A stretch of DNA of 64,000 nt from Prochlorococcus sp. AG-409-P03 (GTDB lineage Bacteria; Cyanobacteriota; Cyanobacteriia; PCC-6307; Cyanobiaceae). Shown here piece after piece: positions 1 to 64,000 of the stretch; the first letter of the stretch is position 1, and each line of letters starts with the position of its first letter. The translations under genes were made by a program, and so were the position numbers. The notes beneath the pieces were generated by a model that worked only from the letters and a program-made list of their open reading frames with translations, ran no database searches and was not told the DNA's origin. The DNA lies in contig QCKN01000002.1 of NCBI GenBank assembly GCA_003215295.1, forward strand, positions 1-64,000, in the 5' to 3' direction.

Positions 1-1
1 T

Positions 2-583
2 AGCAGTAAAGGGCTCGAATTCCCAGTGGTATTTCTTACTGGTATGGAGCAAGGGCTATTCCCAAGTTACCGTTCTTTGGATAATCCTTCAGCATTAGAG
101 GAAGAACGACGACTCTGCTACGTAGGACTGACAAGGGCCAAAGAGCAGTTATTCCTTTCGCATGCGACTGAAAGAAGGGTATGGGGAGGTATGAGAGAAG
201 CAGCCATACCTTCTATCTTCCTTTCTGAAATCCCTGCGGATCTGTTAAAAGGTGACCCTCCATTAACTGGTGGTACAGCATTAAGAAGAGATCATCACCT
301 TGAACGACTTTCAAGACTAGATCGAAATAATGCACATAGTGGAGGTAGCAACGCCGTATCACCTAATCCAAGTAATGCTGTAAGACGTAGATATACAAAT
401 CCAACACAATCAAAAGAATGGGCGATAGGAGACAAAGTCATTCATTCAAGCTTTGGAGAGGGAGAAATAACACATACTTTTGGTTCAGGGGAAAAAATCT
501 CTATAGCTGTCAAGTTCCAAGGAATGGGTTCTAAAATTCTTGACCCAAGGCTTGCTCCAATCAAAGCATTAGGAGTTAATTAA
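2..583 (+). CDS. UvrD/PcrA-family DNA helicase, C-terminal part (gene starts before window)
   Basis: Superfamily 1 ATP-dependent 3'-5' DNA helicase used in nucleotide excision repair and replication restart. The open frame runs in from the window edge, so the gene is cut off at its 5' side; the GTG at 26 is internal. Visible are helicase motif V (SSKGLEFPVVFLTGMEQGLF) and motif VI (EERRLCYVGLTRAKEQL, with the Arg that contacts ATP). After a low-complexity linker the last 50 residues (WAIGDKVIHSSFGEG onward) match the small Tudor-like C-terminal domain of PcrA/UvrD. About 193 residues are seen. The family assignment is secure; PcrA versus UvrD naming is arbitrary here. Confidence 0.93.
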   Translation, partial: SSKGLEFPVVFLTGMEQGLFPSYRSLDNPSALEEERRLCYVGLTRAKEQLFLSHATERRVWGGMREAAIPSIFLSEIPADLLKGDPPLTGGTALRRDHHLERLSRLDRNNAHSGGSNAVSPNPSNAVRRRYTNPTQSKEWAIGDKVIHSSFGEGEITHTFGSGEKISIAVKFQGMGSKILDPRLAPIKALGVN

Positions 584-641
584 AACATAAAGATATGCAA
601 TTAAGAGTCCTTCACAAAAAGTCTCAGTCATCAAAGCCATA

Positions 642-1898
642 ATGGTTACCTTTGAACCTGGAAATTGTCTCCGACTTCCAGATTTACCAAAGAACTTATT
701 TGACATTCTTAATAAAGCCAGTTCAAAGGCAGGCATAAGTCGTGTTGCGCTAGTTGGAGGAGCAGTAAGAGATTTATGTTTTCATATCTTTTTTAATGGC
801 CCTTTACCAGAACTACAAGATTTAGACTTTATAGTGGAAGGTTCTGCATCAAGATTAGCAAAAGAAATCAAGAATTATATCGATCATTGTCGACTTTCTA
901 AATGGAAAATCTACAAAGATTTTGACACTGTTGAAATGAAAATTGATGGTGTTGCAGTAGATATAGCAACATCCAGAAGAGAAACTTACTCAGTACTAGG
1001 AGAGAATCCGGCAATCTCACCTTGCTCAATAGAGAAAGATCTTGCAAGAAGAGATTTTACAGTAAATGCAATTGCAATAGATATATCAGATTTGACGTTA
1101 ATAGATCCATACAATGGCATAAAAGATCTCAAAGAGAAAAAGCTTAATTTCCTAAGTAAGATGAGTGTATCTCAAGATCCTACTAGAGTAATAAGAGGAG
1201 CAAGGTATGCAGCTAGATTAAACTTTGATTTGTCTACAGAAGCACTAAACCAAGTTAAATCAACAATTCAGGATTGGCCTTGGTCTTGGCATTTTAAAGA
1301 CAATGAATCCCTTGTACCAACTTCTCTCTCGACCAGATTAAGACTTGAACTTACTCTATTAATCGAAAAAGAGCCCATTTGGGAAGCACTCAACCATCTC
1401 AATAATTGGGGAGCTTTTTCTTTAATTGATAAAAAATTCTGTTTCAAAAGAAGCTATAGACGAAAGTTAAGTTGGGCCACAAAGTTGAAAGCAAATAGGT
1501 TAATAGCTCTAATCTTACTATTTGAGAATCCAGAACTAGTTGGGAAAAGATTAAAAGTAACTCTCAAAGAACAAAAGTTAATCAGTGAGGCTATTACTAT
1601 AGAGAATTTTCTTAAGCAGAAAAATATTAATGATGAATGTTCTAAGTGGACTCCATTAAAATGGTGCCAAGAGATAGAAAGCAAGAATTGGAGCACTGAA
1701 GCAATAGCTCTGGCAATATCCATTGGTGTACCAGAGTGGAAGTCACTACTTCGTTGGTTAGGGCATTGGAGACTAATAAAGTCTCCAATCTCAGGCAAAG
1801 ATTTAATTGCAAGTGGCTGGCAACCTGGACCACTATTAGGAGCAGAATTAAAGAGACTTAGAGAAGTACAACTCAAGCAAATAATGAAGAGAAATTAA
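642..1898 (+). CDS. cca: CCA tRNA nucleotidyltransferase / poly(A) polymerase family
   Basis: Class II nucleotidyltransferase that adds or repairs the 3' CCA of tRNA, acting in the cytoplasm. The 418-residue protein has the head-domain signature VGGAVRDL (about 38-46), the metal-binding pair in DLDFIVEG, the RRDFTVNAIAID motif near 140 and the VIRGARYAARL neck motif near 185. The C-terminal half is helical and poorly conserved, as in the family. Both tRNAs seen in the window lack an encoded CCA, so such an enzyme is needed. The family also contains poly(A) polymerases, and motifs alone do not separate the two; the CCA role is the likelier one in a cyanobacterium. Confidence 0.9.
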   Translation: MVTFEPGNCLRLPDLPKNLFDILNKASSKAGISRVALVGGAVRDLCFHIFFNGPLPELQDLDFIVEGSASRLAKEIKNYIDHCRLSKWKIYKDFDTVEMKIDGVAVDIATSRRETYSVLGENPAISPCSIEKDLARRDFTVNAIAIDISDLTLIDPYNGIKDLKEKKLNFLSKMSVSQDPTRVIRGARYAARLNFDLSTEALNQVKSTIQDWPWSWHFKDNESLVPTSLSTRLRLELTLLIEKEPIWEALNHLNNWGAFSLIDKKFCFKRSYRRKLSWATKLKANRLIALILLFENPELVGKRLKVTLKEQKLISEAITIENFLKQKNINDECSKWTPLKWCQEIESKNWSTEAIALAISIGVPEWKSLLRWLGHWRLIKSPISGKDLIASGWQPGPLLGAELKRLREVQLKQIMKRN

Positions 1899-1923
1899 AT
1901 AAAGAAATTAGCAAGTAATTACT

Positions 1924-4116
1924 TTATTTCTTATTGCCCAAGACAACCTCTCCTATCGGCTTCCATGGCCCATTCTTTACAAGTCCAAATGCAAATTCAG
2001 CTGGGCATGAAATTAATAAAGGCCCACATGTCTGAGGGTCTACTATTAGCTCTAAAATCGCTTTATAGGATGAGTCACAAAAAGGGATATCTTCAAAATT
2101 TAATTTCACAAGTGGCTGATTAACACCATTTGGGCTAAGCAACTCCCAAGCTTTTCTATTGGAAGGCGCAAGAGTACTAAAACAGCCACATGAAAGCAAC
2201 TCAAGCGCACCATTTAATGAAGGAATCTTATCAGCATAAAGCTTTACATTTAAAGGGATCAAACCCTTTGCTGCACGACCAGAATTGCTCATCTTTAACA
2301 TTTCACCTAGGTGACCAAGTAAACCGAATCCAGTAACATCAGTGCAAGCATGTATACAATTAGTCTCTGGACTCTCTTGACATTTCTGCAATAGAGAATC
2401 CAAAAGATAATGCTGACTTTCAGAAAGTTTTGCAATAGCAAGATCAAGGTCTTCTAGATTTACCAGGCCCTTCATTGCCCCTGCAAAAATCACACCACTG
2501 CCTAACTCCTTGCTAATAAGTAAAACATCTCCTGGCTGAAGCCCACCTTTCCTCCAGGGGGGCTGGCCTAGAGGTAAAAAACCATTAACAGTCACAGCTA
2601 TTTGCAGCCCAAGGCTACTGGGTTCAGGAGAGACACTTCTGGACTCAAGCGTGTGCCCCCCAATCAGTTCTGCCCCCTGCTCCTTCAATGCTGATTGAAC
2701 TCCTGAAAGTGCCTGAACCAGTAATTCCTTTTGTAGCTTCTCTGCAATTGCAGGGAGAGTAATAACAACCTGAGCAGTATCGACAGGAGCACCACTTGCC
2801 CAAAGATCAGAGCAAGAGTGCAATGCTGTTAAACGACCATTGAGCCAAGGGTCACTTACCAAAGCAGGAAATCCATCAACACTCTGCAGCAAATTCCGCT
2901 CTTTAGAAAACCTACTTATACAAACAGCATCTTCTGGTTCACTTCCCAACAAGTTCAGTTCCACTTCCTCCAGTGCTTCTTTGAGCGGTTGGGCTCCAAG
3001 TTTTGCCGCACAACCTCTACAAGCTTCATCTAACCCAAACGCATTCGACATACTTGGCAAAAGTCGAAATTTTTCAACAAATTGTCGGTCAATAGCCTCT
3101 TTTATCCACCACAACCAACGATTAGGACCAAGAAAGACATTCCCAAAAAACAGCCAAGCAACCGAAGTTTCTTCAGTATGTCCCCCTAATAACTGCATTG
3201 CGCGACGCTGAGGCCGCCAAGAGAGTGGTTCCAAACCTCTAAGAATTCGCTCAATGTTTCGTGCTAATGGTTTTGCTGCCCGCACAGCCCAAACTCCTGA
3301 AGGAGGACGAAAGTGATTGGCTAAGACAGCACAATCTCCTACTGCAAAAACATTGCTGTGTCCAACGACTTGAAGCGTGTCGATAGTTATAACTCTGCCA
3401 CATTCATCAACTGGCAAATTGTTTTCCCCTAACCATTTAGGACCTCTGTTTCCAGTGCACAAAAGTGCTGGACCTGGAATCAAGGTTTTACCTACAACCA
3501 ATTTGATATTTGCATCCACAATTGCGCGTTTCAACTCAGGTCTCAAACGATCGGTACGAGCATTTAAATGCAGTGGACGTTGTGGCCATCGCTTTCGCAA
3601 AGCAAAAGCAATCTCTAAGCCAGCCAAGCCATCACCGACAACAGTCAATGGTTCTAAGCTTAAAGAAAAAGGTTGTCTATCTAAACTTTCTATTAAAGAT
3701 AAAGAGTGGTCAAGAGGCCTAATCGGAGCAACTAGGTCTTTACAAGCAAATTGAAAGTTCTTTTCTTCATAAAAAGTTTCCGAACCCACATCTATGCTAA
3801 CTCGATCGAAATGAATGGCCGGCCTATTATTCAAGTAAAGGTGATTGCTTTGACAATCAATGCCTACGATTTCTGAAGCAATAAAAGAAGCGCCAATCCT
3901 GTCAGACAATCGACGTATATTCAAACAAACCTCATCCCTTTTATATTTTCCGGAAATCAAACCAGGAAGCATTCCTGAATAAAGCGTTCCACTGTCTCTA
4001 CTAACAACAGTTATGAAGCCTTGAGGCCGCAAATTGGGTTTCATGGCCCAGCGCAACAAAAGGAGGGCATGAGTATGCCCTCCGCCAGCAAGGACTAGAT
4101 GATGGTCAGCCAACAT
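1924..4116 (-). CDS. selD: NADH dehydrogenase-like / selenide, water dikinase fusion (SelD)
   Basis: A two-domain protein of 730 residues. Residues 1 to about 350 form a pyridine-nucleotide disulfide oxidoreductase of the NDH-2 type: FAD motif LAGGGHTHALLLLRW near the N terminus, second dinucleotide motif VVGDGLAGLEIAFAL near 160, and the FAD-contacting VFAVGDCAVL near 260. Residues from about 360 form a SelD domain, which makes selenophosphate from selenide and ATP; the catalytic Cys and Lys lie in CRGCAAKLG near 366-374, with Cys and no selenocysteine codon. This fusion is known in cyanobacteria. It fills its own transcription unit between convergent cca and mtnA. The natural selenium acceptor (probably 2-selenouridine in tRNA) is inferred, not seen. 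Confidence 0.9.
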   Translation of the reverse strand: MLADHHLVLAGGGHTHALLLLRWAMKPNLRPQGFITVVSRDSGTLYSGMLPGLISGKYKRDEVCLNIRRLSDRIGASFIASEIVGIDCQSNHLYLNNRPAIHFDRVSIDVGSETFYEEKNFQFACKDLVAPIRPLDHSLSLIESLDRQPFSLSLEPLTVVGDGLAGLEIAFALRKRWPQRPLHLNARTDRLRPELKRAIVDANIKLVVGKTLIPGPALLCTGNRGPKWLGENNLPVDECGRVITIDTLQVVGHSNVFAVGDCAVLANHFRPPSGVWAVRAAKPLARNIERILRGLEPLSWRPQRRAMQLLGGHTEETSVAWLFFGNVFLGPNRWLWWIKEAIDRQFVEKFRLLPSMSNAFGLDEACRGCAAKLGAQPLKEALEEVELNLLGSEPEDAVCISRFSKERNLLQSVDGFPALVSDPWLNGRLTALHSCSDLWASGAPVDTAQVVITLPAIAEKLQKELLVQALSGVQSALKEQGAELIGGHTLESRSVSPEPSSLGLQIAVTVNGFLPLGQPPWRKGGLQPGDVLLISKELGSGVIFAGAMKGLVNLEDLDLAIAKLSESQHYLLDSLLQKCQESPETNCIHACTDVTGFGLLGHLGEMLKMSNSGRAAKGLIPLNVKLYADKIPSLNGALELLSCGCFSTLAPSNRKAWELLSPNGVNQPLVKLNFEDIPFCDSSYKAILELIVDPQTCGPLLISCPAEFAFGLVKNGPWKPIGEVVLGNKK

Positions 4117-4230
4117 TATTTTGATGTGAATTGAACACTATGTGATGTATTCCTATACGCGGCATAAAAGTTATAGCTTAATAGCAAATCAAAAGACTCT
4201 TTTTAGATACAGTCAGAAGTGTTCGTTGAG

Positions 4231-5355
4231 CTAATTTTCTTCTGGAAATAGCCGTTTTAAACTTTCATAATTAGCCAGTGCCAATCCCCTTTCTGTGATA
4301 AGACCAGTAACTAACTCTGCAGGTGTGACATCAAAGGCAGGGTTATGTGCCCTGGTCTCAAAAGGACTAAGTTGAACACCTACTAATTCTGACCGGCATA
4401 CATTTGAATTACTAGATATTAATGCCCCTTGGATTTCATTAACTTCTCGTTCTGAACGACTCTCAATAGGGATTTCTGACAGTCCATCAGCAATAGACCA
4501 ATCAATAGTTGACGAAGGTACTGCTACATAAAAAGGAACTCCATTGTCCCTAGCAGCCAATGCCTTCAGATATGTACCAATCTTATTGCAAACATCTCCA
4601 GACTTCGTAACCCTATCTGCTCCAACAATCACAGCATCTACCTTGCCATGCTGCATCAAATGTCCTCCTGCATTATCAACAACCAAGGTATGGGGAACAC
4701 CCTCTCGTGACAATTCAAATGTAGTAAGACTTGCTCCTTGATTCCTTGGCCTAGTTTCATCTACCCAGACATGTAACTGCATGTCAGAACGATGTGCTTT
4801 ATAAATCGGAGCAAGAGCTGTACCCCAATCCACTGCCGCCAACCAACCAGCATTGCAATGGGTCAAAACATTCAACGGCTCTAACTCTTGGCCAGCAGGT
4901 CTCTCTTTAATGAGTTTCTTGAAAATATCAAATCCATAGCTAGCAATCGACTCACACATCGCAACATCTTCCATTGCTATCAAAGAAGCTTCCTCCCTCG
5001 CAACGGCGACACGCTCTGATTCCTTAACTGCTCCAACCCTTAATGAAACGCGATCCAGCGCCCAACGAAGGTTTATTGCTGTAGGTCGAGTTGAAATCAA
5101 TAAACGGTATGCCCTTTCCAGAGCGCTTTGACTCGGATCTTCTTGTAAAGCCAGCATCAATCCATATGCACCAGTAACACCTATCAATGGAGCACCTCGA
5201 ACTACCATTGAGCTAATTGCATCTGCAGCCTCTTTACATGTGCTCAAAGAAATCGTAGTAAATACATGTGGCAGCTTGGTTTGGTCAATCACCCCAACCG
5301 ACGAGCCATCACGTTCAAGCCAAATTGTTCTCCATGGATTACCATCAATATTCAT
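4231..5355 (-). CDS. mtnA: S-methyl-5-thioribose-1-phosphate isomerase
   Basis: Converts methylthioribose-1-phosphate to methylthioribulose-1-phosphate in the methionine salvage pathway. The 374-residue length fits the family (eIF2B-like fold). RGAPLIGVTGAYG (about 53-65) is the substrate-binding loop, LTHCNAGWLA near 165 carries the catalytic Cys, and VIVGADRVTKSGD near 245 the catalytic Asp. The divergent neighbour mtnP makes the substrate of this enzyme from methylthioadenosine, so the two form a functional pair across a 359-base intergenic region. No later-step genes (mtnB, mtnC, mtnD) are nearby. Confidence 0.96.
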   Translation of the reverse strand: MNIDGNPWRTIWLERDGSSVGVIDQTKLPHVFTTISLSTCKEAADAISSMVVRGAPLIGVTGAYGLMLALQEDPSQSALERAYRLLISTRPTAINLRWALDRVSLRVGAVKESERVAVAREEASLIAMEDVAMCESIASYGFDIFKKLIKERPAGQELEPLNVLTHCNAGWLAAVDWGTALAPIYKAHRSDMQLHVWVDETRPRNQGASLTTFELSREGVPHTLVVDNAGGHLMQHGKVDAVIVGADRVTKSGDVCNKIGTYLKALAARDNGVPFYVAVPSSTIDWSIADGLSEIPIESRSEREVNEIQGALISSNSNVCRSELVGVQLSPFETRAHNPAFDVTPAELVTGLITERGLALANYESLKRLFPEEN

Positions 5356-5714
5356 AATGAATCGAAATGAAAAGACAATGATTACTTGAACTATATAAAG
5401 CTAAAGAGTGTATTTATAATTCATTTTGAAACAAAGAAACCTAAAGTTCATTATCAATGATTACCTAGGTCTTCAAGGTAAGCTATCAAAACAAAATAAA
5501 CCAAGGACATAGCAATCTTAGAATACAAACTAGAATTAGAATTCTATACATCGCGAATGCTATCAAGGGATATATCTTTAAATTCTCCTTAGATCTTTAC
5601 TTTCATATTTAATCCAACATATCAATCACTAATATGGTTTTGGTCTTTATGTCTATCAAAGAAACTACATCAATAGTCAAGCAGCTATTATATTGGTGAG
5701 TTGAAAAGGATTAA
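5356..5714. other. mtnA-mtnP divergent intergenic region
   Basis: A 359-base AT-rich stretch between two divergent genes. It should hold both promoters. I see no convincing small coding frame, tRNA, riboswitch or strong hairpin in it; only short A/T tracts and weak -10-like sequences on both strands. Confidence 0.6.
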
Positions 5715-6620
5715 TTGCCAGAATCAGATCACTCGATACTTAATAATTCGAGACTTGGGGTCTTAGGAGGCAGCGGGCTGTACTCCATAGAAGACCTCAA
5801 AGAGGTAGAAGAAGTCACAATCGAGACTCCTTTTGGCCTGCCTTCAGATAAATTACGCGTCGGCAAATTAGGAGGAATGGAAGTTGTTTTCCTTGCTCGT
5901 CATGGCAGGCATCATACATTTACTCCAACTGAAGTTCCCTACCGAGCAAATATATGGGCCCTTAGATCATTAGGCGTACGATGGATTTTATCTCCATCCG
6001 CAGTTGGTTCTCTTCAAGAGCAGGTGCGTCCACTTGACATGGTTGTACCCGATCAATTCATTGATCGGACACATCAGCGACCACTTACATTCTTCTCAGA
6101 TGGTGCGGTAGCTCATGTAACTATGGCAGATCCTTTTTGCCCAAATCTTTCCCGATTATTAGCCGATGTAGGGGAAAAACTCATGCCAGAAGGACGCCAA
6201 TTACATAGAGGCGGTACATATCTGGCCATGGAAGGGCCGGCATTTTCTACACGCGCAGAATCAAATCTATACAGAAACTGGGGCTGCACCGTCATTGGTA
6301 TGACAAATCATACAGAAGCAAGGCTTGCAAGAGAAGCAGAAATTGCATATGCATCTCTTTCAATGGCAACTGATTATGATTGCTGGCATGAAGGGCATGA
6401 AAATGTAACTGTCGAAATGATCATCGAAAACCTTCATTCGAATGCAAAATTGGCCTGCAAAATCATCTCAGAGACATCTAAACAAATCTCGGCATTAAGG
6501 CCAGCAAGCACTGCTCATTCTGCGCTGAAAGATGGACTCATGACTGCAAAAGAACGAGTCCCTATTAAAACCAGAGAAAAAGTTGACTTGTTTACAAGGC
6601 CCTACTGGGGAAAGGTTTAA
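5715..6620 (+). CDS. mtnP: S-methyl-5'-thioadenosine phosphorylase
   Basis: Phosphorolyses 5'-methylthioadenosine to adenine and methylthioribose-1-phosphate. The 301-residue protein shows the phosphate-binding GVLGGSGLYSIE loop at the N terminus, the ARHGRHHTFTPTEVPYRAN segment near 55-75, and GMTNHTEARLAREAEIAYAS followed by DYDCWHEGHE, the C-terminal family signature. Start choice: an in-frame TAA immediately precedes the TTG at 5715, and AAAAGGA lies just upstream, so TTG is the only plausible start. It is divergent from mtnA. A strong terminator hairpin follows the stop. Confidence 0.95.
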   Translation: MPESDHSILNNSRLGVLGGSGLYSIEDLKEVEEVTIETPFGLPSDKLRVGKLGGMEVVFLARHGRHHTFTPTEVPYRANIWALRSLGVRWILSPSAVGSLQEQVRPLDMVVPDQFIDRTHQRPLTFFSDGAVAHVTMADPFCPNLSRLLADVGEKLMPEGRQLHRGGTYLAMEGPAFSTRAESNLYRNWGCTVIGMTNHTEARLAREAEIAYASLSMATDYDCWHEGHENVTVEMIIENLHSNAKLACKIISETSKQISALRPASTAHSALKDGLMTAKERVPIKTREKVDLFTRPYWGKV

Positions 6621-6649
6621 GACTTTTTCTAATGTCTAAAAAAAGTACA

Positions 6650-6690
6650 AAATAAAGGCCTTGCTTAGTAAACAAGCAAGGCCTTTATTT
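6650..6690. terminator. Bidirectional terminator between mtnP and psbJ
   Basis: A perfect 17-base inverted repeat (6650-6666 and 6674-6690) with a 7-base loop. The stem has a GC-rich core (AAGGCCTTGCTT) and ends in A/T-rich sequence on both sides, so it can work for the convergent mtnP and psbE-F-L-J transcripts. Confidence 0.85.
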
Positions 6691-6748
6691 AAATAACTGG
6701 GAACCCATTGTTAGAAACTCGCTAAGGAGTCACTAAAGCAAAGTGGAT

Positions 6749-6949
6749 TTAATAGGTTGCGTTACCAATTCCTGTATAGGAACCGTAAAAGAAGATACCC
6801 AGAACAAAAATTACAGCTATTCCACCTGCTGTTGCCACAACCCACAAGGGCAGTGACCCTTCAGTCCAACGACGTTCCCATGAAACTGCTGGACGTCCAT
6901 CTGGCAGGCGGTCAGGTATGCGTCCGTCTGGTCCCTTAAGTTTGCTCAT
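6749..6949 (-). CDS. psbJ: Photosystem II protein J
   Basis: Small one-helix subunit of photosystem II next to cytochrome b559, affecting plastoquinone exchange at the QB side. The 66-residue product has the hydrophilic N-terminal stretch [19 protein letters not shown] and one membrane helix ([19 protein letters not shown]) ending [11 protein letters not shown], the PsbJ signature. It is last in the rubA-ycf48-psbE-F-L-J cluster, directly before the terminator hairpin. Length and sequence are ordinary for marine picocyanobacteria. Confidence 0.96.
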
Positions 6950-6961
6950 GATTCAAAAGGC

Positions 6962-7081
6962 TCAATTAAAGAAATAGCTGGAAAACAAAATCCCCATCAC
7001 AAAAACCAGCAATAGGCCTAAGTAAAGGCTTGTGCGGTTCAGCTCAACCGGCAGTTTGTTGGGGTTCGGGTTGACTTGCAT
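6962..7081 (-). CDS. psbL: Photosystem II reaction centre protein L
   Basis: A 39-residue one-helix photosystem II subunit at the dimer interface, needed for QA function. The translation begins [20 protein letters not shown] and continues as a hydrophobic helix ending FSSYFFN, which is unmistakably PsbL. It sits 12 bases upstream of psbJ and 19 bases downstream of psbF in the same operon. Confidence 0.96.
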
Positions 7082-7100
7082 AGCTAATAAAGGTGAGCAA

Positions 7101-7241
7101 TCAGCGACGTATGAACTGCATAGCAGCTATAGCGCCTAAGAAAAACACCGTGGGAACACCCAGGGCGTGAACGGCAAAAAATCTAACCGTAAAAATCGGA
7201 TAGACGCGTTCTGATTGGAGTGGTGCAGTGGATTGTGTCAT
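7101..7241 (-). CDS. psbF: Cytochrome b559 beta subunit
   Basis: Single-helix subunit that with PsbE holds the b559 heme in photosystem II. The 46-residue product reads [20 protein letters not shown] then a hydrophobic stretch ending AMQFIRR. The heme-ligand His is present (residue 25). The preceding segment is unusual: the family normally has Arg-Trp-Leu-Ala-Val-His, but here Trp and Leu are both Phe. It lies 3 bases after psbE, so the two are surely co-transcribed and co-translated. See the finding on the heme pocket. Confidence 0.95.
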
Positions 7242-7244
7242 GGT

Positions 7245-7493
7245 TTATTTCAAGCGCAGGTCGAGTTGTGACTTGGATTCAAAGCGCTGGCTTACAACAG
7301 GAGCCTTTGTCTCAGAAGCCTGAAAATAGGCATCTGGTCTAGGAGTCCCGAAGGTGTCGTAAGCAAGGCCAGTTGACACAAACAAGAATCCTGAGACGAA
7401 AATCGCCGGAAGGGTCACAATTTGTATAACCCAAAACTTGATGTCAGTGACAATTTCAAAAAACGGGCGTTCCCCGGTTGAGCCGGCAGCCAT
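7245..7493 (-). CDS. psbE: Cytochrome b559 alpha subunit, lacking the usual heme-ligand His
   Basis: The 82-residue product has the PsbE N terminus ([13 protein letters not shown]), one membrane helix, the lumenal [17 protein letters not shown] motif and the C-terminal tail typical of Prochlorococcus. Over the helix start, where the family reads Arg-Tyr-Trp-Val-Ile-His, this protein reads Lys-Phe-Trp-Val-Ile-Gln (19-24). Residue 24, the position of the axial heme ligand, is CAA (bases 7422-7424, minus strand). The frame is intact and the rest of the gene is well conserved, so it is not an obvious pseudogene. First psb gene after ycf48 in the operon. Confidence 0.93.
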
Positions 7494-7536
7494 AGCCTAA
7501 TGCGTATCAGCCTGTAGATCTTATCAAGGTTCCGCC

Positions 7537-8613
7537 TCAACTTTGTACATCCAATACAGGCATGGTTACAGAGCGTTGTGCATCTACATCTAATCCGGGG
7601 GTTTTGCCTGCCCATCTGAGCAATGTTCCACGCTCTCCTAAGACAAAGCCTTTAGAGCTATCAGTACCATTTGCTTCAGTAAACAAAATTCTTATGAGGT
7701 TGGATGGCTGCCTGTCCCCAACAGGATCTACTTGCCATTTCTGACCACCGTCTTTACTGACCAAAAGGGTTCCATTTCCCCCTGCAGCCCAAATTTGTCC
7801 TGCAGGATCCCATGCCAAATCCAAATAGTTATATCCATTGGTTATAGGAACTATTGGCTTTCTCCAACTTTCTATATCTCCATCCTCATCATTAAAACGA
7901 ATCTCGGCGCCCCTAGAAAGCATCCACAACTTGCCACTAGGTTGGTAACCAATTGTTTGAACTCTCTTACTACTTGCTCTCTGATGGGGCTGCCACGCGT
8001 CTTCATCAGCTTCAAGAGTGGCAAAGAAATTTCCCAAGCTCGAGACACTCACATAACCACCATCCTTGGATCGCCTTAAATCTCTAATCCCTCCTGACGC
8101 CTCGCTGACCTTACCTTCCCAATTAGCACCGCCGTCTTTTGTTGTATACACAGCCCCTGCAGTAGTGGCTAGCTCTGCCGAATCATTCCCCAAAGTGGTT
8201 ATGAGATAAGGGTCACCCGGTAATTTGCTACCTATCAAGAGACGCATCCAATTTTGACCACCGTCATTAGTGTGCATTACCAAGCCTGGCTGCCCAGCAA
8301 TCCATCCTTCCTCCCCAAGGAAGTCAATACTTATTAAGCGGAAGTTTTCTTCACTAGGAATATCAAGATTACGTTCATTCCAAGTATCCCCTCCATCATT
8401 AGTCTCCATGATCATGCGATTGGTGCCAATGAGGAATCCACGGTTTTCGTCAACAAAACCAATATCCAGTGGATTTGCTTCGGTGTTCAGTGAAACTTCA
8501 CTCCAAGGACTCGTAGTAGCCATTGGCAAAGTCGTTGAAACACAGCCACCAAGACCAAGGCCTAAGCAGACCACAAGAGACAAGTTCAAGAATGTAGTAA
8601 AGACGCGATTCAT
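7537..8613 (-). CDS. ycf48: Photosystem II assembly/stability factor Ycf48 (HCF136-like)
   Basis: Lumenal beta-propeller protein that binds newly made D1 during photosystem II assembly and repair. The 358-residue protein starts with a lipoprotein-type signal (hydrophobic [12 protein letters not shown] with lipobox Cys at 24). Repeated blade motifs of the form DGGxxW are visible ([36 protein letters not shown]), as in BNR-type propellers. It lies between rubA and psbE, the conserved cyanobacterial order of genes for early assembly of the D1/D2/b559 module. Confidence 0.95.
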
Positions 8614-8626
8614 AGCTTTAAAACGA

Positions 8627-9064
8627 TCAATTCAATGAATACAAGGAAAGGAAACAGGCCACAGCAAATGCAAGGCCCCCAAAAATCAAAACATTTTTCT
8701 GTCCAGGAGTCAGTGTATTTATTCCAAAACCATAATTGAGGTTCTCTTTAAAACCACTGACTTGAGAAGCAGGGCCAATGTCCCTGAAAGCATCTATACC
8801 TGCTCTGCATACAGGACAACGAAAAGTAGACCTATCAAGATCTAAAAAAGCTGTACCTTTTTCAATACCAAACTTCTTCACACCTTCCATTGGGTCAAAT
8901 ATGAAGCCACAACCCCGACATTCATGGCGGTGGCTTCTCAAATCCAGAACATCTACGCTCCCATTTGCTTGTGGAGAAAGCAATTCAGAATCATCTTGCC
9001 CACTAGCAGGGGAGTCTTGCGGGTCTAAATCAGGTTTAAGTTCGTCGTTCAAGACGTTGTCCAA
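8627..9064 (-). CDS. rubA: Membrane-anchored rubredoxin
   Basis: Iron protein needed for photosystem biogenesis in oxygenic phototrophs. The 145-residue product has an acidic disordered N terminus (1-45), a rubredoxin fold with iron ligands in [11 protein letters not shown] (Cys 49 and 52) and FRCPVCRAG (Cys 83 and 86), and a C-terminal membrane helix (about 124-143) that anchors it to the thylakoid. It is the first gene of the rubA-ycf48-psbE-F-L-J operon; 70 bases separate it from divergent ndhC, so both promoters must be compact. Confidence 0.95.
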
Positions 9065-9134
9065 TTCTTTCTAACTCTATCTAGGGAATATCCTGTCAGC
9101 AGATGGCAAACTTATAGGCAATAAATTAATAAGT

Positions 9135-9497
9135 ATGTTTTCTCTGCCTGGTTACGACGCTTTCCTGGGTTTCCTCATAATCGCATCAGCTGTCCCCGCC
9201 CTCGCACTAATTACCAACAAGCTCCTTTCTCCCAGGAGTAGTCAAGGGGAGAGAGAACTGACCTATGAATCTGGGATGGAGCCTATTGGAGGCGCGTGGA
9301 TTCAATTCAATATCCGCTACTACATGTTCGCTCTTGTATTCGTCATTTTCGATGTTGAAACAGTTTTCCTTTATCCATGGGCGGTTACTTTTCACCGACT
9401 TGGTTTGTTGGCATTCATAGAAGCCCTTATTTTTATAGCAATCCTTGTTGTTGCACTAGCCTATGCATGGCGCAAAGGCGCACTTGAATGGAGTTAA
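9135..9497 (+). CDS. ndhC: NAD(P)H-quinone oxidoreductase subunit 3
   Basis: Membrane subunit of the NDH-1 complex that carries out respiratory and cyclic electron flow in the thylakoid. The 120-residue protein has three hydrophobic helices and the subunit-3 motif [20 protein letters not shown] (about 44-63), with the helix [13 protein letters not shown]. It heads the ndhC-ndhK-ndhJ operon, the usual cyanobacterial and plastid order. Confidence 0.97.
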
Positions 9498-9501
9498 TTC
9501 G

Positions 9502-10239
9502 TTGACTGAGTCACCCTCTAAAAACACAATTCGAGATCTGCGTGCTGCCACATGTGGGCCAATAGGTGCTCCGACAGTCACAAACGACCTTAGCGAGAAC
9601 ATTATTCTCACGAGTCTAGATGATCTACATAATTGGGCTCGACTAAGTAGTTTGTGGCCACTCCTATATGGAACAGCGTGCTGCTTTATTGAATTCGCTG
9701 CCCTCATCGGCTCAAGATTTGACTTTGATCGATTTGGGTTAGTTCCACGCAGCTCGCCTCGACAAGCAGACCTTTTAATTGTGGCAGGAACAGTAACAAT
9801 GAAGATGGCACCTGCGTTAGTTAGGCTATACGAACAAATGCCTGAACCAAAATACGTAATCGCAATGGGTGCGTGCACAATCACTGGCGGGATGTTTAGC
9901 GCTGATTCAACAACTGCGGTTAGGGGTGTAGATAAGCTAATTCCAGTTGATCTGTATCTTCCCGGTTGTCCTCCAAGGCCAGAAGCAATTTTTGATGCAG
10001 TAATCAAACTAAGAAAAAAAGTTGGGAATGAATCTGTTGTTGAACGTCAGAAAATCACTCAAACCCATAGATACTGCACAGTAACTCATCAAATGACAAG
10101 AGTGGAGCCTGCTATTACTGGCTCTTACTTAAGAGCTGAGACCCAAAAAACTGCTCTCCAAGCATCAACAGACAATGTAGTAATCGAAAATGGTGACCAA
10201 AAATCCAAAAATCTCACAAAAGAAATAGTTGACTCATGA
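9502..10239 (+). CDS. ndhK: NAD(P)H-quinone oxidoreductase subunit K
   Basis: Hydrophilic NDH-1 subunit that carries the N2 iron-sulfur cluster at the quinone site. Cluster ligands are visible in [20 protein letters not shown] and [10 protein letters not shown]. Start choice: an ATG at 9463 would give a 258-residue protein but overlaps ndhC by 35 bases; the TTG at 9502, five bases after the ndhC stop and with GGAG about 8 bases upstream, gives the expected 245-residue protein, so I use it. The C-terminal 30 residues are polar and likely flexible. It overlaps ndhJ by 4 bases (ATGA). Confidence 0.94.
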
Positions 10240-10823
10240 CCGAAGAAAACTCTGCAAACAAACCCACAGAAAACCCTTTACCTACTGAAGAGGATCAATC
10301 TAGCGTTGCTCTAAAAGCTAAAGCCGGGCCAGTGAGTCAGTGGCTAACAGAGCAAAGTTTTGATCACAAAGTCCTGGAGCCAGATCATTTAGGCGTTGAG
10401 ATCTTAGCTATTGAGCCAAGTTCTCTATCTGAGGTCGCATCAGCACTGAAGCGATATGGGTTTGATTATCTCCAATGCCAAGGTGGATACGACGAAGGGC
10501 CTGGTCAGCACTTGGTTTGCTTCTACCACCTGGTTGCCATGACTGAAATTACAGATCAAACTCAATCGGTGAATGATAAAAAACCTCGTGAGGTTCGATT
10601 AAAAGTTTTTCTGGCCCGAGATGGAGACCTGAAAGTTCCAAGCCTTTACCCTCACTACAGAGGCTCGGACTGGCAAGAAAGGGAAACCTACGACATGTTT
10701 GGAATTCACTTCGATGGGCACCCACACCCAAAAAGATTATTAATGCCTGAAGACTGGAAAGGTTGGCCTTTACGGAAAGATTACGTTCAGCCAGAGTTTT
10801 ATGAGTTACAAGATGCTTACTAA
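10236..10823 (+). CDS. ndhJ: NAD(P)H-quinone oxidoreductase subunit J
   Basis: The 30-kDa-type hydrophilic subunit of NDH-1 (NuoC homologue). The 195-residue protein has an acidic N-terminal tail and the family signature [20 protein letters not shown] followed by [18 protein letters not shown] near the C terminus. ATGA overlap with ndhK indicates translational coupling. Its 3' end overlaps the convergent YvcK-like gene by 4 bases, leaving no room for a separate terminator. Confidence 0.97.
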
Positions 10824-12241
10824 ATATCTCTTTTGTATTTCCTATAAAAGCGCATAATTGCGAGGGAAAGCCGCCTCGGATCATGACGCAATGTCTCTGT
10901 TGGTCTCCCCCCTTGAAGCGGAGCCTGCATAACTTCATATCCATGGTCTTTTAGCGACCTTTCATCACAGGTCACAGGATGAGCGCCTCTGGTTTGGTAG
11001 TAAGAAACTAAAGGAGATGGTTCTATATCGTCCTGAGCTAAAACTGCAGAAAAAATTCTTTTGCTAATTCCCAAGCTCGCCAGTTGAGCCTCTATAGCTC
11101 TTAAATGCCCTGCTACATCGAGGCCATCGGTTTCCCCAGGCTGAGTCATCAAGTTACATATATAAAGCTTTGGAGCATTACTCCTTTGGATTGCTCCCAC
11201 AAGTTCGGGGACTAGCAGATTAGGCAATAAAGAGGTATATAAGCTGCCAGGGCCAAGCAGAATTAAATCTGCATTAGCTATAGCTTCCAGGGCCCTAGGT
11301 GGAGCAGGTGGCTGTGGAGGGAAACAGCCAATCCTAACGATGGGACTAGGTGCCTTACCAATAGCTGATTCACCTTCAATTCGTTGTCCATTTTCCAATT
11401 CTGCCCAAAGACGAACATCTACATTCGTTGCTGGAACTACCTGACCCTGAACTGCCAATACTCGACTCGAGGCAGTGATAGCAGTGTCAAAGTTCCCAGT
11501 TATAGCTGTTAAAGCCGACAAAAAAAGGTTGCCAAAGCTGTGGCCTTCAAGCCCACTGCCAGATGAAAAGCGATACTGAAAAAGCCTTGTTAACAAAGGC
11601 TCTTCTGTTGAAAGTGCTGCAAGGCAATTACGAATGTCCCCAGGGGGCTGAACACCTAGTTCTCTGCGAAGAATTCCACTACTACCACCATCATCAGCCA
11701 CTGTGACAATGGCCGTAATACGACTGCTATAACGCTTCAGACCACTCAGGAGACTTGAAAGCCCTGTACCTCCGCCGATAGCAACAATATTTGGGCCTCG
11801 ATTTAGTTTGCTCTGCGCTCGAAGTGCATCTACTAAAACAGTGTCTTTATCCGGAGCCAAAGCCTGCTGAATAGATCCAAAACTTCTGCTTTGCCCCCAC
11901 AGCAAAAGCCCTAATCCAATTAACAAAACCAAAGGGCCTGTAATGCTCCTCGGTAAAAAAGTGGTTATGGCACCTAAGAGCCAGAACAGTGTCTCAATAC
12001 TCCAATAAATTGGTCCTAAGTCAGCCCAAATTGCAGCACCTAGAAGAGCTAGCAATAAGCCCAAACCAGATGTAACCATCCATCGTTTAACAACTAGGCC
12101 TGGCAATAGCCAACGCACCGCCCTCCTAGAACGCATCATCAAATCCCTTTGATGCGCCCCTCTTAGGGATCTGTTACGGCGCCTCAAAGCTATGCGCCTC
12201 TTTAAGCGACGTTGAGCTGAAGTTTTGTTCAGAGAGGTCAA
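10820..12241 (-). CDS. YvcK/CofD-like protein with N-terminal membrane segment
   Basis: Homologue of the YvcK (gluconeogenesis factor) family that binds UDP-sugars and affects cell-wall and carbon metabolism. Residues about 150-460 hold the family core: [38 protein letters not shown] and [12 protein letters not shown]. In front is a basic tail (many Arg/Lys in residues 8-40) and two hydrophobic segments (about 53-70 and 80-115), so the protein is probably membrane-anchored, unlike the soluble Bacillus YvcK. This extended form is common in cyanobacteria. Function here is inferred only. Confidence 0.85.
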
Positions 12242-12336
12242 CTATGCGAGGGGAGCTCGCCCTAATGTCGTTTAAGAACTCTAAGTATCCTTCCTAACTA
12301 GGACATCCAAGGCAATATGAGCAAAAGAAATGCAAA

Positions 12337-13137
12337 TTGGATGTGGCCAGTGCCGAAATGATGCCAATAGTAGAGATGAAAGATCTGTCTATGCAATGGG
12401 GAGGTTTCCCAGTCTTAGACAAAATCAACTTAAACATGCAGCCAGGCGAGCGGCTTGCAGTGGTAGGACCATCAGGGTCTGGCAAGTCAACTGTCCTGAG
12501 GCTTTTAGCGGGATTGCTGCTTCCAACCCAAGGAGAAATACGTTTATTTGGAGAAAGTCAAACCTATCTTCGACTGGATCAAGGCCACCCTCCAGATGTC
12601 CGTCTGGTTTTTCAAAACCCCGCACTCCTAGGATCCTTAACCGTTGAAGAAAATGTAGGTTTTCTGTTACGGCAAAGCGGCCAACTTAGTGATAAAAATA
12701 TTCACGACCGAGTGATGTCGTCTCTGGAAGAAGTCGGCCTATATGACGTAGCAGATAAATTCCCAGGTCAGCTCAGCGGCGGAATGCAAAAGAGAGTGAG
12801 TTTTGCTAGGGCATTAATAAACGAACCCAGTAGAGCTAACAAAAACGATATGCCATTACTTCTCTATGACGAACCTACGGCAGGTCTTGACCCTGTCGCA
12901 TGTACTCGAATTGAAGACCTAATTGTTAAAACCACCAAGCTAGTCAATGGCTCCTCAATTGTAGTCAGCCACGTTCTGAGCACTATCGAACGTTCTGCCA
13001 ATAGGGTTTTAATACTTTATGCAGGCAAATTCCAATGGGAAGGATCAATTAAAGAATTCAAAGAAAGTGATAATCCCTATGTCAAACAGTTTCGTACAGG
13101 TAGTCTTCAAGGGCCCATGCAACCTGCAGACCATTGA
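12337..13137 (+). CDS. ABC transporter ATP-binding protein (MlaF/TGD3-like)
   Basis: ATPase of a lipid-type ABC importer. The 266-residue protein has Walker A (GPSGSGKSTVL, about 47-57), Q-loop (LVFQNPALLGSLTVEENVGF), signature (LSGGMQKRVSFARAL) and Walker B (LLYDEPTAGLDP). The immediate overlap with an MCE-domain gene points to the MlaFD / chloroplast TGD type of phospholipid or glycolipid transporter; the permease is not in the window. The start is uncertain: TTG 12337 is listed, ATG 12358 or 12361 would remove 7-8 residues and keep all motifs. Confidence 0.9.
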   Translation: MDVASAEMMPIVEMKDLSMQWGGFPVLDKINLNMQPGERLAVVGPSGSGKSTVLRLLAGLLLPTQGEIRLFGESQTYLRLDQGHPPDVRLVFQNPALLGSLTVEENVGFLLRQSGQLSDKNIHDRVMSSLEEVGLYDVADKFPGQLSGGMQKRVSFARALINEPSRANKNDMPLLLYDEPTAGLDPVACTRIEDLIVKTTKLVNGSSIVVSHVLSTIERSANRVLILYAGKFQWEGSIKEFKESDNPYVKQFRTGSLQGPMQPADH

Positions 13138-13142
13138 CTGAT

Positions 13143-14012
13143 ATGCGTCGCAGTTTCCGTGATGCCCTTGTTGGCTTTTCCATTATTGGAGGGATAGTTC
13201 TTTTTGGAGGTTCAATGCTTTGGCTCCGAGGAGTCAGACTAAATTCCCGTTCATGGAGTATCAAAGCAAATTTCTCAGACGCCAGTGGATTAGCAGAGCG
13301 GTCACCAGTTGTGTATCGAGGAATCCTTATTGGATCTGTAAGTGAAATAACTATTAAGCCAGATACAGTCCAAGCAACTTTAGAGATTGATAAGAGTGAT
13401 CTGCGCCTGACTAATCCTGTTATCGCAAAAGTGGTGAAAAGCTCTCTCCTAGGAGGGGACGTACAAGTAGCTCTTGAAAGCAAGGGAGATCCTCTCCAGG
13501 TCAATGCCCCTATGCCTCAAGCCGAAAATTGTTCAGGTCAAGGGGTTCTCTGTAGAGGAGATGTAATTGACGGCCTATCTCTAACAAGCATCTCCAGCCT
13601 TACAGCAGCAATCGAAAAGCTTATTAGCTCTGCAGAAAATGAAGGCATGGTGACACACCTTGTCGATTCAACAAAGCAATTTGACCGTACTCAGAAAGAG
13701 CTTGAAGATCTAATCCTTCAGGCAAAGTTAGAAATGAATCGAGTGCAGCCAATAATCAGTGAAATCACTCAAGCAAGCATTCATATCAAAAACATCCTTG
13801 CTGCTATAGACAATCCGACAACTCTCAATGACATACAAGAAACTGCGAGCTCTACAAGATCGCTAACCAAACAAATTGATTCAATTGGGGAAGAGGTCAA
13901 CAAAATGATGAATGACGAAGAACTAATGAATGCCGTCAGAAATGTAACTATTGGGCTTGGTGAGCTCTTTAATGAGCTCTACCCCCCAAAGACTCAAAGT
14001 TCATATCGTTAA
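13143..14012 (+). CDS. MCE-domain protein (MlaD/TGD2-like substrate-binding subunit)
   Basis: Membrane-anchored lipid-binding subunit of an ABC transporter. It has one N-terminal helix (ALVGFSIIGGIVLFGGSMLWL), an MCE domain over about 30-110 (FSDASGLAERSPVVYRGILIG, then SSLLGGDVQVAL), and a long helical C-terminal part likely to form a coiled coil. The TTG at 13134 overlaps the ATPase stop; ATG 13143 (MRRSFRDALVGF) fits better and is used. The ATPase-MCE pairing supports lipid trafficking between envelope or thylakoid membranes, by analogy with TGD2/TGD3. Confidence 0.9.
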   Translation: MRRSFRDALVGFSIIGGIVLFGGSMLWLRGVRLNSRSWSIKANFSDASGLAERSPVVYRGILIGSVSEITIKPDTVQATLEIDKSDLRLTNPVIAKVVKSSLLGGDVQVALESKGDPLQVNAPMPQAENCSGQGVLCRGDVIDGLSLTSISSLTAAIEKLISSAENEGMVTHLVDSTKQFDRTQKELEDLILQAKLEMNRVQPIISEITQASIHIKNILAAIDNPTTLNDIQETASSTRSLTKQIDSIGEEVNKMMNDEELMNAVRNVTIGLGELFNELYPPKTQSSYR

Positions 14013-14027
14013 CCTGCCTAAGCACCA

Positions 14028-16172
14028 TTAAGTGACAGAAGTAATTGCATCCATTGCAATAGCAGCAATTGCCTGATCACTTGCCTTTGGAAGTTGCACA
14101 TATTTTCCCCCTGCTGCTTCTGCTAATTCCTTACCCATTCCACTCCCAATAAACTTACGCTCAGTATCAATCACAAGAAGCTTGACCCCGATATTTCTAT
14201 AGCGAGAGGCTACATCTAATACCTCCTGCTTTAAGTCGACTGGCTCGTCCCCTTCAAGCTCAGGTTGCCCAAGAGACTTACCCAGGGGGACATTGCCTCG
14301 ACCATCTGTAATTGCAACTACAACCACCTGACCCAAATCTCCAGTAGCCAAAGCATTAGCCCCCACCCTTGCTGCCTGTGTCAGACCATGAGCCAATGGC
14401 GAACCTCCTCCGCAAGGCATAGTTTCAAGTCTTCTTTTAGCTGCAGTAATTGACCTTGTGGGAGGAAGCAAAACCTCTGCATGATCACCTCGGAATGGAA
14501 TCAGTGAGACCTCATCTCGATTCTCATAAGCTTCCGTTAACAGACGAATAACGGCTCCTTTTGCACTCTGCATGCGGTTAAGCGCCATAGATCCACTCGC
14601 ATCTACAAGAAAAATCACCAAGGCACCTGCCTTTCTTTGCAAAAGCTTTGCTCGCAAATCTCCCTCCTCAACAATCACCTTCTTTTCTGGCTTTCTTGCA
14701 CGACGGGCTTTCTGATAAGGGGCAGCCGCTCTCAAGGTCGCATCCACAGCAATGCGACGAACAGGGCCTCTCGGCATGATTGGCTTAACGTAACGTCCTC
14801 TGCTATCGCTTAAAACCGCTGAACGACTACCGCTATTCCCACTTTTGGACTTGGCAGAAGCGAAAAGAAGAAGGTCTGGATCAATCGCACATGCCTCGGG
14901 ATCCAGCATGAACTCCTCTGGGATAGGAGGAGATTGCTCTTCTATCTGATCGTCTTCTTCGTCTTCATTGGACTCTTCTTCTTCAGAGGATTCATCTTGA
15001 GACTGTTCTGGAGGCGGCGGTTGATCTTCTGGAGGAGGAGGCTCAATTTGTTCATCTTGCGGTGGCAACTGCAAAGCACGTGGTGCGATTACCAACCGAA
15101 CAGCTATCTGCAGATCATCAGCATCAACCTTATCTCTGCCGCTAAGAGCTGCATGGGCTTTAGCTACACGCACTGCATACAATTCTGATCGGTGTCCTTC
15201 CACACCCCCTCGAATGGCTTCCTTAACTAAATATTCGATCTGCTCTTGCGTAATTGCCACATCAGGAAGCCACTGTCTAGCTAATAGCAACTGAGTTGCA
15301 AGAGCCTCAGTTTGTTCAGACCAAGTCTTTGCAAAGCCTTCACTGGATTGACCATGTAATAAAACTGCCTCTGTTATTTCAACCCTTTGTTGATAAGTTA
15401 CTATTTGATTGGCCGAAAGAACTATTGCAAATCGATCTAACAGATGATCTCTCACTGCCCCCTCTTCAGGGTTGTAAGTAGCAATAAGCAAAGGGCGACA
15501 TGGGTGCGAAAGACTTAACCCCTCTCGTTCAACACGATTCTCTCCAGCCCCAACTGATGCAAGCATCAGATTAACAATTCCTTCATCTAAAAGATTCAGT
15601 TCATCGACATAAAGAACTCCGCGATGAGCTTCTGCTAGTAGACCTGGTTGAAAAACTGCCTTCCCAGTTGCAAGAGAAGCGGTTACATCAACTGCCCCTA
15701 CAAGCCTATCTTCAGTAACTCCTAAGGGGATTTGAATAAAAGGAGCAGGGATAACTCTAGAAGGCAATGATGAAAAAAAGTTTTCATCACCTTGAACGCC
15801 AAATCTATCTTTAACTAATTGCTTAGTTGCATCATCCCAATCATCAGGCTGACGTGGATCCAAATTAAACGCCACTGAAGGTGGTGAATCTTCGGCTGCT
15901 TGAATTGAACCTTCTGCATCCAAATCGAGAATCTCAATTGGAGGCAAAAGAGCATGTAGGCCTCGAGCTAAAACCGACTTACCCGTCCCACGACCACCAG
16001 CAATAATCACACCTCCCAAACCAGGATCAACAGCTGCAAGCATTAATGCCAGCTTTAAAGTTCCATGTCCTGTGATGGCAGCTAGAGGAAAGGCACGATT
16101 AGCTATCTCTTGAGATTGTCTATCAACATGCCTTGGTTTAATTGACTTTGGGTTCAATCCGCTTGAAAACAT
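14028..16172 (-). CDS. chlD: Magnesium chelatase subunit D
   Basis: Regulatory AAA+ subunit of the enzyme that inserts magnesium into protoporphyrin IX, the first committed step of chlorophyll synthesis. The 714-residue protein has an N-terminal AAA+ module ([20 protein letters not shown] near 60, and [10 protein letters not shown]-type Walker B as [13 protein letters not shown]), a Pro/Glu-rich linker over about 370-420 (runs of PPPPE and EEE), and a C-terminal VWA domain with the MIDAS motif [12 protein letters not shown]. The linker separates ChlD from the shorter ChlI. It is divergent from folK. Confidence 0.96.
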
Positions 16173-16220
16173 AAAAGCTCCCTAAACCCTAACTTGTGCT
16201 CTAGTCTGGCTGATCAACTC

Positions 16221-16802
16221 ATGGATCTATATAAACCACCGAAACCAAAAACTCTTGCAATTGCATTAGGAGCAAATCTCCATAGCAAAGCTGGATCTCC
16301 TGAATCAACACTCATAGCGGTCAGACCACTTTTAGAGAAAGAAGTTGAAAACTGGCTTCAGGAATCCCTCGGGGAAGACTCCACCCCAAAAAAGAGAATT
16401 AAAGATTTACGTTGGAGATGGTCACCATTATATGAAACCGAACCAATAGGAGGATCAGCGAATCAGCCTCAATATATAAACTCAGTGGTAGTAGTAGACG
16501 GGGCGAAATTATCGGCTCTCTCTCCAAATAAGTTGGCAGCAATAAATTTATTAGGAAGACTCTTAGCCATAGAAAAAAGCTTTGGTCGATATCGTCCAAG
16601 CGCCTCACCAAGATGGGAACCTAGATGCCTGGATATTGATCTACTTGCTTGGGGAGACCTTCAAGTACAACAAAAAAATCTAACTCTTCCGCATCCTCGA
16701 ATCATAGAAAGAAATTTTGTTGTAGTTCCTCTAGGCGAAGCTTTAAGTATTGGGTCTAAAAAGCCAAGAAGACTTCCTCCTCAAATCAACTGGAAAGAAT
16801 GA
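16221..16802 (+). CDS. folK: 2-amino-4-hydroxy-6-hydroxymethyldihydropteridine pyrophosphokinase
   Basis: Folate pathway kinase that pyrophosphorylates hydroxymethyldihydropterin. Family motifs are clear: ALGANLHSKAGSPESTL, YETEPIGGSANQPQYINSVV, and the catalytic Asp pair in RWEPRCLDIDLLAWGD, ending LPHPRIIERNFVVVPL. Start choice: a TTG at 16194 would add 9 residues; ATG 16221 (MDLYKPPKPKTLAIALGAN) is preferred because the family starts just before ALGAN. It lies 22-48 bases from the divergent chlD start. Confidence 0.93.
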   Translation: MDLYKPPKPKTLAIALGANLHSKAGSPESTLIAVRPLLEKEVENWLQESLGEDSTPKKRIKDLRWRWSPLYETEPIGGSANQPQYINSVVVVDGAKLSALSPNKLAAINLLGRLLAIEKSFGRYRPSASPRWEPRCLDIDLLAWGDLQVQQKNLTLPHPRIIERNFVVVPLGEALSIGSKKPRRLPPQINWKE

Positions 16803-16845
16803 GCATCTGAAAACCAGACCAGTCACCTGATTTTCATCGGGAGTC

Positions 16846-17442
16846 ATGCTGGAAAGATATCTGTCAGAAATTTCTTCCATGTCCTCTTTGCCTCCGCTCG
16901 AACCATCAGTGCATTTAGAAACAGAAGCCTCTATTAACGCAAAAAAAATTCGTTTTGAAATTAATCGAATTTTGCTTCCTATGGGTATAGAGGGGCGTTT
17001 TGGTGTTATCCGCCACCCTGGAGCAGCCCTAGCTGTACCAATCACAGAAGATGGAAGAGTTGTAATTTTGCGCCAATATCGTTTTGCAGTCTCAAGACGA
17101 ATACTCGAGTTTCCTGCTGGAACCTTAGAAGAAGGTGAAGAGCCTCTTATGACTATGCAAAGAGAACTTGCAGAGGAAGCTGGCTACAAAGCCTCCAGGT
17201 GGGATTCCCTTGGAGAAATGATTCCTTGCCCTGGGTATTCAGACGAAACTATTCACCTATTCCTTGCTAGAGATCTCACTCCTCTAAATGAACAACGCCC
17301 TGCCGGAGATGCTGATGAAGATTTAGAGGTGCTTCATATGACTAAGAATGAACTAGAGCAGGCGTTAACAAGTAGAGAAGAAGCATTAGATGGCAAAAGT
17401 ATCGCCGCCTGGTTCAGAGCGTGCCAAATGATAGAACTTTAA
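16846..17442 (+). CDS. NUDIX hydrolase (ADP-ribose pyrophosphatase-like)
   Basis: Nucleoside-diphosphate-linked hydrolase. The full NUDIX box is present (GTLEEGEEPLMTMQRELAEE, then AGY), preceded by the FPAGTLE strand typical of ADP-ribose/ADP-sugar pyrophosphatases. The 198-residue length fits that subgroup. It follows folK by 43 bases on the same strand. Substrate is inferred from the subgroup look only. Confidence 0.88.
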   Translation: MLERYLSEISSMSSLPPLEPSVHLETEASINAKKIRFEINRILLPMGIEGRFGVIRHPGAALAVPITEDGRVVILRQYRFAVSRRILEFPAGTLEEGEEPLMTMQRELAEEAGYKASRWDSLGEMIPCPGYSDETIHLFLARDLTPLNEQRPAGDADEDLEVLHMTKNELEQALTSREEALDGKSIAAWFRACQMIEL

Positions 17443-17548
17443 GGGAAAACGAAGCTCCTCTACCCAACTATTTTACTTTAATAGCACTTACACTTACAAA
17501 TACAAAGGAGAAAAAAGTTATGGTTTTTTAGGCGGGTATATGGACTGG

Positions 17549-17582
17549 CTCTGCGGGAACTATGTACACAGTTCCCGCAGAG
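17549..17582. terminator. 13-bp hairpin overlapping the stop of the DegT aminotransferase gene
   Basis: Perfect GC-rich inverted repeat: CTCTGCGGGAACT (17549-17561), an 8-base loop, and its complement (17570-17582). It includes the last codons and the stop codon of the minus-strand aminotransferase gene and faces the 3' end of the NUDIX gene. No U-rich tract follows closely on either strand, so it may be a stability hairpin or an atypical bidirectional terminator. Confidence 0.55.
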
Positions 17583-18738
17583 AATTACAAACATATTCTT
17601 GCTCCTGAATAGTTATTTCAGGGAATATAGGAAGGCTTAAAACCTCGTTACAAATCCGTTCCGTAATTGGCAAGCTGCCAACCTTGTAATTAAGATGCCT
17701 ATATGCAGGCTGAAGATGTATAGGTATCGGATAATAAATAATAGTATTAATGCCTAAATCATGGAGGCTCTTTTTAAGCCAGTCACGGCAAAATCTATCA
17801 ACGTAATTACATGATTCAGTTGAATCATCAGAGTTTGATTCTTCTTCCATTGGGGAAGCCTTAACCTTTACAACAAATTGATTCCACGCATGAATCATAT
17901 GTCCATCAGTTGGCAAGAAAGGTAACTCCAGTCCAGGCAAATCATGCAATAATTTTTGATATTTCGAAGCAATTACTTGTCGTTGTTTTACCCACCCAGG
18001 TAGTTTTGGCAATTTTATATTCAAGATAGATGCCTGAATGGCATCTAAACGACTGTTATATCCAAGTTGAGTGTGTAGATATCTTCGGGGCATTCCATGA
18101 ATAGCGAGCTGTCTAATGCGCTCAGCAAGGTTTGAGTCTTTGGTGGTAATAGCACCCCCATCCCCTGCAGCTCCAAGATTTTTTGTAGGGAAAAAACTAA
18201 AGCATCCGATATCTCCCCAACCACCCAAAGGCCTACCCTTCCAGGAAGCTCCTGTCGCCTGCGCACAATCTTCAATAACCTTTAGCCCATATTGATCTGC
18301 AAGAATCATCAATTCATCCATAGCAGTTGGACACCCAAAAAGGTGTACAGGCAAAATCGCCTTTGTCGCAGGATTGATTGACTTGTGTACAGCATCAAGA
18401 TCTATTAAAAAAGTCTCCGGCTGTACATCAACAAAAACAGGAACGGCTCCTACGCTACTTATTGCCTCGGCTGTAGCAAAAAAGCTAAATGAGGAAGTAA
18501 TAACTTCATCTCCGGGACCTATATCCAGTGCTCTTAATGCAAGAACCAATGCATCGGTTCCACTATTACAACCAACTGCAAAAGGGACTTCTATTAAGTC
18601 AGCAAAGGCCTCTTCAAAAGCCTCAACCTCTTTACCCCCGATGAACTGACCACTACGCAACACTTTGGATACAGCCGCTTCAAGATCCGGGCCAAGTTCG
18701 GATAATTGTTTTTTAAGGCTGAAAGGAGGAACCTGCAT
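17560..18738 (-). CDS. DegT/DnrJ/EryC1/StrS-family PLP aminotransferase
   Basis: PLP-dependent sugar aminotransferase family, usually making amino sugars for surface polysaccharides. Visible are GCNSGTDALVLALRALDIGPGD-type cofactor binding (about 55-75), VIEDCAQATGASWKG, and the PLP lysine in FFPTKNLGAAGDGGAITT. Length matches the family. Start choice: ATG 18738 (MQVPPFSLKKQL) has AAGGTG 7 bases upstream; the ATGs at 18774 and 18771 would add 12 or 11 residues. No other sugar-nucleotide genes are nearby, so the substrate cannot be named. Confidence 0.9.
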   Translation of the reverse strand: MQVPPFSLKKQLSELGPDLEAAVSKVLRSGQFIGGKEVEAFEEAFADLIEVPFAVGCNSGTDALVLALRALDIGPGDEVITSSFSFFATAEAISSVGAVPVFVDVQPETFLIDLDAVHKSINPATKAILPVHLFGCPTAMDELMILADQYGLKVIEDCAQATGASWKGRPLGGWGDIGCFSFFPTKNLGAAGDGGAITTKDSNLAERIRQLAIHGMPRRYLHTQLGYNSRLDAIQASILNIKLPKLPGWVKQRQVIASKYQKLLHDLPGLELPFLPTDGHMIHAWNQFVVKVKASPMEEESNSDDSTESCNYVDRFCRDWLKKSLHDLGINTIIYYPIPIHLQPAYRHLNYKVGSLPITERICNEVLSLPIFPEITIQEQEYVCNSLRELCT

Positions 18739-18792
18739 ACAAATCACCTTAAGACTTGTTGTATCAGACATCACAAATTAAAGACATGCTTA

Positions 18793-19413
18793 TCATCCAA
18801 ACCAAGAGGGTTCTTCCCCTGGATGCCATTTGATATTGCACCCAATTGATGGAATCTGATGAATAGGAGGCACCTGAGCATTTAACACACAATCCAACGC
18901 TCTACGCAAATCACATCCATTGACAGGGATAGTGTTACCAGGTCTACTGCTATCCAGCTGTCCTCGATATTGCAAGAACTGTTTGCCCCCTGAAGAGGGA
19001 GAAAATAAAAAGAAGTCAGGAGTGCAAGCAGCCTTCATCGATTTAGCCAGGCTCTGATCAACATCAAGTAGATAAGGGAACGACCAAGAAAACTTCTTGG
19101 CCTGAGCAGCTAAATTTTCAGAGCCATCTTGAGGGTGAGAAATCAAACTATTACTTGCTATAGCAAGAATTTGCACCCTATCTGCATAGTCTTGCCCCAA
19201 ACGAGCCAGCTCTTCTTCAAGATGCTTCACAAAAGGGCAATGCGCACAAAGGAACATCAATAAGAGAGGTTTTTCTAAAAGCGCATCGCTAGAAAAACGA
19301 TCAAAATACACCTTCTTGCCATCAACTTTTAAGTAAGTCCCTGGAACAACAGCCAAATCAAATTTGGGCAATGCAGTACCAAGTGGCAACATGGTTGAGT
19401 TAGTTCGGACCAT
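18793..19413 (-). CDS. Thioredoxin-fold redoxin (AhpC/TSA-like)
   Basis: A 206-residue thioredoxin-fold protein. The active site appears as LMFLCAHCPFVKHLEEEL, a CxxC followed by the Pro-Phe-Val-Lys-His stretch of the cyanobacterial redoxin family related to alkyl hydroperoxide reductases. There is no signal peptide, so it is probably cytoplasmic. The gene lies 54 bases upstream of the DegT aminotransferase on the same strand. Function beyond thiol redox chemistry is unknown. Confidence 0.82.
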   Translation of the reverse strand: MVRTNSTMLPLGTALPKFDLAVVPGTYLKVDGKKVYFDRFSSDALLEKPLLLMFLCAHCPFVKHLEEELARLGQDYADRVQILAIASNSLISHPQDGSENLAAQAKKFSWSFPYLLDVDQSLAKSMKAACTPDFFLFSPSSGGKQFLQYRGQLDSSRPGNTIPVNGCDLRRALDCVLNAQVPPIHQIPSIGCNIKWHPGEEPSWFG

Positions 19414-19536
19414 TGATCACAAGAGTCTCCCTAACCCTTCTTAATAGCAATCTTGGTCGCGATCTATCAGCAATGAGTTCGAACCAGGCACTATTTGGGA
19501 GAGAATCATGCAAATGTTCCTTTCATTTTTCGGCAG

Positions 19537-20319
19537 ATGCTTCTTGATCTCAGCGGCAAAAAGATCCTTGTCACAGGCATCGCCAACAATCGTTCCATTG
19601 CCTGGGGCATTGCTCAGCAACTAAACGCAGCAGGAGCCGAGCTTGGCATTACCTATCTCCCAGATGAAAAGGGTAGATTCGAATCTAAGGTTCGGGAACT
19701 AACCGAGCCACTGCAACCAACGCTGTTTCTTCCTCTCAACGTTCAGGATAAAAACCAAATCAAAGAGGTTTTCACTTCTATCGAGAACCAATGGGGGCAG
19801 TTGGATGGACTTGTCCATTGCCTCGCTTTTGCAGGCAAAGAAGAATTAATTGGGGACTACAGCGCTACCACCGCTGAGGGATTTGCTCGTGCACTAGAAA
19901 TCAGTGCATACTCATTAGCTCCTCTCTGCAATCAAGCAAAACCTCTTTTCAGTAAAGGCGCAGGAGTGGTTACTCTCACGTATCTAGGCGCGGAAAGAGC
20001 AATCCCCAATTACAACGTTATGGGAGTAGCGAAAGCAGCTTTAGAAGCCTCAGTCCGATACCTATCTGCAGAGCTGGGGCCTGAAAGTCAAGTAAGAGTA
20101 AATGCTATCAGCGCTGGTCCAATAAGAACTTTGGCTAGTTCTGCCATAGGAGGAATTCTTGACATGATCCACAATGTTGAAGAAAAAGCCCCATTAAGAC
20201 GAACCGTATCGCAAACTGAGGTTGGTAATACTGCTGCATTTCTACTAAGTGATCTGTCTAGCGGTATCTCAGGACAAACCATTTATGTTGATGCTGGATA
20301 TTGCATCAACGGAATGTAA
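19537..20319 (+). CDS. fabI: Enoyl-[acyl-carrier-protein] reductase (NADH)
   Basis: Last step of fatty-acid elongation. The 260-residue short-chain dehydrogenase has [20 protein letters not shown] at the N terminus, the catalytic [11 protein letters not shown] (Tyr-x6-Lys) and [13 protein letters not shown], the substrate loop of FabI. Start choice: TTG 19495 is possible, but ATG 19537 ([11 protein letters not shown]) gives the normal FabI length and is used. It is followed 35 bases later by hisB. Confidence 0.96.
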
Positions 20320-20354
20320 TTTCCTATCAACATTTCTTCTATTGGACTACCAAT

Positions 20355-20972
20355 ATGAATTCTTTAAGAGAAGGACAAATACATCGAGTAACCGGCGAAA
20401 CAAATGTCTTAGTGCGTTTGAATCTTGATGGTTCTGGGAAGTGCAAGGTCGCTACAGGTGTGGCCTTTCTTGATCACATGCTTCACCAACTTTCAAGTCA
20501 TGGGTTACTCGATCTAGAAATCACAGCCAAAGGAGATACCCATATTGATGATCATCACACTAATGAGGACGTTGGCATCGCTGTAGGCCAAGCGCTGGCA
20601 CAAGCACTTGGAGATCGTAGCGGCATTAATCGTTTCGGTCATTTCTTGGCCCCACTAGACGAAGCATTAGTGCAGGTTGTTCTTGATTGTTCTGGGAGGC
20701 CGCATCTCAGTTATGGCCTAGCAATCCCGGCCGAGCGGATAGGGAGCTATGACACAGAACTAGTCAAGGAGTTCTTCGTTGCTGTTGTAAATAACTCTGG
20801 GCTAACTATGCACATTCGCCAATTAGAAGGCTCAAATTCTCACCATCTCGTTGAAGCTTGTTTTAAGGCATTCGCTCGTGCACTAAGAATGGCGACTGAA
20901 CAAGATCCCCGTAGAGCAGGGGCTATTCCAAGCAGCAAAGGTGTTCTTGAGCAAGCAGGAACGAATAAATAA
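20355..20972 (+). CDS. hisB: Imidazoleglycerol-phosphate dehydratase
   Basis: Sixth-pathway-step histidine biosynthesis enzyme. The 205-residue protein shows both metal-binding His clusters: [12 protein letters not shown] with [20 protein letters not shown], and the C-terminal [22 protein letters not shown] 20355 ([17 protein letters not shown]) is the natural start; an upstream TTG at 20301 would overlap fabI by 19 bases. No other his genes are near, as usual for scattered cyanobacterial his genes. Confidence 0.96.
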
Positions 20973-21062
20973 TCTCGATCTGCTCGCTGCAAAAGCGATG
21001 CCCTCTCTCGCGACTTAGAAATCTTTACGCGAAAATTACACAATCTTCATCACAGGGTTACC

Positions 21063-22556
21063 GTGACCCAATTCGCCTTGAACACATCCTCCAAGAAGGC
21101 ACCTGGGCATTTTGACCGTGCCGATTGGGCAGGTGCCTACTGCAATGTAGAGCACGAATTTAATGACTTTCCATTAGAAGTCAGCAAAGGCAAAGTTCCA
21201 AAAGATTTGACAGGAACTCTTTATCGCAATGGTCCTGGAAGACTAGAACGCAGTGGGCAATGGGTACATCATCCATTTGATGGAGATGGAATGATTGCTT
21301 CCTTTAACTTCTCAAACGGAAAAGTAATTTTTCGAAACCGCTTTATTCGCACAAAAGCCTGGGAAGAAGAAGAGAAGGCAAATCGTTTCCTTTATCGAGG
21401 AGTATTTGGAACCCAAAGAGCTGGCGGAGCAATAGCTAATGCCTTTGATCTACGTCTCAAGAACATTGCAAATACAAATGTCATCAAGCTGGGCAATCAA
21501 CTCCTTGCACTATGGGAAGCAGCAGAGCCTCATGCTCTAGATCCCGAAACGTTAGAAACTTTTGGGCTTAGTAATCTAAATGGGGTTTTAGATCCTGGCG
21601 AAGCATTTAGTGCACACCCAAAATTTGATCCGGGCCATCATGGAAATCCCTGCTTGGTGACATTTGGAGTCAAAACAGGGGTCAAAAGCACAATAAGGTT
21701 GATGGAATTCGCTACTGATGGCCCTAATAGTGGCGACTTAATTCATGACCGCAAAGAAAGCTTGCCAGGGTTCGCATTCCTTCATGACTTTGCCATTACA
21801 CCAAATTGGGCAATTTTCCTACAAAATGCAATCAGCTTCAATCCATTACCTTTCATTCTTGGCCAGAAAGGAGCTGCCCAATGTTTATCATCTCAGAAAC
21901 AAGGTAAAGCAAAATTCTGGTTAATTCCACGCCAGCAAGGAATCTTCTCAGGGCAGTCTCCAAAAACAATTGAGGCATCAGATGGCTTTGTATTTCACCA
22001 CTTAAATGCATGGGAGAAAGAGGAAGAAATAATCGTCGAAAGCATTTATTACAAAGACTTCCCATCCATAAAACCTAATGAAAATTTTAAAGATATAGAC
22101 TTTGATTCAATCCCAGAAGGAGTTCTTAAAAGATGCCACATTAACCTCTCGAATAACACCTCTTCAACAACTACCTTAAGTGATCAATGCTGCGAATTTG
22201 CAATGGTCAACCCGAGACTTCAAGGTCTATCTGCTCGTCATAGTTGGATGGCTACTTCAACAAGGGAAAAAGGAAATGCGCCTCTTCAAGCAATAAAAAA
22301 GCTAGATCTATTTAACGGCAAAACATGTATTTGGAGTGCGGCACCTCGGGGATTCGTCAGCGAACCCTTAATGGTTCCTAAGACGAACTCCACTTCTGAA
22401 GATGAAGGCTGGGTATTTGTACTGGTATGGAATGCTGCAAGGTCAGGGACAGATTTAGTGATCCTTCAAGCAAATGATCTGAGTGAAGAAGCGGTTTTAG
22501 AGCTCCCAACCCCTATACCTCATGGACTACATGGGAGCTGGTTCCCTCAGCAATGA
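21063..22556 (+). CDS. Carotenoid cleavage oxygenase (RPE65/ACO family)
   Basis: Non-heme iron dioxygenase that cleaves carotenoids or apocarotenoids. The 497-residue protein has family hallmarks: GTLYRNGPGRLE near 50, the HHPFDGDGMIASF strand, and candidate iron His ligands in SAHPKFDPGH, FLHDFAITPNW, VFHHLNAWEK and the C-terminal HGLHGSWFP. GTG start at 21063. In Prochlorococcus, products may be retinal or other apocarotenoids, but substrate cannot be told from sequence. No rhodopsin gene is in the window. Confidence 0.9.
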   Translation: MTQFALNTSSKKAPGHFDRADWAGAYCNVEHEFNDFPLEVSKGKVPKDLTGTLYRNGPGRLERSGQWVHHPFDGDGMIASFNFSNGKVIFRNRFIRTKAWEEEEKANRFLYRGVFGTQRAGGAIANAFDLRLKNIANTNVIKLGNQLLALWEAAEPHALDPETLETFGLSNLNGVLDPGEAFSAHPKFDPGHHGNPCLVTFGVKTGVKSTIRLMEFATDGPNSGDLIHDRKESLPGFAFLHDFAITPNWAIFLQNAISFNPLPFILGQKGAAQCLSSQKQGKAKFWLIPRQQGIFSGQSPKTIEASDGFVFHHLNAWEKEEEIIVESIYYKDFPSIKPNENFKDIDFDSIPEGVLKRCHINLSNNTSSTTTLSDQCCEFAMVNPRLQGLSARHSWMATSTREKGNAPLQAIKKLDLFNGKTCIWSAAPRGFVSEPLMVPKTNSTSEDEGWVFVLVWNAARSGTDLVILQANDLSEEAVLELPTPIPHGLHGSWFPQQ

Positions 22557-22572
22557 AATCTCTTCAAACGCT

Positions 22573-23160
22573 TTATAGAAAAAGTTTTTGAAGACGAGGC
22601 CTCAAAAGCGCAAAAGCTCGACCTCGATGACCTACAGCCTTTTTTTGAGATGGCTCCATTTCAGCAAAAGTACTTCCTGTATCTAACACCTCAAAAACAG
22701 GGTCATATCCAAAGCCTCCATTCCCTCTCGGCGACTGAGTAATAACTCCTTCACATCTACCTTCCACCTCAAGAAGGACTCCTTTCAGAGGAGAAGCGAG
22801 ACAAAGGGCTGCACTGAAATAAGCACGCCGATTTGTCACATGATCTAATTCCCGCAACAAACGATTTATGCGTTGATTGTCGTTCTTTGCGTAACGCGCA
22901 GAATAAACTCCAGGCGCACCGGCCAACGCTACAACGCTCAAGCCAGAATCATCAGCCAAAGACAACTCTCCTGTTGCTTCTGCCACGGCCAAAGCCTTAA
23001 TGCGAGCATTCTCCTTAAAGGAAACTCCAGTTTCTTCAATAAAGAAACTATCAGGTTGCTCGCGCACAGTAAATGGAAAATCTTTAAGAAGATCTCGAAA
23101 TTCTTTAACCTTGCCATAGTTGCTACTAGCGATAATCAAAACGGACTCTTTCGATGTCAT
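22573..23160 (-). CDS. rdgB: XTP/dITP diphosphatase (RdgB/HAM1)
   Basis: House-cleaning pyrophosphatase for non-canonical purine nucleotides. The 195-residue protein has IASSNYGKVKEFRDLL at the N terminus, the LADDSGLSVVALAGAPGVYSARYA active-site block and the C-terminal GFGYDPVF plus KAVGHRGRAF motifs. It overlaps the upstream phosphohexomutase gene by 4 bases (ATGA), implying translational coupling. The 3' end is convergent with the carotenoid oxygenase gene. Confidence 0.96.
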   Translation of the reverse strand: MTSKESVLIIASSNYGKVKEFRDLLKDFPFTVREQPDSFFIEETGVSFKENARIKALAVAEATGELSLADDSGLSVVALAGAPGVYSARYAKNDNQRINRLLRELDHVTNRRAYFSAALCLASPLKGVLLEVEGRCEGVITQSPRGNGGFGYDPVFEVLDTGSTFAEMEPSQKKAVGHRGRAFALLRPRLQKLFL

Positions 23161-24617
23161 ATATCCTCAGCAAACTCTTTGGCCCATTTTAGAGTCATTT
23201 CCACAATCTTCTTAGTTGGAGCCTCGCAATAAATCCTCAAAAGTGGTTCAGTTCCAGAAAAACGAAACATAAGCCAATGCCTACTTCCTAAGCGGAATTT
23301 GACTCCATCAATAGAAGTTATTTCTTTTACCTGTTTTGTAAGTATCCAATCAGGAGGTGTTTCTTGCAAAAGATTTTCTAGTCTTTCCCTAGAAGCCATA
23401 TTCGCCAGCCTGATATCAATACGGTCATAATGGCTAACCCCAAATCTTTGAGCCAACTCATCAAGACTTTGACCTAAAGGTTTGTGACATGTAGTTATAG
23501 CTTCAAGCAAAAGCAAAGCCGCAAATAGTGCATCTCGCTCAGGCAAATGACAGCCAAAACCAACCCCACCCGACTCTTCACCCCCTATAAGCACCTCTCT
23601 GGAAAGCATCTCTGCTGCTATGTGCTTGAAACCAACGGGTAATTCCAAAACTTCTCTCCCCAGATCGGCTGCAATCAATGCCATCAAGTCCGACCCACTC
23701 ACAGTCTTAATCACGCACCCAGGCAACGACCTCATTCGTGCCAAGTGATCAATCAACAAAGGTATCAGTTGTTGAGTACTACAAAATCGGCCCTTTTCAT
23801 CGACAGCTGCAATTCGATCTCCATCTCCATCAAAGACAAGGCCTAAAGCCATTTGGCCAGCAGCAGTAGATTCGCGCACTTCCCCAATCAAGTCTTGCAG
23901 ATACCGCTCTAGGGGCTCAGGCGGGTTACCTCCAAACAAAGGATCTCTTTGACTTCGAATCTCTTTAAGGCATGAATTAGATCCATGATCCAATAACTCC
24001 CCAACACAACCTGCCGCAGAACCATGCATAGGATCAACAATTACCTTTAGTCCCATTTGATTGAGACCACTAGTTAGTGCCGTTATATCGAATTTCCTGC
24101 GAAGTCCTTCAAGATGCTCACTTCTACCATCAAACAACTCAACCGCCGAACTAATGGGAATAGTTACTCCACCTGCAGCAAGCCTCTTCTCAACAGCTTC
24201 GGTGAAATCAGCCTCTACTGAACCTCCCCAGGGCCCTTTAATTTTCAACCCTAACCACTCGGGTGGATTATGACTAGCAGTGATTACTAATGCACCCAAC
24301 GCCTTATGTTGCGAAACTGCCCAACTACAAGCTGGGGTTGTGACTGGAGTCAAGGTCAAAAGAGGATCTAGTTCACACCCCCGAACTGCAGAAGCAACAG
24401 CTTCTGCGAGTTCAGGTGCAAGAAAACGACGGTCATAGCCAATCACAACCTTGCGACCTATCAAGCTCGCAGGAGCACGAAAAGCCAACTCTTGAGCAGC
24501 CGCGGTTGCCACCAAAAGCAAGCGTTCAAGGGTGATATCAACACCCAAAATCCCGCGCCATCCATCTGTGCCAAACTTAATAGGTGCGGGACTCAGTCGC
24601 AGTGGGTTAGACACCAT
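23157..24617 (-). CDS. Phosphoglucomutase/phosphomannomutase family
   Basis: Alpha-D-phosphohexomutase that interconverts hexose 1- and 6-phosphates. The 486-residue protein has FGTDGWRGILG, the phosphoserine loop TASHNPPEWLGLK, metal loop FDGDGDRIA, sugar loop GGEESGGVGF and phosphate-binding FSGTEPLLRIY. Start choice: ATG 24617 (MVSNPLRLSPAPIKFG) is preferred over an upstream ATG at 24695 that would overlap the divergent nuclease gene. A second family member, glmM, is at 60.8 kb; this one is probably for glycogen/sugar metabolism. Confidence 0.93.
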   Translation of the reverse strand: MVSNPLRLSPAPIKFGTDGWRGILGVDITLERLLLVATAAAQELAFRAPASLIGRKVVIGYDRRFLAPELAEAVASAVRGCELDPLLTLTPVTTPACSWAVSQHKALGALVITASHNPPEWLGLKIKGPWGGSVEADFTEAVEKRLAAGGVTIPISSAVELFDGRSEHLEGLRRKFDITALTSGLNQMGLKVIVDPMHGSAAGCVGELLDHGSNSCLKEIRSQRDPLFGGNPPEPLERYLQDLIGEVRESTAAGQMALGLVFDGDGDRIAAVDEKGRFCSTQQLIPLLIDHLARMRSLPGCVIKTVSGSDLMALIAADLGREVLELPVGFKHIAAEMLSREVLIGGEESGGVGFGCHLPERDALFAALLLLEAITTCHKPLGQSLDELAQRFGVSHYDRIDIRLANMASRERLENLLQETPPDWILTKQVKEITSIDGVKFRLGSRHWLMFRFSGTEPLLRIYCEAPTKKIVEMTLKWAKEFAEDI

Positions 24618-24670
24618 TAACAAGAGATAGACGATCTGAAAATAAAAGCCAAGCACCGTAACGTCTTTAC

Positions 24671-26143
24671 ATGAGAGAACCCAATCGCAAAACAAAAGTG
24701 CTTACTGCCCGACTATTAAGAAGTTGGGTGCGTTGCAGAAGGAAGGCCTGGCTTGATCTTCATGGTGATGAGACCGAAAGAGTATGGATTGCTCATAGGA
24801 CTCTGCAATTAGATCATCAACAGCGTAGTTTTATGGCACTACTTTCCACCTCGCCTGGCAGAGGAGTCGAAGCCTGCAAAAAAGGTGAATATGGAGTAGT
24901 CGGATTACGGCTTAAAGGCCAAGGGCCTAAGAACAATCTTCTTGAGGTTCATCCACCTCTACTCCAAAGAGTTGACGGATCAAGCATCTGGGGCAATTTT
25001 GCTTATAAGCCTGTACTAGCTCGTCAAGGGAAAAAGCTCACAAGAGAACACCGCCTTGCATTAGCAATGACAGGCTTGCTCTTAACAAAAGAACAACAAG
25101 CCCCTGTCAAGGAGGGGCTTGTTGTTTACGAGTCTTTTTCTGGCCTTGAGGTTCAACAAATCTCACTCAATGAGAAATTAAAAAAAGAACTCCTCATTTC
25201 CCTAGAGAAACTAAGCAATGACATCCGAGCAGCTGATCCACCACCACTAACCTCCGATCGTCGAAAATGTTTACTGTGCTCCTGGAAGAGCCTATGCAAC
25301 GCAGAGGCCAAAAGGGAAGGGCATCTCAGTGAAGTTCTTGGTATTGGAACTGCTCGCAGAAAGATTTTTCAGGAATTAGGCATACAAACAATTCATGATC
25401 TAGCCAAAAGTAATTCCAGCAACTTAGGTAAGCGCCTTGAAACTTTTGGAGAGCAACATAGTGGTATTGCAGAGCAACTAATAGCCCAGGCAAAATCACA
25501 GATCACAGGAATTGAAAAACGATTACAAGCATCGGAGGCGATACCAGAACTTGATTCTGCTAAAGGAGTCTTGATCTATGACATTGAATCGGATACAGAT
25601 GCTCGAAAAGATTTCCTGCATGGATTTGTACGCATTAATCGAAAAGTCAATAATCAATGGGACTTAAAAGGTGCAAAATATCAACCGATCCTGAGTATCA
25701 ATCATGACAAGAAAAGTCTATGCTGGAAACAGATAAAACGAAAGTTAGAGTTCCACAGTGATTGGCCTATTCTTCATTACGGAGAGACTGAAAGATTAAC
25801 TTTAAGCAAGCTCGCCAAACAGGAAGGAGCACTAGAAAAAGAGATAAACCTATTACTTAACCGGATGATTGATGTTCACTCGCGAATACGTAGTCATTGG
25901 CTTCTTCCTATTAATAGCTATGGATTAAAAGCAGTTGCTCTTTGGACTGGATTCAACTGGAGCCACAAAGGATCTGATGGCTCAAAGGCATTACTTTGGT
26001 GGCGTCAATGGGAATTAGGCATGAAGAATAACAAACCAAACAAGAACAAATTGAAGCTTATCTTTCAATACAATAAGGATGACTGCATGGCAACATGGGC
26101 CGCAACCAAATGGCTTTTAGACCAGGAAAAAATTAAGCCATAA
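24671..26143 (+). CDS. TM0106-family RecB-like nuclease with RNase H-like C-terminal domain
   Basis: A 490-residue protein of the TM0106 family (predicted nuclease). The N-terminal half is RecB/Cas4-like, with RSWVRCRRKAWLDLHGD near 15-31 and three Cys in RKCLLCSWKSLCNAE near 195-208, the one-plus-three Cys layout of iron-sulfur nucleases. A helix-hairpin-helix-like stretch (VLGIGTARRKIFQELGIQTI) follows. The C-terminal part begins GVLIYDIESDTDARKDFLHG and ends with YNKDDCMATWAA, resembling a 3'-5' exonuclease RNase H fold (Asp-x-Glu and a late Asp-Asp). Role unknown; DNA repair is the usual guess. Confidence 0.85.
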   Translation: MREPNRKTKVLTARLLRSWVRCRRKAWLDLHGDETERVWIAHRTLQLDHQQRSFMALLSTSPGRGVEACKKGEYGVVGLRLKGQGPKNNLLEVHPPLLQRVDGSSIWGNFAYKPVLARQGKKLTREHRLALAMTGLLLTKEQQAPVKEGLVVYESFSGLEVQQISLNEKLKKELLISLEKLSNDIRAADPPPLTSDRRKCLLCSWKSLCNAEAKREGHLSEVLGIGTARRKIFQELGIQTIHDLAKSNSSNLGKRLETFGEQHSGIAEQLIAQAKSQITGIEKRLQASEAIPELDSAKGVLIYDIESDTDARKDFLHGFVRINRKVNNQWDLKGAKYQPILSINHDKKSLCWKQIKRKLEFHSDWPILHYGETERLTLSKLAKQEGALEKEINLLLNRMIDVHSRIRSHWLLPINSYGLKAVALWTGFNWSHKGSDGSKALLWWRQWELGMKNNKPNKNKLKLIFQYNKDDCMATWAATKWLLDQEKIKP

Positions 26144-26148
26144 ATTAA

Positions 26149-26982
26149 TCAGCCAAATTGACATAAATTAGCATTTTCATAAAGATCAATTCTTCTCAGT
26201 GTCTCTCCTACATAAAAGTCTTTCTCAGAAAATTTACCTCTATAGATTATTGCAAATCCAATATAAGTCTTATCACCTTGAAGTACAAAGGAGGAAGTAA
26301 TTAAACCAACAATTTTCTTCTTTTCAGGATTAAGAAAGATTTCTTCTCCCTCTTGAATTCTTAGGTTTGATCGCCAAAACATAAGCTGCTTTCTTAATAA
26401 CTTGGCTCTAAAAAGTTTCGCAATTACCTCCTGACCTAAATAGCAGCCCTTATCAGGGTCAATCAAATCTAATAACCTAAGCTCAAAAGGATTATTCTGT
26501 CCATTCACCTCATTACCCCCCAACCCCAACTCTTGCAAGAAAAACCATCTCTGCAGTTCTTCAAGGGTCGCACCTTCACTATCAACTAGGTTCTCAGGAA
26601 GGGTTTCATGCGGCGATATCCAAAAGACTTCATCATCTCCTCCCCATCTATTAGAGGAAAGTAATTGAACTCTTCGGATTGTCCAACTAGAGTCGATTTG
26701 AACATTATCAGAAGGGAATATAACCTTATCGAAACCTGCTTCCAAAGCATTTATATCTCCTGAAAGAAGCAGAATTTCTGCAGTACAATCTGTTAATTTA
26801 ATTTCCAGAATTGCTTGAACATTACCATTTGCATTAAGCCAACAAGTGCAAATATTTTTATTTTCTTCAAGCTCCAAAATATTTGACGTCGTTTGGCCAT
26901 TCAGGAATGATCTAACACCTAATCCGCGGAGAGTAAGTCCAGGAAAAGTTGCATCCCAAAACAGTTTTTTTTCTACAGTCAT
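26149..26982 (-). CDS. ygfZ: Folate-dependent YgfZ/GcvT-like protein
   Basis: Tetrahydrofolate-binding protein of the YgfZ family, which helps repair or assemble certain iron-sulfur enzymes such as the MiaB tRNA methylthiolase. The key motif [14 protein letters not shown] (about 182-195), with the conserved Cys, is present. The 277-residue length fits. It is not glycine-cleavage T protein: the motif and short length separate them. It overlaps pyrE by 4 bases. Confidence 0.9.
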
Positions 26983-27563
26983 TGAGTGAGCTGATTCGCA
27001 CGAGATACCAGGTCATTCATCTTAAAAAGGCTAATGAGCTCCAACCCTGAATCCTTAATCGCAGAATCAGCCCCCTCTTCACGGTCAACGATAGTTACTA
27101 CACGACGTATAACGTATCCAGCCTGACGAAGCTGATTAATAGCCTTTAAAGAAGACCCCCCAGTCGTTACTACATCTTCTAAAACTGTGATCAGAGATTT
27201 TTTAGGAGGCAAAGGCCCCTCAAGCCAAGAGGCAGTGCCATGCCCCTTAGCCTCCTTTCTAACTATTAGTGCATCTAAATCACGATTAGCTTGCGCTGCA
27301 GCCATCGCCACTGCACTTACCAGTGGATCTGCTCCAAGAGTCATCCCTGCGACTGCAACTGCTTCTTTATCAACATGATCCAACAATGAAACACCTAACA
27401 AAGCCAAGCCTCGCCCACTTAATGTCACAGGCTTGCAATTCACATAATGATTGCTCTTACGACCTGAAGATAATGTGAAGCTCCCATAGCGATAGGCCTG
27501 CAAGGCAAGAAGATTGAGAAGGTTTCCTTCTGAAGACTCCTTAGATGATCGAGGAGGCTTCAT
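26979..27563 (-). CDS. pyrE: Orotate phosphoribosyltransferase
   Basis: Makes orotidine monophosphate from orotate and PRPP. The 194-residue protein shows [20 protein letters not shown] near the N terminus, the flexible-loop [15 protein letters not shown] and the PRPP-binding motif [16 protein letters not shown]. It is the first gene of a two-gene unit with ygfZ (ATGA overlap). A tRNA gene begins 114 bases away on the other strand. Confidence 0.95.
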
Positions 27564-27676
27564 AGTGACTGTTCCATCGCGAATAATTTTCCTGCTTGGA
27601 GTTAATTCCTTTGACTATTATTCCTCTTAAGGTCTTCACTATCATCCAAGGTGACGATTAGATCCAACAAACAGGG

Positions 27677-27749
27677 GGGGGTCTAGCAATCTGGTGAATG
27701 CAGCGAACTCATAATTCGCCTAAGGCGAGTTCGATCCTCGCGACCCCCA
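27677..27749 (+). tRNA. trnM: tRNA with CAU anticodon (Met, elongator likely)
   Basis: A 73-base cloverleaf folds without gaps: acceptor stem GGGGGTC / GACCCCC, a D-arm closed by GCA/TGC, anticodon arm GCGAA-CTCATAA-TTCGC (anticodon CAT), 5-base variable loop CTAAG, and T-arm GCGAG-TTCGATC-CTCGC. Discriminator base A; CCA is not encoded. The acceptor is preceded by three more G, giving a run of eight. The acceptor starts with a paired G, so it is not the initiator type. An Ile tRNA with lysidine-modified CAU is the alternative. Confidence 0.92.
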
Positions 27750-27762
27750 CTAAATCCAGTTA

Positions 27763-29040
27763 ATGCGACTGTTCATTCTCTTAATATTGTTTGCCTCTCC
27801 AGCCTTTTTTGCGGCTGGAGAAATATCTATCTTGAGGCTGCGGCCAAGTCGAGTACAACGATTAGTCGAAGAAAGACAAGCAGGTGCTGAATCGATCCAT
27901 CGCTTACAACGCAGATTGAGAAGGGCCTTAATGGTCTCTCAGCTAGGAGTCACAATTGCTCTTGTAGCTCTGGGATGGCTTGGGAAAGGACTGGGAGAGA
28001 GTCTTTGGCCTGATCCACAATCATCCAATCGAATTTGGGATATCGCCCTTTTTCTCATAATTGTTCTACTTGCGACTCTTCTTGCAGGAATCCTTCCAAA
28101 AGCTTTGGTGCTGAACCGTCCAGAAGCCTCAGCACTTCGCTTGGCGCCGCTCTTGGAAGTTGTCATGAAAGTATTAGCTCCCTTGTTAGCACTCTTAGAG
28201 AGTCTGGCATCACTTTTATTGCGACTAGTTAGATTAAATACGAAGTGGGACTCTCTAGTCCCAGTCTTATCTGCAGGAGAATTAGAAACACTTATCGAAA
28301 CAGGAGGGGTAACAGGCCTCAGGCCAGACGAAAGAAATATCCTTGAAGGTGTCTTTGCTCTAAGAGATACCCAGGTTCGCGAAGTAATGGTTCCACGATC
28401 AGGGATGGTGACACTCCCAATCTCTGTTCGTTTTGCAGAGTTAATGAAAGAAGTGCACCAAACCCGTCATGCTCGATTCTTGGTTATTGGTGAATCTCTA
28501 GATGATGTTCGAGGGTTGTTAGACCTTAGAGAACTTGCAGAGCCCATATCTAGAGGGACAATGACCGCAGATACTGCTCTTGAACCCTATCTTCGGCCCG
28601 CACCCAGAGTCCTTGAAACAAGCAGATTGGCAGAATTGCTCCCTCTTATAAGAAATGGCAACCCGTTACTTCTAGTTGTCGATGAGCATGGAGGAACAGA
28701 AGGACTAGTTACTGCGGCAGATCTGACTGGGGAAATTGTAGGTGACGAAATTCAACCAGAAAGTAAAGAGCCTGATCTTAAACAAGTTGAGAATGAGCCT
28801 CCAACTTGGATGGCAGCTGGTGATCTAGAAATTATTGAGCTAAATCGTCAACTCAATCTTGAGTTACCTGAAGCTGATGATCACCACACACTCGCTGGAT
28901 TTCTCCTAGAACAACTCCAACACATTCCCTCTTCTGGGGAATCACTTCTCCATGAAGGTATTACATTTGAAATAACCTCTATGAAAGGGCCACGCATCGA
29001 TCGCGTACGAATGATCTTTTCAAGAGATAACCATCCTTAG
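27763..29040 (+). CDS. CNNM/CorC-type (DUF21 + CBS) membrane protein
   Basis: Member of the HlyC/CorC/CNNM family, often annotated as hemolysin but now linked to magnesium or cobalt efflux. The 425-residue protein has a DUF21 membrane domain (residues 1 to about 150, several hydrophobic helices starting at LFILLILFASPAFFAAGE), then two CBS repeats (REVMVPRSGMVTLPISVRF near 207; PLLLVVDEHGGTEGLVTAADL near 300) and a C-terminal transporter-associated domain (LPEADDHHTLAGFLLEQL). It follows the tRNA gene by 13 bases, and may share its transcript. Confidence 0.9.
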   Translation: MRLFILLILFASPAFFAAGEISILRLRPSRVQRLVEERQAGAESIHRLQRRLRRALMVSQLGVTIALVALGWLGKGLGESLWPDPQSSNRIWDIALFLIIVLLATLLAGILPKALVLNRPEASALRLAPLLEVVMKVLAPLLALLESLASLLLRLVRLNTKWDSLVPVLSAGELETLIETGGVTGLRPDERNILEGVFALRDTQVREVMVPRSGMVTLPISVRFAELMKEVHQTRHARFLVIGESLDDVRGLLDLRELAEPISRGTMTADTALEPYLRPAPRVLETSRLAELLPLIRNGNPLLLVVDEHGGTEGLVTAADLTGEIVGDEIQPESKEPDLKQVENEPPTWMAAGDLEIIELNRQLNLELPEADDHHTLAGFLLEQLQHIPSSGESLLHEGITFEITSMKGPRIDRVRMIFSRDNHP

Positions 29041-29083
29041 GATCTATAACCGATAATCACTTTCAACCATTAATGACACTCCC

Positions 29084-30088
29084 ATGATCGCCCCAATGAT
29101 TCCAGTGAAGGTTGGGGTAATAGGCATAGGCAACATGGGCTGGCATCACGCCAGAGTGTTAAGCCTGCTAAAAGATGCAGAACTTGTTGGAGTCGCAGAC
29201 CCTGACCAGGAACGTGGCCGCCTAGCAACGGAGCAATTTAATTGTCAGTGGTTTTCAAGCTACCAAGACCTCTTAACAAACGTCGAAGCAGTATGTATAG
29301 CCGTACCAACATTGCTCCACCATCAAGTAGGACTTGATTGCCTTGTCGCAGGAAAACACGTATTAATTGAGAAACCTATTGCTGCTTGCCAAGATGAAGC
29401 TTCAGCACTGATATCAGCAGCCAATAAAGCAAGTCGATTATTACAAGTTGGACATATTGAAAGGTTCAATCCTGCGTTTAGAGAATTAATTAAAGTTGTA
29501 GAGAATGAAGAGGTTGTAGTGCTCGAAGCACGTCGTCACAGCCCTCATGCAGATAGGGCAAACGACGTGTCAGTAGTCTTAGATCTAATGATTCATGATT
29601 TAGATCTTGTTCTCGAGTTAGCCCAAGCACCAGTGGTTAGATTAGGGGCAGTAGGTGGCAGAACTGCACAAGGTCCGATCGATTATGTAAATGCAACTCT
29701 TGGATTCAATAATGGTGTTATCGCAAGCCTTTCGGCTAGCAAAATGAGTCATAGGAAAATAAGAAGTCTGAGCGCACATTGCAGAGACAGCCTTGTTGAA
29801 ACCGACTTTCTGAATCACACTCTTCATATCCATCGACGCGCTCATGAATGGTACTCAGCAGATCATGGAGAATTGCTCTATCGCAATGATGGTTTTGTTG
29901 AAGAAGTCAGCACAACCTCCATTGAGCCTCTCTACGCAGAACTAGAACACTTTCTTCAATGTGTCCGCGGGAGAGAGACACCTGCCGTTGATGGCCAGCA
30001 AGCATCTAGAGCATTACGCCTAGCAGATCTAATTGAGCGGGCAGTTGAACATCCCGGACAAGGAATATCCTTGGCCGAACCAATCTGA
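29084..30088 (+). CDS. Gfo/Idh/MocA-family NAD(P)-dependent oxidoreductase
   Basis: Rossmann-fold dehydrogenase of the glucose-fructose oxidoreductase family. It has the dinucleotide motif VGVIGIGNMGWHHARVL (about 8-24), the catalytic EKP motif in VLIEKPIAAC near 100, and HIERFNPAF near 125, the signature of sugar-type members. ATG 29084 is listed; ATG 29096 would also work. Length of 334 is usual. Substrate is unknown; UDP-N-acetylglucosamine 3-dehydrogenase-like enzymes share the HIERFNPAF stretch. Confidence 0.88.
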   Translation: MIAPMIPVKVGVIGIGNMGWHHARVLSLLKDAELVGVADPDQERGRLATEQFNCQWFSSYQDLLTNVEAVCIAVPTLLHHQVGLDCLVAGKHVLIEKPIAACQDEASALISAANKASRLLQVGHIERFNPAFRELIKVVENEEVVVLEARRHSPHADRANDVSVVLDLMIHDLDLVLELAQAPVVRLGAVGGRTAQGPIDYVNATLGFNNGVIASLSASKMSHRKIRSLSAHCRDSLVETDFLNHTLHIHRRAHEWYSADHGELLYRNDGFVEEVSTTSIEPLYAELEHFLQCVRGRETPAVDGQQASRALRLADLIERAVEHPGQGISLAEPI

Positions 30089-30113
30089 ATTAAAAAATAA
30101 CATTTATTTGCAG

Positions 30114-30150
30114 AAAAAAATTTAACTTGGCCTGGCTAGGCCAAGTTAAA
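30114..30150 (-). terminator. Rho-independent terminator after psbK
   Basis: A perfect 13-bp stem (30121-30133 and 30138-30150, core AACTTGGCCT) with a 4-base loop. On the minus strand it is followed by a run of U (bases 30120-30114 are all A on the plus strand). It lies 67 bases past the psbK stop and can also stop the convergent Gfo/Idh transcript. Confidence 0.85.
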
Positions 30151-30217
30151 AATCACTGCTACCAACTGATTCCGCCGATTGCAAGCAGCATGAATCAATA
30201 GAGTGTTTTGAAAAGAT

Positions 30218-30361
30218 TTAGCGGAAGCCTACAGCTGCTTGCCATACAAAAACAAGCAAGAAGAAGAAGATTGGAATCAGTGGAAGCACGTCCACAGTTG
30301 GAGCAAACACCCTGTATGCCTCAGGTAATTCAGCCAGCAAGTCAAAAGTTAAGGATGTCAT
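30218..30361 (-). CDS. psbK: Photosystem II protein K
   Basis: A 47-residue precursor of the one-helix photosystem II subunit PsbK, bound to CP43. The translation begins [20 protein letters not shown] and ends [11 protein letters not shown]; the LPEAY processing region and the WQAAVGFR end are diagnostic. It starts 33 bases after the tgt stop on the same strand, so it may be read through from tgt as well as from its own promoter, and ends before a strong terminator. Confidence 0.96.
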
Positions 30362-30394
30362 CCCTAGAGAAAATTTATGGACGTTCCAAGGACG

Positions 30395-31519
<1,125 letters not shown>

Positions 31520-31591
31520 TCAAGGCTGGTATAAGCAAGAGGTGTTTAAAAATCTAAGCTTCTGCAACCCCACCGTGGCTTTTCCTTGACT

Positions 31592-32368
31592 ATGAGGCTA
31601 CTTAACCGACGAACCCCAACGTGGCTAAGAGACCTCAACGGAGCCTGGATCTTTTATACATTGCTACCTGGCTGCCCCTGGCCTCGCCCAACTTTTCAAC
31701 GAATAGCTCGATTTGCTCCTTTAATTGGGATTTTTATCGGGACAATACAATCAAGCTTATGGATTTACCTAACACAATTTGACTGGCCAAAAGAGTCCTT
31801 AGCGCTACTGACAATCTCAGCAGGGGCTTTAATCACAGGGGGGATCCATCTTGATGGATTAATGGATACTGCTGATGGCATAGGAGCCGGCAGAAAGAAA
31901 TGTTTCGAAGCAATGGAAGACAGTCGAGTCGGAGCAAGCGCTTTACAAGCATTACTTATCATTATTTGCATTCAAGTTGCAGCCATAATTAAACTAGGTT
32001 CATCAGCTCCTATAGCTTTCCCAATTGCACTCTTTTGGGCTAGATGTGCACCTTTATGGGCTATAGAAAAGTTCCCTTATATCAAAAAAGATGGCAGCGC
32101 AGCTTTTCACCGAATGCATTGGAAAGGCCTTAGTGATCTTCAACCAGCTTTAGCAATTCTCGTTATAACTTTCTTATTTCTTATGCTCACTAACAAACAA
32201 ATACCTCTCATGATTGGTATCGGAATAGGAATAGTTCCAGCCTTAGCAATACCAGAACTAATAGGAAGATACCTGAAAGGTCACAGTGGAGATTCCTATG
32301 GAGCCTCATTAGTCTTAGTAGAAACAATTATGCTTCTACTTCTTTCAATGATTTTGCCGGAAGCCTGA
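31592..32368 (+). CDS. cobS: Adenosylcobinamide-GDP ribazoletransferase (cobalamin synthase)
   Basis: Membrane enzyme that joins the lower ligand to the corrin ring in cobamide synthesis. The protein has the signature GGIHLDGLMDTADGIGAGR near 86-105, plus several hydrophobic helices. ATG 31592 (258 residues) is used; TTG 31586 would add 2 residues. Its 3' end overlaps the convergent histidine kinase gene by 41 bases. In picocyanobacteria this step makes pseudocobalamin. Confidence 0.94.
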   Translation: MRLLNRRTPTWLRDLNGAWIFYTLLPGCPWPRPTFQRIARFAPLIGIFIGTIQSSLWIYLTQFDWPKESLALLTISAGALITGGIHLDGLMDTADGIGAGRKKCFEAMEDSRVGASALQALLIIICIQVAAIIKLGSSAPIAFPIALFWARCAPLWAIEKFPYIKKDGSAAFHRMHWKGLSDLQPALAILVITFLFLMLTNKQIPLMIGIGIGIVPALAIPELIGRYLKGHSGDSYGASLVLVETIMLLLLSMILPEA

Positions 32369-33467
32369 GAACAAATGCATTACCTTTCTTAGGAAGGTGA
32401 TTATCGAAACTACAGGGCGGAATAATCAGTTCCAGATCCCCTTCCAATTCTTTAGCCAATTGCCTTCCTATATATAAACCTATCCCACTACCTGAAGTCT
32501 TACCAGAACTTTTCAAACCACGAAAACCCTTTTGAAAAATCCTTTCACTTTCTTCAAGTGTAATCTCATCACCTCCATCCCAAACACAAAGTCCTAAATT
32601 ATTTAAATCTAGCCCTATTGAGCTTTTAGGAGGGCTGTAACGAAATGCATTTTCCAAAAGATTAGCAACTATCTCTGCAATAACTCCATAACTATTGGGT
32701 CTTAATTCATTAGTCCACTCAGGCCAAGCAGATGGGCTATGCCATTGCCTACCTTGCAAGGTTGCAGTTGCAGCAGCTCGCTCAATAAGAGGCTCTAAAA
32801 GAGAGCGAACATTTCTTGATGCGACCTTCGAGACAACTGGAGGCAACAAAAGTGGAGCAGTAGTTTCTGACAAGGCAGGTAATTTTGCCTGAGTCAAATC
32901 ATCAAGAGCAGAAATATATCTAGTCAACTGATCCTGCTCATTCATCAACCCCTCTACTAAAGATCTTTGAGTACTTTCAGGGTCAAGTTTTCTGAGCAGA
33001 AGTTGCGCGTATGTTCTAAGAGCTGTAAGGGGGTTCCTCAATTGATGAACCATGAGTCCTATCTGCTCACGCTGTTCACTTAGTTGATTAAGCAATCTGC
33101 CACGATCAACTTCTAATCCCAAGCATTGGGCAAGAGCTCCTGCAGTTGCTTGTAATCGTTGATCAAGTGACTCTGGCCAAGCTTCATTTGTAGTAAAGCG
33201 CTCAGCTCGTAATACTCCTATCAAAATGGATCCTTCTTGCAAGGGGTACCACCGCCTATGGGCAGAAGGTGTTCTCAAATCAGGATCCGCTTCTACTGCC
33301 GGAAGGGCCTTGCCATTTGATGGCCAATGCCCTACTGCCTCTAAACCAGGAGGAGCTCCATCTTCAGATTGAGCAACATAAACAACTAGAAGCTGAAGAA
33401 CCGACTCAGCAGCAAAGCTATCCAGCTGCTGTTGAACCAAATTGAGAAACCGTTGCGACAACTGCAT
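32328..33467 (-). CDS. Two-component sensor histidine kinase
   Basis: Signal-transducing kinase of 379 residues. An N-terminal GAF-like sensory region with no membrane helix (1-140) is followed by the H-box GLMVHQLRNPLTALRTYAQL, then the ATP-binding HATPase region: N-box NLLENAFRYSP, G1 as VWDGGDEI and G2 as GSGIGLYIGRQLAKE. ATG 33467 (MQLSQRFLNLVQQ) is chosen; an upstream ATG at 33563 would add a hydrophobic stretch that does not look conserved. No response regulator lies nearby. What it senses is unknown. Confidence 0.88.
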   Translation of the reverse strand: MQLSQRFLNLVQQQLDSFAAESVLQLLVVYVAQSEDGAPPGLEAVGHWPSNGKALPAVEADPDLRTPSAHRRWYPLQEGSILIGVLRAERFTTNEAWPESLDQRLQATAGALAQCLGLEVDRGRLLNQLSEQREQIGLMVHQLRNPLTALRTYAQLLLRKLDPESTQRSLVEGLMNEQDQLTRYISALDDLTQAKLPALSETTAPLLLPPVVSKVASRNVRSLLEPLIERAAATATLQGRQWHSPSAWPEWTNELRPNSYGVIAEIVANLLENAFRYSPPKSSIGLDLNNLGLCVWDGGDEITLEESERIFQKGFRGLKSSGKTSGSGIGLYIGRQLAKELEGDLELIIPPCSFDNHLPKKGNAFVLRLPAKSLKEVEA

Positions 33468-33840
33468 AATTATCGTTTTATAGACCAGAAGGGAGAATGC
33501 CGTGAGTAAAAAACTTGATAATTCAAAAAAAAGTATTAAGATGGTTTTTATCGACCAGTCCAATGCTTCTCAGTGAGCAGCTCGCAAGGTCGACTCAGCA
33601 GGGTTGCACAAAAGTGCAACCAAAGCTACAGCAGAGTTAGCTAAGCCTCCTGTTTTTTAATCTGCTGAGTTGATTCAGAGCTTCAAAGATTGTCGTGGTT
33701 TGACTACAGCAGTCTTTGACTCCCAGCCAGTAACCGTTTGGGCTTCTCAATGCTCGCGCTATTCGCTCGAGACTCCGACAAAAAAGGCTCTAAGCCAATC
33801 AAATCCTTCCCTCACACCACTCCCTAAGGAGCTTCCTTTT
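33468..33840 (+). other. Intergenic region with inverted repeats; probable leader of the DUF3155 gene
   Basis: A 373-base stretch between divergent genes. It holds an 8-bp hairpin GGTTGCAC-AAAA-GTGCAACC (33602-33621). An outer inverted repeat, ACTCAGCAG (33593-33601) with CTGCTGAGT (33662-33670), encloses it. A third segment, CAGCAGA (33629-33635), can pair with TCTGCTG (33661-33667) instead, so two folds exclude each other. A U-run TGTTTTTTAA lies at 33651-33660. This could be a structured 5' leader or a small RNA; no known RNA family is recognised. Confidence 0.45.
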
Positions 33841-34209
33841 ATGTCTAAGAAGCGCAAGCGGATCAGCCGCAGACGTCTAGCTGGCCAAAGAGTATTAGCA
33901 CATGTAGCAACATTCCACCTGGAGACCGGCAACCATAAGCCTGTAACGGCCGCTCGACGCTATATAGCTGAGGAGGGTCTCACTTCCCCAGCGATTTTAA
34001 ATGTGAGACGTAATGAACACACTACAGATCGATTTTTCTGGGGAGAGAAAGGCCTCTTCAGTGCTCAATATGCTGAAGAGAACCATTTTTTATTCCCTTC
34101 CCTCAGAACTATCGTTGACTATGTTGGCGAAGATGCAATGTTCGAAGGGCTCGAGCTAACCGCAGACGACTGGGAAGAAATAGAAGAATATGAATATGCC
34201 TTTGTTTAA
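33841..34209 (+). CDS. DUF3155-family conserved cyanobacterial protein
   Basis: A 122-residue protein of unknown function found in cyanobacteria. It begins with a very basic stretch (SKKRKRISRRRLAGQR) that could bind nucleic acid, has conserved KPVTAARRYIAEEGL and NEHTTDRFFWGEKGLFSAQY segments, and ends in an acidic tail (TADDWEEIEEYEY). Start choice: the frame is open back to 33670, but ATG 33841 has AAGGAG 9 bases upstream (33826-33831), and the family starts here. The long untranslated region before it is notable. Confidence 0.85.
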   Translation: MSKKRKRISRRRLAGQRVLAHVATFHLETGNHKPVTAARRYIAEEGLTSPAILNVRRNEHTTDRFFWGEKGLFSAQYAEENHFLFPSLRTIVDYVGEDAMFEGLELTADDWEEIEEYEYAFV

Positions 34210-34230
34210 ATCTGAGCTATTCCAAACTAG

Positions 34231-34836
34231 TTAGACAAACCAACTCGAAAGAGCATGCAGAAAGTAAGGCATCATTTCATTAGGTACCTGGTGTCCACCT
34301 TTAAAGGTTTTCAGCTCTACCTCGAACTCACTGCTAGTTAAGGACTCAAATAACTGCTCGGATCCTGCCAATGGGACAACATCATCATTTGTTCCATGAG
34401 TCAAAAAAACCGGTGGTCTTTTTTGTGGTGGGATCCACTCAGGATGCGCGTAAGCACTGCACCCAATTATTCCTGCTAAGGGCAAATCACAACCGCCACC
34501 CAAAGCCATAGCACCACCTTGAGAAAAACCAAATAAAACTGTTTTCTCTAAGGGTATTTCTCTAGTCGCTATTTTTTGCAGACGCCTTTTAAGGGAAAGA
34601 ATCGCTCCTGGAACAGCAGACCAATCAGGAGGGAAGAGGCCATACCATTGCCTACCAAAACCCTGAGGATGCATCTCAGGGGCACGTAAGGCAATTAAAT
34701 CAAATCTTTTATCATGAACTTCCTGCAAAGCTTTGCCAAGAGGAATTAAATCCTCAGCATCTGCTCCCCATCCATGAAGCAATATCAAACGATGAGAAGC
34801 ATTATTGGATTGGAAACAAAGAAATTGATCATTCAT
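34231..34836 (-). CDS. Alpha/beta-hydrolase esterase (phospholipase/carboxylesterase family)
   Basis: Serine hydrolase of the short carboxylesterase/YpfH-like family. The 201-residue protein has ILLHGWGADAEDLIPLG near the N terminus, the nucleophile elbow GFSQGGAMALGGG (Ser near 103), the Asp in THGTNDDVVPLAGS and the His in FKGGHQVPNEM. There is no signal peptide. It is divergent from purH by 60 bases. Substrate unknown. Confidence 0.9.
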   Translation of the reverse strand: MNDQFLCFQSNNASHRLILLHGWGADAEDLIPLGKALQEVHDKRFDLIALRAPEMHPQGFGRQWYGLFPPDWSAVPGAILSLKRRLQKIATREIPLEKTVLFGFSQGGAMALGGGCDLPLAGIIGCSAYAHPEWIPPQKRPPVFLTHGTNDDVVPLAGSEQLFESLTSSEFEVELKTFKGGHQVPNEMMPYFLHALSSWFV

Positions 34837-34896
34837 ATTCGCAATTTGGTTCGCTGCTACGTAAGTTGGCCCAGTGAATGCCTTTACTAATCTGTC

Positions 34897-36456
34897 ATGG
34901 CTCCAACCGCGCTACTCAGCGTTTCAAACAAGGAGGGGTTGCTGCCTTTAGCAAAAGCCCTAACAAACAACCATGGTTTCAAACTGATTTCTAGTGGGGG
35001 GACTGCTCAGTTACTAGAAGAAGCCTCTATTCCAGTAACTAGGGTTGCGGACTACACGGGTGCTCCAGAAATTCTTGGAGGGAGAGTAAAGACCCTCCAC
35101 CCACGAATCCACGGAGGCATACTTGCAAAAAGAAAAGACCCGAAACATCAATCAGAACTAGAAACTTTAAAAATCAACGAAATTGATTTAGTTGTAGTAA
35201 ATCTCTACCCATTTCAAGAGACAGTAGTCAATCCAAATGTGAGCTGGGAATCAGCTATCGAAAAAATTGATATTGGAGGGCCAACAATGGTTCGTGCAGC
35301 GGCAAAAAATCATGCATTTGTGACTATCTTAACCAATCCAAATCAATACGAAGACTATATAAAAGCACTAAATGATAAAACTCTGAATGAAGAAAAGCGC
35401 TGTCAATTTGCGCTTCAAGCCTTTGAACATACTGCTAGTTATGACATCGCTATTAGTAAGTGGATTGCAGAAAGAAAGCAATCAAACGACTCCCCATGGC
35501 TTAGCTCCCTAGCTCTCAAACAAAGCCTTCGATATGGAGAAAACCCGCATCAGAAAGCCTCTTGGTTTAGCCACCCGAATGAGGGTTGGGGTGCTGCCAA
35601 GCAATTACTAGGGAAAGAATTAAGCACAAATAATCTGCTTGACCTTGAAGCAGCTCTTGGCACTATTCGAGAGTTTGGCTATGCAATAGACGGAGTAAAT
35701 AGCAAGCAATCGAAAGCAGCAGCAGTAGTTGTTAAACACACCAACCCTTGTGGAGTTGCAACCGGCAATTCTCTGAAGCAAGCATTGAAATCTGCATTGG
35801 ATGCTGATCGAGTAAGCGCCTTTGGCGGGATAGTTGCATTAAATAGAGCAGTAGATTCAGAAACAGCAATAGAGTTAAAAACTCTTTTTCTAGAATGCGT
35901 AGTTGCTCCCAATTTTGATACCGAAGCCATCGAAATACTCTCTGAAAAGAGCAATCTACGTCTTATTCAACTTAATTCAACAGCAATAAATAGTGCAGAG
36001 CGGAAGAATATTCGTAGCATATTAGGAGGAATACTAGTTCAAGATCAAGATGATGAAGAAGTTAATACCAATGATTGGCTACAGGCTACAAAACGTTATC
36101 CTTCAAACCTGGAGAGACTAGACCTAGACTTCGCTTGGAGAGTTGTAAAACATGTCCGTTCTAATGCAATCGTAGTTGTATCAGGTCAACAAACATTAGG
36201 AATAGGTGCTGGGCAAATGAATAGAGTTGGTTCAGCCAAATTAGCCCTTGAAGCAGCTGGAGAAAAAGCCAAAGGTGCAACTTTAGCTAGTGATGGGTTC
36301 TTCCCATTTGATGACACAGTACGACTAGCCGCAGAATATGGAATTAAAGCAATTATTCAGCCTGGAGGTAGCATTCGAGATAAAGATTCTATAAAGGCAT
36401 GTGATGAATTAGATATATCTATGGTCATGACAGGGAAAAGACATTTTCTCCACTAA
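34897..36456 (+). CDS. purH: Bifunctional AICAR transformylase / IMP cyclohydrolase
   Basis: Last two steps of IMP synthesis. The 519-residue protein has the N-terminal cyclohydrolase ([42 protein letters not shown]) and the C-terminal transformylase ([27 protein letters not shown] with catalytic Lys-His, [17 protein letters not shown], ending [12 protein letters not shown]-type). Full-length and ordinary. Confidence 0.97.
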
Positions 36457-36550
36457 TGGTAATAGATTTATTCGTCAAAAAATATCCTTATGATTCAAAT
36501 ACGTTCATTCTTAAATTATTTCTTCTTTAGACATATTGATCAACTTTTTG

Positions 36551-37132
36551 CTAACTATTTGTCTTTGGGTAGTAGGTGATTTTATTTGTCTTTCGGAAGG
36601 CAGATAGTCGCCCTGGGCCTGCACATACGAAATAAAAGAATATGGCTGCATATACAGCAGATAATTCAAAAGTATAGTTGTGGTTCTGAACTACAGCCAG
36701 AGGGAATCCCTCTAATCCAGTGTCCAATAGATGAAAATATACTGCGAAAAGCATTGTAGATAAAAGACCCAGTGCGGAAAATCGCGCAAAGATGCCTAAA
36801 GCTAGTCCTATAGGGCAGACTATTTGTGTAGCAGCAGCTGCAAATGTCCATAGGACGGGGCTTCCAGGAAGGAAAGCAAAGTATTTCCCAACAACAAACT
36901 CAGCAAACCCCTCTGGATCTTGAAATTTCTCTAGTCCATGGTGAATCATCATCACACTAACGCCAACACGAAGTAGAAAAATTGCCAACTCAGCCGTAAT
37001 ATTGATTTCCCCCTGAGAGGATGGGCTTTCTACAACAACCTCAACCTTCTGAGGAGCAGAAGCAGCATTTAGCTTCGGAGCTACCTCAGGTTGAGATTCC
37101 AGAGGCTTGGGGATTTCAGCTTCAGACATCAT
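36551..37132 (-). CDS. DoxX-family membrane protein
   Basis: A 193-residue protein with a disordered Pro/Glu-rich N terminus (1-45) and four hydrophobic helices over about 48-180. ITAELAIFLLRVGVSVMMIHHG then LEKFQDPEGFA matches the DoxX/DUF417-like start (a conserved Arg and HHGxxK pattern). The family may act in membrane redox processes, but the role in cyanobacteria is not known. It is convergent with purH. Confidence 0.8.
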   Translation of the reverse strand: MMSEAEIPKPLESQPEVAPKLNAASAPQKVEVVVESPSSQGEINITAELAIFLLRVGVSVMMIHHGLEKFQDPEGFAEFVVGKYFAFLPGSPVLWTFAAAATQIVCPIGLALGIFARFSALGLLSTMLFAVYFHLLDTGLEGFPLAVVQNHNYTFELSAVYAAIFFYFVCAGPGRLSAFRKTNKITYYPKTNS

Positions 37133-37304
37133 CTCTAAGTATTAATAAAGTTATATTAGTTCCTGATCAGAAATAAAAGGATTTTAAATCTGGAATCATT
37201 GAAATTAAAACCTATTGTGAAAGGTGATTAAATTGGCCAACCCTCTCAGAAAACTAATAGTTTGAACAACAATCCAAGAAAGCACTATATGAAAGTATCA
37301 ATTG

Positions 37305-38519
37305 CTAAATGCTTTCTGATTTCTGGTCACTCAGCTTCATTAACTTTTGGATCACGTGCTCTACCACTCTATCTGGAGTAGAAGCCCCAGAAGTAATTCC
37401 TACACTGATCGGACCATCTGGTAGAAAGTTCTTCTCCTCAATCAAGTCTTCTCCCAATGGCTTATGGGTAATAGTGTTATCTTCTTCTCCAATTCTCTCG
37501 GGTGTATCTATATGAAAAGAACGAATGCCTCTACTGATTGCTATCTCCTGGAGATGCGTGGTATTAGAAGAATTAAACCCACCTATTACAACAAGCATAT
37601 CTAGAGGCTCATCAACCAAAGAAAACATTGCATCTTGCCTTTCTTCAGTTGCATCACAAATAGTGTTAAACGCAAGAAAATGCTCACTTAAAACAGCTGG
37701 CCCATATTTTTTAAGCATTGTGCGCTCAAAGAGCCTTCCAATCTCTTCAGTTTCACTCTTCAACATTGTTGTCTGATTAGCTACTCCAATTCGCTGTAGA
37801 TCTTGATCTGGGTCAAACCCTGGAGACGATGCTTTCGAAAAATGCCTTAAGAAATCTTCTCTATTCCCTTTCCCAAGAATGTAATCAGCCACATATTGAG
37901 CTTCCTCTAGATCAAGTACAACAAGGTAAGTCCCTGCAAAAGAACTTGTTGCAAGGGTCTCCTCATGCTTTACTTTTCCATGAATAATAGAAGTAAAAGT
38001 ATGTTTTTTATGCTTCTCTACGGTGTGCCAAACTTTTGAGACCCATGGGCAAGTGGTATCAATAATGTGGCAACCCCTCTCATGAAGCAGCTGCATCTCT
38101 TGAACTGTTGCACCAAATGCCGGCAAAATAACTACATCTCCCTCACCTACGGAAGAAAAATCCTTAGCCCCATTCTCTGCAGATATGAACCTGACATTCA
38201 TATTGCGAAGATGATCATTTACTGAGGGATTGTGAATGATCTCATTAGTAATCCATATATTTTCGAGAGGATAATGTCGCCTAGTTTCATACGCCATCGC
38301 CACAGCGCGCTCTACGCCCCAGCAAAAGCCAAAGGCCTCAGCCAGCTTTACTCGCAATCGACCATGTTCTAACAAATAGCCATTATCGCGAATTGAACCA
38401 ATTAGTGAGCTTTGATAAGCCTTTTCAAGGGCTTGTGCTCGTTTTGTGGGCGATCCAAACCCCCTTCTGTTATAACGCTCAGAATGATGCAACGAGCGCT
38501 TAAAAGCTTGCGTATCCAT
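37305..38519 (-). CDS. ispH: 4-hydroxy-3-methylbut-2-enyl diphosphate reductase
   Basis: Final step of the MEP isoprenoid pathway, giving IPP and DMAPP for carotenoids and chlorophyll tails. All three iron-sulfur ligands are present: [27 protein letters not shown] and [28 protein letters not shown] carries a conserved His. The 404-residue cyanobacterial/plant-type form has an extended N terminus ([20 protein letters not shown]). ATG 38519 is used; ATG 38525 would add 2 residues. Confidence 0.96.
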
Positions 38520-38572
38520 AAGCATGAACTTTACATCTATATCCCTGGAATTTATTAGGAATTAAATAGAAC

Positions 38573-38599
38573 AAAAAAAAAGCCTGGCAAAAGCCAGGC
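38573..38599 (-). terminator. Rho-independent terminator after amt
   Basis: Stem GCCTGGC (38582-38588) and GCCAGGC (38593-38599) with an AAAA loop; on the minus strand it is followed directly by nine U (38581-38573 are A on the plus strand). It lies 24 bases past the amt stop and before the ispH start, separating the two genes. Confidence 0.9.
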
Positions 38600-38623
38600 C
38601 GAGAAATCAAATCTGCGCTGAAA

Positions 38624-40111
38624 TCAATTCCCAGCAGAAGCGAAGTCAGGGTATGCCTCCATACCATGCTCTCCAATGTCGAGACCAGCGATTTCTTCAT
38701 CTTCAGAGACACGGATACCTCCAAAGAAACTGCCAATAACCTTCCACGCTATCCAGCAAGTAAGAACTGTCCAAATTGCGTAGGCAGCGCACCCAACGAA
38801 CTGAACCCAGAGTTGACTAAAGCCACCTCCAGTAAACAATCCGATGCCTGCTCCAGAACCCTGAATGTCATACCCCCATAAACCTATAACTAAGGTGCCC
38901 CAAATGCCACATACACCGTGTACGGAGAAAGCTCCAACAGGGTCATCTATGCCAAATGAATCAAGAGCAGAAACCGAGTAAACGACGATTACGCCACCAA
39001 CCAAGCCTGCAACCCAAGCACCCGCCAAGGTGAGATTTCCACAACCTGCTGTAACACTAACTAAACCAGCAAGAATTCCATTAATAATCATGGTCAAATC
39101 GGGCTTCCCTGAAGTCCAAGTTGAAATAACTGTTGCCCCAATAGCACCACCAGCAGCTGCAAGTGTTGTGGTTACAGCTACATATGGAACCCACTGATCC
39201 ATTGCCAACTGGGAGCCAGGGTTGAAGCCATACCAACCAATCCAGAGGATGAGAGCTCCTAGAGTTGCAATAGACATGTTGTGTCCAGGCATTGCCTGAG
39301 CCTTGCCATTAACAAACTTGCCAATCCTCGGACCAAGCAACATCGCCCCGACTAAACCAGCCCAGGCTCCTACTGAGTGAACAATCGAAGAGCCAGCGAA
39401 ATCAATAAACTCAACATCTGAGAAGGTGTTTAACCAGCCTCCATTCCATTCCCAACTGCCAGCAACTGGATAGATAAAAGCAGTAAGAACTAAGGAGAAA
39501 ACAATGAATTCTCCAAACTTCACACGTTCAGCAACCAATCCAGAAACAATGGTTGCAGCTGTACCAGCAAATGCAGCCTGGAAAAGGAAATCAACTGTTG
39601 GGACCAAGTCACCATTAGAAATCATCTCCGCAGTAACAGATGGGTCAAAGAAAAGACCGAAGAAGCCTCCCTTACCTAGATAAAGGAAACCATCCCAAAC
39701 TGAATCCCCATACATGAACGAGTAGCCGACTATCCAATAGGCAGTTACTGCTAAAGCAAAAACAAAAAGGTTTTTAGCAAGGATGTTTACTGCGTTCTTT
39801 TGACGACACATCCCTGCTTCTACCATCGCGAAACCGGCGTTCATGAAAATCACCAGAATCGTTGCAACTAAAAGCCAGAGATTGTTAGCCAAGAAAGCCG
39901 CATTCAATTCAGGCATTTCAGCTGCATGAGCAGAAAGATTAAAAATGCCTAAACCAAACAGAGCAAGGGGAACGCAAGCCAGCCACATCAAAGAACGATG
40001 AGAGCTAAAGCCACGGATGCTACGTAGAAGAAGCATTGGCCCATCCAGAAGACTTGCCTCCTGAAGTCGAGCCGTGCGTCGCCTAGGCAGCGAATGCAGA
40101 GCAGTGGTCAT
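38624..40111 (-). CDS. amt1: Ammonium transporter
   Basis: Amt/MEP/Rh channel for ammonium uptake, the favoured nitrogen source of Prochlorococcus. The 495-residue protein has a cytoplasmic basic N terminus and a signal-like helix ending SAHAAEMPELN, then eleven helices; family marks include FMNAGFAMVEAGMCRQKN, GSSIVHSVGAWAGLVGAMLLG and the late FSVHGVCGIWGTLVIGLWG. ATG 40111 (MTTALHSLPRRRTARLQE) is chosen over 40210. Expression is expected to be under NtcA; see the half-match site upstream. Confidence 0.95.
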   Translation of the reverse strand: MTTALHSLPRRRTARLQEASLLDGPMLLLRSIRGFSSHRSLMWLACVPLALFGLGIFNLSAHAAEMPELNAAFLANNLWLLVATILVIFMNAGFAMVEAGMCRQKNAVNILAKNLFVFALAVTAYWIVGYSFMYGDSVWDGFLYLGKGGFFGLFFDPSVTAEMISNGDLVPTVDFLFQAAFAGTAATIVSGLVAERVKFGEFIVFSLVLTAFIYPVAGSWEWNGGWLNTFSDVEFIDFAGSSIVHSVGAWAGLVGAMLLGPRIGKFVNGKAQAMPGHNMSIATLGALILWIGWYGFNPGSQLAMDQWVPYVAVTTTLAAAGGAIGATVISTWTSGKPDLTMIINGILAGLVSVTAGCGNLTLAGAWVAGLVGGVIVVYSVSALDSFGIDDPVGAFSVHGVCGIWGTLVIGLWGYDIQGSGAGIGLFTGGGFSQLWVQFVGCAAYAIWTVLTCWIAWKVIGSFFGGIRVSEDEEIAGLDIGEHGMEAYPDFASAGN

Positions 40112-40465
40112 AGAAAAGTTGAAGCTGCTAAGTGAACTGGACTTCAAAGTCCTGTTCGTACTGGTACAAAATGACAGAATCTGACTAAAACCAAGTCGTC
40201 TTTGATACAAAAGTAGTCTTAGGGCATGAAATCTTTAAGTTTCTAGCTCTTTTGAATCAGGTTTCTCTCGATCCAACTACACCTCGAAGGTCATATCCAT
40301 ATTCTTATAATCATTTATCTAGCAGGTTGGTGTCTAAAGAATGAGGGTCAGAGACTGCACAAAAGAGGCAGAGAAGTCATAAACAGGAAAGGCTTTACAG
40401 TAATTTAACACTGTGATTGTCTCGCAAAAAAGAAGAAAAGTTTCCACATATATAAAAACAGCTAA
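40112..40465. other. amt upstream region
   Basis: A 354-base stretch between the sulfotransferase-like gene and amt, both transcribed leftward. The first 120 bases must hold the amt promoter. The rest is AT-rich with no credible coding frame, RNA gene or strong hairpin that I can see. Confidence 0.5.
40154..40167 (-). promoter_or_regulatory. Possible NtcA-binding site upstream of amt
   Basis: GTTCGTACTGGTAC on the plus strand fits GTN10AC and differs from the NtcA consensus GTA-N8-TAC in one base (GTT). It is 43 bases before the amt start codon. No clear TAN3T -10 box stands at the usual 22-base spacing, so this is a weak call based mainly on what is known of amt regulation in cyanobacteria. 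Confidence 0.3.
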
Positions 40466-41275
40466 TTAATCATCTAAGGGTTTAAAAATAGCAGAGAAAT
40501 CGACTTTTGGATAAAAAGACAGTAAGTCAAGTAAAGCAGAATAGGCAACTCTGTCTCGATCAAAAGCAATTGATCCCCTTCCACTTCTTCCTATATTAAA
40601 TCTAGACTCTGATTCCTTTCCTAGAATTTCTCTGACAGAGTCAATATCTAGCTTTATATCTAACTGATTTAGTAGCTTCGAGAAGGATAAAGTAGGTTCA
40701 TCGAAGAATTGATCATAGCTAAGCCAAATTAATTCATTTTCAAGTTCCTTTTCATGGGAAAGCCAACCCAAATAAAAACTTATATACCACGGGAGGTAAT
40801 GAAGCACTGTAAAATGAAGTCTAGAAAGGCCTGATTCATCAATGTTATGCAACAAATTCATATTTAAATAAGCCTGTGGTCCGTAAGTTGATTCTCGCTC
40901 CCAATGATCAATTATTGAAACCGAAACATCCATTAAATCTCTAACAAGACAAACCACATGAAGATTATACTTTTCAATCAAATGAGATGTATTCTCAGAA
41001 TATCTACAATGATGTTGTGCAACAATATTCCTCCCAGTCAACATGGAATTAAACAGGGAGACTTCTTCTATGTCCTGCTCCTTAAGACCATGATAAGGAA
41101 CAAAGCTTGTCCTTTCCCAGCCATCCATTAAGGCCAGTTTACCGCTTATATACGTCGAACCAGACTTGGGGAAGCAAGTGAGCAGAACCTGCCTCCTTCT
41201 GAACACCTTCCTGAATTGAATAATAGATTGAGTCGAGGTTAGAAAGATGCCTCGAAAAGCTTTTTTGAGTATCAA
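40466..41275 (-). CDS. Sulfotransferase-domain protein
   Basis: A 269-residue protein with the PAPS-binding 5' loop LLTCFPKSGSTYISGKLALM (about 32-51) and a 3'-phosphate region VCLVRDLMDVSVSIIDHWER near 117-136 with the expected Arg and Ser. This is the fold of carbohydrate or protein sulfotransferases. It is a single gene between amt and a small hypothetical gene, with A/T-rich codons (many ATA, TTA, AAT), and no sugar or capsule genes beside it. It looks like an accessory gene; substrate unknown. Confidence 0.82.
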   Translation of the reverse strand: MILKKAFRGIFLTSTQSIIQFRKVFRRRQVLLTCFPKSGSTYISGKLALMDGWERTSFVPYHGLKEQDIEEVSLFNSMLTGRNIVAQHHCRYSENTSHLIEKYNLHVVCLVRDLMDVSVSIIDHWERESTYGPQAYLNMNLLHNIDESGLSRLHFTVLHYLPWYISFYLGWLSHEKELENELIWLSYDQFFDEPTLSFSKLLNQLDIKLDIDSVREILGKESESRFNIGRSGRGSIAFDRDRVAYSALLDLLSFYPKVDFSAIFKPLDD

Positions 41276-41360
41276 TTGATCAGGAGAATGAATTAGGTTC
41301 TAGAGATCATTAGCTATATACTCCAAACGCTGGGATAAGACAGCTGAAGTAGAAAGTAAT

Positions 41361-41603
41361 TCACGTAAAACCCTCACTAATTGTCTCAGCGTAAAACATA
41401 AAGCCATCTGGTGTCATCATCATTTTATTCCATTCACCATCATCAGTCTTTGCAGCCACTTCTAAAACCCGTTCTTGCCCACCATTAGTAGTCCATTCTC
41501 TCACCCACCAATGATTTTCCTGGTCAAATTGGTAACCCTTGGATCTCAGAAGAGACCTAATTGCCACTTCTCTAGAGAAACCATCGTCCATTCTCAACCT
41601 CAC
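41361..41603 (-). CDS. Conserved hypothetical protein, 80 residues
   Basis: A small acidic-basic protein with the segments GFSREVAIRSLLRSKGYQFD, NHWWVREW and EWNKMMMTPDGFMFYAETI. There is no signal peptide or membrane segment. I do not recognise the family. The composition looks like a real folded protein (several Trp, regular amphipathic pattern), and it is spaced normally between sulfotransferase and sfsA on the same strand. No function is suggested. Confidence 0.7.
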   Translation of the reverse strand: MRLRMDDGFSREVAIRSLLRSKGYQFDQENHWWVREWTTNGGQERVLEVAAKTDDGEWNKMMMTPDGFMFYAETISEGFT

Positions 41604-41751
41604 TAAACCAGTAGTTGCTCAAGTACTAGCAATGAATTAAAAAGACGAAAAGTAAGCTCCTTTGCTTCAATAAAGCAAAACCAATTGAATGAGGGCTTTT
41701 ACGACTGTCTGTCATCCTCAATCAAGGACTCGAGGATAAATTGCTAATAGT

Positions 41752-42522
41752 CTAGGAATGAGAATCCCTTACTTTCTGAGATATCGGTCTTTTCTCTTCC
41801 CAAGTAATGCAATCAACATGGAAACCGAAGCAACAAGGGATCACTTCTACGCCTGACTTCAAAGCCAATCGAAAAAGCTTGCCATAAGTTGGATCCGCGC
41901 TATCACCAGGCGCAAAAGCCTTTACATCACTTCGACCAATACAAGGCACAAGAATAGCTCTTGCCTCAGGTAGCACTCCTATCATCTCCCTTAAATGCTT
42001 CTGACCACGTTCAGTAACCGTGTCAGGGAAAAGCGCAAGATCAGATTCAGTCCAAGTTGTATTTTTTACCTCTAGGTAAATAGACCTGCAATCCGGAGCA
42101 TTCTCCTTAGGAGTAAGTAAAAAATCTATGCGACTTCTCTTATTTAGTCCATAAGCCACTTCTCCTTTAATTAAAGCAATAGATCCAAGCTCATCGTTTA
42201 AGCAACCAGCTTCAATAGCAGAACGAACAATTCTGTTCGACAAAGAAGTATTTATCCCAACCCATGAATAAGAGCCATTTTCCCCTGGCACTTCTGCCTG
42301 ATCCCAAGACCATAACAATTTGCGCGTAGGTGAAGGTACATATCTAACTCTGACGCGGCCTCCTGGATACAAAACACCAGTCATCGGCCCAGTATTAGCA
42401 CAATGAGCAGTGATGATTTCACCGCTTTTGAGTTCAACATCTGCAAGAAAGCGCTTATATCGCTTCAATAAGACTCCTTCTTGAAGGGGCTCATCAAAAG
42501 TAAGGATTGGCTGTCCAGGCAT
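41752..42522 (-). CDS. sfsA: Sugar fermentation stimulation protein SfsA
   Basis: SfsA-family protein of 256 residues. It has the N-terminal OB-like part (LKRYKRFLADVEL, then ITAHCANTGPMTGVLYPGG) and the nuclease-like core with SRIDFLLT, YLEVKNTTW and FPDTVTERGQKHLREM, where the Asp, Glu and Lys match the PD-(D/E)xK pattern. The biological role is not settled: DNA binding and a maltose-metabolism link were reported in E. coli. It is divergent from murJ. Confidence 0.94.
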   Translation of the reverse strand: MPGQPILTFDEPLQEGVLLKRYKRFLADVELKSGEIITAHCANTGPMTGVLYPGGRVRVRYVPSPTRKLLWSWDQAEVPGENGSYSWVGINTSLSNRIVRSAIEAGCLNDELGSIALIKGEVAYGLNKRSRIDFLLTPKENAPDCRSIYLEVKNTTWTESDLALFPDTVTERGQKHLREMIGVLPEARAILVPCIGRSDVKAFAPGDSADPTYGKLFRLALKSGVEVIPCCFGFHVDCITWEEKRPISQKVRDSHS

Positions 42523-42601
42523 TAAGGCTCCCTAACTCGTGCCATAGCGCCTTGGAATCACGCAATACCCCCTATGAAGTAAATGGATCACCAAGACAAA
42601 A

Positions 42602-44209
42602 ATGACTAAGTCTCTCAAGAGTATTTCAATAGTTGTGATCCTGGGAACCCTCATAAGCAAAGCAGGGGGTTTAGCAAGACAACTCGTGATTGCTGGAGCT
42701 TTTGGCGTAGGAGCGGCTTACGACGCATACAACTATGCATATGTAATACCTGGTTTCTTTTTAATTCTTCTAGGTGGGATCAATGGGCCTTTCCATAATG
42801 CAATGGTCAGTAGTCTGACTGGGAAAGACGAAAGAGAAAGCTCATATATTTTAAGTGCCATCAACACAATGGTGACGTCAGCATTACTTCTGCTCACTGC
42901 AATCCTTGTAGTAGGAGCCGAGCAACTAATCCATCTCGTTGGCCCTGCTCTAAGCCCTGAGATCCACGACATTGCCGTCTTACAACTTAAGATAATGGCA
43001 CCATTAGCCGTCTTTTCAGGGCTAATAGGTCTTGGATTTGGGGCCCTAAATGCAAATAATGAGTTCCTAATTCCATCAATATCACCAGTTTTATCAAGCA
43101 TAGTTTTAATTAGTTTTGTGGGTTCCTTTTGGCTAATCAAAGATGGAATCAATGAGTCAATAGACACTCAATTGGCAGGTGGGATTATTCTTGCAGTGGC
43201 AACATTAATTGGAGCATTTTCTCAATGGATTGTTCAAATTCCCTCTCTAGTTAGCAAGGGATTATTTAAAATAAAGTTTATATGGGATTTAGGCAATCAA
43301 GGCATAAAGGATGTTTGGAAGATCATTATTCCCGCCACATTTTCATCTGGCATGTTACAAATAAATGTTTTCATTGACCTTTTCTTCGCATCTAGTCTTG
43401 TCGGTGCCGCAGCTGGACTGAGTTACGCAAATTTCCTTGTTCAAACCCCTTTAGGTTTGATCTCAAATGCATTGATAATTCCATTACTGCCAGTTTTCGC
43501 AAAACTTTCTCGAGCCGGCGATCAAAAAAACCTAATAAAACGTCTTAAACAGGGTTTAATGCTGTCATCAGCAAGCATGATTGCTATAGGAGCAATCTTT
43601 ATAACTCTGGGCGAACCAATAGTTGAGCTGATATATGCACGTGGAGCCTTTGACAAGAACGCTGTAAATCTAGTCTCAGGGTTATTAATTGCTTATGGTA
43701 TTGGAATGCCTTTATACCTTGCGAGAGATCTTCTAGTTCGTGTTTTCTATGCACTTGGTGATGGGCAAACCCCTTTTCGGCTATCCACTGCTGGGATAGG
43801 ACTCAACGCATTGTTTGATTGGTTTCTTATAGGTGGACCTAGCCCATGGGGTAACCAATTGCCATTTAATTTCGGTGCTCCTGGTCTTGTAATAGCTACT
43901 GTTGCCGTCAACTTCATAACCTGCGGTGCACTGATATTTACGTTGAACATTCGACTAAATGGGTTACCTATTAAAAGTTGGTGTTTTGATGGGGTAAAGC
44001 TATTAATCGCAGGTTCAATTGCAGGGGCAATTTCTTGGACTGTTGGAACAGTAATTCATTGGCCAAATGATTTAATTGGGGAGCTATCACGAGTTGTCTT
44101 TTCATCTTCAGCAAGTCTTTTAAGTTTTGGAATAACTGGGAACCTACTCAAAATCAAAGAAATTCAAGAGCTGTCAATATTAATTCGAAAGAAGCTTAGT
44201 CCTCCTTAA
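42602..44209 (+). CDS. murJ: Lipid II flippase MurJ (MviN family)
   Basis: Flips peptidoglycan precursor lipid II across the plasma membrane. The 535-residue protein is almost wholly hydrophobic, about 14 helices, with the MurJ signature near the N terminus (SKAGGLARQLVIAGAFGVG, AYDAYNYAYVIPGFF) and the central VELIYARGAFD with GMPLYLARDLLVRVFYALGD. Its 3' end overlaps a convergent small gene by 14 bases. Confidence 0.95.
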   Translation: MTKSLKSISIVVILGTLISKAGGLARQLVIAGAFGVGAAYDAYNYAYVIPGFFLILLGGINGPFHNAMVSSLTGKDERESSYILSAINTMVTSALLLLTAILVVGAEQLIHLVGPALSPEIHDIAVLQLKIMAPLAVFSGLIGLGFGALNANNEFLIPSISPVLSSIVLISFVGSFWLIKDGINESIDTQLAGGIILAVATLIGAFSQWIVQIPSLVSKGLFKIKFIWDLGNQGIKDVWKIIIPATFSSGMLQINVFIDLFFASSLVGAAAGLSYANFLVQTPLGLISNALIIPLLPVFAKLSRAGDQKNLIKRLKQGLMLSSASMIAIGAIFITLGEPIVELIYARGAFDKNAVNLVSGLLIAYGIGMPLYLARDLLVRVFYALGDGQTPFRLSTAGIGLNALFDWFLIGGPSPWGNQLPFNFGAPGLVIATVAVNFITCGALIFTLNIRLNGLPIKSWCFDGVKLLIAGSIAGAISWTVGTVIHWPNDLIGELSRVVFSSSASLLSFGITGNLLKIKEIQELSILIRKKLSPP

Positions 44210-44459
44210 GTTCCACATCTCTCTGCGCTCGCACATTCAGAGGTAAATCCAAGTGATTAGCCTCTGAGAACTGTGGTCCTTGAACCGACAGAATTCGAGC
44301 TTCAATACCAAATTCTTGAAAAGCAGTTTCCATCTGTTGAATTAAAGCTTTCTCCACCTGCTCTTCTGCATCAACGACCTTGCCAATCAGCCTCTCTCCT
44401 ACAGGGCCAATCCTCTTTTTCATCACCTCACGCGCATTAGTTACCTGAATAATCAGCAC
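44196..44459 (-). CDS. Conserved hypothetical protein, 87 residues
   Basis: Small soluble protein beginning LIIQVTNAREVMKKRIGPVG, with a central predicted helix (DAEEQVEKALIQQMETAFQ) and a C-terminal strand region (EARILSVQGPQ). I do not recognise a named function. It lies 24 bases after the DUF3181-like gene on the same strand, so the two are likely co-transcribed. The 14-base overlap with the murJ stop is convergent. Confidence 0.75.
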   Translation of the reverse strand: MLIIQVTNAREVMKKRIGPVGERLIGKVVDAEEQVEKALIQQMETAFQEFGIEARILSVQGPQFSEANHLDLPLNVRAQRDVELKED

Positions 44460-44483
44460 GCCATCTCCCTCATAAGAGCAACC

Positions 44484-44774
44484 CTATCTGCAATAGGAAT
44501 CCAAGATATCTTCCAAATCATAAATCTGTCCGGAAGGCATCAATCTTGCAAGTGGTAATCGAGTCGTTCCTCCAGCTAATTCCACCTGAACTGATTCCAG
44601 TGCCTTCCTAGCTGCAACACTCACACCTTGATCAAGATACGCATTGCATTCAAGAGCCAGGTTTTCAGCCAACCCAGCATCACCTAAATACAGATGCCAA
44701 CTTGCTACTTGGATGTAAAGCCGATCAGCTATTAAACCTTTTAGGTCTTGCAATTCAGCAGCATCAAGGGTCAT
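44484..44774 (-). CDS. DUF3181-like conserved cyanobacterial protein
   Basis: A 96-residue acidic, helical protein with LKGLIADRLYIQVASWHLYL near the N terminus and ending PLARLMPSGQIYDLEDILDS. This resembles the cyanobacteria-restricted DUF3181 family of unknown function. It is the first gene of a two-gene unit with the 87-residue protein downstream. No signal peptide or membrane helix is seen. Confidence 0.72.
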   Translation of the reverse strand: MTLDAAELQDLKGLIADRLYIQVASWHLYLGDAGLAENLALECNAYLDQGVSVAARKALESVQVELAGGTTRLPLARLMPSGQIYDLEDILDSYCR

Positions 44775-44864
44775 AAGATTGTTCGCGACGTCCTTAATTC
44801 TGACGTCAATGAAAAGTGTTAGTTGACGAAGTCCCCCTTAATGGAGTGTTATTGACTCAGACAA

Positions 44865-44938
44865 GCGCCTGTAGCTCAGCGGATTAGAGCATCTGACTAC
44901 GGATCAGAGGGTCGGGAGTTCGAATCTCTCCAGGCGCG
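44865..44938 (+). tRNA. trnR: tRNA-Arg (ACG)
   Basis: A 74-base cloverleaf: acceptor GCGCCTG / CAGGCGC, D-arm GCTC...GAGC, anticodon arm TCTGA-CTACGGA-TCAGA (anticodon ACG, read as ICG), variable loop GGGTC, T-arm GGGAG-TTCGAAT-CTCTC and discriminator G. CCA is not encoded. It lies 114 bases before glyA on the same strand. Confidence 0.96.
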
Positions 44939-45052
44939 CTTTCTCATCTAATCAAGGAAATTCTTACCTGCCCTAAATGAAATGCAGAATTTGAGAATTC
45001 CATCTGCATGGTCTCCGAATGCCTACGATTCAAAAGCTTCTAGTAAATTCAA

Positions 45053-46327
45053 ATGAAGGATCAGTCCATGCTCCCGATTAAAGCTGCTCTTTCGGAAGCA
45101 GATCCAGCGATAGCCAAGCTAATTGAGAAAGAAAAAAACCGTCAGGAAAACCATCTTGAACTAATAGCAAGTGAAAATTTCGCTTCCCTAGCAGTTATGG
45201 AAGCTCAAGGTTCTGTCCTGACCAACAAATATGCAGAGGGTCTACCAAAGAAGCGTTACTACGGAGGTTGTGAATACATCGATGAGATAGAAGCACTCGC
45301 CATAGAAAGAGCAAAGCTACTGTTCAATGCTGAGTGGGCCAATGTTCAGCCACATAGTGGTGCTCAAGCCAATTTCGCTGTTTTTCTTGCGCTTCTGCAA
45401 CCTGGCGAGACCATCATGGGCATGGATCTTTCTCATGGTGGTCACCTCACTCACGGATCACCCGTAAACGTCAGCGGTAAATGGTTCAAGGTCGTTCAAT
45501 ATCAAGTCAATCCAGAAACACAAGAGCTCGATATGGAGTCGATACGTCAGCAGGCTTTGACGCATCGACCTAAGTTAATTATTTGTGGTTATTCAGCCTA
45601 TCCTCGTGCAATCGACTTCAAAGCATTTCGTGCTATTGCAGATGAAGTAGGTGCTTATCTGCTAGCAGACATCGCCCATATAGCTGGATTAGTTGCTACA
45701 GGAGTTCACCAAAGTCCTATTCCATATTGTGATGTCGTTACAACTACAACTCACAAAACATTAAGGGGGCCAAGAGGTGGATTAATCCTCTGTAGAGATA
45801 AAGACTTCGGGCTCCAATTCAACAAAGCTGTATTCCCTGGGACTCAAGGAGGGCCTCTTGAGCATGTAATAGCAGGAAAAGCTGTGGCTTTTCAAGAAGC
45901 CCTCAAACCAAACTTCCGTACTTACTGTCTTTCAGTGGTGGAAAACGCAAAAGCTTTGGCAAGAAGGATTCAGGAACAAGGAATTGCTGTTGTCAGCGGA
46001 GGTACTGACAACCACATAGTTCTGTTAGATCTAAGAAGCATTGGCATGACGGGCAAAGTTGCTGATCTTCTGCTTAGTGAAGTAAACATTACGGCTAACA
46101 AAAATACTGTTCCCTTTGATCCAGAGTCGCCCTTTGTGACTAGTGGCCTAAGGCTCGGAACAGCAGCACTAACAACTCGTGGATTTACGGAACAGTCCTT
46201 CCATAAAATTGCTGATGTAATAGCCGAGAGATTACTGAATCCAGAAGACAAAAGAATTCAAGAAAATTGCAAGGAAGAAGTAAGCCGGCTTTGCTCAACA
46301 TTTCCGCTATATAAAGGCACGCATTAG
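45053..46327 (+). CDS. glyA: Serine hydroxymethyltransferase
   Basis: PLP enzyme interconverting serine and glycine with tetrahydrofolate. The 424-residue protein has [18 protein letters not shown], the [20 protein letters not shown] substrate loop and the PLP lysine in [17 protein letters not shown] near 220-235. It is the first gene of a run glyA-cinA-leuC-leuD, all on the plus strand with short gaps. ATG 45053 is used; ATG 45068 is also possible. Confidence 0.97.
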
Positions 46328-46334
46328 TTATCTA

Positions 46335-47609
46335 TTGGAAAATTTTTCTAGAGACAAAAATGTTGTTGAAATCCTTTGTATAGGAACCGAACTACTTCTA
46401 GGCAACATTCTCAACAGCAATGCACGCTGGTTAGCCGAAGAGCTAGCTGCGCTTGGAACCCCTCACTATCTTCAAGTAGTGGTAGGAGACAATTCACTGC
46501 GCGTGATTGAAGCTGTTAAAGAAGCTTCCAAGCGCAGCAGGATCCTAATTACCACAGGTGGGCTCGGCCCAACTCCTGACGATCTCACAACAGAAGCAAT
46601 CGCAAAAGCATTCAATACACCCCTACAAGAGCGGCGAGAACTATTGGTGGATATTGAATCGAAAGTAAATCTTATCGGTGAACATTCAGTTTTAAGCAAT
46701 CGCAAACAAGCACTTCTTCCTCTTGGAGCAAATATCCTTCCAAACCCAACAGGCACAGCTGCAGGAATGGTCTGGAGTCCTCAACCTGATTTCACAATAA
46801 TGACATTCCCAGGGGTGCCATCCGAACTCAAAGAAATGTGGGCCCAATCAGCTTTGCCATGGCTTAAAAAAAATCTCGAGATATCCCATACTTTCTTAAG
46901 TAAAACCTTAAGGTTTACAGGAATTGGGGAAGCAACACTTTCGGAAGACATCAAAGATCTCCTTAGCTACAAAAACCCCACTCTCGCTCCATATGCAGGC
47001 ATTGGAGAAGTGAAAATAAGGATAACGGCTAGAGCAAGGACTATTAAAGAAGCAGAAACACTAATAGAGCCTATAGAAAATGAATTACACCTAAGAACTG
47101 GGCTGAAACTTTATGCATCAAATGAAGAAAATTTAGCTTCAGTTCTATTGGGAATTTTGCGGCATAGGAACCAGACGCTATCAGTCGCTGAATCATGCAC
47201 AGGTGGAGCTCTAGGCGCCGAACTCACGAAAGTGTCAGGCGCATCAGATGTCTTTATTGGAGGTGTAGTTGCTTACAGCAATTCAATAAAGGAAAACCTA
47301 TTAGGTGTATCTCAAAAGCTCCTACAAAAACATGGTGCTGTTTCGAAGGAAGTTGCAGAAGCAATGGCACTAGGAGTACGCAAAGAATTCGAAACAGATT
47401 GGTCAATTGCCATTACGGGGCTTGCTGGGCCAGGAGGAGGCTCTGAGACTAAGCCAGTCGGCTTGGTCCATATAGCGATTGCTGGGCCAAACTTCTGCAA
47501 CTCCAGAGCTGAAATTTTTCCTCCTAGTAAAGGACGAATCTATGTTCAAACATTGAGTGTTATTAGAGGCCTTGATCGGCTACGTTTATTACTACTAGCA
47601 AAGAGCTAA
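46335..47609 (+). CDS. cinA: CinA-like protein (MoaB-type domain + nicotinamide-nucleotide amidase domain)
   Basis: Two-domain protein of 424 residues. The N-terminal molybdopterin-binding-like domain shows ILCIGTELLLGNILNSNARW and TTGGLGPTPDDLTTEAIAKA; the C-terminal PncC-type domain shows VAESCTGGALGAELTKVSGA and ITGLAGPGGGSETKPVGLVH. The family removes or recycles damaged pyridine nucleotides. The start is a TTG 7 bases after the glyA stop; no ATG is available close by. Confidence 0.93.
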   Translation: MENFSRDKNVVEILCIGTELLLGNILNSNARWLAEELAALGTPHYLQVVVGDNSLRVIEAVKEASKRSRILITTGGLGPTPDDLTTEAIAKAFNTPLQERRELLVDIESKVNLIGEHSVLSNRKQALLPLGANILPNPTGTAAGMVWSPQPDFTIMTFPGVPSELKEMWAQSALPWLKKNLEISHTFLSKTLRFTGIGEATLSEDIKDLLSYKNPTLAPYAGIGEVKIRITARARTIKEAETLIEPIENELHLRTGLKLYASNEENLASVLLGILRHRNQTLSVAESCTGGALGAELTKVSGASDVFIGGVVAYSNSIKENLLGVSQKLLQKHGAVSKEVAEAMALGVRKEFETDWSIAITGLAGPGGGSETKPVGLVHIAIAGPNFCNSRAEIFPPSKGRIYVQTLSVIRGLDRLRLLLLAKS

Positions 47610-47641
47610 TTTCTTCTTATAACGGCTACTGCAAATAAACA

Positions 47642-49081
47642 GTGAGTTCGGGCACTCTCTATGACAAAGTTTGGGATCTCCACCGGGTGGCAGAACTTCC
47701 TGGTGGAGCTACGCAACTACTAGTTGGTCTGCACTTAATTCATGAAGTAACAAGCCCCCAAGCATTTGCTGCGCTCGAAGATAAAGGATTGCGAGTCCTG
47801 TGTCCCCAAAGAACATTGGCAACAGTGGATCATATTGTCCCTACAGTCAACCAAGAGCGTCCATTTGCCGATTCTCTTGCTGAGGAGATGCTCAGCACTT
47901 TGGAAAAAAACTGCAAAAAGCACGACATCACACTTTATTCACTTGGCAGTGGCAATCAAGGAATCGTTCATGTAATTGCCCCGGAGCTGGGCCTAACGCA
48001 ACCAGGCATGACAATTGCGTGCGGTGACTCACATACATCAACGCATGGAGCCTTTGGAGCAATTGCCTTTGGGATAGGGACTAGTCAAGTAAGAGATGTC
48101 CTTGCAAGCCAAAGCCTGGCAATCAAAAAACTGAAAGTACGGAGGATTTGGATTGAAGGACACCTGAATTCAGGTGTATACGCAAAAGACTTAATCCTGC
48201 ATGTAATTCGAATACTTGGAGTAAAAGGGGGCGTCGGTTATGCGTATGAGTTCGCAGGCCCAGCGATAGAGGATCTCTCTATGGAAGAAAGAATGACCAT
48301 ATGCAATATGGCTATAGAAGGAGGAGCTCGATGTGGCTACATCAATCCTGATGAGATTACGTTCGAGTATCTGAAAAGATGTCCCAAAGCTCCTTCCGGA
48401 AAAGCTTGGGATAGAGCAGTTTCGTGGTGGGAAAGTCTTGCGAGTGATCCAGACTGTTCATTTGATGACGATATTCATATAGACGCATCCGAGATAGCAC
48501 CGACCATCACTTGGGGCATAACCCCAGGTCAAGCAATTGCTATTCATGAATGCATGCCGAGTCTCGAATCACTTGAGCAAAATGAGCTTCCCATTGCAAA
48601 AGAAGCCTTCTTATATATGGATCTAAAACCTGGTACTGCCATTAAAGGGCTACCTATAGATGTTTGTTTTATAGGCAGTTGCACTAATGGTCGTTTAAGC
48701 GATCTTCATGCAGCGGCACAAATAGCAAAAGGAAGACAGGTAGCAAAAGGCATCAAAGCATTTGTAGTCCCAGGCTCCGAAAAAGTTGCTAAAGAAGCAG
48801 TACAACAAGGACTCGACAAGATTTTTATTGAAGCAGGTTTCGAATGGCGCCAGCCAGGATGTTCGATGTGTCTAGCAATGAATCCCGACAAGCTTGAAGG
48901 TCGACAAATCAGTGCAAGCTCTAGCAATAGGAATTTCAAAGGCAGACAAGGTTCTGCAAGTGGCAGAACCTTGCTAATGAGTCCTGCAATGGTTGCTGCT
49001 GCCGCAATCACAGGAAAAGTTACAGATGTCCGTGAGTTATTCATAAATACTCATAGAGGTCAACAAATTCAAACACCATGA
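47642..49081 (+). CDS. leuC: 3-isopropylmalate dehydratase large subunit
   Basis: Aconitase-type enzyme of leucine synthesis. The 479-residue protein has [20 protein letters not shown] near 130, and the iron-sulfur Cys ligands in [15 protein letters not shown] and [16 protein letters not shown] start at 47642. It overlaps leuD by 4 bases (ATGA), so the two subunits are translationally coupled. Confidence 0.97.
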
Positions 49082-49707
49082 CTTCAAAAGATAGTTTTCC
49101 TCAAGGCTCCATATTAGAAATCAATGGCAAATGCATTGTTTTAAAAGGCGATGATATTGATACAGATCGGATTATTCCTGCACGCTTCCTAAAATGTGTG
49201 AATTTTAATGAGCTAGGAGAACATCTATTTCAAGATGACCGTCAAGAACTAAAAGGCGAACACCCCTTTGATCTAAAAGAAAATCGAGAGTCTTCTATAC
49301 TAATAGTGAATGATAATTTTGGGTGCGGATCTAGCCGTGAACATGCTCCCCAAGCATTAATGAGATGGGGCATCAGAGCAATCGTGGGGCAAAGTTTTGC
49401 AGAGATATTTTATGGCAATTGCTTAGCTTTAGGAATACCATGTGCAACAGCATCAATTGATATCATCAATGATTTACAAAACCATATTCAGTCAAATCAA
49501 TCATCATCTTGGACTCTTAAAATTCAAAAGGAGACACTCTCGAGTGCAGGCACTTTATATCAAATTAACATCGAACCGGGCTCTCTAGAGATGCTCATAA
49601 CAGGCCGCTGGGACGCAACTTCACAATTAATTTCCAAAAGTGAAAAGATTAGACAAAAATTAGAAAGTCTTCCATATCTAACTGAGTTTCATAAAGAGAT
49701 TAAGTAG
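49078..49707 (+). CDS. leuD: 3-isopropylmalate dehydratase small subunit
   Basis: Swivel subunit that partners LeuC. The 209-residue protein shows [16 protein letters not shown] near the N terminus and the [20 protein letters not shown] motif near 80-100, followed by [20 protein letters not shown]. It is last in the glyA-cinA-leuC-leuD run and is convergent with the DUF3769 gene, 23 bases apart. Confidence 0.97.
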
Positions 49708-49730
49708 TGTCCATAATTCTAAAGCAATAT

Positions 49731-52700
49731 CTATAAACTAGATTTAGCGGGAACAAATGGTATTCCATTCCCATCGAAATTAAAATCATTCAAACGGAAG
49801 CTAAGTCCTCCAACACCAGTTTCTGGACTGTAAAACAGTCCTATGTCATAAGATCTTCTTTGCCAACGAAGTTCAAATTTAGAATTTATCGTCTTACCAA
49901 AATATTTAGAACCTTGATCTATATTGAAATCAAATCCAGTATTGAAGACCAATGGCCCAGCCAACTGTTGCGTTAATGCAAGTCCAATAGTCGCAAGATC
50001 AACAGCATTATCAAATGCAAACGGACTAGAACCTTGCTTTAGTGTGCCTCCAGCCGAAAGAGAAACCTTCGTATAATCGAAAAATGGCTTACTAAAAGTT
50101 CCAAGTGTCAATTCAGGACCGCCTCTAAGGGTAAGTGTGCTTTGATTAGCTCCATCTTGGTACAAAAAGTATGAAGCGCTAAGGTTAGTGTTAAATGCAA
50201 GTTTTGGGTGAATTGGAATAGGTGAATATTTATAAGCAGCAGAGCTTTTCAACGCTGCTACTTTACCTTCCCAAATAACATATTCACTGCTTAACGAGGA
50301 GTATATGTTTGACCTCCAAAGCCCAATAAGTTTATCTCCAGCTAAACTTTCTGCCTTATATTTAGCTACTCCCAACCTAACAATATAGTTATTATCAATT
50401 AAGCCCCATTTCCAAGATTTACTCTTTTCTAAGTAGCCACCATAACCAAGATAAATGTCAGTTTCCCCCAACGATCCATTCCAAGCCTTATAGCGATATG
50501 CTCCAAAAAAAGAAGAATCCAATTCGCCAAAAGTATCTGTATTAAAGGTTCTATTCAACCCAGCCCAGTACCTACTACCATTTGCAATCCTTTCAGGATT
50601 AAATGTACTGATATTAGCATTTAGTTTTACATCCCAATCAAAGGATCGACCCCTCAATTTTGCCTTCATACCAAAAAGATCAGAAGCATCTACATCATTA
50701 ACAACTCTTCCAGATGTCAATGAAGAGCCTGATGATATATAACTATTTGTCTCACCTTTTACGGCTCTTTGTATATTAAACTGTGGCTGCAGTGAGAGCT
50801 GATACTGCGATCCAATCTGAATTGGTTTAAATACTCTGCCAATAAACAGTCCGTCTCGATCTTTAACATCTATACCAAAAACCCAACGGTTCTCGACCTC
50901 TTCAGTCTGCCTAATTCTTCTTGACTTGAGTATTGGCAAACTCATTCTTTCTTCGACTATTAACCTACTTCTTCTAGTTGAAATCAAGATATCCCCATTA
51001 TCCTCCTCTACAGCAATAACACCTTTAGACTCAATTCTAGTTTGAGTAGGTGTGAAAGGATCATTTGTAAAGCTCATCCTATCTGCATTCCATCCTTTTT
51101 CATTAATAACTAATCTCGGCGATTGAAATCTCCAACGAGTAATGGATCCTGTAATAAACTTGGCTCTACTTAATTGACTCAAGCGTGAAGTAGGGCCCCC
51201 GCCAAATTTATTTCTCTGCTCTGAATTTTTTGCAGATTTTGGTATACCTATCTGAGCTTTTATTTTAAGGCTATCTCTATATTCAATTCGATAAATAGCT
51301 TGATCAAGTTGAGCAATAGCCTGTTCGCGAATTAACTCCTGCTGTCGTAAAGACAAGTCAGATTTTGCGGTTTTAACTAAGTTCTCCTTAGGAGTAAAAG
51401 AGGCCTTGATTTCCAGTGCTGATGGTAATTTATTGGAAGAATTAGTGTCTAAAAAGTCCAAATCATATATTTCTATCCGATCATCTCTCTGGCTAGGAGT
51501 TCTCCTAATTGCTTGTCCTTTTGACAAACATTCCGAAGGGGTTGGGTATTCATTGTCAGTAGTCTGCTTGGAATTATCCTGACCCCACCTGTAGCGAAAA
51601 CCCACTAAGTATGCATTACTACCTTCCTTTGCACCCGCAAAAGTTCCAAAAGCTCCAGATCGATGATGGAGCCGGCCTACTACGGAAAGACTTTCTGATA
51701 GAAGAACCTCAATTTCAAACCCTAAGTAATTAAGTAGCTTCGAGTATTTGTCTCTCTTTGTACGTTCATAATTACTGAAGCTAGTCGTATAGCTAATACC
51801 CTCAACAAAACCAAGATTCAACCAAGGTCTTAACCACAGTCTCGCTCCTATGCCAAGTACGCCCTCTCCAAAACTTTGGGCTGCTGTATCTGCATATGCA
51901 ACTGACTGGTTATATTTCCCTCCAGCTTGCTTGTCAGCAATATGTCCAAACCAATCAGCTTCTAGCTCTAAGGACACTGGGCCAGAGCGGTAAATCCTTT
52001 TACTGATTCCAAAACCAAGCAAATATTCAGGCCTTGAAGTTCCATTAAAGAAGAATGCTTCGCCAAACTCAGAGTCCGTCATTTGGCCACCCCAAGCAGT
52101 TATTGCCCATGGATGTGGATGCCAGTCAGGAATAGAAGGTAATTTTGGTGGACATGAAAATTCATCCGTCTCAACAGCCTTCTTGCCTTCCAACGTTTTG
52201 TGGTCGTTGGACCAAGCCTCAATTGGGGGAGAAGCATTAAGTGGGTTAACAACTGCCTCATGCCAGATTGACTTGCTAACTCCTTCTGGGGGGCTATTGG
52301 AACTTTTTAAAGTTGGAATATTTGGCTTAGAAAGATCACTACTGGACGATGGACTTTGGAACAGATTCCCTAGATATCCTGGACTAATAAGCTTTAGATC
52401 TTTACCCAAGTACTCAAGATCAAGAACCCCATAAACATCTTTAAAGTAGCCCTTTCTTTTCGTTATGTTGTATCGAAAAGAGCTGGCCTGAAAATACTGT
52501 CGCCCTTTCCGTAATCGAACCCTTCCAGTTGCATAAAGTGTTTGAAAGGCTCTATCAAACTCAATCCGATCTGCCTTTAAAACAGCACCATTTAAAACAG
52601 CACTTGCACTGCCGTCTGCAATAAAACGGTCTTTGCGCTCGTCATAAATCTGTCTATCTGCCTGAAGTTGTAATGATGCCGGTACCTGAACATTCGAGCT

Positions 52701-52949
52701 TAAAGGCTCAATAACAGGACTGGATCTTTCTTGAACAGCAAACAAATGGTCGTTCTGAGAAATATCAAGGCGTTCATATCTACGCCTCGAAGACTCAATT
52801 ATCCTTTGAAAGTATCCTTTTTCTGTTGATGCATAAACTGAGGAATGGATTAGACCCATCCCTCCTGCGGTAATTAATCCTGCAATCCAAATGTGGGGGC
52901 TCTGAGCCGCCAAAAGCCTATTGCCGAAGTTGCTGATCCTGACATGCAC
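49731..52949 (-). CDS. Large outer-membrane protein, DUF3769 / LptD(OstA)-like
   Basis: A 1072-residue envelope protein. The N terminus has a hydrophobic signal segment (WIAGLITAGGMGLIHSSVYA-S). Residues about 90-190 form an OstA/LptA-like beta-jellyroll (LQLQADRQIYDERKDRFIADG through FQASSFRYNITKRKGYFKDV). The long remainder is rich in alternating Tyr/Phe/Gly strands, as in a beta barrel, with a second OstA-like block (about 600-700), and ends FNFDGNGIPFVPAKSSL. This is the cyanobacterial DUF3769 type, a candidate LPS-assembly protein. Start GTG 52949 is the first possible (in-frame stop just upstream) and abuts a strong hairpin. Confidence 0.85.
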   Translation of the reverse strand: MHVRISNFGNRLLAAQSPHIWIAGLITAGGMGLIHSSVYASTEKGYFQRIIESSRRRYERLDISQNDHLFAVQERSSPVIEPLSSNVQVPASLQLQADRQIYDERKDRFIADGSASAVLNGAVLKADRIEFDRAFQTLYATGRVRLRKGRQYFQASSFRYNITKRKGYFKDVYGVLDLEYLGKDLKLISPGYLGNLFQSPSSSSDLSKPNIPTLKSSNSPPEGVSKSIWHEAVVNPLNASPPIEAWSNDHKTLEGKKAVETDEFSCPPKLPSIPDWHPHPWAITAWGGQMTDSEFGEAFFFNGTSRPEYLLGFGISKRIYRSGPVSLELEADWFGHIADKQAGGKYNQSVAYADTAAQSFGEGVLGIGARLWLRPWLNLGFVEGISYTTSFSNYERTKRDKYSKLLNYLGFEIEVLLSESLSVVGRLHHRSGAFGTFAGAKEGSNAYLVGFRYRWGQDNSKQTTDNEYPTPSECLSKGQAIRRTPSQRDDRIEIYDLDFLDTNSSNKLPSALEIKASFTPKENLVKTAKSDLSLRQQELIREQAIAQLDQAIYRIEYRDSLKIKAQIGIPKSAKNSEQRNKFGGGPTSRLSQLSRAKFITGSITRWRFQSPRLVINEKGWNADRMSFTNDPFTPTQTRIESKGVIAVEEDNGDILISTRRSRLIVEERMSLPILKSRRIRQTEEVENRWVFGIDVKDRDGLFIGRVFKPIQIGSQYQLSLQPQFNIQRAVKGETNSYISSGSSLTSGRVVNDVDASDLFGMKAKLRGRSFDWDVKLNANISTFNPERIANGSRYWAGLNRTFNTDTFGELDSSFFGAYRYKAWNGSLGETDIYLGYGGYLEKSKSWKWGLIDNNYIVRLGVAKYKAESLAGDKLIGLWRSNIYSSLSSEYVIWEGKVAALKSSAAYKYSPIPIHPKLAFNTNLSASYFLYQDGANQSTLTLRGGPELTLGTFSKPFFDYTKVSLSAGGTLKQGSSPFAFDNAVDLATIGLALTQQLAGPLVFNTGFDFNIDQGSKYFGKTINSKFELRWQRRSYDIGLFYSPETGVGGLSFRLNDFNFDGNGIPFVPAKSSL

Positions 52950-52951
52950 AG

Positions 52952-52986
52952 GCCACGTACTGGATGATCACAGTCCAGTACGTGGC
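52952..52986. repeat. Perfect 13-bp inverted repeat between psbI and the DUF3769 gene
   Basis: GCCACGTACTGGA (52952-52964), a 9-base loop, and its exact complement (52974-52986). Both flanking genes are on the minus strand: it lies 37 bases after the psbI stop and 2 bases before the GTG start of the DUF3769 gene. It could be the psbI terminator (no U-run follows) or a hairpin that hides the ribosome-binding region of the downstream gene. Confidence 0.75.
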
Positions 52987-53023
52987 GTGACTTGATTTGA
53001 TCAGTCCTGTTTTAGATCAATCT

Positions 53024-53152
53024 TCAATCTTGAGGGCTCTCAAGATCCTTCCTTGCAGGTGTTCTGCCTGGGTCGCTTGCCAAGAAACCAAATAGAAAGA
53101 TTCCGACAAAAAAGAAGACGACCGTGTAAACGGAAATCTTGAGGGCGAGCAT
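53024..53152 (-). CDS. psbI: Photosystem II reaction centre protein I
   Basis: A 42-residue one-helix photosystem II subunit bound to D1. The translation starts [20 protein letters not shown] and ends [20 protein letters not shown] plus D, the PsbI pattern with a slightly longer tail. It is divergent from psbH, 361 bases away, and upstream of the DUF3769 gene. Confidence 0.96.
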
Positions 53153-53513
53153 GGATACCGACCAGGTCTATGTAAGCGAACACATCTTATGAGGCTTAGA
53201 GGCGAAATATCTACTTAAGAGGGGGGAAAATCCCTTCTATTGGGGTGGATTGAAATGTTTCGCAGTGGGTCAAGCCAAATCTCAAGCACAATCGAACCAA
53301 TAAAAATCCATTAACCAGTGGCATTCGGCAATTGGATTGAATGGAATGCCTGAAATTTTTGCTAGCAAAACCCCACATAAAGCAATTACTGAAAAGCTAT
53401 TTGCAAAAAAGCCAATCACTTTGCATCAAATCTCTGAAAAGGATCAGCCTTTGAAGGGGGATTGCTCATACAATGGACACACTTACCTCACCTGCTAAGA
53501 GCTACTAAGTGCC
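53153..53513. other. psbI-psbH divergent intergenic region; psbN not recognisable
   Basis: A 361-base stretch holding the promoters of psbI and psbH. In most cyanobacteria psbN is encoded here, divergent from psbH. I translated both strands and find no PsbN-like product. Two short frames exist: a 50-codon plus-strand frame at 53346-53498 and a hydrophobic 45-codon GTG frame on the minus strand at 53282-53419; neither matches a known family. Confidence 0.6.
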
Positions 53514-53714
53514 ATGGGACAAAAAACTGCAATCGGAAGTTTGCTCAAATCTATTGGCAATTCTGGCCAAGGGAAGGTTGTTCCAGGCTGGGGAGCTGTT
53601 CCAGTAATGGCTTTCGTTGGAGTAATGCTTCTTCTTTTCCTAGTAATAATGCTTCAGATTTACAATGAATCACTACTATTACAAGGATTCAGCCCTGACT
53701 GGAATGGTGCTTGA
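53514..53714 (+). CDS. psbH: Photosystem II protein H
   Basis: A 66-residue one-helix photosystem II subunit needed for QA/QB function and dimer stability. The translation has [20 protein letters not shown], then [20 protein letters not shown] and ends [11 protein letters not shown]-like, as in PsbH. It is followed 40 bases later by tatA on the same strand. Confidence 0.96.
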
Positions 53715-53754
53715 ACGACAATTCCAAATTAGTGCTGGAGCCTGAGGATCGCTC

Positions 53755-54033
53755 ATGAATGTCTTTGGCGTAGGTTTGCCTGAGATTGCGGTTATAGCGG
53801 CTTTGGCACTAATAATTTTTGGCCCAAAGCGTCTGCCAGAGTTTGGTAGAACATTAGGCAAAACCCTGAAAGGACTTCAAACAGCATCTTCAGAATTTGA
53901 AAGAGAGATTCAAAAAGCAATTTCAGAGCCTGAAGATGCTCAAACCTTGACTGGGTCTGAGCTAGAAAATCAAAACGAAATTTCCAAAGAGACTCAATCA
54001 GGTCTGCAAGAAAGCAATCCTCCCAGAAGTTAA
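53755..54033 (+). CDS. tatA: Sec-independent translocase protein TatA/Hcf106
   Basis: Twin-arginine translocation subunit. The 92-residue protein has a short N-terminal helix (GLPEIAVIAALALIIFGPKR), the FGPKRLPEFGR hinge and an amphipathic helix (TLGKTLKGLQTASSEFEREI), then a polar tail. TatA and TatB-type cannot be told apart firmly; cyanobacteria often keep one of each. It lies 5 bases before pth. Confidence 0.93.
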   Translation: MNVFGVGLPEIAVIAALALIIFGPKRLPEFGRTLGKTLKGLQTASSEFEREIQKAISEPEDAQTLTGSELENQNEISKETQSGLQESNPPRS

Positions 54034-54038
54034 ATTGA

Positions 54039-54662
54039 ATGTTTCAGGGGGATTTCCGTTTATTCGTTGGTCTAGGGAACCCTGGTTCCAAATACCAAGA
54101 AACTAGGCACAACATAGGTTTCAAAGCATTAGAGAAATATGCGCAAACCAAAGCAGTTTCTTTTCATAAGAATAAAAAAGTATATGGAGAATTAGCTCAA
54201 ATAGGCTCTGGCAGTTCAGCTCTAAAGCTCCTTATGCCTAATACATTTATGAACGAAAGCGGGAAATCTATTAAGGCTGCAATGGAATGGTTTGATATTG
54301 AAGTTGATCAGCTTCTGGTATTAGTGGACGATATGGATTTACCCATTGGCCGTCTCCGGCTTCGATCCGAAGGGAGCTCAGGAGGTCACAATGGTTTGAA
54401 AAGTACTATCCAACACCTCGGAACACAAGACTTTTGCAGATTGCGTATTGGGATTGGAGCTCCAACATCTATCAAACACGAAAGGAAAACAATGACAATT
54501 CCACATGTATTAGGAAAATTTAATTCCTTAGAAGTACCAATCATGAACAAAGTTCTTGATGAGGTAAATAAAGGTCTAGATATAATTCAGTTGCAGGGTT
54601 TAACACATGCCTCTAATCACCTGAACTCATATAAAAGTCAGTTTATATCAAGAATTATATGA
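54039..54662 (+). CDS. pth: Peptidyl-tRNA hydrolase
   Basis: Recycles peptidyl-tRNAs dropped from ribosomes. The 207-residue protein has FVGLGNPGSKYQETRHNIGF with the catalytic His, PNTFMNESGKSI, VLVDDMDLPIGRLRLRSEGS and GGHNGLKSTIQHLG. It overlaps the DUF3146 gene by 4 bases, so the tatA-pth-DUF3146 run is probably one operon. Confidence 0.96.
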   Translation: MFQGDFRLFVGLGNPGSKYQETRHNIGFKALEKYAQTKAVSFHKNKKVYGELAQIGSGSSALKLLMPNTFMNESGKSIKAAMEWFDIEVDQLLVLVDDMDLPIGRLRLRSEGSSGGHNGLKSTIQHLGTQDFCRLRIGIGAPTSIKHERKTMTIPHVLGKFNSLEVPIMNKVLDEVNKGLDIIQLQGLTHASNHLNSYKSQFISRII

Positions 54663-54916
54663 GCCAATTACCAATTACAACAGCACATCTAAGAATTCAC
54701 CGCCAAAGCTTCTCTGCCCAATATTTAGATGGAGAAGTTTCTGCAGGCGGGTTTGACTGGCAATTCACCTGGTTCTTTGGGAAAGGTGAGCTGAGTGTAG
54801 AGCCATCACTCGGGAGGGCTCTTATTCAAGATGCACTTTTACGGTTTCTTTTAAAAGCTGACTACAACCTAGAACCTGGTGGAGATTACAATTTCACTGT
54901 TAGAGCTAAATTTTGA
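54659..54916 (+). CDS. DUF3146-family cyanobacterial protein
   Basis: An 85-residue small protein with AHLRIHRQSFSAQYLDGEVS and FDWQFTWFFGKGELSVEPSL, then a helix RALIQDALLRFL. This is the cyanobacteria-specific DUF3146 pattern; function unknown. It starts inside the pth stop (4-base overlap) and its 3' end overlaps the convergent YqgF-like gene by 11 bases. Confidence 0.85.
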   Translation: MSQLPITTAHLRIHRQSFSAQYLDGEVSAGGFDWQFTWFFGKGELSVEPSLGRALIQDALLRFLLKADYNLEPGGDYNFTVRAKF

Positions 54917-55340
54917 ATTCCTTGTTACCTGGCCAACAGAACTTCTGATTTAGATAATCTTCCAAAAGAATCAATGCAGCGACTGCATCTAAAGGTTCTG
55001 GAGGCAAAAAGAAACCCTTTGGAATCCATGCAAGCCACCAGGCTGGTGGCCACAACTCCCAATATCTTTCTCTGGCTCGTAAAGTAGTTCCATATTCTTC
55101 TACCAAATGAACAGAAGGCAAATTAATTAGCAGTCTGTTCCAGACTTTACTTGAAGTCCCGTTACCTAGAATGATTCTATCAATTGGAAACTCATTATTC
55201 CATTGAATTATCAACTTAATTGCATTAGATCTGTCCAAAACTCTGCCATCTATTACCGTCAAGTTCCTAACATCAGCAAGCAAAACTCCACACTTTCTGC
55301 TGCCAGGGTCTATTGCAACAAATCTCGACATAACTTTCAA
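54906..55340 (-). CDS. YqgF/RuvC-like RNase H-fold nuclease
   Basis: A 144-residue RNase H-fold protein. FVAIDPGSRKCGVLLADVRN holds the first catalytic Asp, VHLVEEYGTTLRARERYW the Glu region and PLDAVAALILLEDYL the last Asp, as in YqgF and Holliday-junction resolvase-like families. The canonical YqgF could be elsewhere in the genome; this Trp-rich form (WELWPPAWWLAWIP) looks like a cyanobacterial branch. It overlaps the DUF3084 gene by 4 bases. Confidence 0.82.
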   Translation of the reverse strand: MKVMSRFVAIDPGSRKCGVLLADVRNLTVIDGRVLDRSNAIKLIIQWNNEFPIDRIILGNGTSSKVWNRLLINLPSVHLVEEYGTTLRARERYWELWPPAWWLAWIPKGFFLPPEPLDAVAALILLEDYLNQKFCWPGNKEFKI

Positions 55341-56326
55341 TCTAGTAAGTCTTTCTTGTTCTCATCCTGATTGATTTGCAAAGCCACAACTACAGAGTCA
55401 GCAGTATCGCTATCACGAACAGAAACAGCCTCAATTTCTATATTTTCACTATTCCTCATTCGAAGTGAGCTCCCTAATTTGTTAATTGAACTTGCATTAA
55501 ATTGAAGACCAGAAGTAAGTGATCCTCTTCGCTTGACTTCTGCCAAAGTCGATGCAAGAAGAAGCTTGATTCTCTTACGAATTAACTCTGTTGTCATCTC
55601 ATTATTCTTAATAGTCGTCTTAGCAATTATCTCCCCAGCACGAACGATATTGCGATTAGGACGAACATCCGGAAATGCATAAACGGATCTTTCGCCACGC
55701 AATACGTTAGCTGCTGATCTTATATTGACTACCCAGGTACCTCTCTCGCTAATAATTTCATCTAGTCGCTGAATATCGGCTCTTGGCACTAAAAGTATCT
55801 GTCGATTAGGTCTTTCTCTTGGCCTAACACGCCTAAACGCCTCAAGATTAGCTTCTTGCAGGAGGCGCTCTATAACATTTTTAGCCTGACTAGGACTCTC
55901 TAATTTAATTGTTGCCCTCGCCAAAGACTGTCCACTACTAATTACTACATCACCTCGTCGCAATGCAATCAAATTTCCCTCAAGTTGTTTCAACTCCTTT
56001 TCTCCTGTACTAATCCTTGCCTCAAGTAACTTTCTCTCCTCTTTCAATGGAGCAAGTGCTAAGCGACTGTTCTTAAGCTTGTTTTGTAAATCATCTAATT
56101 GGAAAAGACCAACACGCAATTGTCTGCTGACAAGCAACATAAACCCAAGAGAAAGGGAACTAATTAAGCTTCCGGTCAAAACTGTTATGAGGACAGCAGT
56201 TCTACGTGGCCTGAGATTAAAGATACTGAGACGAGCTTTACCAACTCGACTTCCAAGGCGGTCTCCAAGAGTGGCAAGCACCCCACCTAAAACAAGCAGC
56301 GAGAGAATTAGAAGCCAACCAGACAC
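55337..56326 (-). CDS. DUF3084-family membrane protein
   Basis: A 329-residue protein with two N-terminal helices (LLILSLLVLGGVLATLGDRL; AVLITVLTGSLISSLSLGFM), a coiled coil over about 75-125 (LQNKLKNSRLALAPLKEERK onward), and a conserved C-terminal domain. This matches the cyanobacterial DUF3084 family, function unknown. It lies between ntcA and the YqgF-like gene on the same strand. Confidence 0.85.
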   Translation of the reverse strand: MSGWLLILSLLVLGGVLATLGDRLGSRVGKARLSIFNLRPRRTAVLITVLTGSLISSLSLGFMLLVSRQLRVGLFQLDDLQNKLKNSRLALAPLKEERKLLEARISTGEKELKQLEGNLIALRRGDVVISSGQSLARATIKLESPSQAKNVIERLLQEANLEAFRRVRPRERPNRQILLVPRADIQRLDEIISERGTWVVNIRSAANVLRGERSVYAFPDVRPNRNIVRAGEIIAKTTIKNNEMTTELIRKRIKLLLASTLAEVKRRGSLTSGLQFNASSINKLGSSLRMRNSENIEIEAVSVRDSDTADSVVVALQINQDENKKDLLD

Positions 56327-56388
56327 AGGAAATCAGTTGAAATCACTGATAGAGAGAAACACATCACCATTCTGAGACAAGGGTGAAC

Positions 56389-57123
56389 TTAATTGAAACG
56401 TTTAGCTAAAGCGATTGGATCTAAAACCGTAATTTTCTTACGATCAATCTTCACTAGCCCTGAGTTCCTTAGATCTCCTAACAGGCGGGTAATGGTTACA
56501 CGAGTAGAGCCTATAGCTTCAGCGATTGCTTGGTGTGAAAGCCTCAAATCAATAGTTATGCCCTCATCACCTGGCAATCCAAAATCCCTACACAGAACCA
56601 GCAAAAAGCTAACTAATCTGGATGACATGTCTCTATGAGTAAGAGTCTCAATCATGGTTTCCGTTTGCAAAATACGACTAGAAAGGCCTTGAAGCAGAAG
56701 CAATCCAACACTTGTTTCGTCTTCTATAGCCTTTCGCACTGAAGCTGCAGGTGCAGTAATCATTTCTACTCTGGTAAAAGCAACAGCGTGATAAAAGCGA
56801 TCAGATCGATGCCCTGTAAGAAGAGACAGAACCCCAAAAAGGCTATTTTCCCTTAATAAAGCAACAGTAATTTCCTCCCCAGATTCATACACTCGTGATA
56901 AACGGACGGCACCACGACGAATCAAGTAAACCCTTTCAGCAGGGTCACCTGGGAAAAAAATTGTTTTAGATCGCTCAACCTGCTCGGTGTTTGCACCATC
57001 AAGATCACGTATAACCTCTATCAGGGTTCTTCGTGTCGAACCCTGCTCATTAATTAGATTGCCAGCCGCCTGAGGGTCGGATTGGGATACATAGCGGCTA
57101 AAGCCGCGATTCGCGCCTTCCAT
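56389..57123 (-). CDS. ntcA: Global nitrogen regulator NtcA
   Basis: CRP-family activator that responds to 2-oxoglutarate and controls nitrogen-assimilation genes such as amt and glnA. The 244-residue protein has the cyclic-nucleotide-like effector domain ([40 protein letters not shown]) and the helix-turn-helix [20 protein letters not shown] with LLGDLR following, the NtcA-specific recognition helix. An NtcA-type promoter lies directly upstream, suggesting autoregulation. ATG 57123 is used; no clear Shine-Dalgarno is seen. Confidence 0.96.
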
Positions 57124-57144
57124 GGAGGCAAGATAGATAGTTGG

Positions 57145-57186
57145 ACCTTAAAGAGTGCAGAAAAAAATCCTTGTAACAACCACAAC
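57145..57186 (-). promoter_or_regulatory. NtcA-type promoter of ntcA
   Basis: On the minus strand GTTGTGGTTGTTAC (57186-57173) matches GTA-N8-TAC with one mismatch. Exactly 22 bases later stands TAAGGT (57150-57145), which fits the TAN3T -10 box. This is the layout of class II NtcA-activated promoters. A start point about 57138 would give a leader of roughly 15 bases before the ATG at 57123. Confidence 0.7.
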
Positions 57187-57191
57187 GTTTT

Positions 57192-57926
57192 TCAAACTTC
57201 CTTCTCCAACGCCAAGAGCTGTTCCTTGTGGAGGCTCCGAATTCCTGGTTCTGCAACATCTAAAAGACTATTAAGTTCTGCCCTGGTGAATGCTTTTCTC
57301 TCCGCCGTACCTTGTATCTCTAAAAAACGACCATATGAATCCATAACAATATTTAAATCCACATCAGCCCTTGAATCTTCACTGTAATCAAGATCCAACA
57401 AAATTTTTCCATCCAACAACCCTACAGAAACTGCAGCAACTTGACCTTTCATAGGATTCTTAACCAACTTCTTATTCGCCATTAATCGACTAAAGGCGCG
57501 TTCAAGAGCAATCCATGACCCAGTGATTGCGGCTGTTCTTGTCCCGGCATCAGCCTGAATAACATCACAATCAATGAGCAGAGTATTTTCACCTAGAGCT
57601 TCCAACTCAACCACAGCCCTCAGGCTCCTACCTATAAGACGTTGAACTTCTTGCGTCCTTCCTGAAAGTTTAATTAATTCACGGTTTTGCCTTTGAGGCG
57701 TAGACCCAGGAAGCAAGCGATATTCCGCACTTAACCAACCTGAACCAGAACCCTCGCGCCATCGAGGCACCCCTTCCTTAAGAGAAACACTACAAAGTAA
57801 CGCTGTAGATCCAGTGTGGACAACTAACGAGCTGACCGCAAATCCCATCGGATCCCAATCAATATTGAAAGGCCTTAAATCATTCGGCATACGCCCATTA
57901 AAACGTTGCTGCAAAGAAGAGTTCAT
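57192..57926 (-). CDS. rph: Ribonuclease PH
   Basis: Phosphorolytic 3'-5' exoribonuclease for tRNA 3' processing. The 244-residue protein has MPNDLRPFNIDWDPMGFAVS, GWLSAEYRLLPGSTPQRQNR and the phosphate-site block TLLIDCDVIQADAGTRTAAI, followed by SEDSRADVDLNIVMDSYGRF. ATG 57926 (MNSSLQQRFNGR) is used; ATG 57959 would add 11 residues. The ntcA promoter lies in the short gap after its stop codon. Confidence 0.96.
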   Translation of the reverse strand: MNSSLQQRFNGRMPNDLRPFNIDWDPMGFAVSSLVVHTGSTALLCSVSLKEGVPRWREGSGSGWLSAEYRLLPGSTPQRQNRELIKLSGRTQEVQRLIGRSLRAVVELEALGENTLLIDCDVIQADAGTRTAAITGSWIALERAFSRLMANKKLVKNPMKGQVAAVSVGLLDGKILLDLDYSEDSRADVDLNIVMDSYGRFLEIQGTAERKAFTRAELNSLLDVAEPGIRSLHKEQLLALEKEV

Positions 57927-58066
57927 TAATACCTCACAAGACATGTCAAGGAAATTCAACCCAAAGAGGCAGATTCAACACCATAGATAGTGTCATAAAA
58001 CTTGTATAGCTCAATCTAGCCGCTAGATTTGTAGAAATGGTTTTTTTGCTAGCTTCCTAGACCCTC

Positions 58067-58684
58067 ATGACTGCAAGCCTAGGCATTGGCCATCTAGCAA
58101 CTAACAAGACTGCATTGCAAAGTCATCGAACCTTGCAATCAGTACCTTCTCCTGAAGAAAGAGCAGAATTACATCTTGTTGGGGCAGAGGGGCAACTACA
58201 GGTTCACACAGCGCCTTACAGAGGTAGTTTTTCTGTGGTGCTAAGTGAAGCTCTAAGAGCTGCCGGATTAGGGAGTCAGGTAATGGTTGTTCAATTCTTA
58301 AAAGGAGGAGTTGCCCAAGGTCCTAATGGGATGGTTCAGCTCTGTGGAAAACTCAAATGGCTCAGACCAGAAGTACTTAGTTGCATAGCCGAACCCGCAC
58401 GCAAAAATTTCTTAGATAAGGAGACTGATGAAACCACCCCAGAAAAAGCCATTGCAGACATTTGGGAAATATGTCGGGAACAACTGTTAAAAGGTGATCT
58501 TGACCAAGTAGTGCTAGATGAGATTGGTCTTGCAATAGCACTTGGATATCTAACAGAAAAAGATTTCATTTCTACCCTGGAAAAGCGTTCAAAAAAAATT
58601 GATGTCATTCTTACAGGCCCCTCCATTCCTCCAGGAGTCATGAAAATGGCTGATCAGGTCACCGAACTCCGCTGTGGCAACTAA
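58067..58684 (+). CDS. cobO: CobO-like cob(I)yrinic acid a,c-diamide adenosyltransferase family protein
   Basis: Corrinoid adenosyltransferase family (CobA/CobO type). The 205-residue protein has the family C-terminal features: VMVVQFLKGGVAQGP, the Walker B-like DQVVLDEIGLAIALGYL, and VILTGPSIPPGVMKMADQVT. The N-terminal ATP loop, normally GNGKGKTT, is replaced by APYRGSFS at the aligned position (about residues 50-57), so the usual Lys and Thr are missing. Either the family branch in picocyanobacteria binds ATP differently, or it has another role. Starts the cobO-dcd-thyX run. Confidence 0.8.
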   Translation: MTASLGIGHLATNKTALQSHRTLQSVPSPEERAELHLVGAEGQLQVHTAPYRGSFSVVLSEALRAAGLGSQVMVVQFLKGGVAQGPNGMVQLCGKLKWLRPEVLSCIAEPARKNFLDKETDETTPEKAIADIWEICREQLLKGDLDQVVLDEIGLAIALGYLTEKDFISTLEKRSKKIDVILTGPSIPPGVMKMADQVTELRCGN

Positions 58685-59277
58685 TGCTTAAAAATGATCG
58701 CTGGATTACAGAACAAGCCAATGCAGGAATGCTTGAGCCTTTTCAAGATGGCCTTGTGAGACATCTAGAGCCAAAGACCAAAGAACACCCTGTACTTAGC
58801 TTTGGTTGCTCATCATATGGATATGACTTAAGGCTTTCTCCAAAAGAATTTCTGATATTTCGTCATGTACCTGGGACAGTTATGAATCCAAAGCACTTTA
58901 ATCCTAACAACCTTGAACAAACACCATTAAACAAAGATAAAGACGGAGAATATTTCATACTTCCTGCACATTCTTATGGGTTAGGAGTTGCGCTCGAAAA
59001 AATGAAAGTTCCAGCAAACATAACTGTAATATGTCTTGGAAAAAGTACTTATGCACGTTTGGGAATTATCGTCAACACAACACCTGCAGAGGCAAGCTGG
59101 GAAGGACATCTCACTCTAGAGTTTAGTAATAGTTCAGGCGCAGATTGTAGGATTTATGCGAATGAGGGTATCTGTCAACTTCTTTTCTTTGAAGGTGATC
59201 CATGTGAAACCACATATTCCGACAGAAGAGGCAAATACCAACATCAACCTGAAAGAGTCACTCTTGCAAAGGTATAA
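58684..59277 (+). CDS. dcd: dCTP deaminase
   Basis: Makes dUTP (or dUMP in bifunctional forms) from dCTP, feeding dTMP synthesis. The 197-residue protein has LSFGCSSYGYDLRLSPKEFL, the GKSTYARLGIIVNTTPAEA active-site block and the late RGKYQHQPERVTLAKV. Its ATG shares a base with the cobO stop (TAATG), and thyX follows after 2 bases, so the enzymes for dUMP and dTMP are tightly coupled. Confidence 0.95.
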   Translation: MLKNDRWITEQANAGMLEPFQDGLVRHLEPKTKEHPVLSFGCSSYGYDLRLSPKEFLIFRHVPGTVMNPKHFNPNNLEQTPLNKDKDGEYFILPAHSYGLGVALEKMKVPANITVICLGKSTYARLGIIVNTTPAEASWEGHLTLEFSNSSGADCRIYANEGICQLLFFEGDPCETTYSDRRGKYQHQPERVTLAKV

Positions 59278-59279
59278 AC

Positions 59280-59918
59280 ATGAGCAATATTGAATTAATA
59301 AGCAGTACTCCTGATGCAGAGAAAACAATGGCATTTATTGCCAGAGTAAGTAATCCTAAGAATCAAGAAAATCAAGATTTTGCAAAGTTACTCAAATACT
59401 GCATAGAGCATGAACATTGGAGTGTCTTTGAACAGGCATATATGACACTTCAAATTGAAACCAATAGAGGAATTGCAGCTCAAATACTGCGGCACAGGTC
59501 GTTTACTTTTCAGGAATTTTCACAACGCTATGCGGAAAGCACGCAACTTGGGAACATTCCACTACCTGAACTACGCCGTCAAGATGTCAAGAATCGTCAA
59601 AACTCAACTGCAGATCTTCCAGAAGAGATTTGCCAAGAATTTGAAAGCAGAATTCAAGAACAATTCCAAAAAACCATTGACCTTTACCAAGAGATGCTTG
59701 CAAATGGTGTAGCAAAGGAATGTGCACGTTTCATTCTTCCATTAGCTACACCTACAAGAATTTATATGACTGGCTCGTGTAGATCTTGGATTCACTATAT
59801 AAAGCTACGTACAGGGCATGGCACACAGAAAGAGCATATGAGTATTGCTGAAGAATGTAAACAGATCTTTTGTGAAACTTTCCCAGTTGTTGCAAAAGCT
59901 CTTGAATGGCTAACCTAA
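59280..59918 (+). CDS. thyX: FAD-dependent thymidylate synthase
   Basis: Flavin-dependent dTMP synthase used instead of ThyA in these cyanobacteria. The 212-residue protein shows the ThyX motif RHRSFTFQEFSQRYAEST near 72-88 and the C-terminal LATPTRIYMTGSCRSWIHYI plus LRTGHGTQKEHMSIAE. It ends the dcd-thyX unit; both act in thymidylate supply. Confidence 0.96.
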   Translation: MSNIELISSTPDAEKTMAFIARVSNPKNQENQDFAKLLKYCIEHEHWSVFEQAYMTLQIETNRGIAAQILRHRSFTFQEFSQRYAESTQLGNIPLPELRRQDVKNRQNSTADLPEEICQEFESRIQEQFQKTIDLYQEMLANGVAKECARFILPLATPTRIYMTGSCRSWIHYIKLRTGHGTQKEHMSIAEECKQIFCETFPVVAKALEWLT

Positions 59919-59976
59919 AAACTTCTTCCTATATAGTTGATCTTCCTATCAACAAATCTATGGATTCATTAACTTA

Positions 59977-60546
59977 CTACGCATGACTCATCGGCATAGT
60001 TTTGCTATCAGTCAAGTCTCTTCTTTCCGACTGTAAAAGGCTAACCTCAAAATCCTTATTCTTATTACTTGTCATAGAATTAGGAACGGTTCCTTCCTCT
60101 TTAAGAGAATTAATGAACCCACTTAATTCTTCCTCAGTGCGAACACCTAATGAGCGACCTTGATAAACACCATCTGCGTCAAAGAAGCTTAGTTGAGGTA
60201 TTCCATTAACTTGATAGCGCTTCACCAAGTCTTCCCACCGAGAATTATCTACATTTAGCAAGACAATATCAACTTGGTTTATTACTTCACGCTCTATAGA
60301 AATCATTGATGGAGCCATCTTGCGACAGGCCTCACACCAATCTGCATAGAACTCAACAACAGTCGGCCGACCATTAGACAAAGCAATCTCAGGGTCAAGA
60401 GAATTCTTTGCTAATTGATCAAGAGGTGATTTAGCACTGAAGCCTCCTTTAAAGAAAAAGAGGAAACTCGCCAAAAGCAATCCTGCAAGAACAAGAAAAA
60501 TCTTTTGGAAATTGTCTAATGCTTCAGATTCCACAACATCTTTCAT
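59977..60546 (-). CDS. Membrane-anchored thioredoxin-like protein (TxlA/HCF164 type)
   Basis: A 189-residue protein with one N-terminal membrane helix (KIFLVLAGLLLASFLFFFKG) and a thioredoxin domain with the active site VVEFYADWCEACRKMAPSM (Cys-x-x-Cys) and cis-Pro in NGIPQLSFFDADG. The topology and the WCEAC site match TxlA/HCF164, which carries reducing power into the thylakoid lumen for cytochrome b6f assembly. It is divergent from glmM. Confidence 0.9.
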   Translation of the reverse strand: MKDVVESEALDNFQKIFLVLAGLLLASFLFFFKGGFSAKSPLDQLAKNSLDPEIALSNGRPTVVEFYADWCEACRKMAPSMISIEREVINQVDIVLLNVDNSRWEDLVKRYQVNGIPQLSFFDADGVYQGRSLGVRTEEELSGFINSLKEEGTVPNSMTSNKNKDFEVSLLQSERRDLTDSKTMPMSHA

Positions 60547-60819
60547 AAGGAACTCGTGCTGAGAAACACTTGGATGATTTTCTCACTTTCAATAACCGCA
60601 TTTAGCCATCGTAAAAGGTCTATGGTCACGATCAATGCAAGAAATATTTTGAGTACTACCGTTGCTTCTCTAAGAATTGCTATGGTTCCATCTAAGAACT
60701 AATGCATGAGGAATTAGTATTTGACTGTAAGTCGAGCGATTTTCATTAAAGAAGTGTCTGTGACCTTGATTTAATCAAAATTCGTAAGACAATTTACCTT
60801 GATTTGCGTAGACCTTATG

Positions 60820-62220
60820 GCCAGCAATGCTATGCATAAAGTTGGCTCTCTAAAAGGAGTTAAGAAAAATACCCTTTTTGGTACAGATGGGATTCGGGGA
60901 AAAGTCAGCACAGTTTTAACTCCTGACCTTGCAATGCAAGTCGGATATTGGTCAGCACAAGTTCTTCCTAAAGAGGGACCATATCTAATAGGCCAAGATT
61001 CTCGTACAAGTGGCTCAATGGTAACTGCAGCCTTAACCGCAGGGTTAAATGCTGCCGGTCGCGATGTATGGGTCATAGGTCTATGCCCAACACCCGCCAT
61101 ATCACATCTCATCAAGGAATCAAAAGCTGCTGGTGGATTTATGGTCTCAGCAAGTCACAATCCACCAGAAGATAATGGGATCAAAATTTTTGGAGGAGAT
61201 GGTAACAAAATCTCTAAAGCACAGCAACAAATTATCGAGTCACGCCTACTAGATGAGTCAACAAGAAAAATTGTGAGACCAAGCTTTATGAGTTGTGGCC
61301 AGACATATCATCGAAACGAACTTCTAAAGCAATATCAAAACAACCTGCTCTCTTCGACCGGCAACAAAACACTGAATAACATCAAAGTTGTTTTGGATTT
61401 ATGCTGGGGTTCCGCAACTTCCTGTGGGGCAAAGGTATTTGAAGAGCTAGGGGCTGAAGTCACTGTGATAAATGGTAAACCTGATGGGAATCAAATAAAC
61501 GTAAATTGTGGCTCAACTCACCTAGCTCCACTACGAAAAGCTGTTCTAGATATAGGTGCTGATATGGGGTTTGCATTCGATGGGGATGCTGATCGAATGA
61601 TCGCTGTTGACAGAAAAGCACGGGTCTTAAATGGAGATCATTCACTGTATCTATGGGGCTCTGCACTTACAGAAAGTGATTCACTTCCTGATCAAAGACT
61701 TGTTGGCACAGTGATGTCTAATCTAGGCTTTGAACGTGCATGGCAAGCTAGAGGCGGACTATTAGAAAGAACATCTGTAGGTGATCAGCATGTCCATGCA
61801 GCCATGGTTAGCCATAAGGCTGGACTAGGGGGTGAGCCATCAGGTCACATTCTTTCTGCAGCGCATGGACTTTGCGGAGATGGTTTACTTAGTGCCTTAC
61901 AGATAGCCACTCTTTGCAATGAACAAAACCTCAGTCTTTCTGAATGGCTTGACCAAAGCTTCCAAGCATTTCCACAAAAGTTAGTGAATGTGCCATTATT
62001 CAACCCACATCAAGTAAAGCGCTGGCAAGACTGCAATCCTTTAAAAGATGCCGTCAATGCAGCTGAAGATGCAATGGGCCAAGAGGGGAGAGTCCTCCTC
62101 AGAACCAGTGGAACCGAACCACTCCTAAGGATCATGGTGGAAGCACAGGATGAAGTAAAGGTAGATTTCTGGGCCTCTCGCCTAGCAAAGCTCGCAGAAG
62201 AACATTTCAGCGTTGCTTAA
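60820..62220 (+). CDS. glmM: Phosphoglucosamine mutase
   Basis: Converts glucosamine-6-phosphate to the 1-phosphate for peptidoglycan and LPS precursors. The protein has FGTDGIRGKVSTVLTPDLAM, the phosphoserine loop MVSASHNPPEDNGIKIFGGD, metal loop FAFDGDADRMIAVD, sugar loop GGEPSGHILS and RTSGTEPLLRIMVEAQ. GEPSGH is the GlmM-type sugar motif, unlike the GEESGG of the mutase at 23 kb. ATG 60820 is used; TTG 60799 would add 7 residues, ATG 60835 would remove 5. Confidence 0.95.
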   Translation, partial: ASNAMHKVGSLKGVKKNTLFGTDGIRGKVSTVLTPDLAMQVGYWSAQVLPKEGPYLIGQDSRTSGSMVTAALTAGLNAAGRDVWVIGLCPTPAISHLIKESKAAGGFMVSASHNPPEDNGIKIFGGDGNKISKAQQQIIESRLLDESTRKIVRPSFMSCGQTYHRNELLKQYQNNLLSSTGNKTLNNIKVVLDLCWGSATSCGAKVFEELGAEVTVINGKPDGNQINVNCGSTHLAPLRKAVLDIGADMGFAFDGDADRMIAVDRKARVLNGDHSLYLWGSALTESDSLPDQRLVGTVMSNLGFERAWQARGGLLERTSVGDQHVHAAMVSHKAGLGGEPSGHILSAAHGLCGDGLLSALQIATLCNEQNLSLSEWLDQSFQAFPQKLVNVPLFNPHQVKRWQDCNPLKDAVNAAEDAMGQEGRVLLRTSGTEPLLRIMVEAQDEVKVDFWASRLAKLAEEHFSVA

Positions 62221-62276
62221 GATAACGATCTTTTGCTTCAATCAACAACAAGAAATAAGTCAACCTATCTTCTTAC

Positions 62277-62969
62277 TTAGCCTCCAAACCTCGTTAATTT
62301 CTTATGAGCTTCCACAAAGGATGGTAATTCCGGCAATGGGTTGTGATTGCGTCGATAAATAACACGAAAAATATCCAAACCCTTTGCTAAAGCATATTTT
62401 TCTCGTTCTGTACTTACGTTAAATGGGCTTTCAGATAGCCATTCATCACAAGAGCCAGGAGAGCGGTCAAAGCAACAAGATATTTCTACTACTTGAGCCA
62501 TTGGCTGAATAACTGACAACAAGTCACTTTGAATAAATACTTCCCTACCTGGCTGCATGGCAGAGGCTATGGCTAAAAGCAATGATGGTTGCAAGACTCT
62601 TCTTTTATGATGTCTTCTTTTAAACCAAGGATCTGGGAATTGGATAGAAACTCTTTGGAGCTGGTCTTTAGAAAGTTGCATCAACCAACTCTCAAGGCTG
62701 ACATTTGCATTACAAAACAAGAAGCACAGATTATCTAGACCTAATTGCTGTTTCTCTCTATTAGCTGCATTAACAAGAGACTGGCGAATCTCGACCCCCA
62801 AATAATTCCAGTTCGGGTGGAGGGAAGCCAAAGCCAAAAGGAATCTCCCCCTGGCCGATCCAATATCTAAATGAATTGGTAGACCTTCATCCTGAAACAA
62901 ATCAGAAGATGAGGGCAGCTCTAAAGGCAGCTGAAAAAACTGACTAAGAGGGTTGACGTGCTGACGCAC
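62277..62969 (-). CDS. trmB: tRNA (guanine-N7-)-methyltransferase
   Basis: Adds m7G46 to tRNA. The 230-residue protein has LDIGSARGRFLLALASLHPN for SAM binding, NYLGVEIRQSLVNAANREKQ, SIQFPDPWFKRRHHKRRVLQ (the PDPWPK-type catalytic segment) and the C-terminal TEREKYALAKG. It is convergent with glmM and divergent from the DUF3177 gene, 10 bases apart. Confidence 0.95.
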   Translation of the reverse strand: MRQHVNPLSQFFQLPLELPSSSDLFQDEGLPIHLDIGSARGRFLLALASLHPNWNYLGVEIRQSLVNAANREKQQLGLDNLCFLFCNANVSLESWLMQLSKDQLQRVSIQFPDPWFKRRHHKRRVLQPSLLLAIASAMQPGREVFIQSDLLSVIQPMAQVVEISCCFDRSPGSCDEWLSESPFNVSTEREKYALAKGLDIFRVIYRRNHNPLPELPSFVEAHKKLTRFGG

Positions 62970-62979
62970 TTTTCAGAAG

Positions 62980-63669
62980 TTGTATGGATTTGACCCTAAC
63001 AAGGGTGATAAAGAGCTCAACAGGATTAATAATGATCCTCTTTGGAAACACCTCTCTGTGGAAGAGATCACATACACCACACTAGTTTGGCTTACCTACC
63101 GACTCTCAGCGACTTTCGCCTTTGGCGTCCCACTAGTGCTTTTGATTTGGGCCTCAATCCAACGAGCTCCCTCGATGATAAGACTGATGTCGATCTATTG
63201 GAAGACTGCAAGCCTAATGGCAATAAGCATGTTGCTCTTAACAGACCAACGTCCTATTGGTTATTTAACATCTTTTCTTGCGCCATTGGTAATGATCTTC
63301 TCAGTATGGTTCTGGGTAGATCTAAATGAAGAACTTGCTGATCTCCCTCCATGGAAAGCATTACCTCTTACCGTCAGAATATGGAGATGGGCACTAAGTT
63401 GTTTGGGCTTCATATACGGAACATTAGGCTTCTTGAGTCTTCCATGCTTCCAAAAGCAAGCACTCACAATCTGCAAGGCATGGCTAGAGGCCCCTATTGG
63501 TTTTCATCACATAAATCAAAAACTATTTAACTTCCTTTTTGGCGCAAATTGGAATGAACCATTGGCTGCGTTTGTTGGCTACATGGCTTTAGCAGCGTAT
63601 TGTATAGGTATATTGCAATGGATTCTCGTGCGGCTGCCAAAGTATGGAAGAGTCGCAGGAGATTTCTAA
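62980..63669 (+). CDS. DUF3177-family membrane protein
   Basis: A 229-residue integral membrane protein with about five hydrophobic helices (LSATFAFGVPLVLLIWASIQ; ASLMAISMLLLTD; TSFLAPLVMIFSVWFWVDL; LSCLGFIYGTLGFLSLP; AAFVGYMALAAYCIGILQWI). It matches the cyanobacterial DUF3177 pattern; function unknown. The start is a TTG at 62980, 10 bases from the divergent trmB start, so the promoters must overlap. Convergent with ileS. Confidence 0.82.
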   Translation: MYGFDPNKGDKELNRINNDPLWKHLSVEEITYTTLVWLTYRLSATFAFGVPLVLLIWASIQRAPSMIRLMSIYWKTASLMAISMLLLTDQRPIGYLTSFLAPLVMIFSVWFWVDLNEELADLPPWKALPLTVRIWRWALSCLGFIYGTLGFLSLPCFQKQALTICKAWLEAPIGFHHINQKLFNFLFGANWNEPLAAFVGYMALAAYCIGILQWILVRLPKYGRVAGDF

Positions 63670-63691
63670 TAAAAACTCTAATGTAAGCAGT

Positions 63692-63728
63692 CAAGATTGA
63701 TTCATACGAAGTTATTCAATCAATCTTG
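63692..63728. terminator. Candidate bidirectional terminator between DUF3177 gene and ileS
   Basis: Perfect 11-base inverted repeat CAAGATTGATT (63692-63702) and AATCAATCTTG (63718-63728) with a 15-base loop. It covers the last codons and stop of ileS and lies 22 bases past the DUF3177 stop. The stem is AT-rich and the loop long, with no strong U-run, so the call is tentative. Confidence 0.4.
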
Positions 63729-64000
63729 TAACCTGTTCAAAACATCAACACAACGTCCACAAATAGAAGAATGTTTCTTATCTTTACCTATGTCTAACTT
63801 GTAATGCCAGCATCTTGAGCACTTTTGGCCTCTGGCCTTTGCTACCTCAATAATACCGAATTCAGTTTTCTGAGTAGCAATTACTTCAGCCCAAGGTTCA
63901 CCACCTATTTGCAACTGTGAAACGATCAGCCAATCGCACAGACTATCAACCTGACTACCGACTGAGTTCTCAACCCAATCAACCGCATCAATAACATTTT
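63720..64000 (-). CDS. ileS: Isoleucyl-tRNA synthetase, C-terminal part (gene continues past window)
   Basis: The frame runs in from the right edge, so only the last 93 codons are seen. They show SLCDWLIVSQLQIGGEPWAE and then the C-terminal zinc site RGQKCSRCWHYKLDIG with SSICGRCVDVL, which is typical of bacterial IleRS (two Cys-x-x-Cys pairs). A start at 63914 is not real: the frame is open upstream with family-like sequence to base 64000. Confidence 0.93.
   Translation of the reverse strand, partial: NVIDAVDWVENSVGSQVDSLCDWLIVSQLQIGGEPWAEVIATQKTEFGIIEVAKARGQKCSRCWHYKLDIGKDKKHSSICGRCVDVLNRLQD

Follow-up and report, generated by a model that had tools for sequence, protein, structure and literature searches.

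In the window analysed here, a 64,000-nucleotide stretch of the Prochlorococcus sp. AG-409-P03 genome (contig QCKN01000002.1, positions 1 to 64,000), the cytochrome b559 alpha gene psbE encodes glutamine at the position of the axial heme-ligand histidine. We consider it somewhat probable that this is a natural b559 variant kept by selection in low-light Prochlorococcus of the LLVII grade, in which the bis-His heme is missing, the site is most likely heme-free (apo), and the structural role of PsbE/PsbF is retained. The gene and its distinguishing codons are listed below; Gln type and His type refer to genomes with either residue at this position.

7245 to 7493, minus strand: psbE, cytochrome b559 alpha homologue of 82 aa with Gln at the axial-ligand position
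7422 to 7424, minus strand: Gln-24 codon CAA replacing the heme-ligand His (CAA or CAG in 14/14 Gln-type genomes, CAT in 16/16 His-type genomes)
7437 to 7439, minus strand: Lys-19 codon replacing the heme-propionate Arg (Gln type: Lys in 13, Asp in 1; Arg in 16/16 His-type genomes)
7434 to 7436, minus strand: Phe-20 codon, Tyr in the His type (fixed difference)
7419 to 7421, minus strand: Ile-25 codon adjoining the ligand site (Ile, Leu or Val against Ala in the His type, fixed difference)
7392 to 7394, minus strand: Ser-34 codon, Ala in the His type (fixed difference)
7449 to 7451, minus strand: Val-15 codon (Val or Leu against Ile in the His type, fixed difference)

PsbE residues 19-24 are K-F-W-V-I-Q, with CAA at 7422-7424 of the minus strand, as a preliminary description of this DNA had read them, and the R-Y-W-V-I-H that it expected elsewhere is what the PsbE sequences of solved structures show when aligned with that of the window. 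In alignment with solved PSII, Gln-24 takes the place of the axial His (numbered 23 in T. elongatus and 22 in Synechocystis), and Lys-19 that of the Arg at a heme propionate; the roles of PsbE Arg residues at the propionates are treated in PMC4709441. Both replacements thus stand as first described, as does the conclusion drawn from them, a b559 with altered ligation or no heme. The luminal domain of PsbE matched PF00284 at 67.2 bits (cut-off 25). The heme segment reached 26.7 bits against PF00283, below the curated cut-off of 30, compared with 53.8 bits for PsbF, and the protein does not match the axial-His pattern R-Y-W-x-I-H. Judged by its sequence, bis-His heme ligation through PsbE residue 24 is impossible, and the protein is best classed as a PsbE homologue whose heme site is altered or absent, the luminal domain and the operon being those of PsbE; it is not a strict cytochrome b559 alpha subunit, because both the heme ligand and a qualifying heme segment are missing. 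The most divergent Gln-type PsbE is that of G001 (AG-363-A16), which has Asp for the heme-propionate Arg (SIDFWVIQ).

The assembly that contains the window is an incomplete draft (1.36 Mb, 47 contigs, 70.6% complete), which leaves some room for a sequencing error, a chimera or a missed intact second psbE. It gave a single psbE match, and a search of the whole assembly at E<=10 found no second copy. PsbE matches were obtained from 347 of 400 family genomes, and the best 30 of these matches comprise 14 with Gln (the window and 13 others) and 16 with His. The Gln-type genomes come from several oceans and several cruises. A scan of GTDB r220 (one genome per species, 84,980 species) for codons of F-W-[V/I]-I-Q-x-V-T-L-P found the motif on 12 contigs, all from Prochlorococcus single cells. 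Going by plate name and PMC6122165, three of the five Gln-type plates were sorted as Prochlorococcus, namely AG-363 (BATS, 100 m), AG-409 (tropical Atlantic, 100 m) and AG-463 (South Pacific, 203 m), and two as bacteria, AG-404 (Station ALOHA, 100 m) and AG-439 (eastern Atlantic, 72 m). In addition, the closed genome G052 (one contig of 2,032,419 bp, searched in full) carries a single psbE, which is of the Gln type; it appears to come from an isolate sequenced at 317x. Base-calling error, chimera and altered assembly are excluded because Gln recurs in 13 other genomes, including this closed one with its only psbE, and we give such explanations a negligible probability. Of the refuting conditions proposed at first, a read error, a second intact psbE and a chimeric assembly, none was borne out.

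The generic His pattern of PsbE was found in 186 of the 386 genomes of a phylum sample, in which the only psbE-like Gln match, on inspection of the matched letters, was that of the window. Gln-type psbE was thus found nowhere else in this cyanobacterial sample, and the GTDB r220 scan, confined to codons of the Gln motif, placed none outside Prochlorococcus single cells. A cyanophage origin was also considered and rejected, as no related viral contig was found. A few oxygenic genomes, for example G201, G450, G541 and G681, matched the His pattern nowhere. In the search of family genomes, G221, G276, G282, G294, G306 and G316 gave two or three PsbE-like matches each, the gene being single-copy elsewhere in the family. 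Gln-type PsbE does not appear to be mentioned in the literature covered by our search, outside which most subscription journals fall.

The closed genome is probably that of the cultured strain MIT1307xe, described in PMC11559063 as an LLVII-grade isolate from 150 m in the North Pacific, with 317x coverage and 39.9% G+C; the G+C content of G052 is 0.399 over its first 2.0 Mb. Two genomes with His-type psbE, G057 (1,855,146 bp) and G031 (1,937,096 bp), appear to be isolates MIT1300xe and MIT1341xe, respectively, which share sampling date and depth with MIT1307xe (PMC11559063). The photophysiology in that source was done on MIT1300xe, of the His type, and not on MIT1307xe, for which the searched literature yielded neither heme content nor PSII activity. 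G052 holds the core PSII genes psbA, B, C, D, H, I, J, K, O, T and others. In bases 1-2,000,000 of this genome (98% of it), probes for the small PSII subunits gave no convincing match to psbU or psbV (cytochrome c550) and no hit to psbX or Psb30, which is weak evidence that these genes are absent. If b559 is indeed apo and psbU and psbV are absent, the PSII of the apparent MIT1307xe would be without any heme.

The genes around psbE were said at first to be normal. The operon, in the order psbE-psbF-psbL-psbJ (6749-7493, minus strand), and ycf48 upstream of it are intact, and their features are these:

7101 to 7241, minus strand: psbF, cytochrome b559 beta, with axial His-25 and Arg-20 kept (PF00283, 53.8 bits)
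7176 to 7181, minus strand: psbF Phe-21 and Phe-22 codons, Trp-Leu in the His type (Phe-Phe in 14/14 Gln-type genomes, Trp-Leu in 14/14 His-type genomes with psbF read)
7155 to 7157, minus strand: psbF Val-29 codon, Ile in the His type (fixed difference)
6962 to 7081, minus strand: psbL, ordinary, no fixed difference between types
6749 to 6949, minus strand: psbJ, ordinary, no fixed difference between types
7537 to 8613, minus strand: ycf48, PSII assembly factor (PF14870, 430.7 bits), no fixed difference between types

The claim of normality stands for psbL, psbJ and ycf48. It does not stand for PsbF, where Trp-Leu has become Phe-Phe and Ile has become Val, and the claim is only partly right because PsbF and D2 change in step with PsbE and a His-bearing sister group exists. 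At window positions 7241-7247, psbF lies in the psbE frame and begins one codon past the psbE stop (TAA ACC ATG).

Fixed differences between the two types, without a single exception among the genomes, are found in three subunits. PsbE has six (residues 15, 19, 20, 24, 25 and 34), three more lie in the conserved part of PsbF (F21, F22 and V29 in the Gln type against W, L and I), and those of both proteins mostly surround the heme pocket. D2 has five (T118, L135, L137, G240 and L279 in MIT1307xe numbering), of which T118 lies two residues past the His that holds the peripheral chlorophyll ChlzD2, a pigment of the same secondary electron path as b559; D2 was not found in G000 and G001, two incomplete genomes of this comparison. 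None of these differences in PsbE, PsbF or D2 supplies a replacement His. D1 was ruled out as a co-changing partner, with no fixed difference, and none was found in PsbL, PsbJ, Ycf48, rubredoxin, NdhC, NdhK, NdhJ, ChlD, MlaF, MlaD or MtnP (presumed identities for the flanking genes other than psb and ycf48, assigned by our own reading of the proteins), nor in RpoB-C1-C2 (3,114 columns, 709 of them variable). CP43 has one, near its C-terminus, and MtnA has one, so that D1, CP43, RNA polymerase and the flanking genes together show two over about 7,200 aligned positions. PsbE was left out of the count so that the partition was not defined by the protein tested; fixed positions then make up 8 of the 90 variable ones in PsbF and D2, compared with 2 of 2,564 in the other proteins (p = 5e-11, a guide only, given the dependence among positions and a set of genomes that varies somewhat from gene to gene).

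Near residue 126, D1 reads G-I-C-G-W-M-G-R-Q (Trp for Tyr) in most low-light genomes of both types and G-I-S-A-Y-M-G-R-Q in G039. In the stromal loop of D2 (residues ~226-238), a stretch of about seven additional residues precedes F-D-P-T-Q in some genomes, again of both types.

It could be that b559 is vestigial here, as the preliminary description had suggested, and that its ligand drifted under relaxed selection. Some laboratory strains tolerate a b559 without heme (PMC9214863 and PMC4709441), and at depth little damage by light is expected. However, mean pN/pS is 0.079 for psbE and 0.009 for psbF in Gln-type genomes, against 0.065 and 0.049 in His-type genomes, and the Gln motif has persisted in genomes that are about 10-45% different in their remaining proteins. 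Gln-type psbE and psbF are under strong purifying selection and therefore neither decaying nor drifting. Relaxed selection is ruled out by these low ratios, and the idea of a vestige in the sense of a decaying one has to be given up. Since, moreover, the Gln never varies and PsbF and D2 have changed in concert with it, we regard drift of the ligand as very unlikely.

Removal of the diagnostic codons still leaves the Gln-type psbEF alleles in one clade (support 97/93), and the psbD tree has the same Gln/His split at 91/95, just under the usual support mark. On these trees, the Gln-type psbE-psbF alleles are of single origin. They probably do not mark an ordinary species clade: a single clade of Gln genomes is rejected by the psbE-flanking genes (AU p = 0.003), one gene with possibly paralogous hits being left out, and nearly rejected by RNA polymerase (AU p = 0.062). 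The likeliest history would be that the allele set arose once and was then exchanged between LLVII lineages; a possible alternative is a deep clade that recombination has blurred. In the apparent MIT1307xe genome psbE and psbD are about 155 kb apart, and because of this distance their joint exchange would suggest co-adaptation. G006 is of the His type with a D2 sister to Gln-type D2, sharing Ala-70 and Ile-62 and lacking the five fixed differences; it may resemble the starting state or a possible intermediate. Whether a co-adapted set of psbE, psbF and psbD alleles, exchanged among deep-ocean Prochlorococcus, abolishes the b559 heme (or its bis-His ligation) while oxygenic photosynthesis continues seems to us evenly poised.

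The PsbE pocket is unlikely to hold the b559 heme because the His is missing, the propionate Arg is gone and bulk has been added beside the ligand site. In the heme-free arrangement that we favour, the PsbE/PsbF pair would still serve structurally, as the nucleus for the D2 module. The side chain of Gln could form a hydrogen bond with the retained PsbF His in place of the iron clasp, and its ability to bond this invariant His across the helix pair would explain why Gln is found rather than a residue without hydrogen-bonding groups. Phe-Phe of PsbF and Ile beside the PsbE Gln would refill and repack the pocket, and the changes in PsbF and D2 would permit PSII to assemble without heme. Such compensating changes are likely because the Gln change alone abolishes photoautotrophic growth in Synechocystis. 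Cells living in the dim light at the bottom of the lit ocean would be able to do without the photoprotection that depends on the heme, because there is little light damage at depth, and iron saving is a possible side benefit.

Two observations go against this reading. Most of the D2 differences are conservative, and PsbF is unusually conserved: RFFAVH, which includes the axial His as well as a propionate-contacting Arg, is invariant in 14/14 Gln-type genomes, so that heme could still be bound there. Chiefly because of this invariance, a heme with PsbF His as its only ligand (five-coordinate and high-spin, with an open site), or with PsbE Gln as a weak sixth ligand in addition, is a serious rival, to which we assign a lesser though real probability. 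The very strong constraint on Gln-type psbF (the pN/pS of 0.009) agrees with it, as does a Synechocystis PsbE Lys mutant that keeps PSII with one ligand displaced (PMC4709441). It has to contend with the removal of heme by replacement of the His alone in T. elongatus (PMC9214863 and PMC4709441), and with the further loss of the propionate Arg and crowding of the site in the natural variant. A heme kept with altered ligation would have a shifted potential and could bind O2, NO or superoxide. Occupation by another cofactor, for example chlorophyll on PsbF His or PsbE Gln, would fit a pocket rebuilt with aromatic residues, and Gln is known to ligate chlorophyll in antenna proteins; this proposal has chemistry only and no precedent at this site, and we think it improbable.

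Most b559 ligand mutants to date are crippled laboratory strains. The variant is nature's own experiment on the purpose of the puzzling b559 heme, and the matched set of PsbF and D2 changes points to the contacts that matter. If the identity of MIT1307xe holds, a Gln-type culture and its His-type sisters MIT1300xe and MIT1341xe would make the function of this heme directly testable.

Compared with the canonical b559 (PsbE/PsbF) of PSII, the variant has the same gene order, length and luminal domain, and it keeps the PsbF His and Arg as well as PsbE Arg-9 (Arg8 in T. elongatus). It differs in PsbE, where the axial His is Gln, the propionate Arg is Lys or Asp and Tyr is Phe, in PsbF, where Trp-Leu is Phe-Phe, and in the matched changes of D2. 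The closest precedent for an apo site is provided by the T. elongatus PsbE mutants H23A and H23M, which have apo-b559 and active PSII at normal levels (Sugiura et al., 2015, cited in PMC9214863 and PMC4709441); the title of that study, known through the same sources, states that holo-b559 speeds recovery from photoinhibition. These mutants likewise lack the PsbE axial ligand with psbE and psbF otherwise intact, their PSII assembles and the cells grow, and the variant strain has apparently been cultured. Unlike the natural, long-standing variant, which involves three subunits, they were made by single engineered substitutions in a thermophile whose D1 is PsbA3, and their apo state is demonstrated, whereas that of Prochlorococcus is inferred. 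The Synechocystis His22 mutants have the His replaced at the equivalent position, including by Gln. In Synechocystis PCC 6803, the His22 to Gln change abolished photoautotrophic growth (Pakrasi et al., 1991; Hung et al., 2007, both as cited in PMC4709441), whereas the natural Gln variant is found in an apparent cultured isolate.

Follow-up and report, generated by a model that had tools for sequence, protein, structure and literature searches.

A cyanobacterial CobO-like protein family without a Walker A motif that accompanies the class II ribonucleotide reductase NrdJ

The window (the whole 64,000-nucleotide stretch of Prochlorococcus sp. AG-409-P03 that was analysed) encodes a CobO-like protein whose ATP-binding loop is missing. 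The absence of the Walker A motif extends well beyond this gene and is a family-wide trait of PRK07414, a widespread cyanobacterial family whose occurrence tracks the B12-dependent ribonucleotide reductase NrdJ. We consider the protein to be an accessory of NrdJ and not an adenosyltransferase, with a probability of roughly 0.6. This reading is favored because the protein appears to combine the CobA fold with the loss of the ATP loop, is under selection, is paired with dcd, and occurs almost only together with the adenosylcobalamin-dependent reductase. The initial annotation of the gene, made from the sequence alone, had suggested a changed role for a CobO-like protein next to dcd and thyX. That interpretation is partly supported overall, and the breadth of the family and its association with the reductase go beyond it.

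Family assignment and predicted fold

The gene lies at 58067 to 58684 on the forward strand and encodes a protein of 205 amino acids, identified by profile and structure matches. The protein matches the Pfam family PF02572 (CobA_CobO_BtuR) at 91.7 bits (cut-off 25.7). Its best family in NCBIfam is PRK07414 (NF005648, "P-loop NTPase family protein"), which it matches over positions 16 to 174 of 178, nearly the whole length of the model, but its score of 158.7 bits lies under the cut-off of 248. The listed members of its own family (f1) likewise all score below 248 bits. The protein is an orthologue of PRK07414 by the tree, in which a single branch unites it with members that exceed the cut-off, and by its neighborhood, since the pair with dcd is common to both.

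A phmmer search of solved structures matches the protein to Salmonella CobA (1g5r and 4hut, E about 1e-10). An AlphaFold2 model built with 53 relatives has a pLDDT of 81.6, the first approximately 40 residues being of low confidence. Foldseek with this predicted model finds 4hut (E 8.3e-11), and VIA-align superimposes it on CobA with a Z score of 19.4 (152 residues, rmsd 2.8, 29% identity), while the next family after CobA is RecA with a Z score of 12.2. These matches point to a CobA-type RecA-like fold. The protein resembles CobA/CobO/BtuR proteins (PF02572, TIGR00708) in this predicted fold, in the QF-KG strand and in the DE of Walker B. In contrast to those proteins, PRK07414 lacks both GxGKGK[ST] and FTW and forms a separate branch, and the window protein reaches only 78.3 bits against the CobA equivalog TIGR00708 (cut-off 167.75).

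The name "P-loop NTPase" for PRK07414 is misleading, as no member covering the loop among those examined has a P-loop. The labels "P-loop NTPase" and "CobO" are wrong at the decisive site and can mislead counts of B12 genes. A literature search under the names PRK07414 and PRK07413 (the tandem CobO described below) found no paper, and among titles neither a loop-less CobO paralogue nor its link to dcd and NrdJ was found.

Loss of the Walker A loop

The GNGKGKTT loop of Salmonella CobA aligns without gaps with APYRGSFS, residues 49 to 56 of the window protein, in the phmmer alignment, which places Arg52 in the column of CobA Lys39. The segment that replaces the loop, TAPYRGSFS (residues 48 to 56), is encoded at 58208 to 58234 on the forward strand. 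The alignment with Salmonella CobA thus bears out the initial annotation, which had reported a CobO-like protein without Walker A. That annotation placed the segment at 58202 to 58260; a replacing segment does exist, but these coordinates are slightly off, as HTAPYRGSFSVVLSEALRAAG (residues 47 to 67) occupies bases 58205 to 58267. It was also correct that the VQFLKGG strand (residues 75 to 81, 58289 to 58309, forward strand) and the Walker B-like VVLDE (residues 148 to 152, 58508 to 58522, forward strand) are retained, as judged by alignment. The P-loop of CobA is one residue shorter than usual, a feature described in work on THEP1 as important for adenosyl transfer (PMC1079890).

The family alignment contains 137 PRK07414 proteins from picocyanobacteria and distant cyanobacteria, 27 canonical CobO proteins and 30 tandem CobO proteins (the 137 were obtained from 148 rows by removing proteins with identical C-terminal 150 amino acids and second copies of one locus). 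The G-K-[ST] signature is found in 0 of the 136 PRK07414 members that cover the loop, the 137th (L019) being a fragment without this region. Walker A is kept in 27/27 canonical CobO proteins and, in each of the two domains, in 30/30 tandem proteins. A frameshift, an assembly error or chance was considered as the cause of the missing loop and is rejected by the count of 0/136. Arginine occupies the column of CobA Lys39 in 135 PRK07414 members, and the exception (L156) has asparagine. QF is kept in 133/137 and the DE of Walker B in 135/137, and 23 columns are invariant among 28 diverse members.

The FTW of the segment GFTWETQ is present in 27/27 canonical CobO proteins versus 0/137 PRK07414 proteins. 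We take this segment to act in corrinoid binding through Phe91 and Trp93 of CobA. FTW is also found in 0/30 tandem proteins in either domain, so its loss is a poor guide to corrinoid binding in either direction.

Tree and selection

In a tree calculated without the loop columns, 43 PRK07414 rows and five Gloeobacterales extras lie on one side of a branch with an SH-aLRT of 99, and CobO and the tandem domains fall apart from this side. The tree is midpoint rooted and includes 43 PRK07414 rows out of 137 and 10 tandem proteins out of 30; it is to be read with caution because the groups meet along long branches. If the Gloeobacterales extras are set apart from PRK07414, two changes on the tree are required. 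The simplest reading of these sequences would be a single loss of the loop that preceded the spread of the sampled cyanobacteria. Among the 25 closest pairs listed from 42 PRK07414-family sequences, dN/dS ranges from 0.015 to 0.245, and the PRK07414-type gene is under purifying selection.

Extra diverged PRK07414 paralogues without a P-loop are present in three genomes of family f13 (G281, G319 and G344). They are located at L327:1161-1853, L327:5437-6018, L328:922-1506, L329:1347-2096 and L330:1522-2037, and all five have arginine in place of the loop when inspected by eye. Two other loci (L187 and L188, in G041 and G103) encode a very divergent CobO (branch length 1.38) in a lineage without NrdJ, PRK07414 or PRK07413.

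Pairing with dcd and thyX

Both genes that the initial annotation had noted beside the CobO-like gene lie directly downstream of it. The dcd gene (dCTP deaminase-like, profile match) is at 58684 to 59277 on the forward strand, and its ATG has a single base (58684) in common with the stop codon that ends the CobO-like gene. It is followed after two bases by thyX, encoding the thymidylate synthase complementing protein (Thy1, profile match), at 59280 to 59918 on the same strand. A scan of 57900 to 60000 found no sigma-70-like promoter on the forward strand. A riboswitch at the CobO-like gene was considered and rejected, as Rfam at gathering thresholds gives a single tRNA in the whole window.

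The next gene downstream, in the same orientation, is dcd in 80/80 picocyanobacterial loci and in 9/18 distant cyanobacterial loci, and thyX is found within 1500 bases downstream in 42/80 and 0/18, respectively. The 80 nearest loci come from named genomes, mostly of Prochlorococcus and Synechococcus with some of Cyanobium and Vulcanococcus. Among the 18 distant loci (of which one with the dcd pair is that of genome G036), dcd is the commonest neighbor, and nine have no adjacent dcd. The other open reading frame families shared by at least three of the 18 are rph (in four) and one long frame (in three); two more lie opposite PRK07414 and dcd and are antisense shadows. The PRK07414-dcd pair is likely to be old.

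Co-occurrence with the class II reductase

Two draws of genomes were searched for PRK07414 and NrdJ. In the phylum draw (244 genomes; PRK07414 at E <= 1e-33, NrdJ model TIGR02505 at E <= 1e-20), PRK07414 is present in 77 genomes and NrdJ in 85. NrdJ is found in 77/77 genomes with PRK07414 versus 8/167 without it. Three of the eight NrdJ-only genomes (G092, G155 and G232) belong to the class, while G085 and four near-threshold genomes lie outside it. Of the 167 PRK07414-negative genomes, 20 were listed by name; a TIGR02505 match occurs in one of these 20 and none exceeds the cut-off of TIGR02504. Class I large subunits are the probable source of the partial TIGR02504 matches among them, as this model also picks up E. 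coli. For Synechocystis, use of NrdA/NrdF is described (PMC7133116).

In the class draw (135 genomes; PRK07414 at E <= 1e-29), PRK07414 is present in 128 genomes and the RTPR-type NrdJ (TIGR02505) in 122, with both in 117. A class II reductase is found in 127 of the 128 PRK07414-positive genomes. Eleven of these positive genomes have no TIGR02505 match: nine exceed the cut-off of TIGR02504 (NrdJ_Z), one (G036) has an intein-bearing NrdJ_Z that falls just under it (394.7 bits, cut-off 399.95), and the last (G278, 8% contamination) has no match to either model. NrdJ is still present in 5/7 PRK07414-negative genomes (G287, G307, G311, G328 and G336; G287 is 87% and G307 68% complete), which goes against a strict link. 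A loose re-search of 28 genomes without PRK07414 gave no score above 78 bits, which is where CobO proteins score, and in 6 of these 28 the PRK07414 model at E <= 1e-5 found no CobO-family match. Fisher tests on the co-occurrence take no account of kinship, and 37 PRK07414-positive genomes are common to both draws.

In neither G036 nor G000 is nrdJ close to the PRK07414 gene: it sits on a separate contig or roughly 0.45 Mb away, which weighs against the accessory role. The NrdJ frame of G036 (L331:814-5616) holds LAGLIDADG and intein splicing domains, and NrdJ matches that are split within long open reading frames point to inteins in numerous other cyanobacteria.

Kinship was examined with an rpoB tree of 72 of 74 genomes (G165 had no rpoB match and G026 a fragment only); the rows of G032 and G150 are partial, and G150 is joined weakly to its neighbors. 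On this tree NrdJ changes five times and PRK07414 eight times. PRK07414 is absent from four of the five lineages that lack NrdJ, and the fifth is the doubtful G278. In pairs that differ in PRK07414, NrdJ differs in the same way in two to three, in the opposite way in none, and does not differ in four to five. In the reverse test, PRK07414 differs in the same way in one to three of the three pairs that differ in NrdJ, and in the opposite way at most once. The independent-pairs sign test was not significant in either direction, the events being too few to reach significance. In the closest contrast pair, within one genus, G262 has PRK07414, NrdJ and the tandem CobO, while G089 has the tandem CobO only. 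The pattern reads as though PRK07414 needs the class II reductase while the class II reductase is not always in need of PRK07414, and a link between the two is supported.

Other CobO proteins of the genome

The assembly (GCA_003215295.1, 1.36 Mb) is 70.6% complete. Its contig C12 encodes a canonical CobO (PF02572 at 216.6 bits, loop GHGKGKTT). Replacement of CobO by the loop-less protein was considered and is rejected by this canonical copy. PduO- or EutT-type enzymes are not needed to explain adenosylation because canonical CobO is present. The genome also encodes a tandem CobO on C18 (a 412-residue open frame with both loops intact) and an RTPR-type NrdJ on C11 (E 1.7e-283). The changed role proposed by the initial annotation is supported by a genome that keeps both a normal and a tandem CobO, as well as by the family-wide losses of the loop and of FTW.

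The tandem protein, PRK07413 (NF005647), is likewise a cyanobacterial paralogue of CobO, and across 74 genomes its occurrence is nearly the same as that of NrdJ. Unlike PRK07414, it has two domains with GKGK[ST] intact in both, and these loops suggest that it works as an enzyme. Among the 74 genomes, it is over its cut-off in 46/46 that have PRK07414 and in 1/20 that have neither PRK07414 nor NrdJ (G089). Eight of these genomes carry NrdJ without PRK07414: PRK07413 exceeds its cut-off in four of them, stays below it in G328 (351 of 426 bits), is represented by a fragment in G232, and is missing from G307 and G336.

Possible roles of the loop-less protein

The loop-less CobO paralogue is probably a non-catalytic pseudo-adenosyltransferase that serves the adenosylcobalamin-dependent NrdJ. 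Such a protein would bind either the completed coenzyme (probably adenosyl-pseudocobalamin in cyanobacteria) or the tandem CobO PRK07413. It would then hold the coenzyme or pass it to NrdJ, alone or beside the tandem CobO, and being produced together with Dcd (and ThyX) would connect it with the dNTP supply. Cyanobacteria such as Prochlorococcus are described as making pseudocobalamin (PMC10547690). An adenosyltransferase acting as an escort is described for human MMAB, which serves methylmalonyl-CoA mutase (PMC8633584), and the working proposed here would be analogous, the coenzyme being handed to a B12 enzyme, but the MMAB/PduO-type protein is catalytically active. Escorting or holding of the coenzyme is, by this analogy, the likeliest form of the accessory role, although the escort mechanism itself is somewhat less probable than not. 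The MMAB/PduO-type fold is not homologous to the CobA type. To our knowledge, no protein has been described as a dedicated partner of class II reductases. If the paralogue does load or protect the coenzyme, B12 supply would be linked to DNA synthesis in very abundant photosynthetic organisms, and the handling of B12 for NrdJ would become testable in laboratory strains.

The main rival to an accessory of NrdJ is a nucleotide-binding regulator of dNTP supply that would sense a (d)NTP through the remnant of its RecA-like site and would target Dcd or NrdJ with no corrinoid involved. Such a regulator would account for dcd as the most frequent neighbor in distant loci (9/18), for the retention of the Walker B DE and of the arginine (each in 135/137) and for the loss of FTW. 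However, the lost loop is required for classical phosphate binding, and the predicted model matches CobA far better than it matches thymidine kinase or RecA. We regard a regulator as unlikely. The same arginine at the Lys39 column (135/137), together with the retained QF and DE strands, could instead indicate an active adenosyltransferase whose unusual ATP site uses Arg52 and its neighbors in place of the P-loop lysine; PduO-type adenosyltransferases show that a P-loop is not needed in principle. Against such an enzyme, G-K-[ST] and FTW are both missing, and a third enzyme would be superfluous beside the two CobO paralogues of this genome whose loops are intact. We regard activity of this kind as quite improbable. 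The absence of both motifs might also be expected of a decaying or wrongly assembled gene without function, but the gene is present in 128/135 genomes of the class draw, all 25 listed pairs have dN/dS values far under 1, and 23 columns are invariant in 28 diverse members. Decay is scarcely credible in view of these observations. An accessory of NrdJ remains the preferred reading.

A more specific form of this accessory role is a dedicated escort or activase that would keep NrdJ loaded with adenosyl-pseudocobalamin and would form, with PRK07413, a three-part module for DNA precursors that has been partly taken over by cyanophage. We regard this extended proposal as rather doubtful.

Tandem CobO in cyanophages

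Phage cob genes in general have already been tied to class II reductases in a review (PMC10452541). The cyanophage P-SS2 is described as carrying class II nrd, dcd and thy1 (PMC2784084). Carriage of the loop-less paralogue by phages was considered and rejected on the three P-SS2 records among the tblastn hits, whose CobO is of the tandem type; the one other hit is in an unannotated phage. A scan of viral contigs for the loop-less paralogue gave 96 pattern stretches with no relative among them. The gene labeled cobO in P-SS2 (L317:991-2025) belongs with the tandem CobO PRK07413, having both P-loops and 52% identity over 375 amino acids. A scan of viral contigs for the tandem type found nine loci, of which only one (L318) is close (88%).
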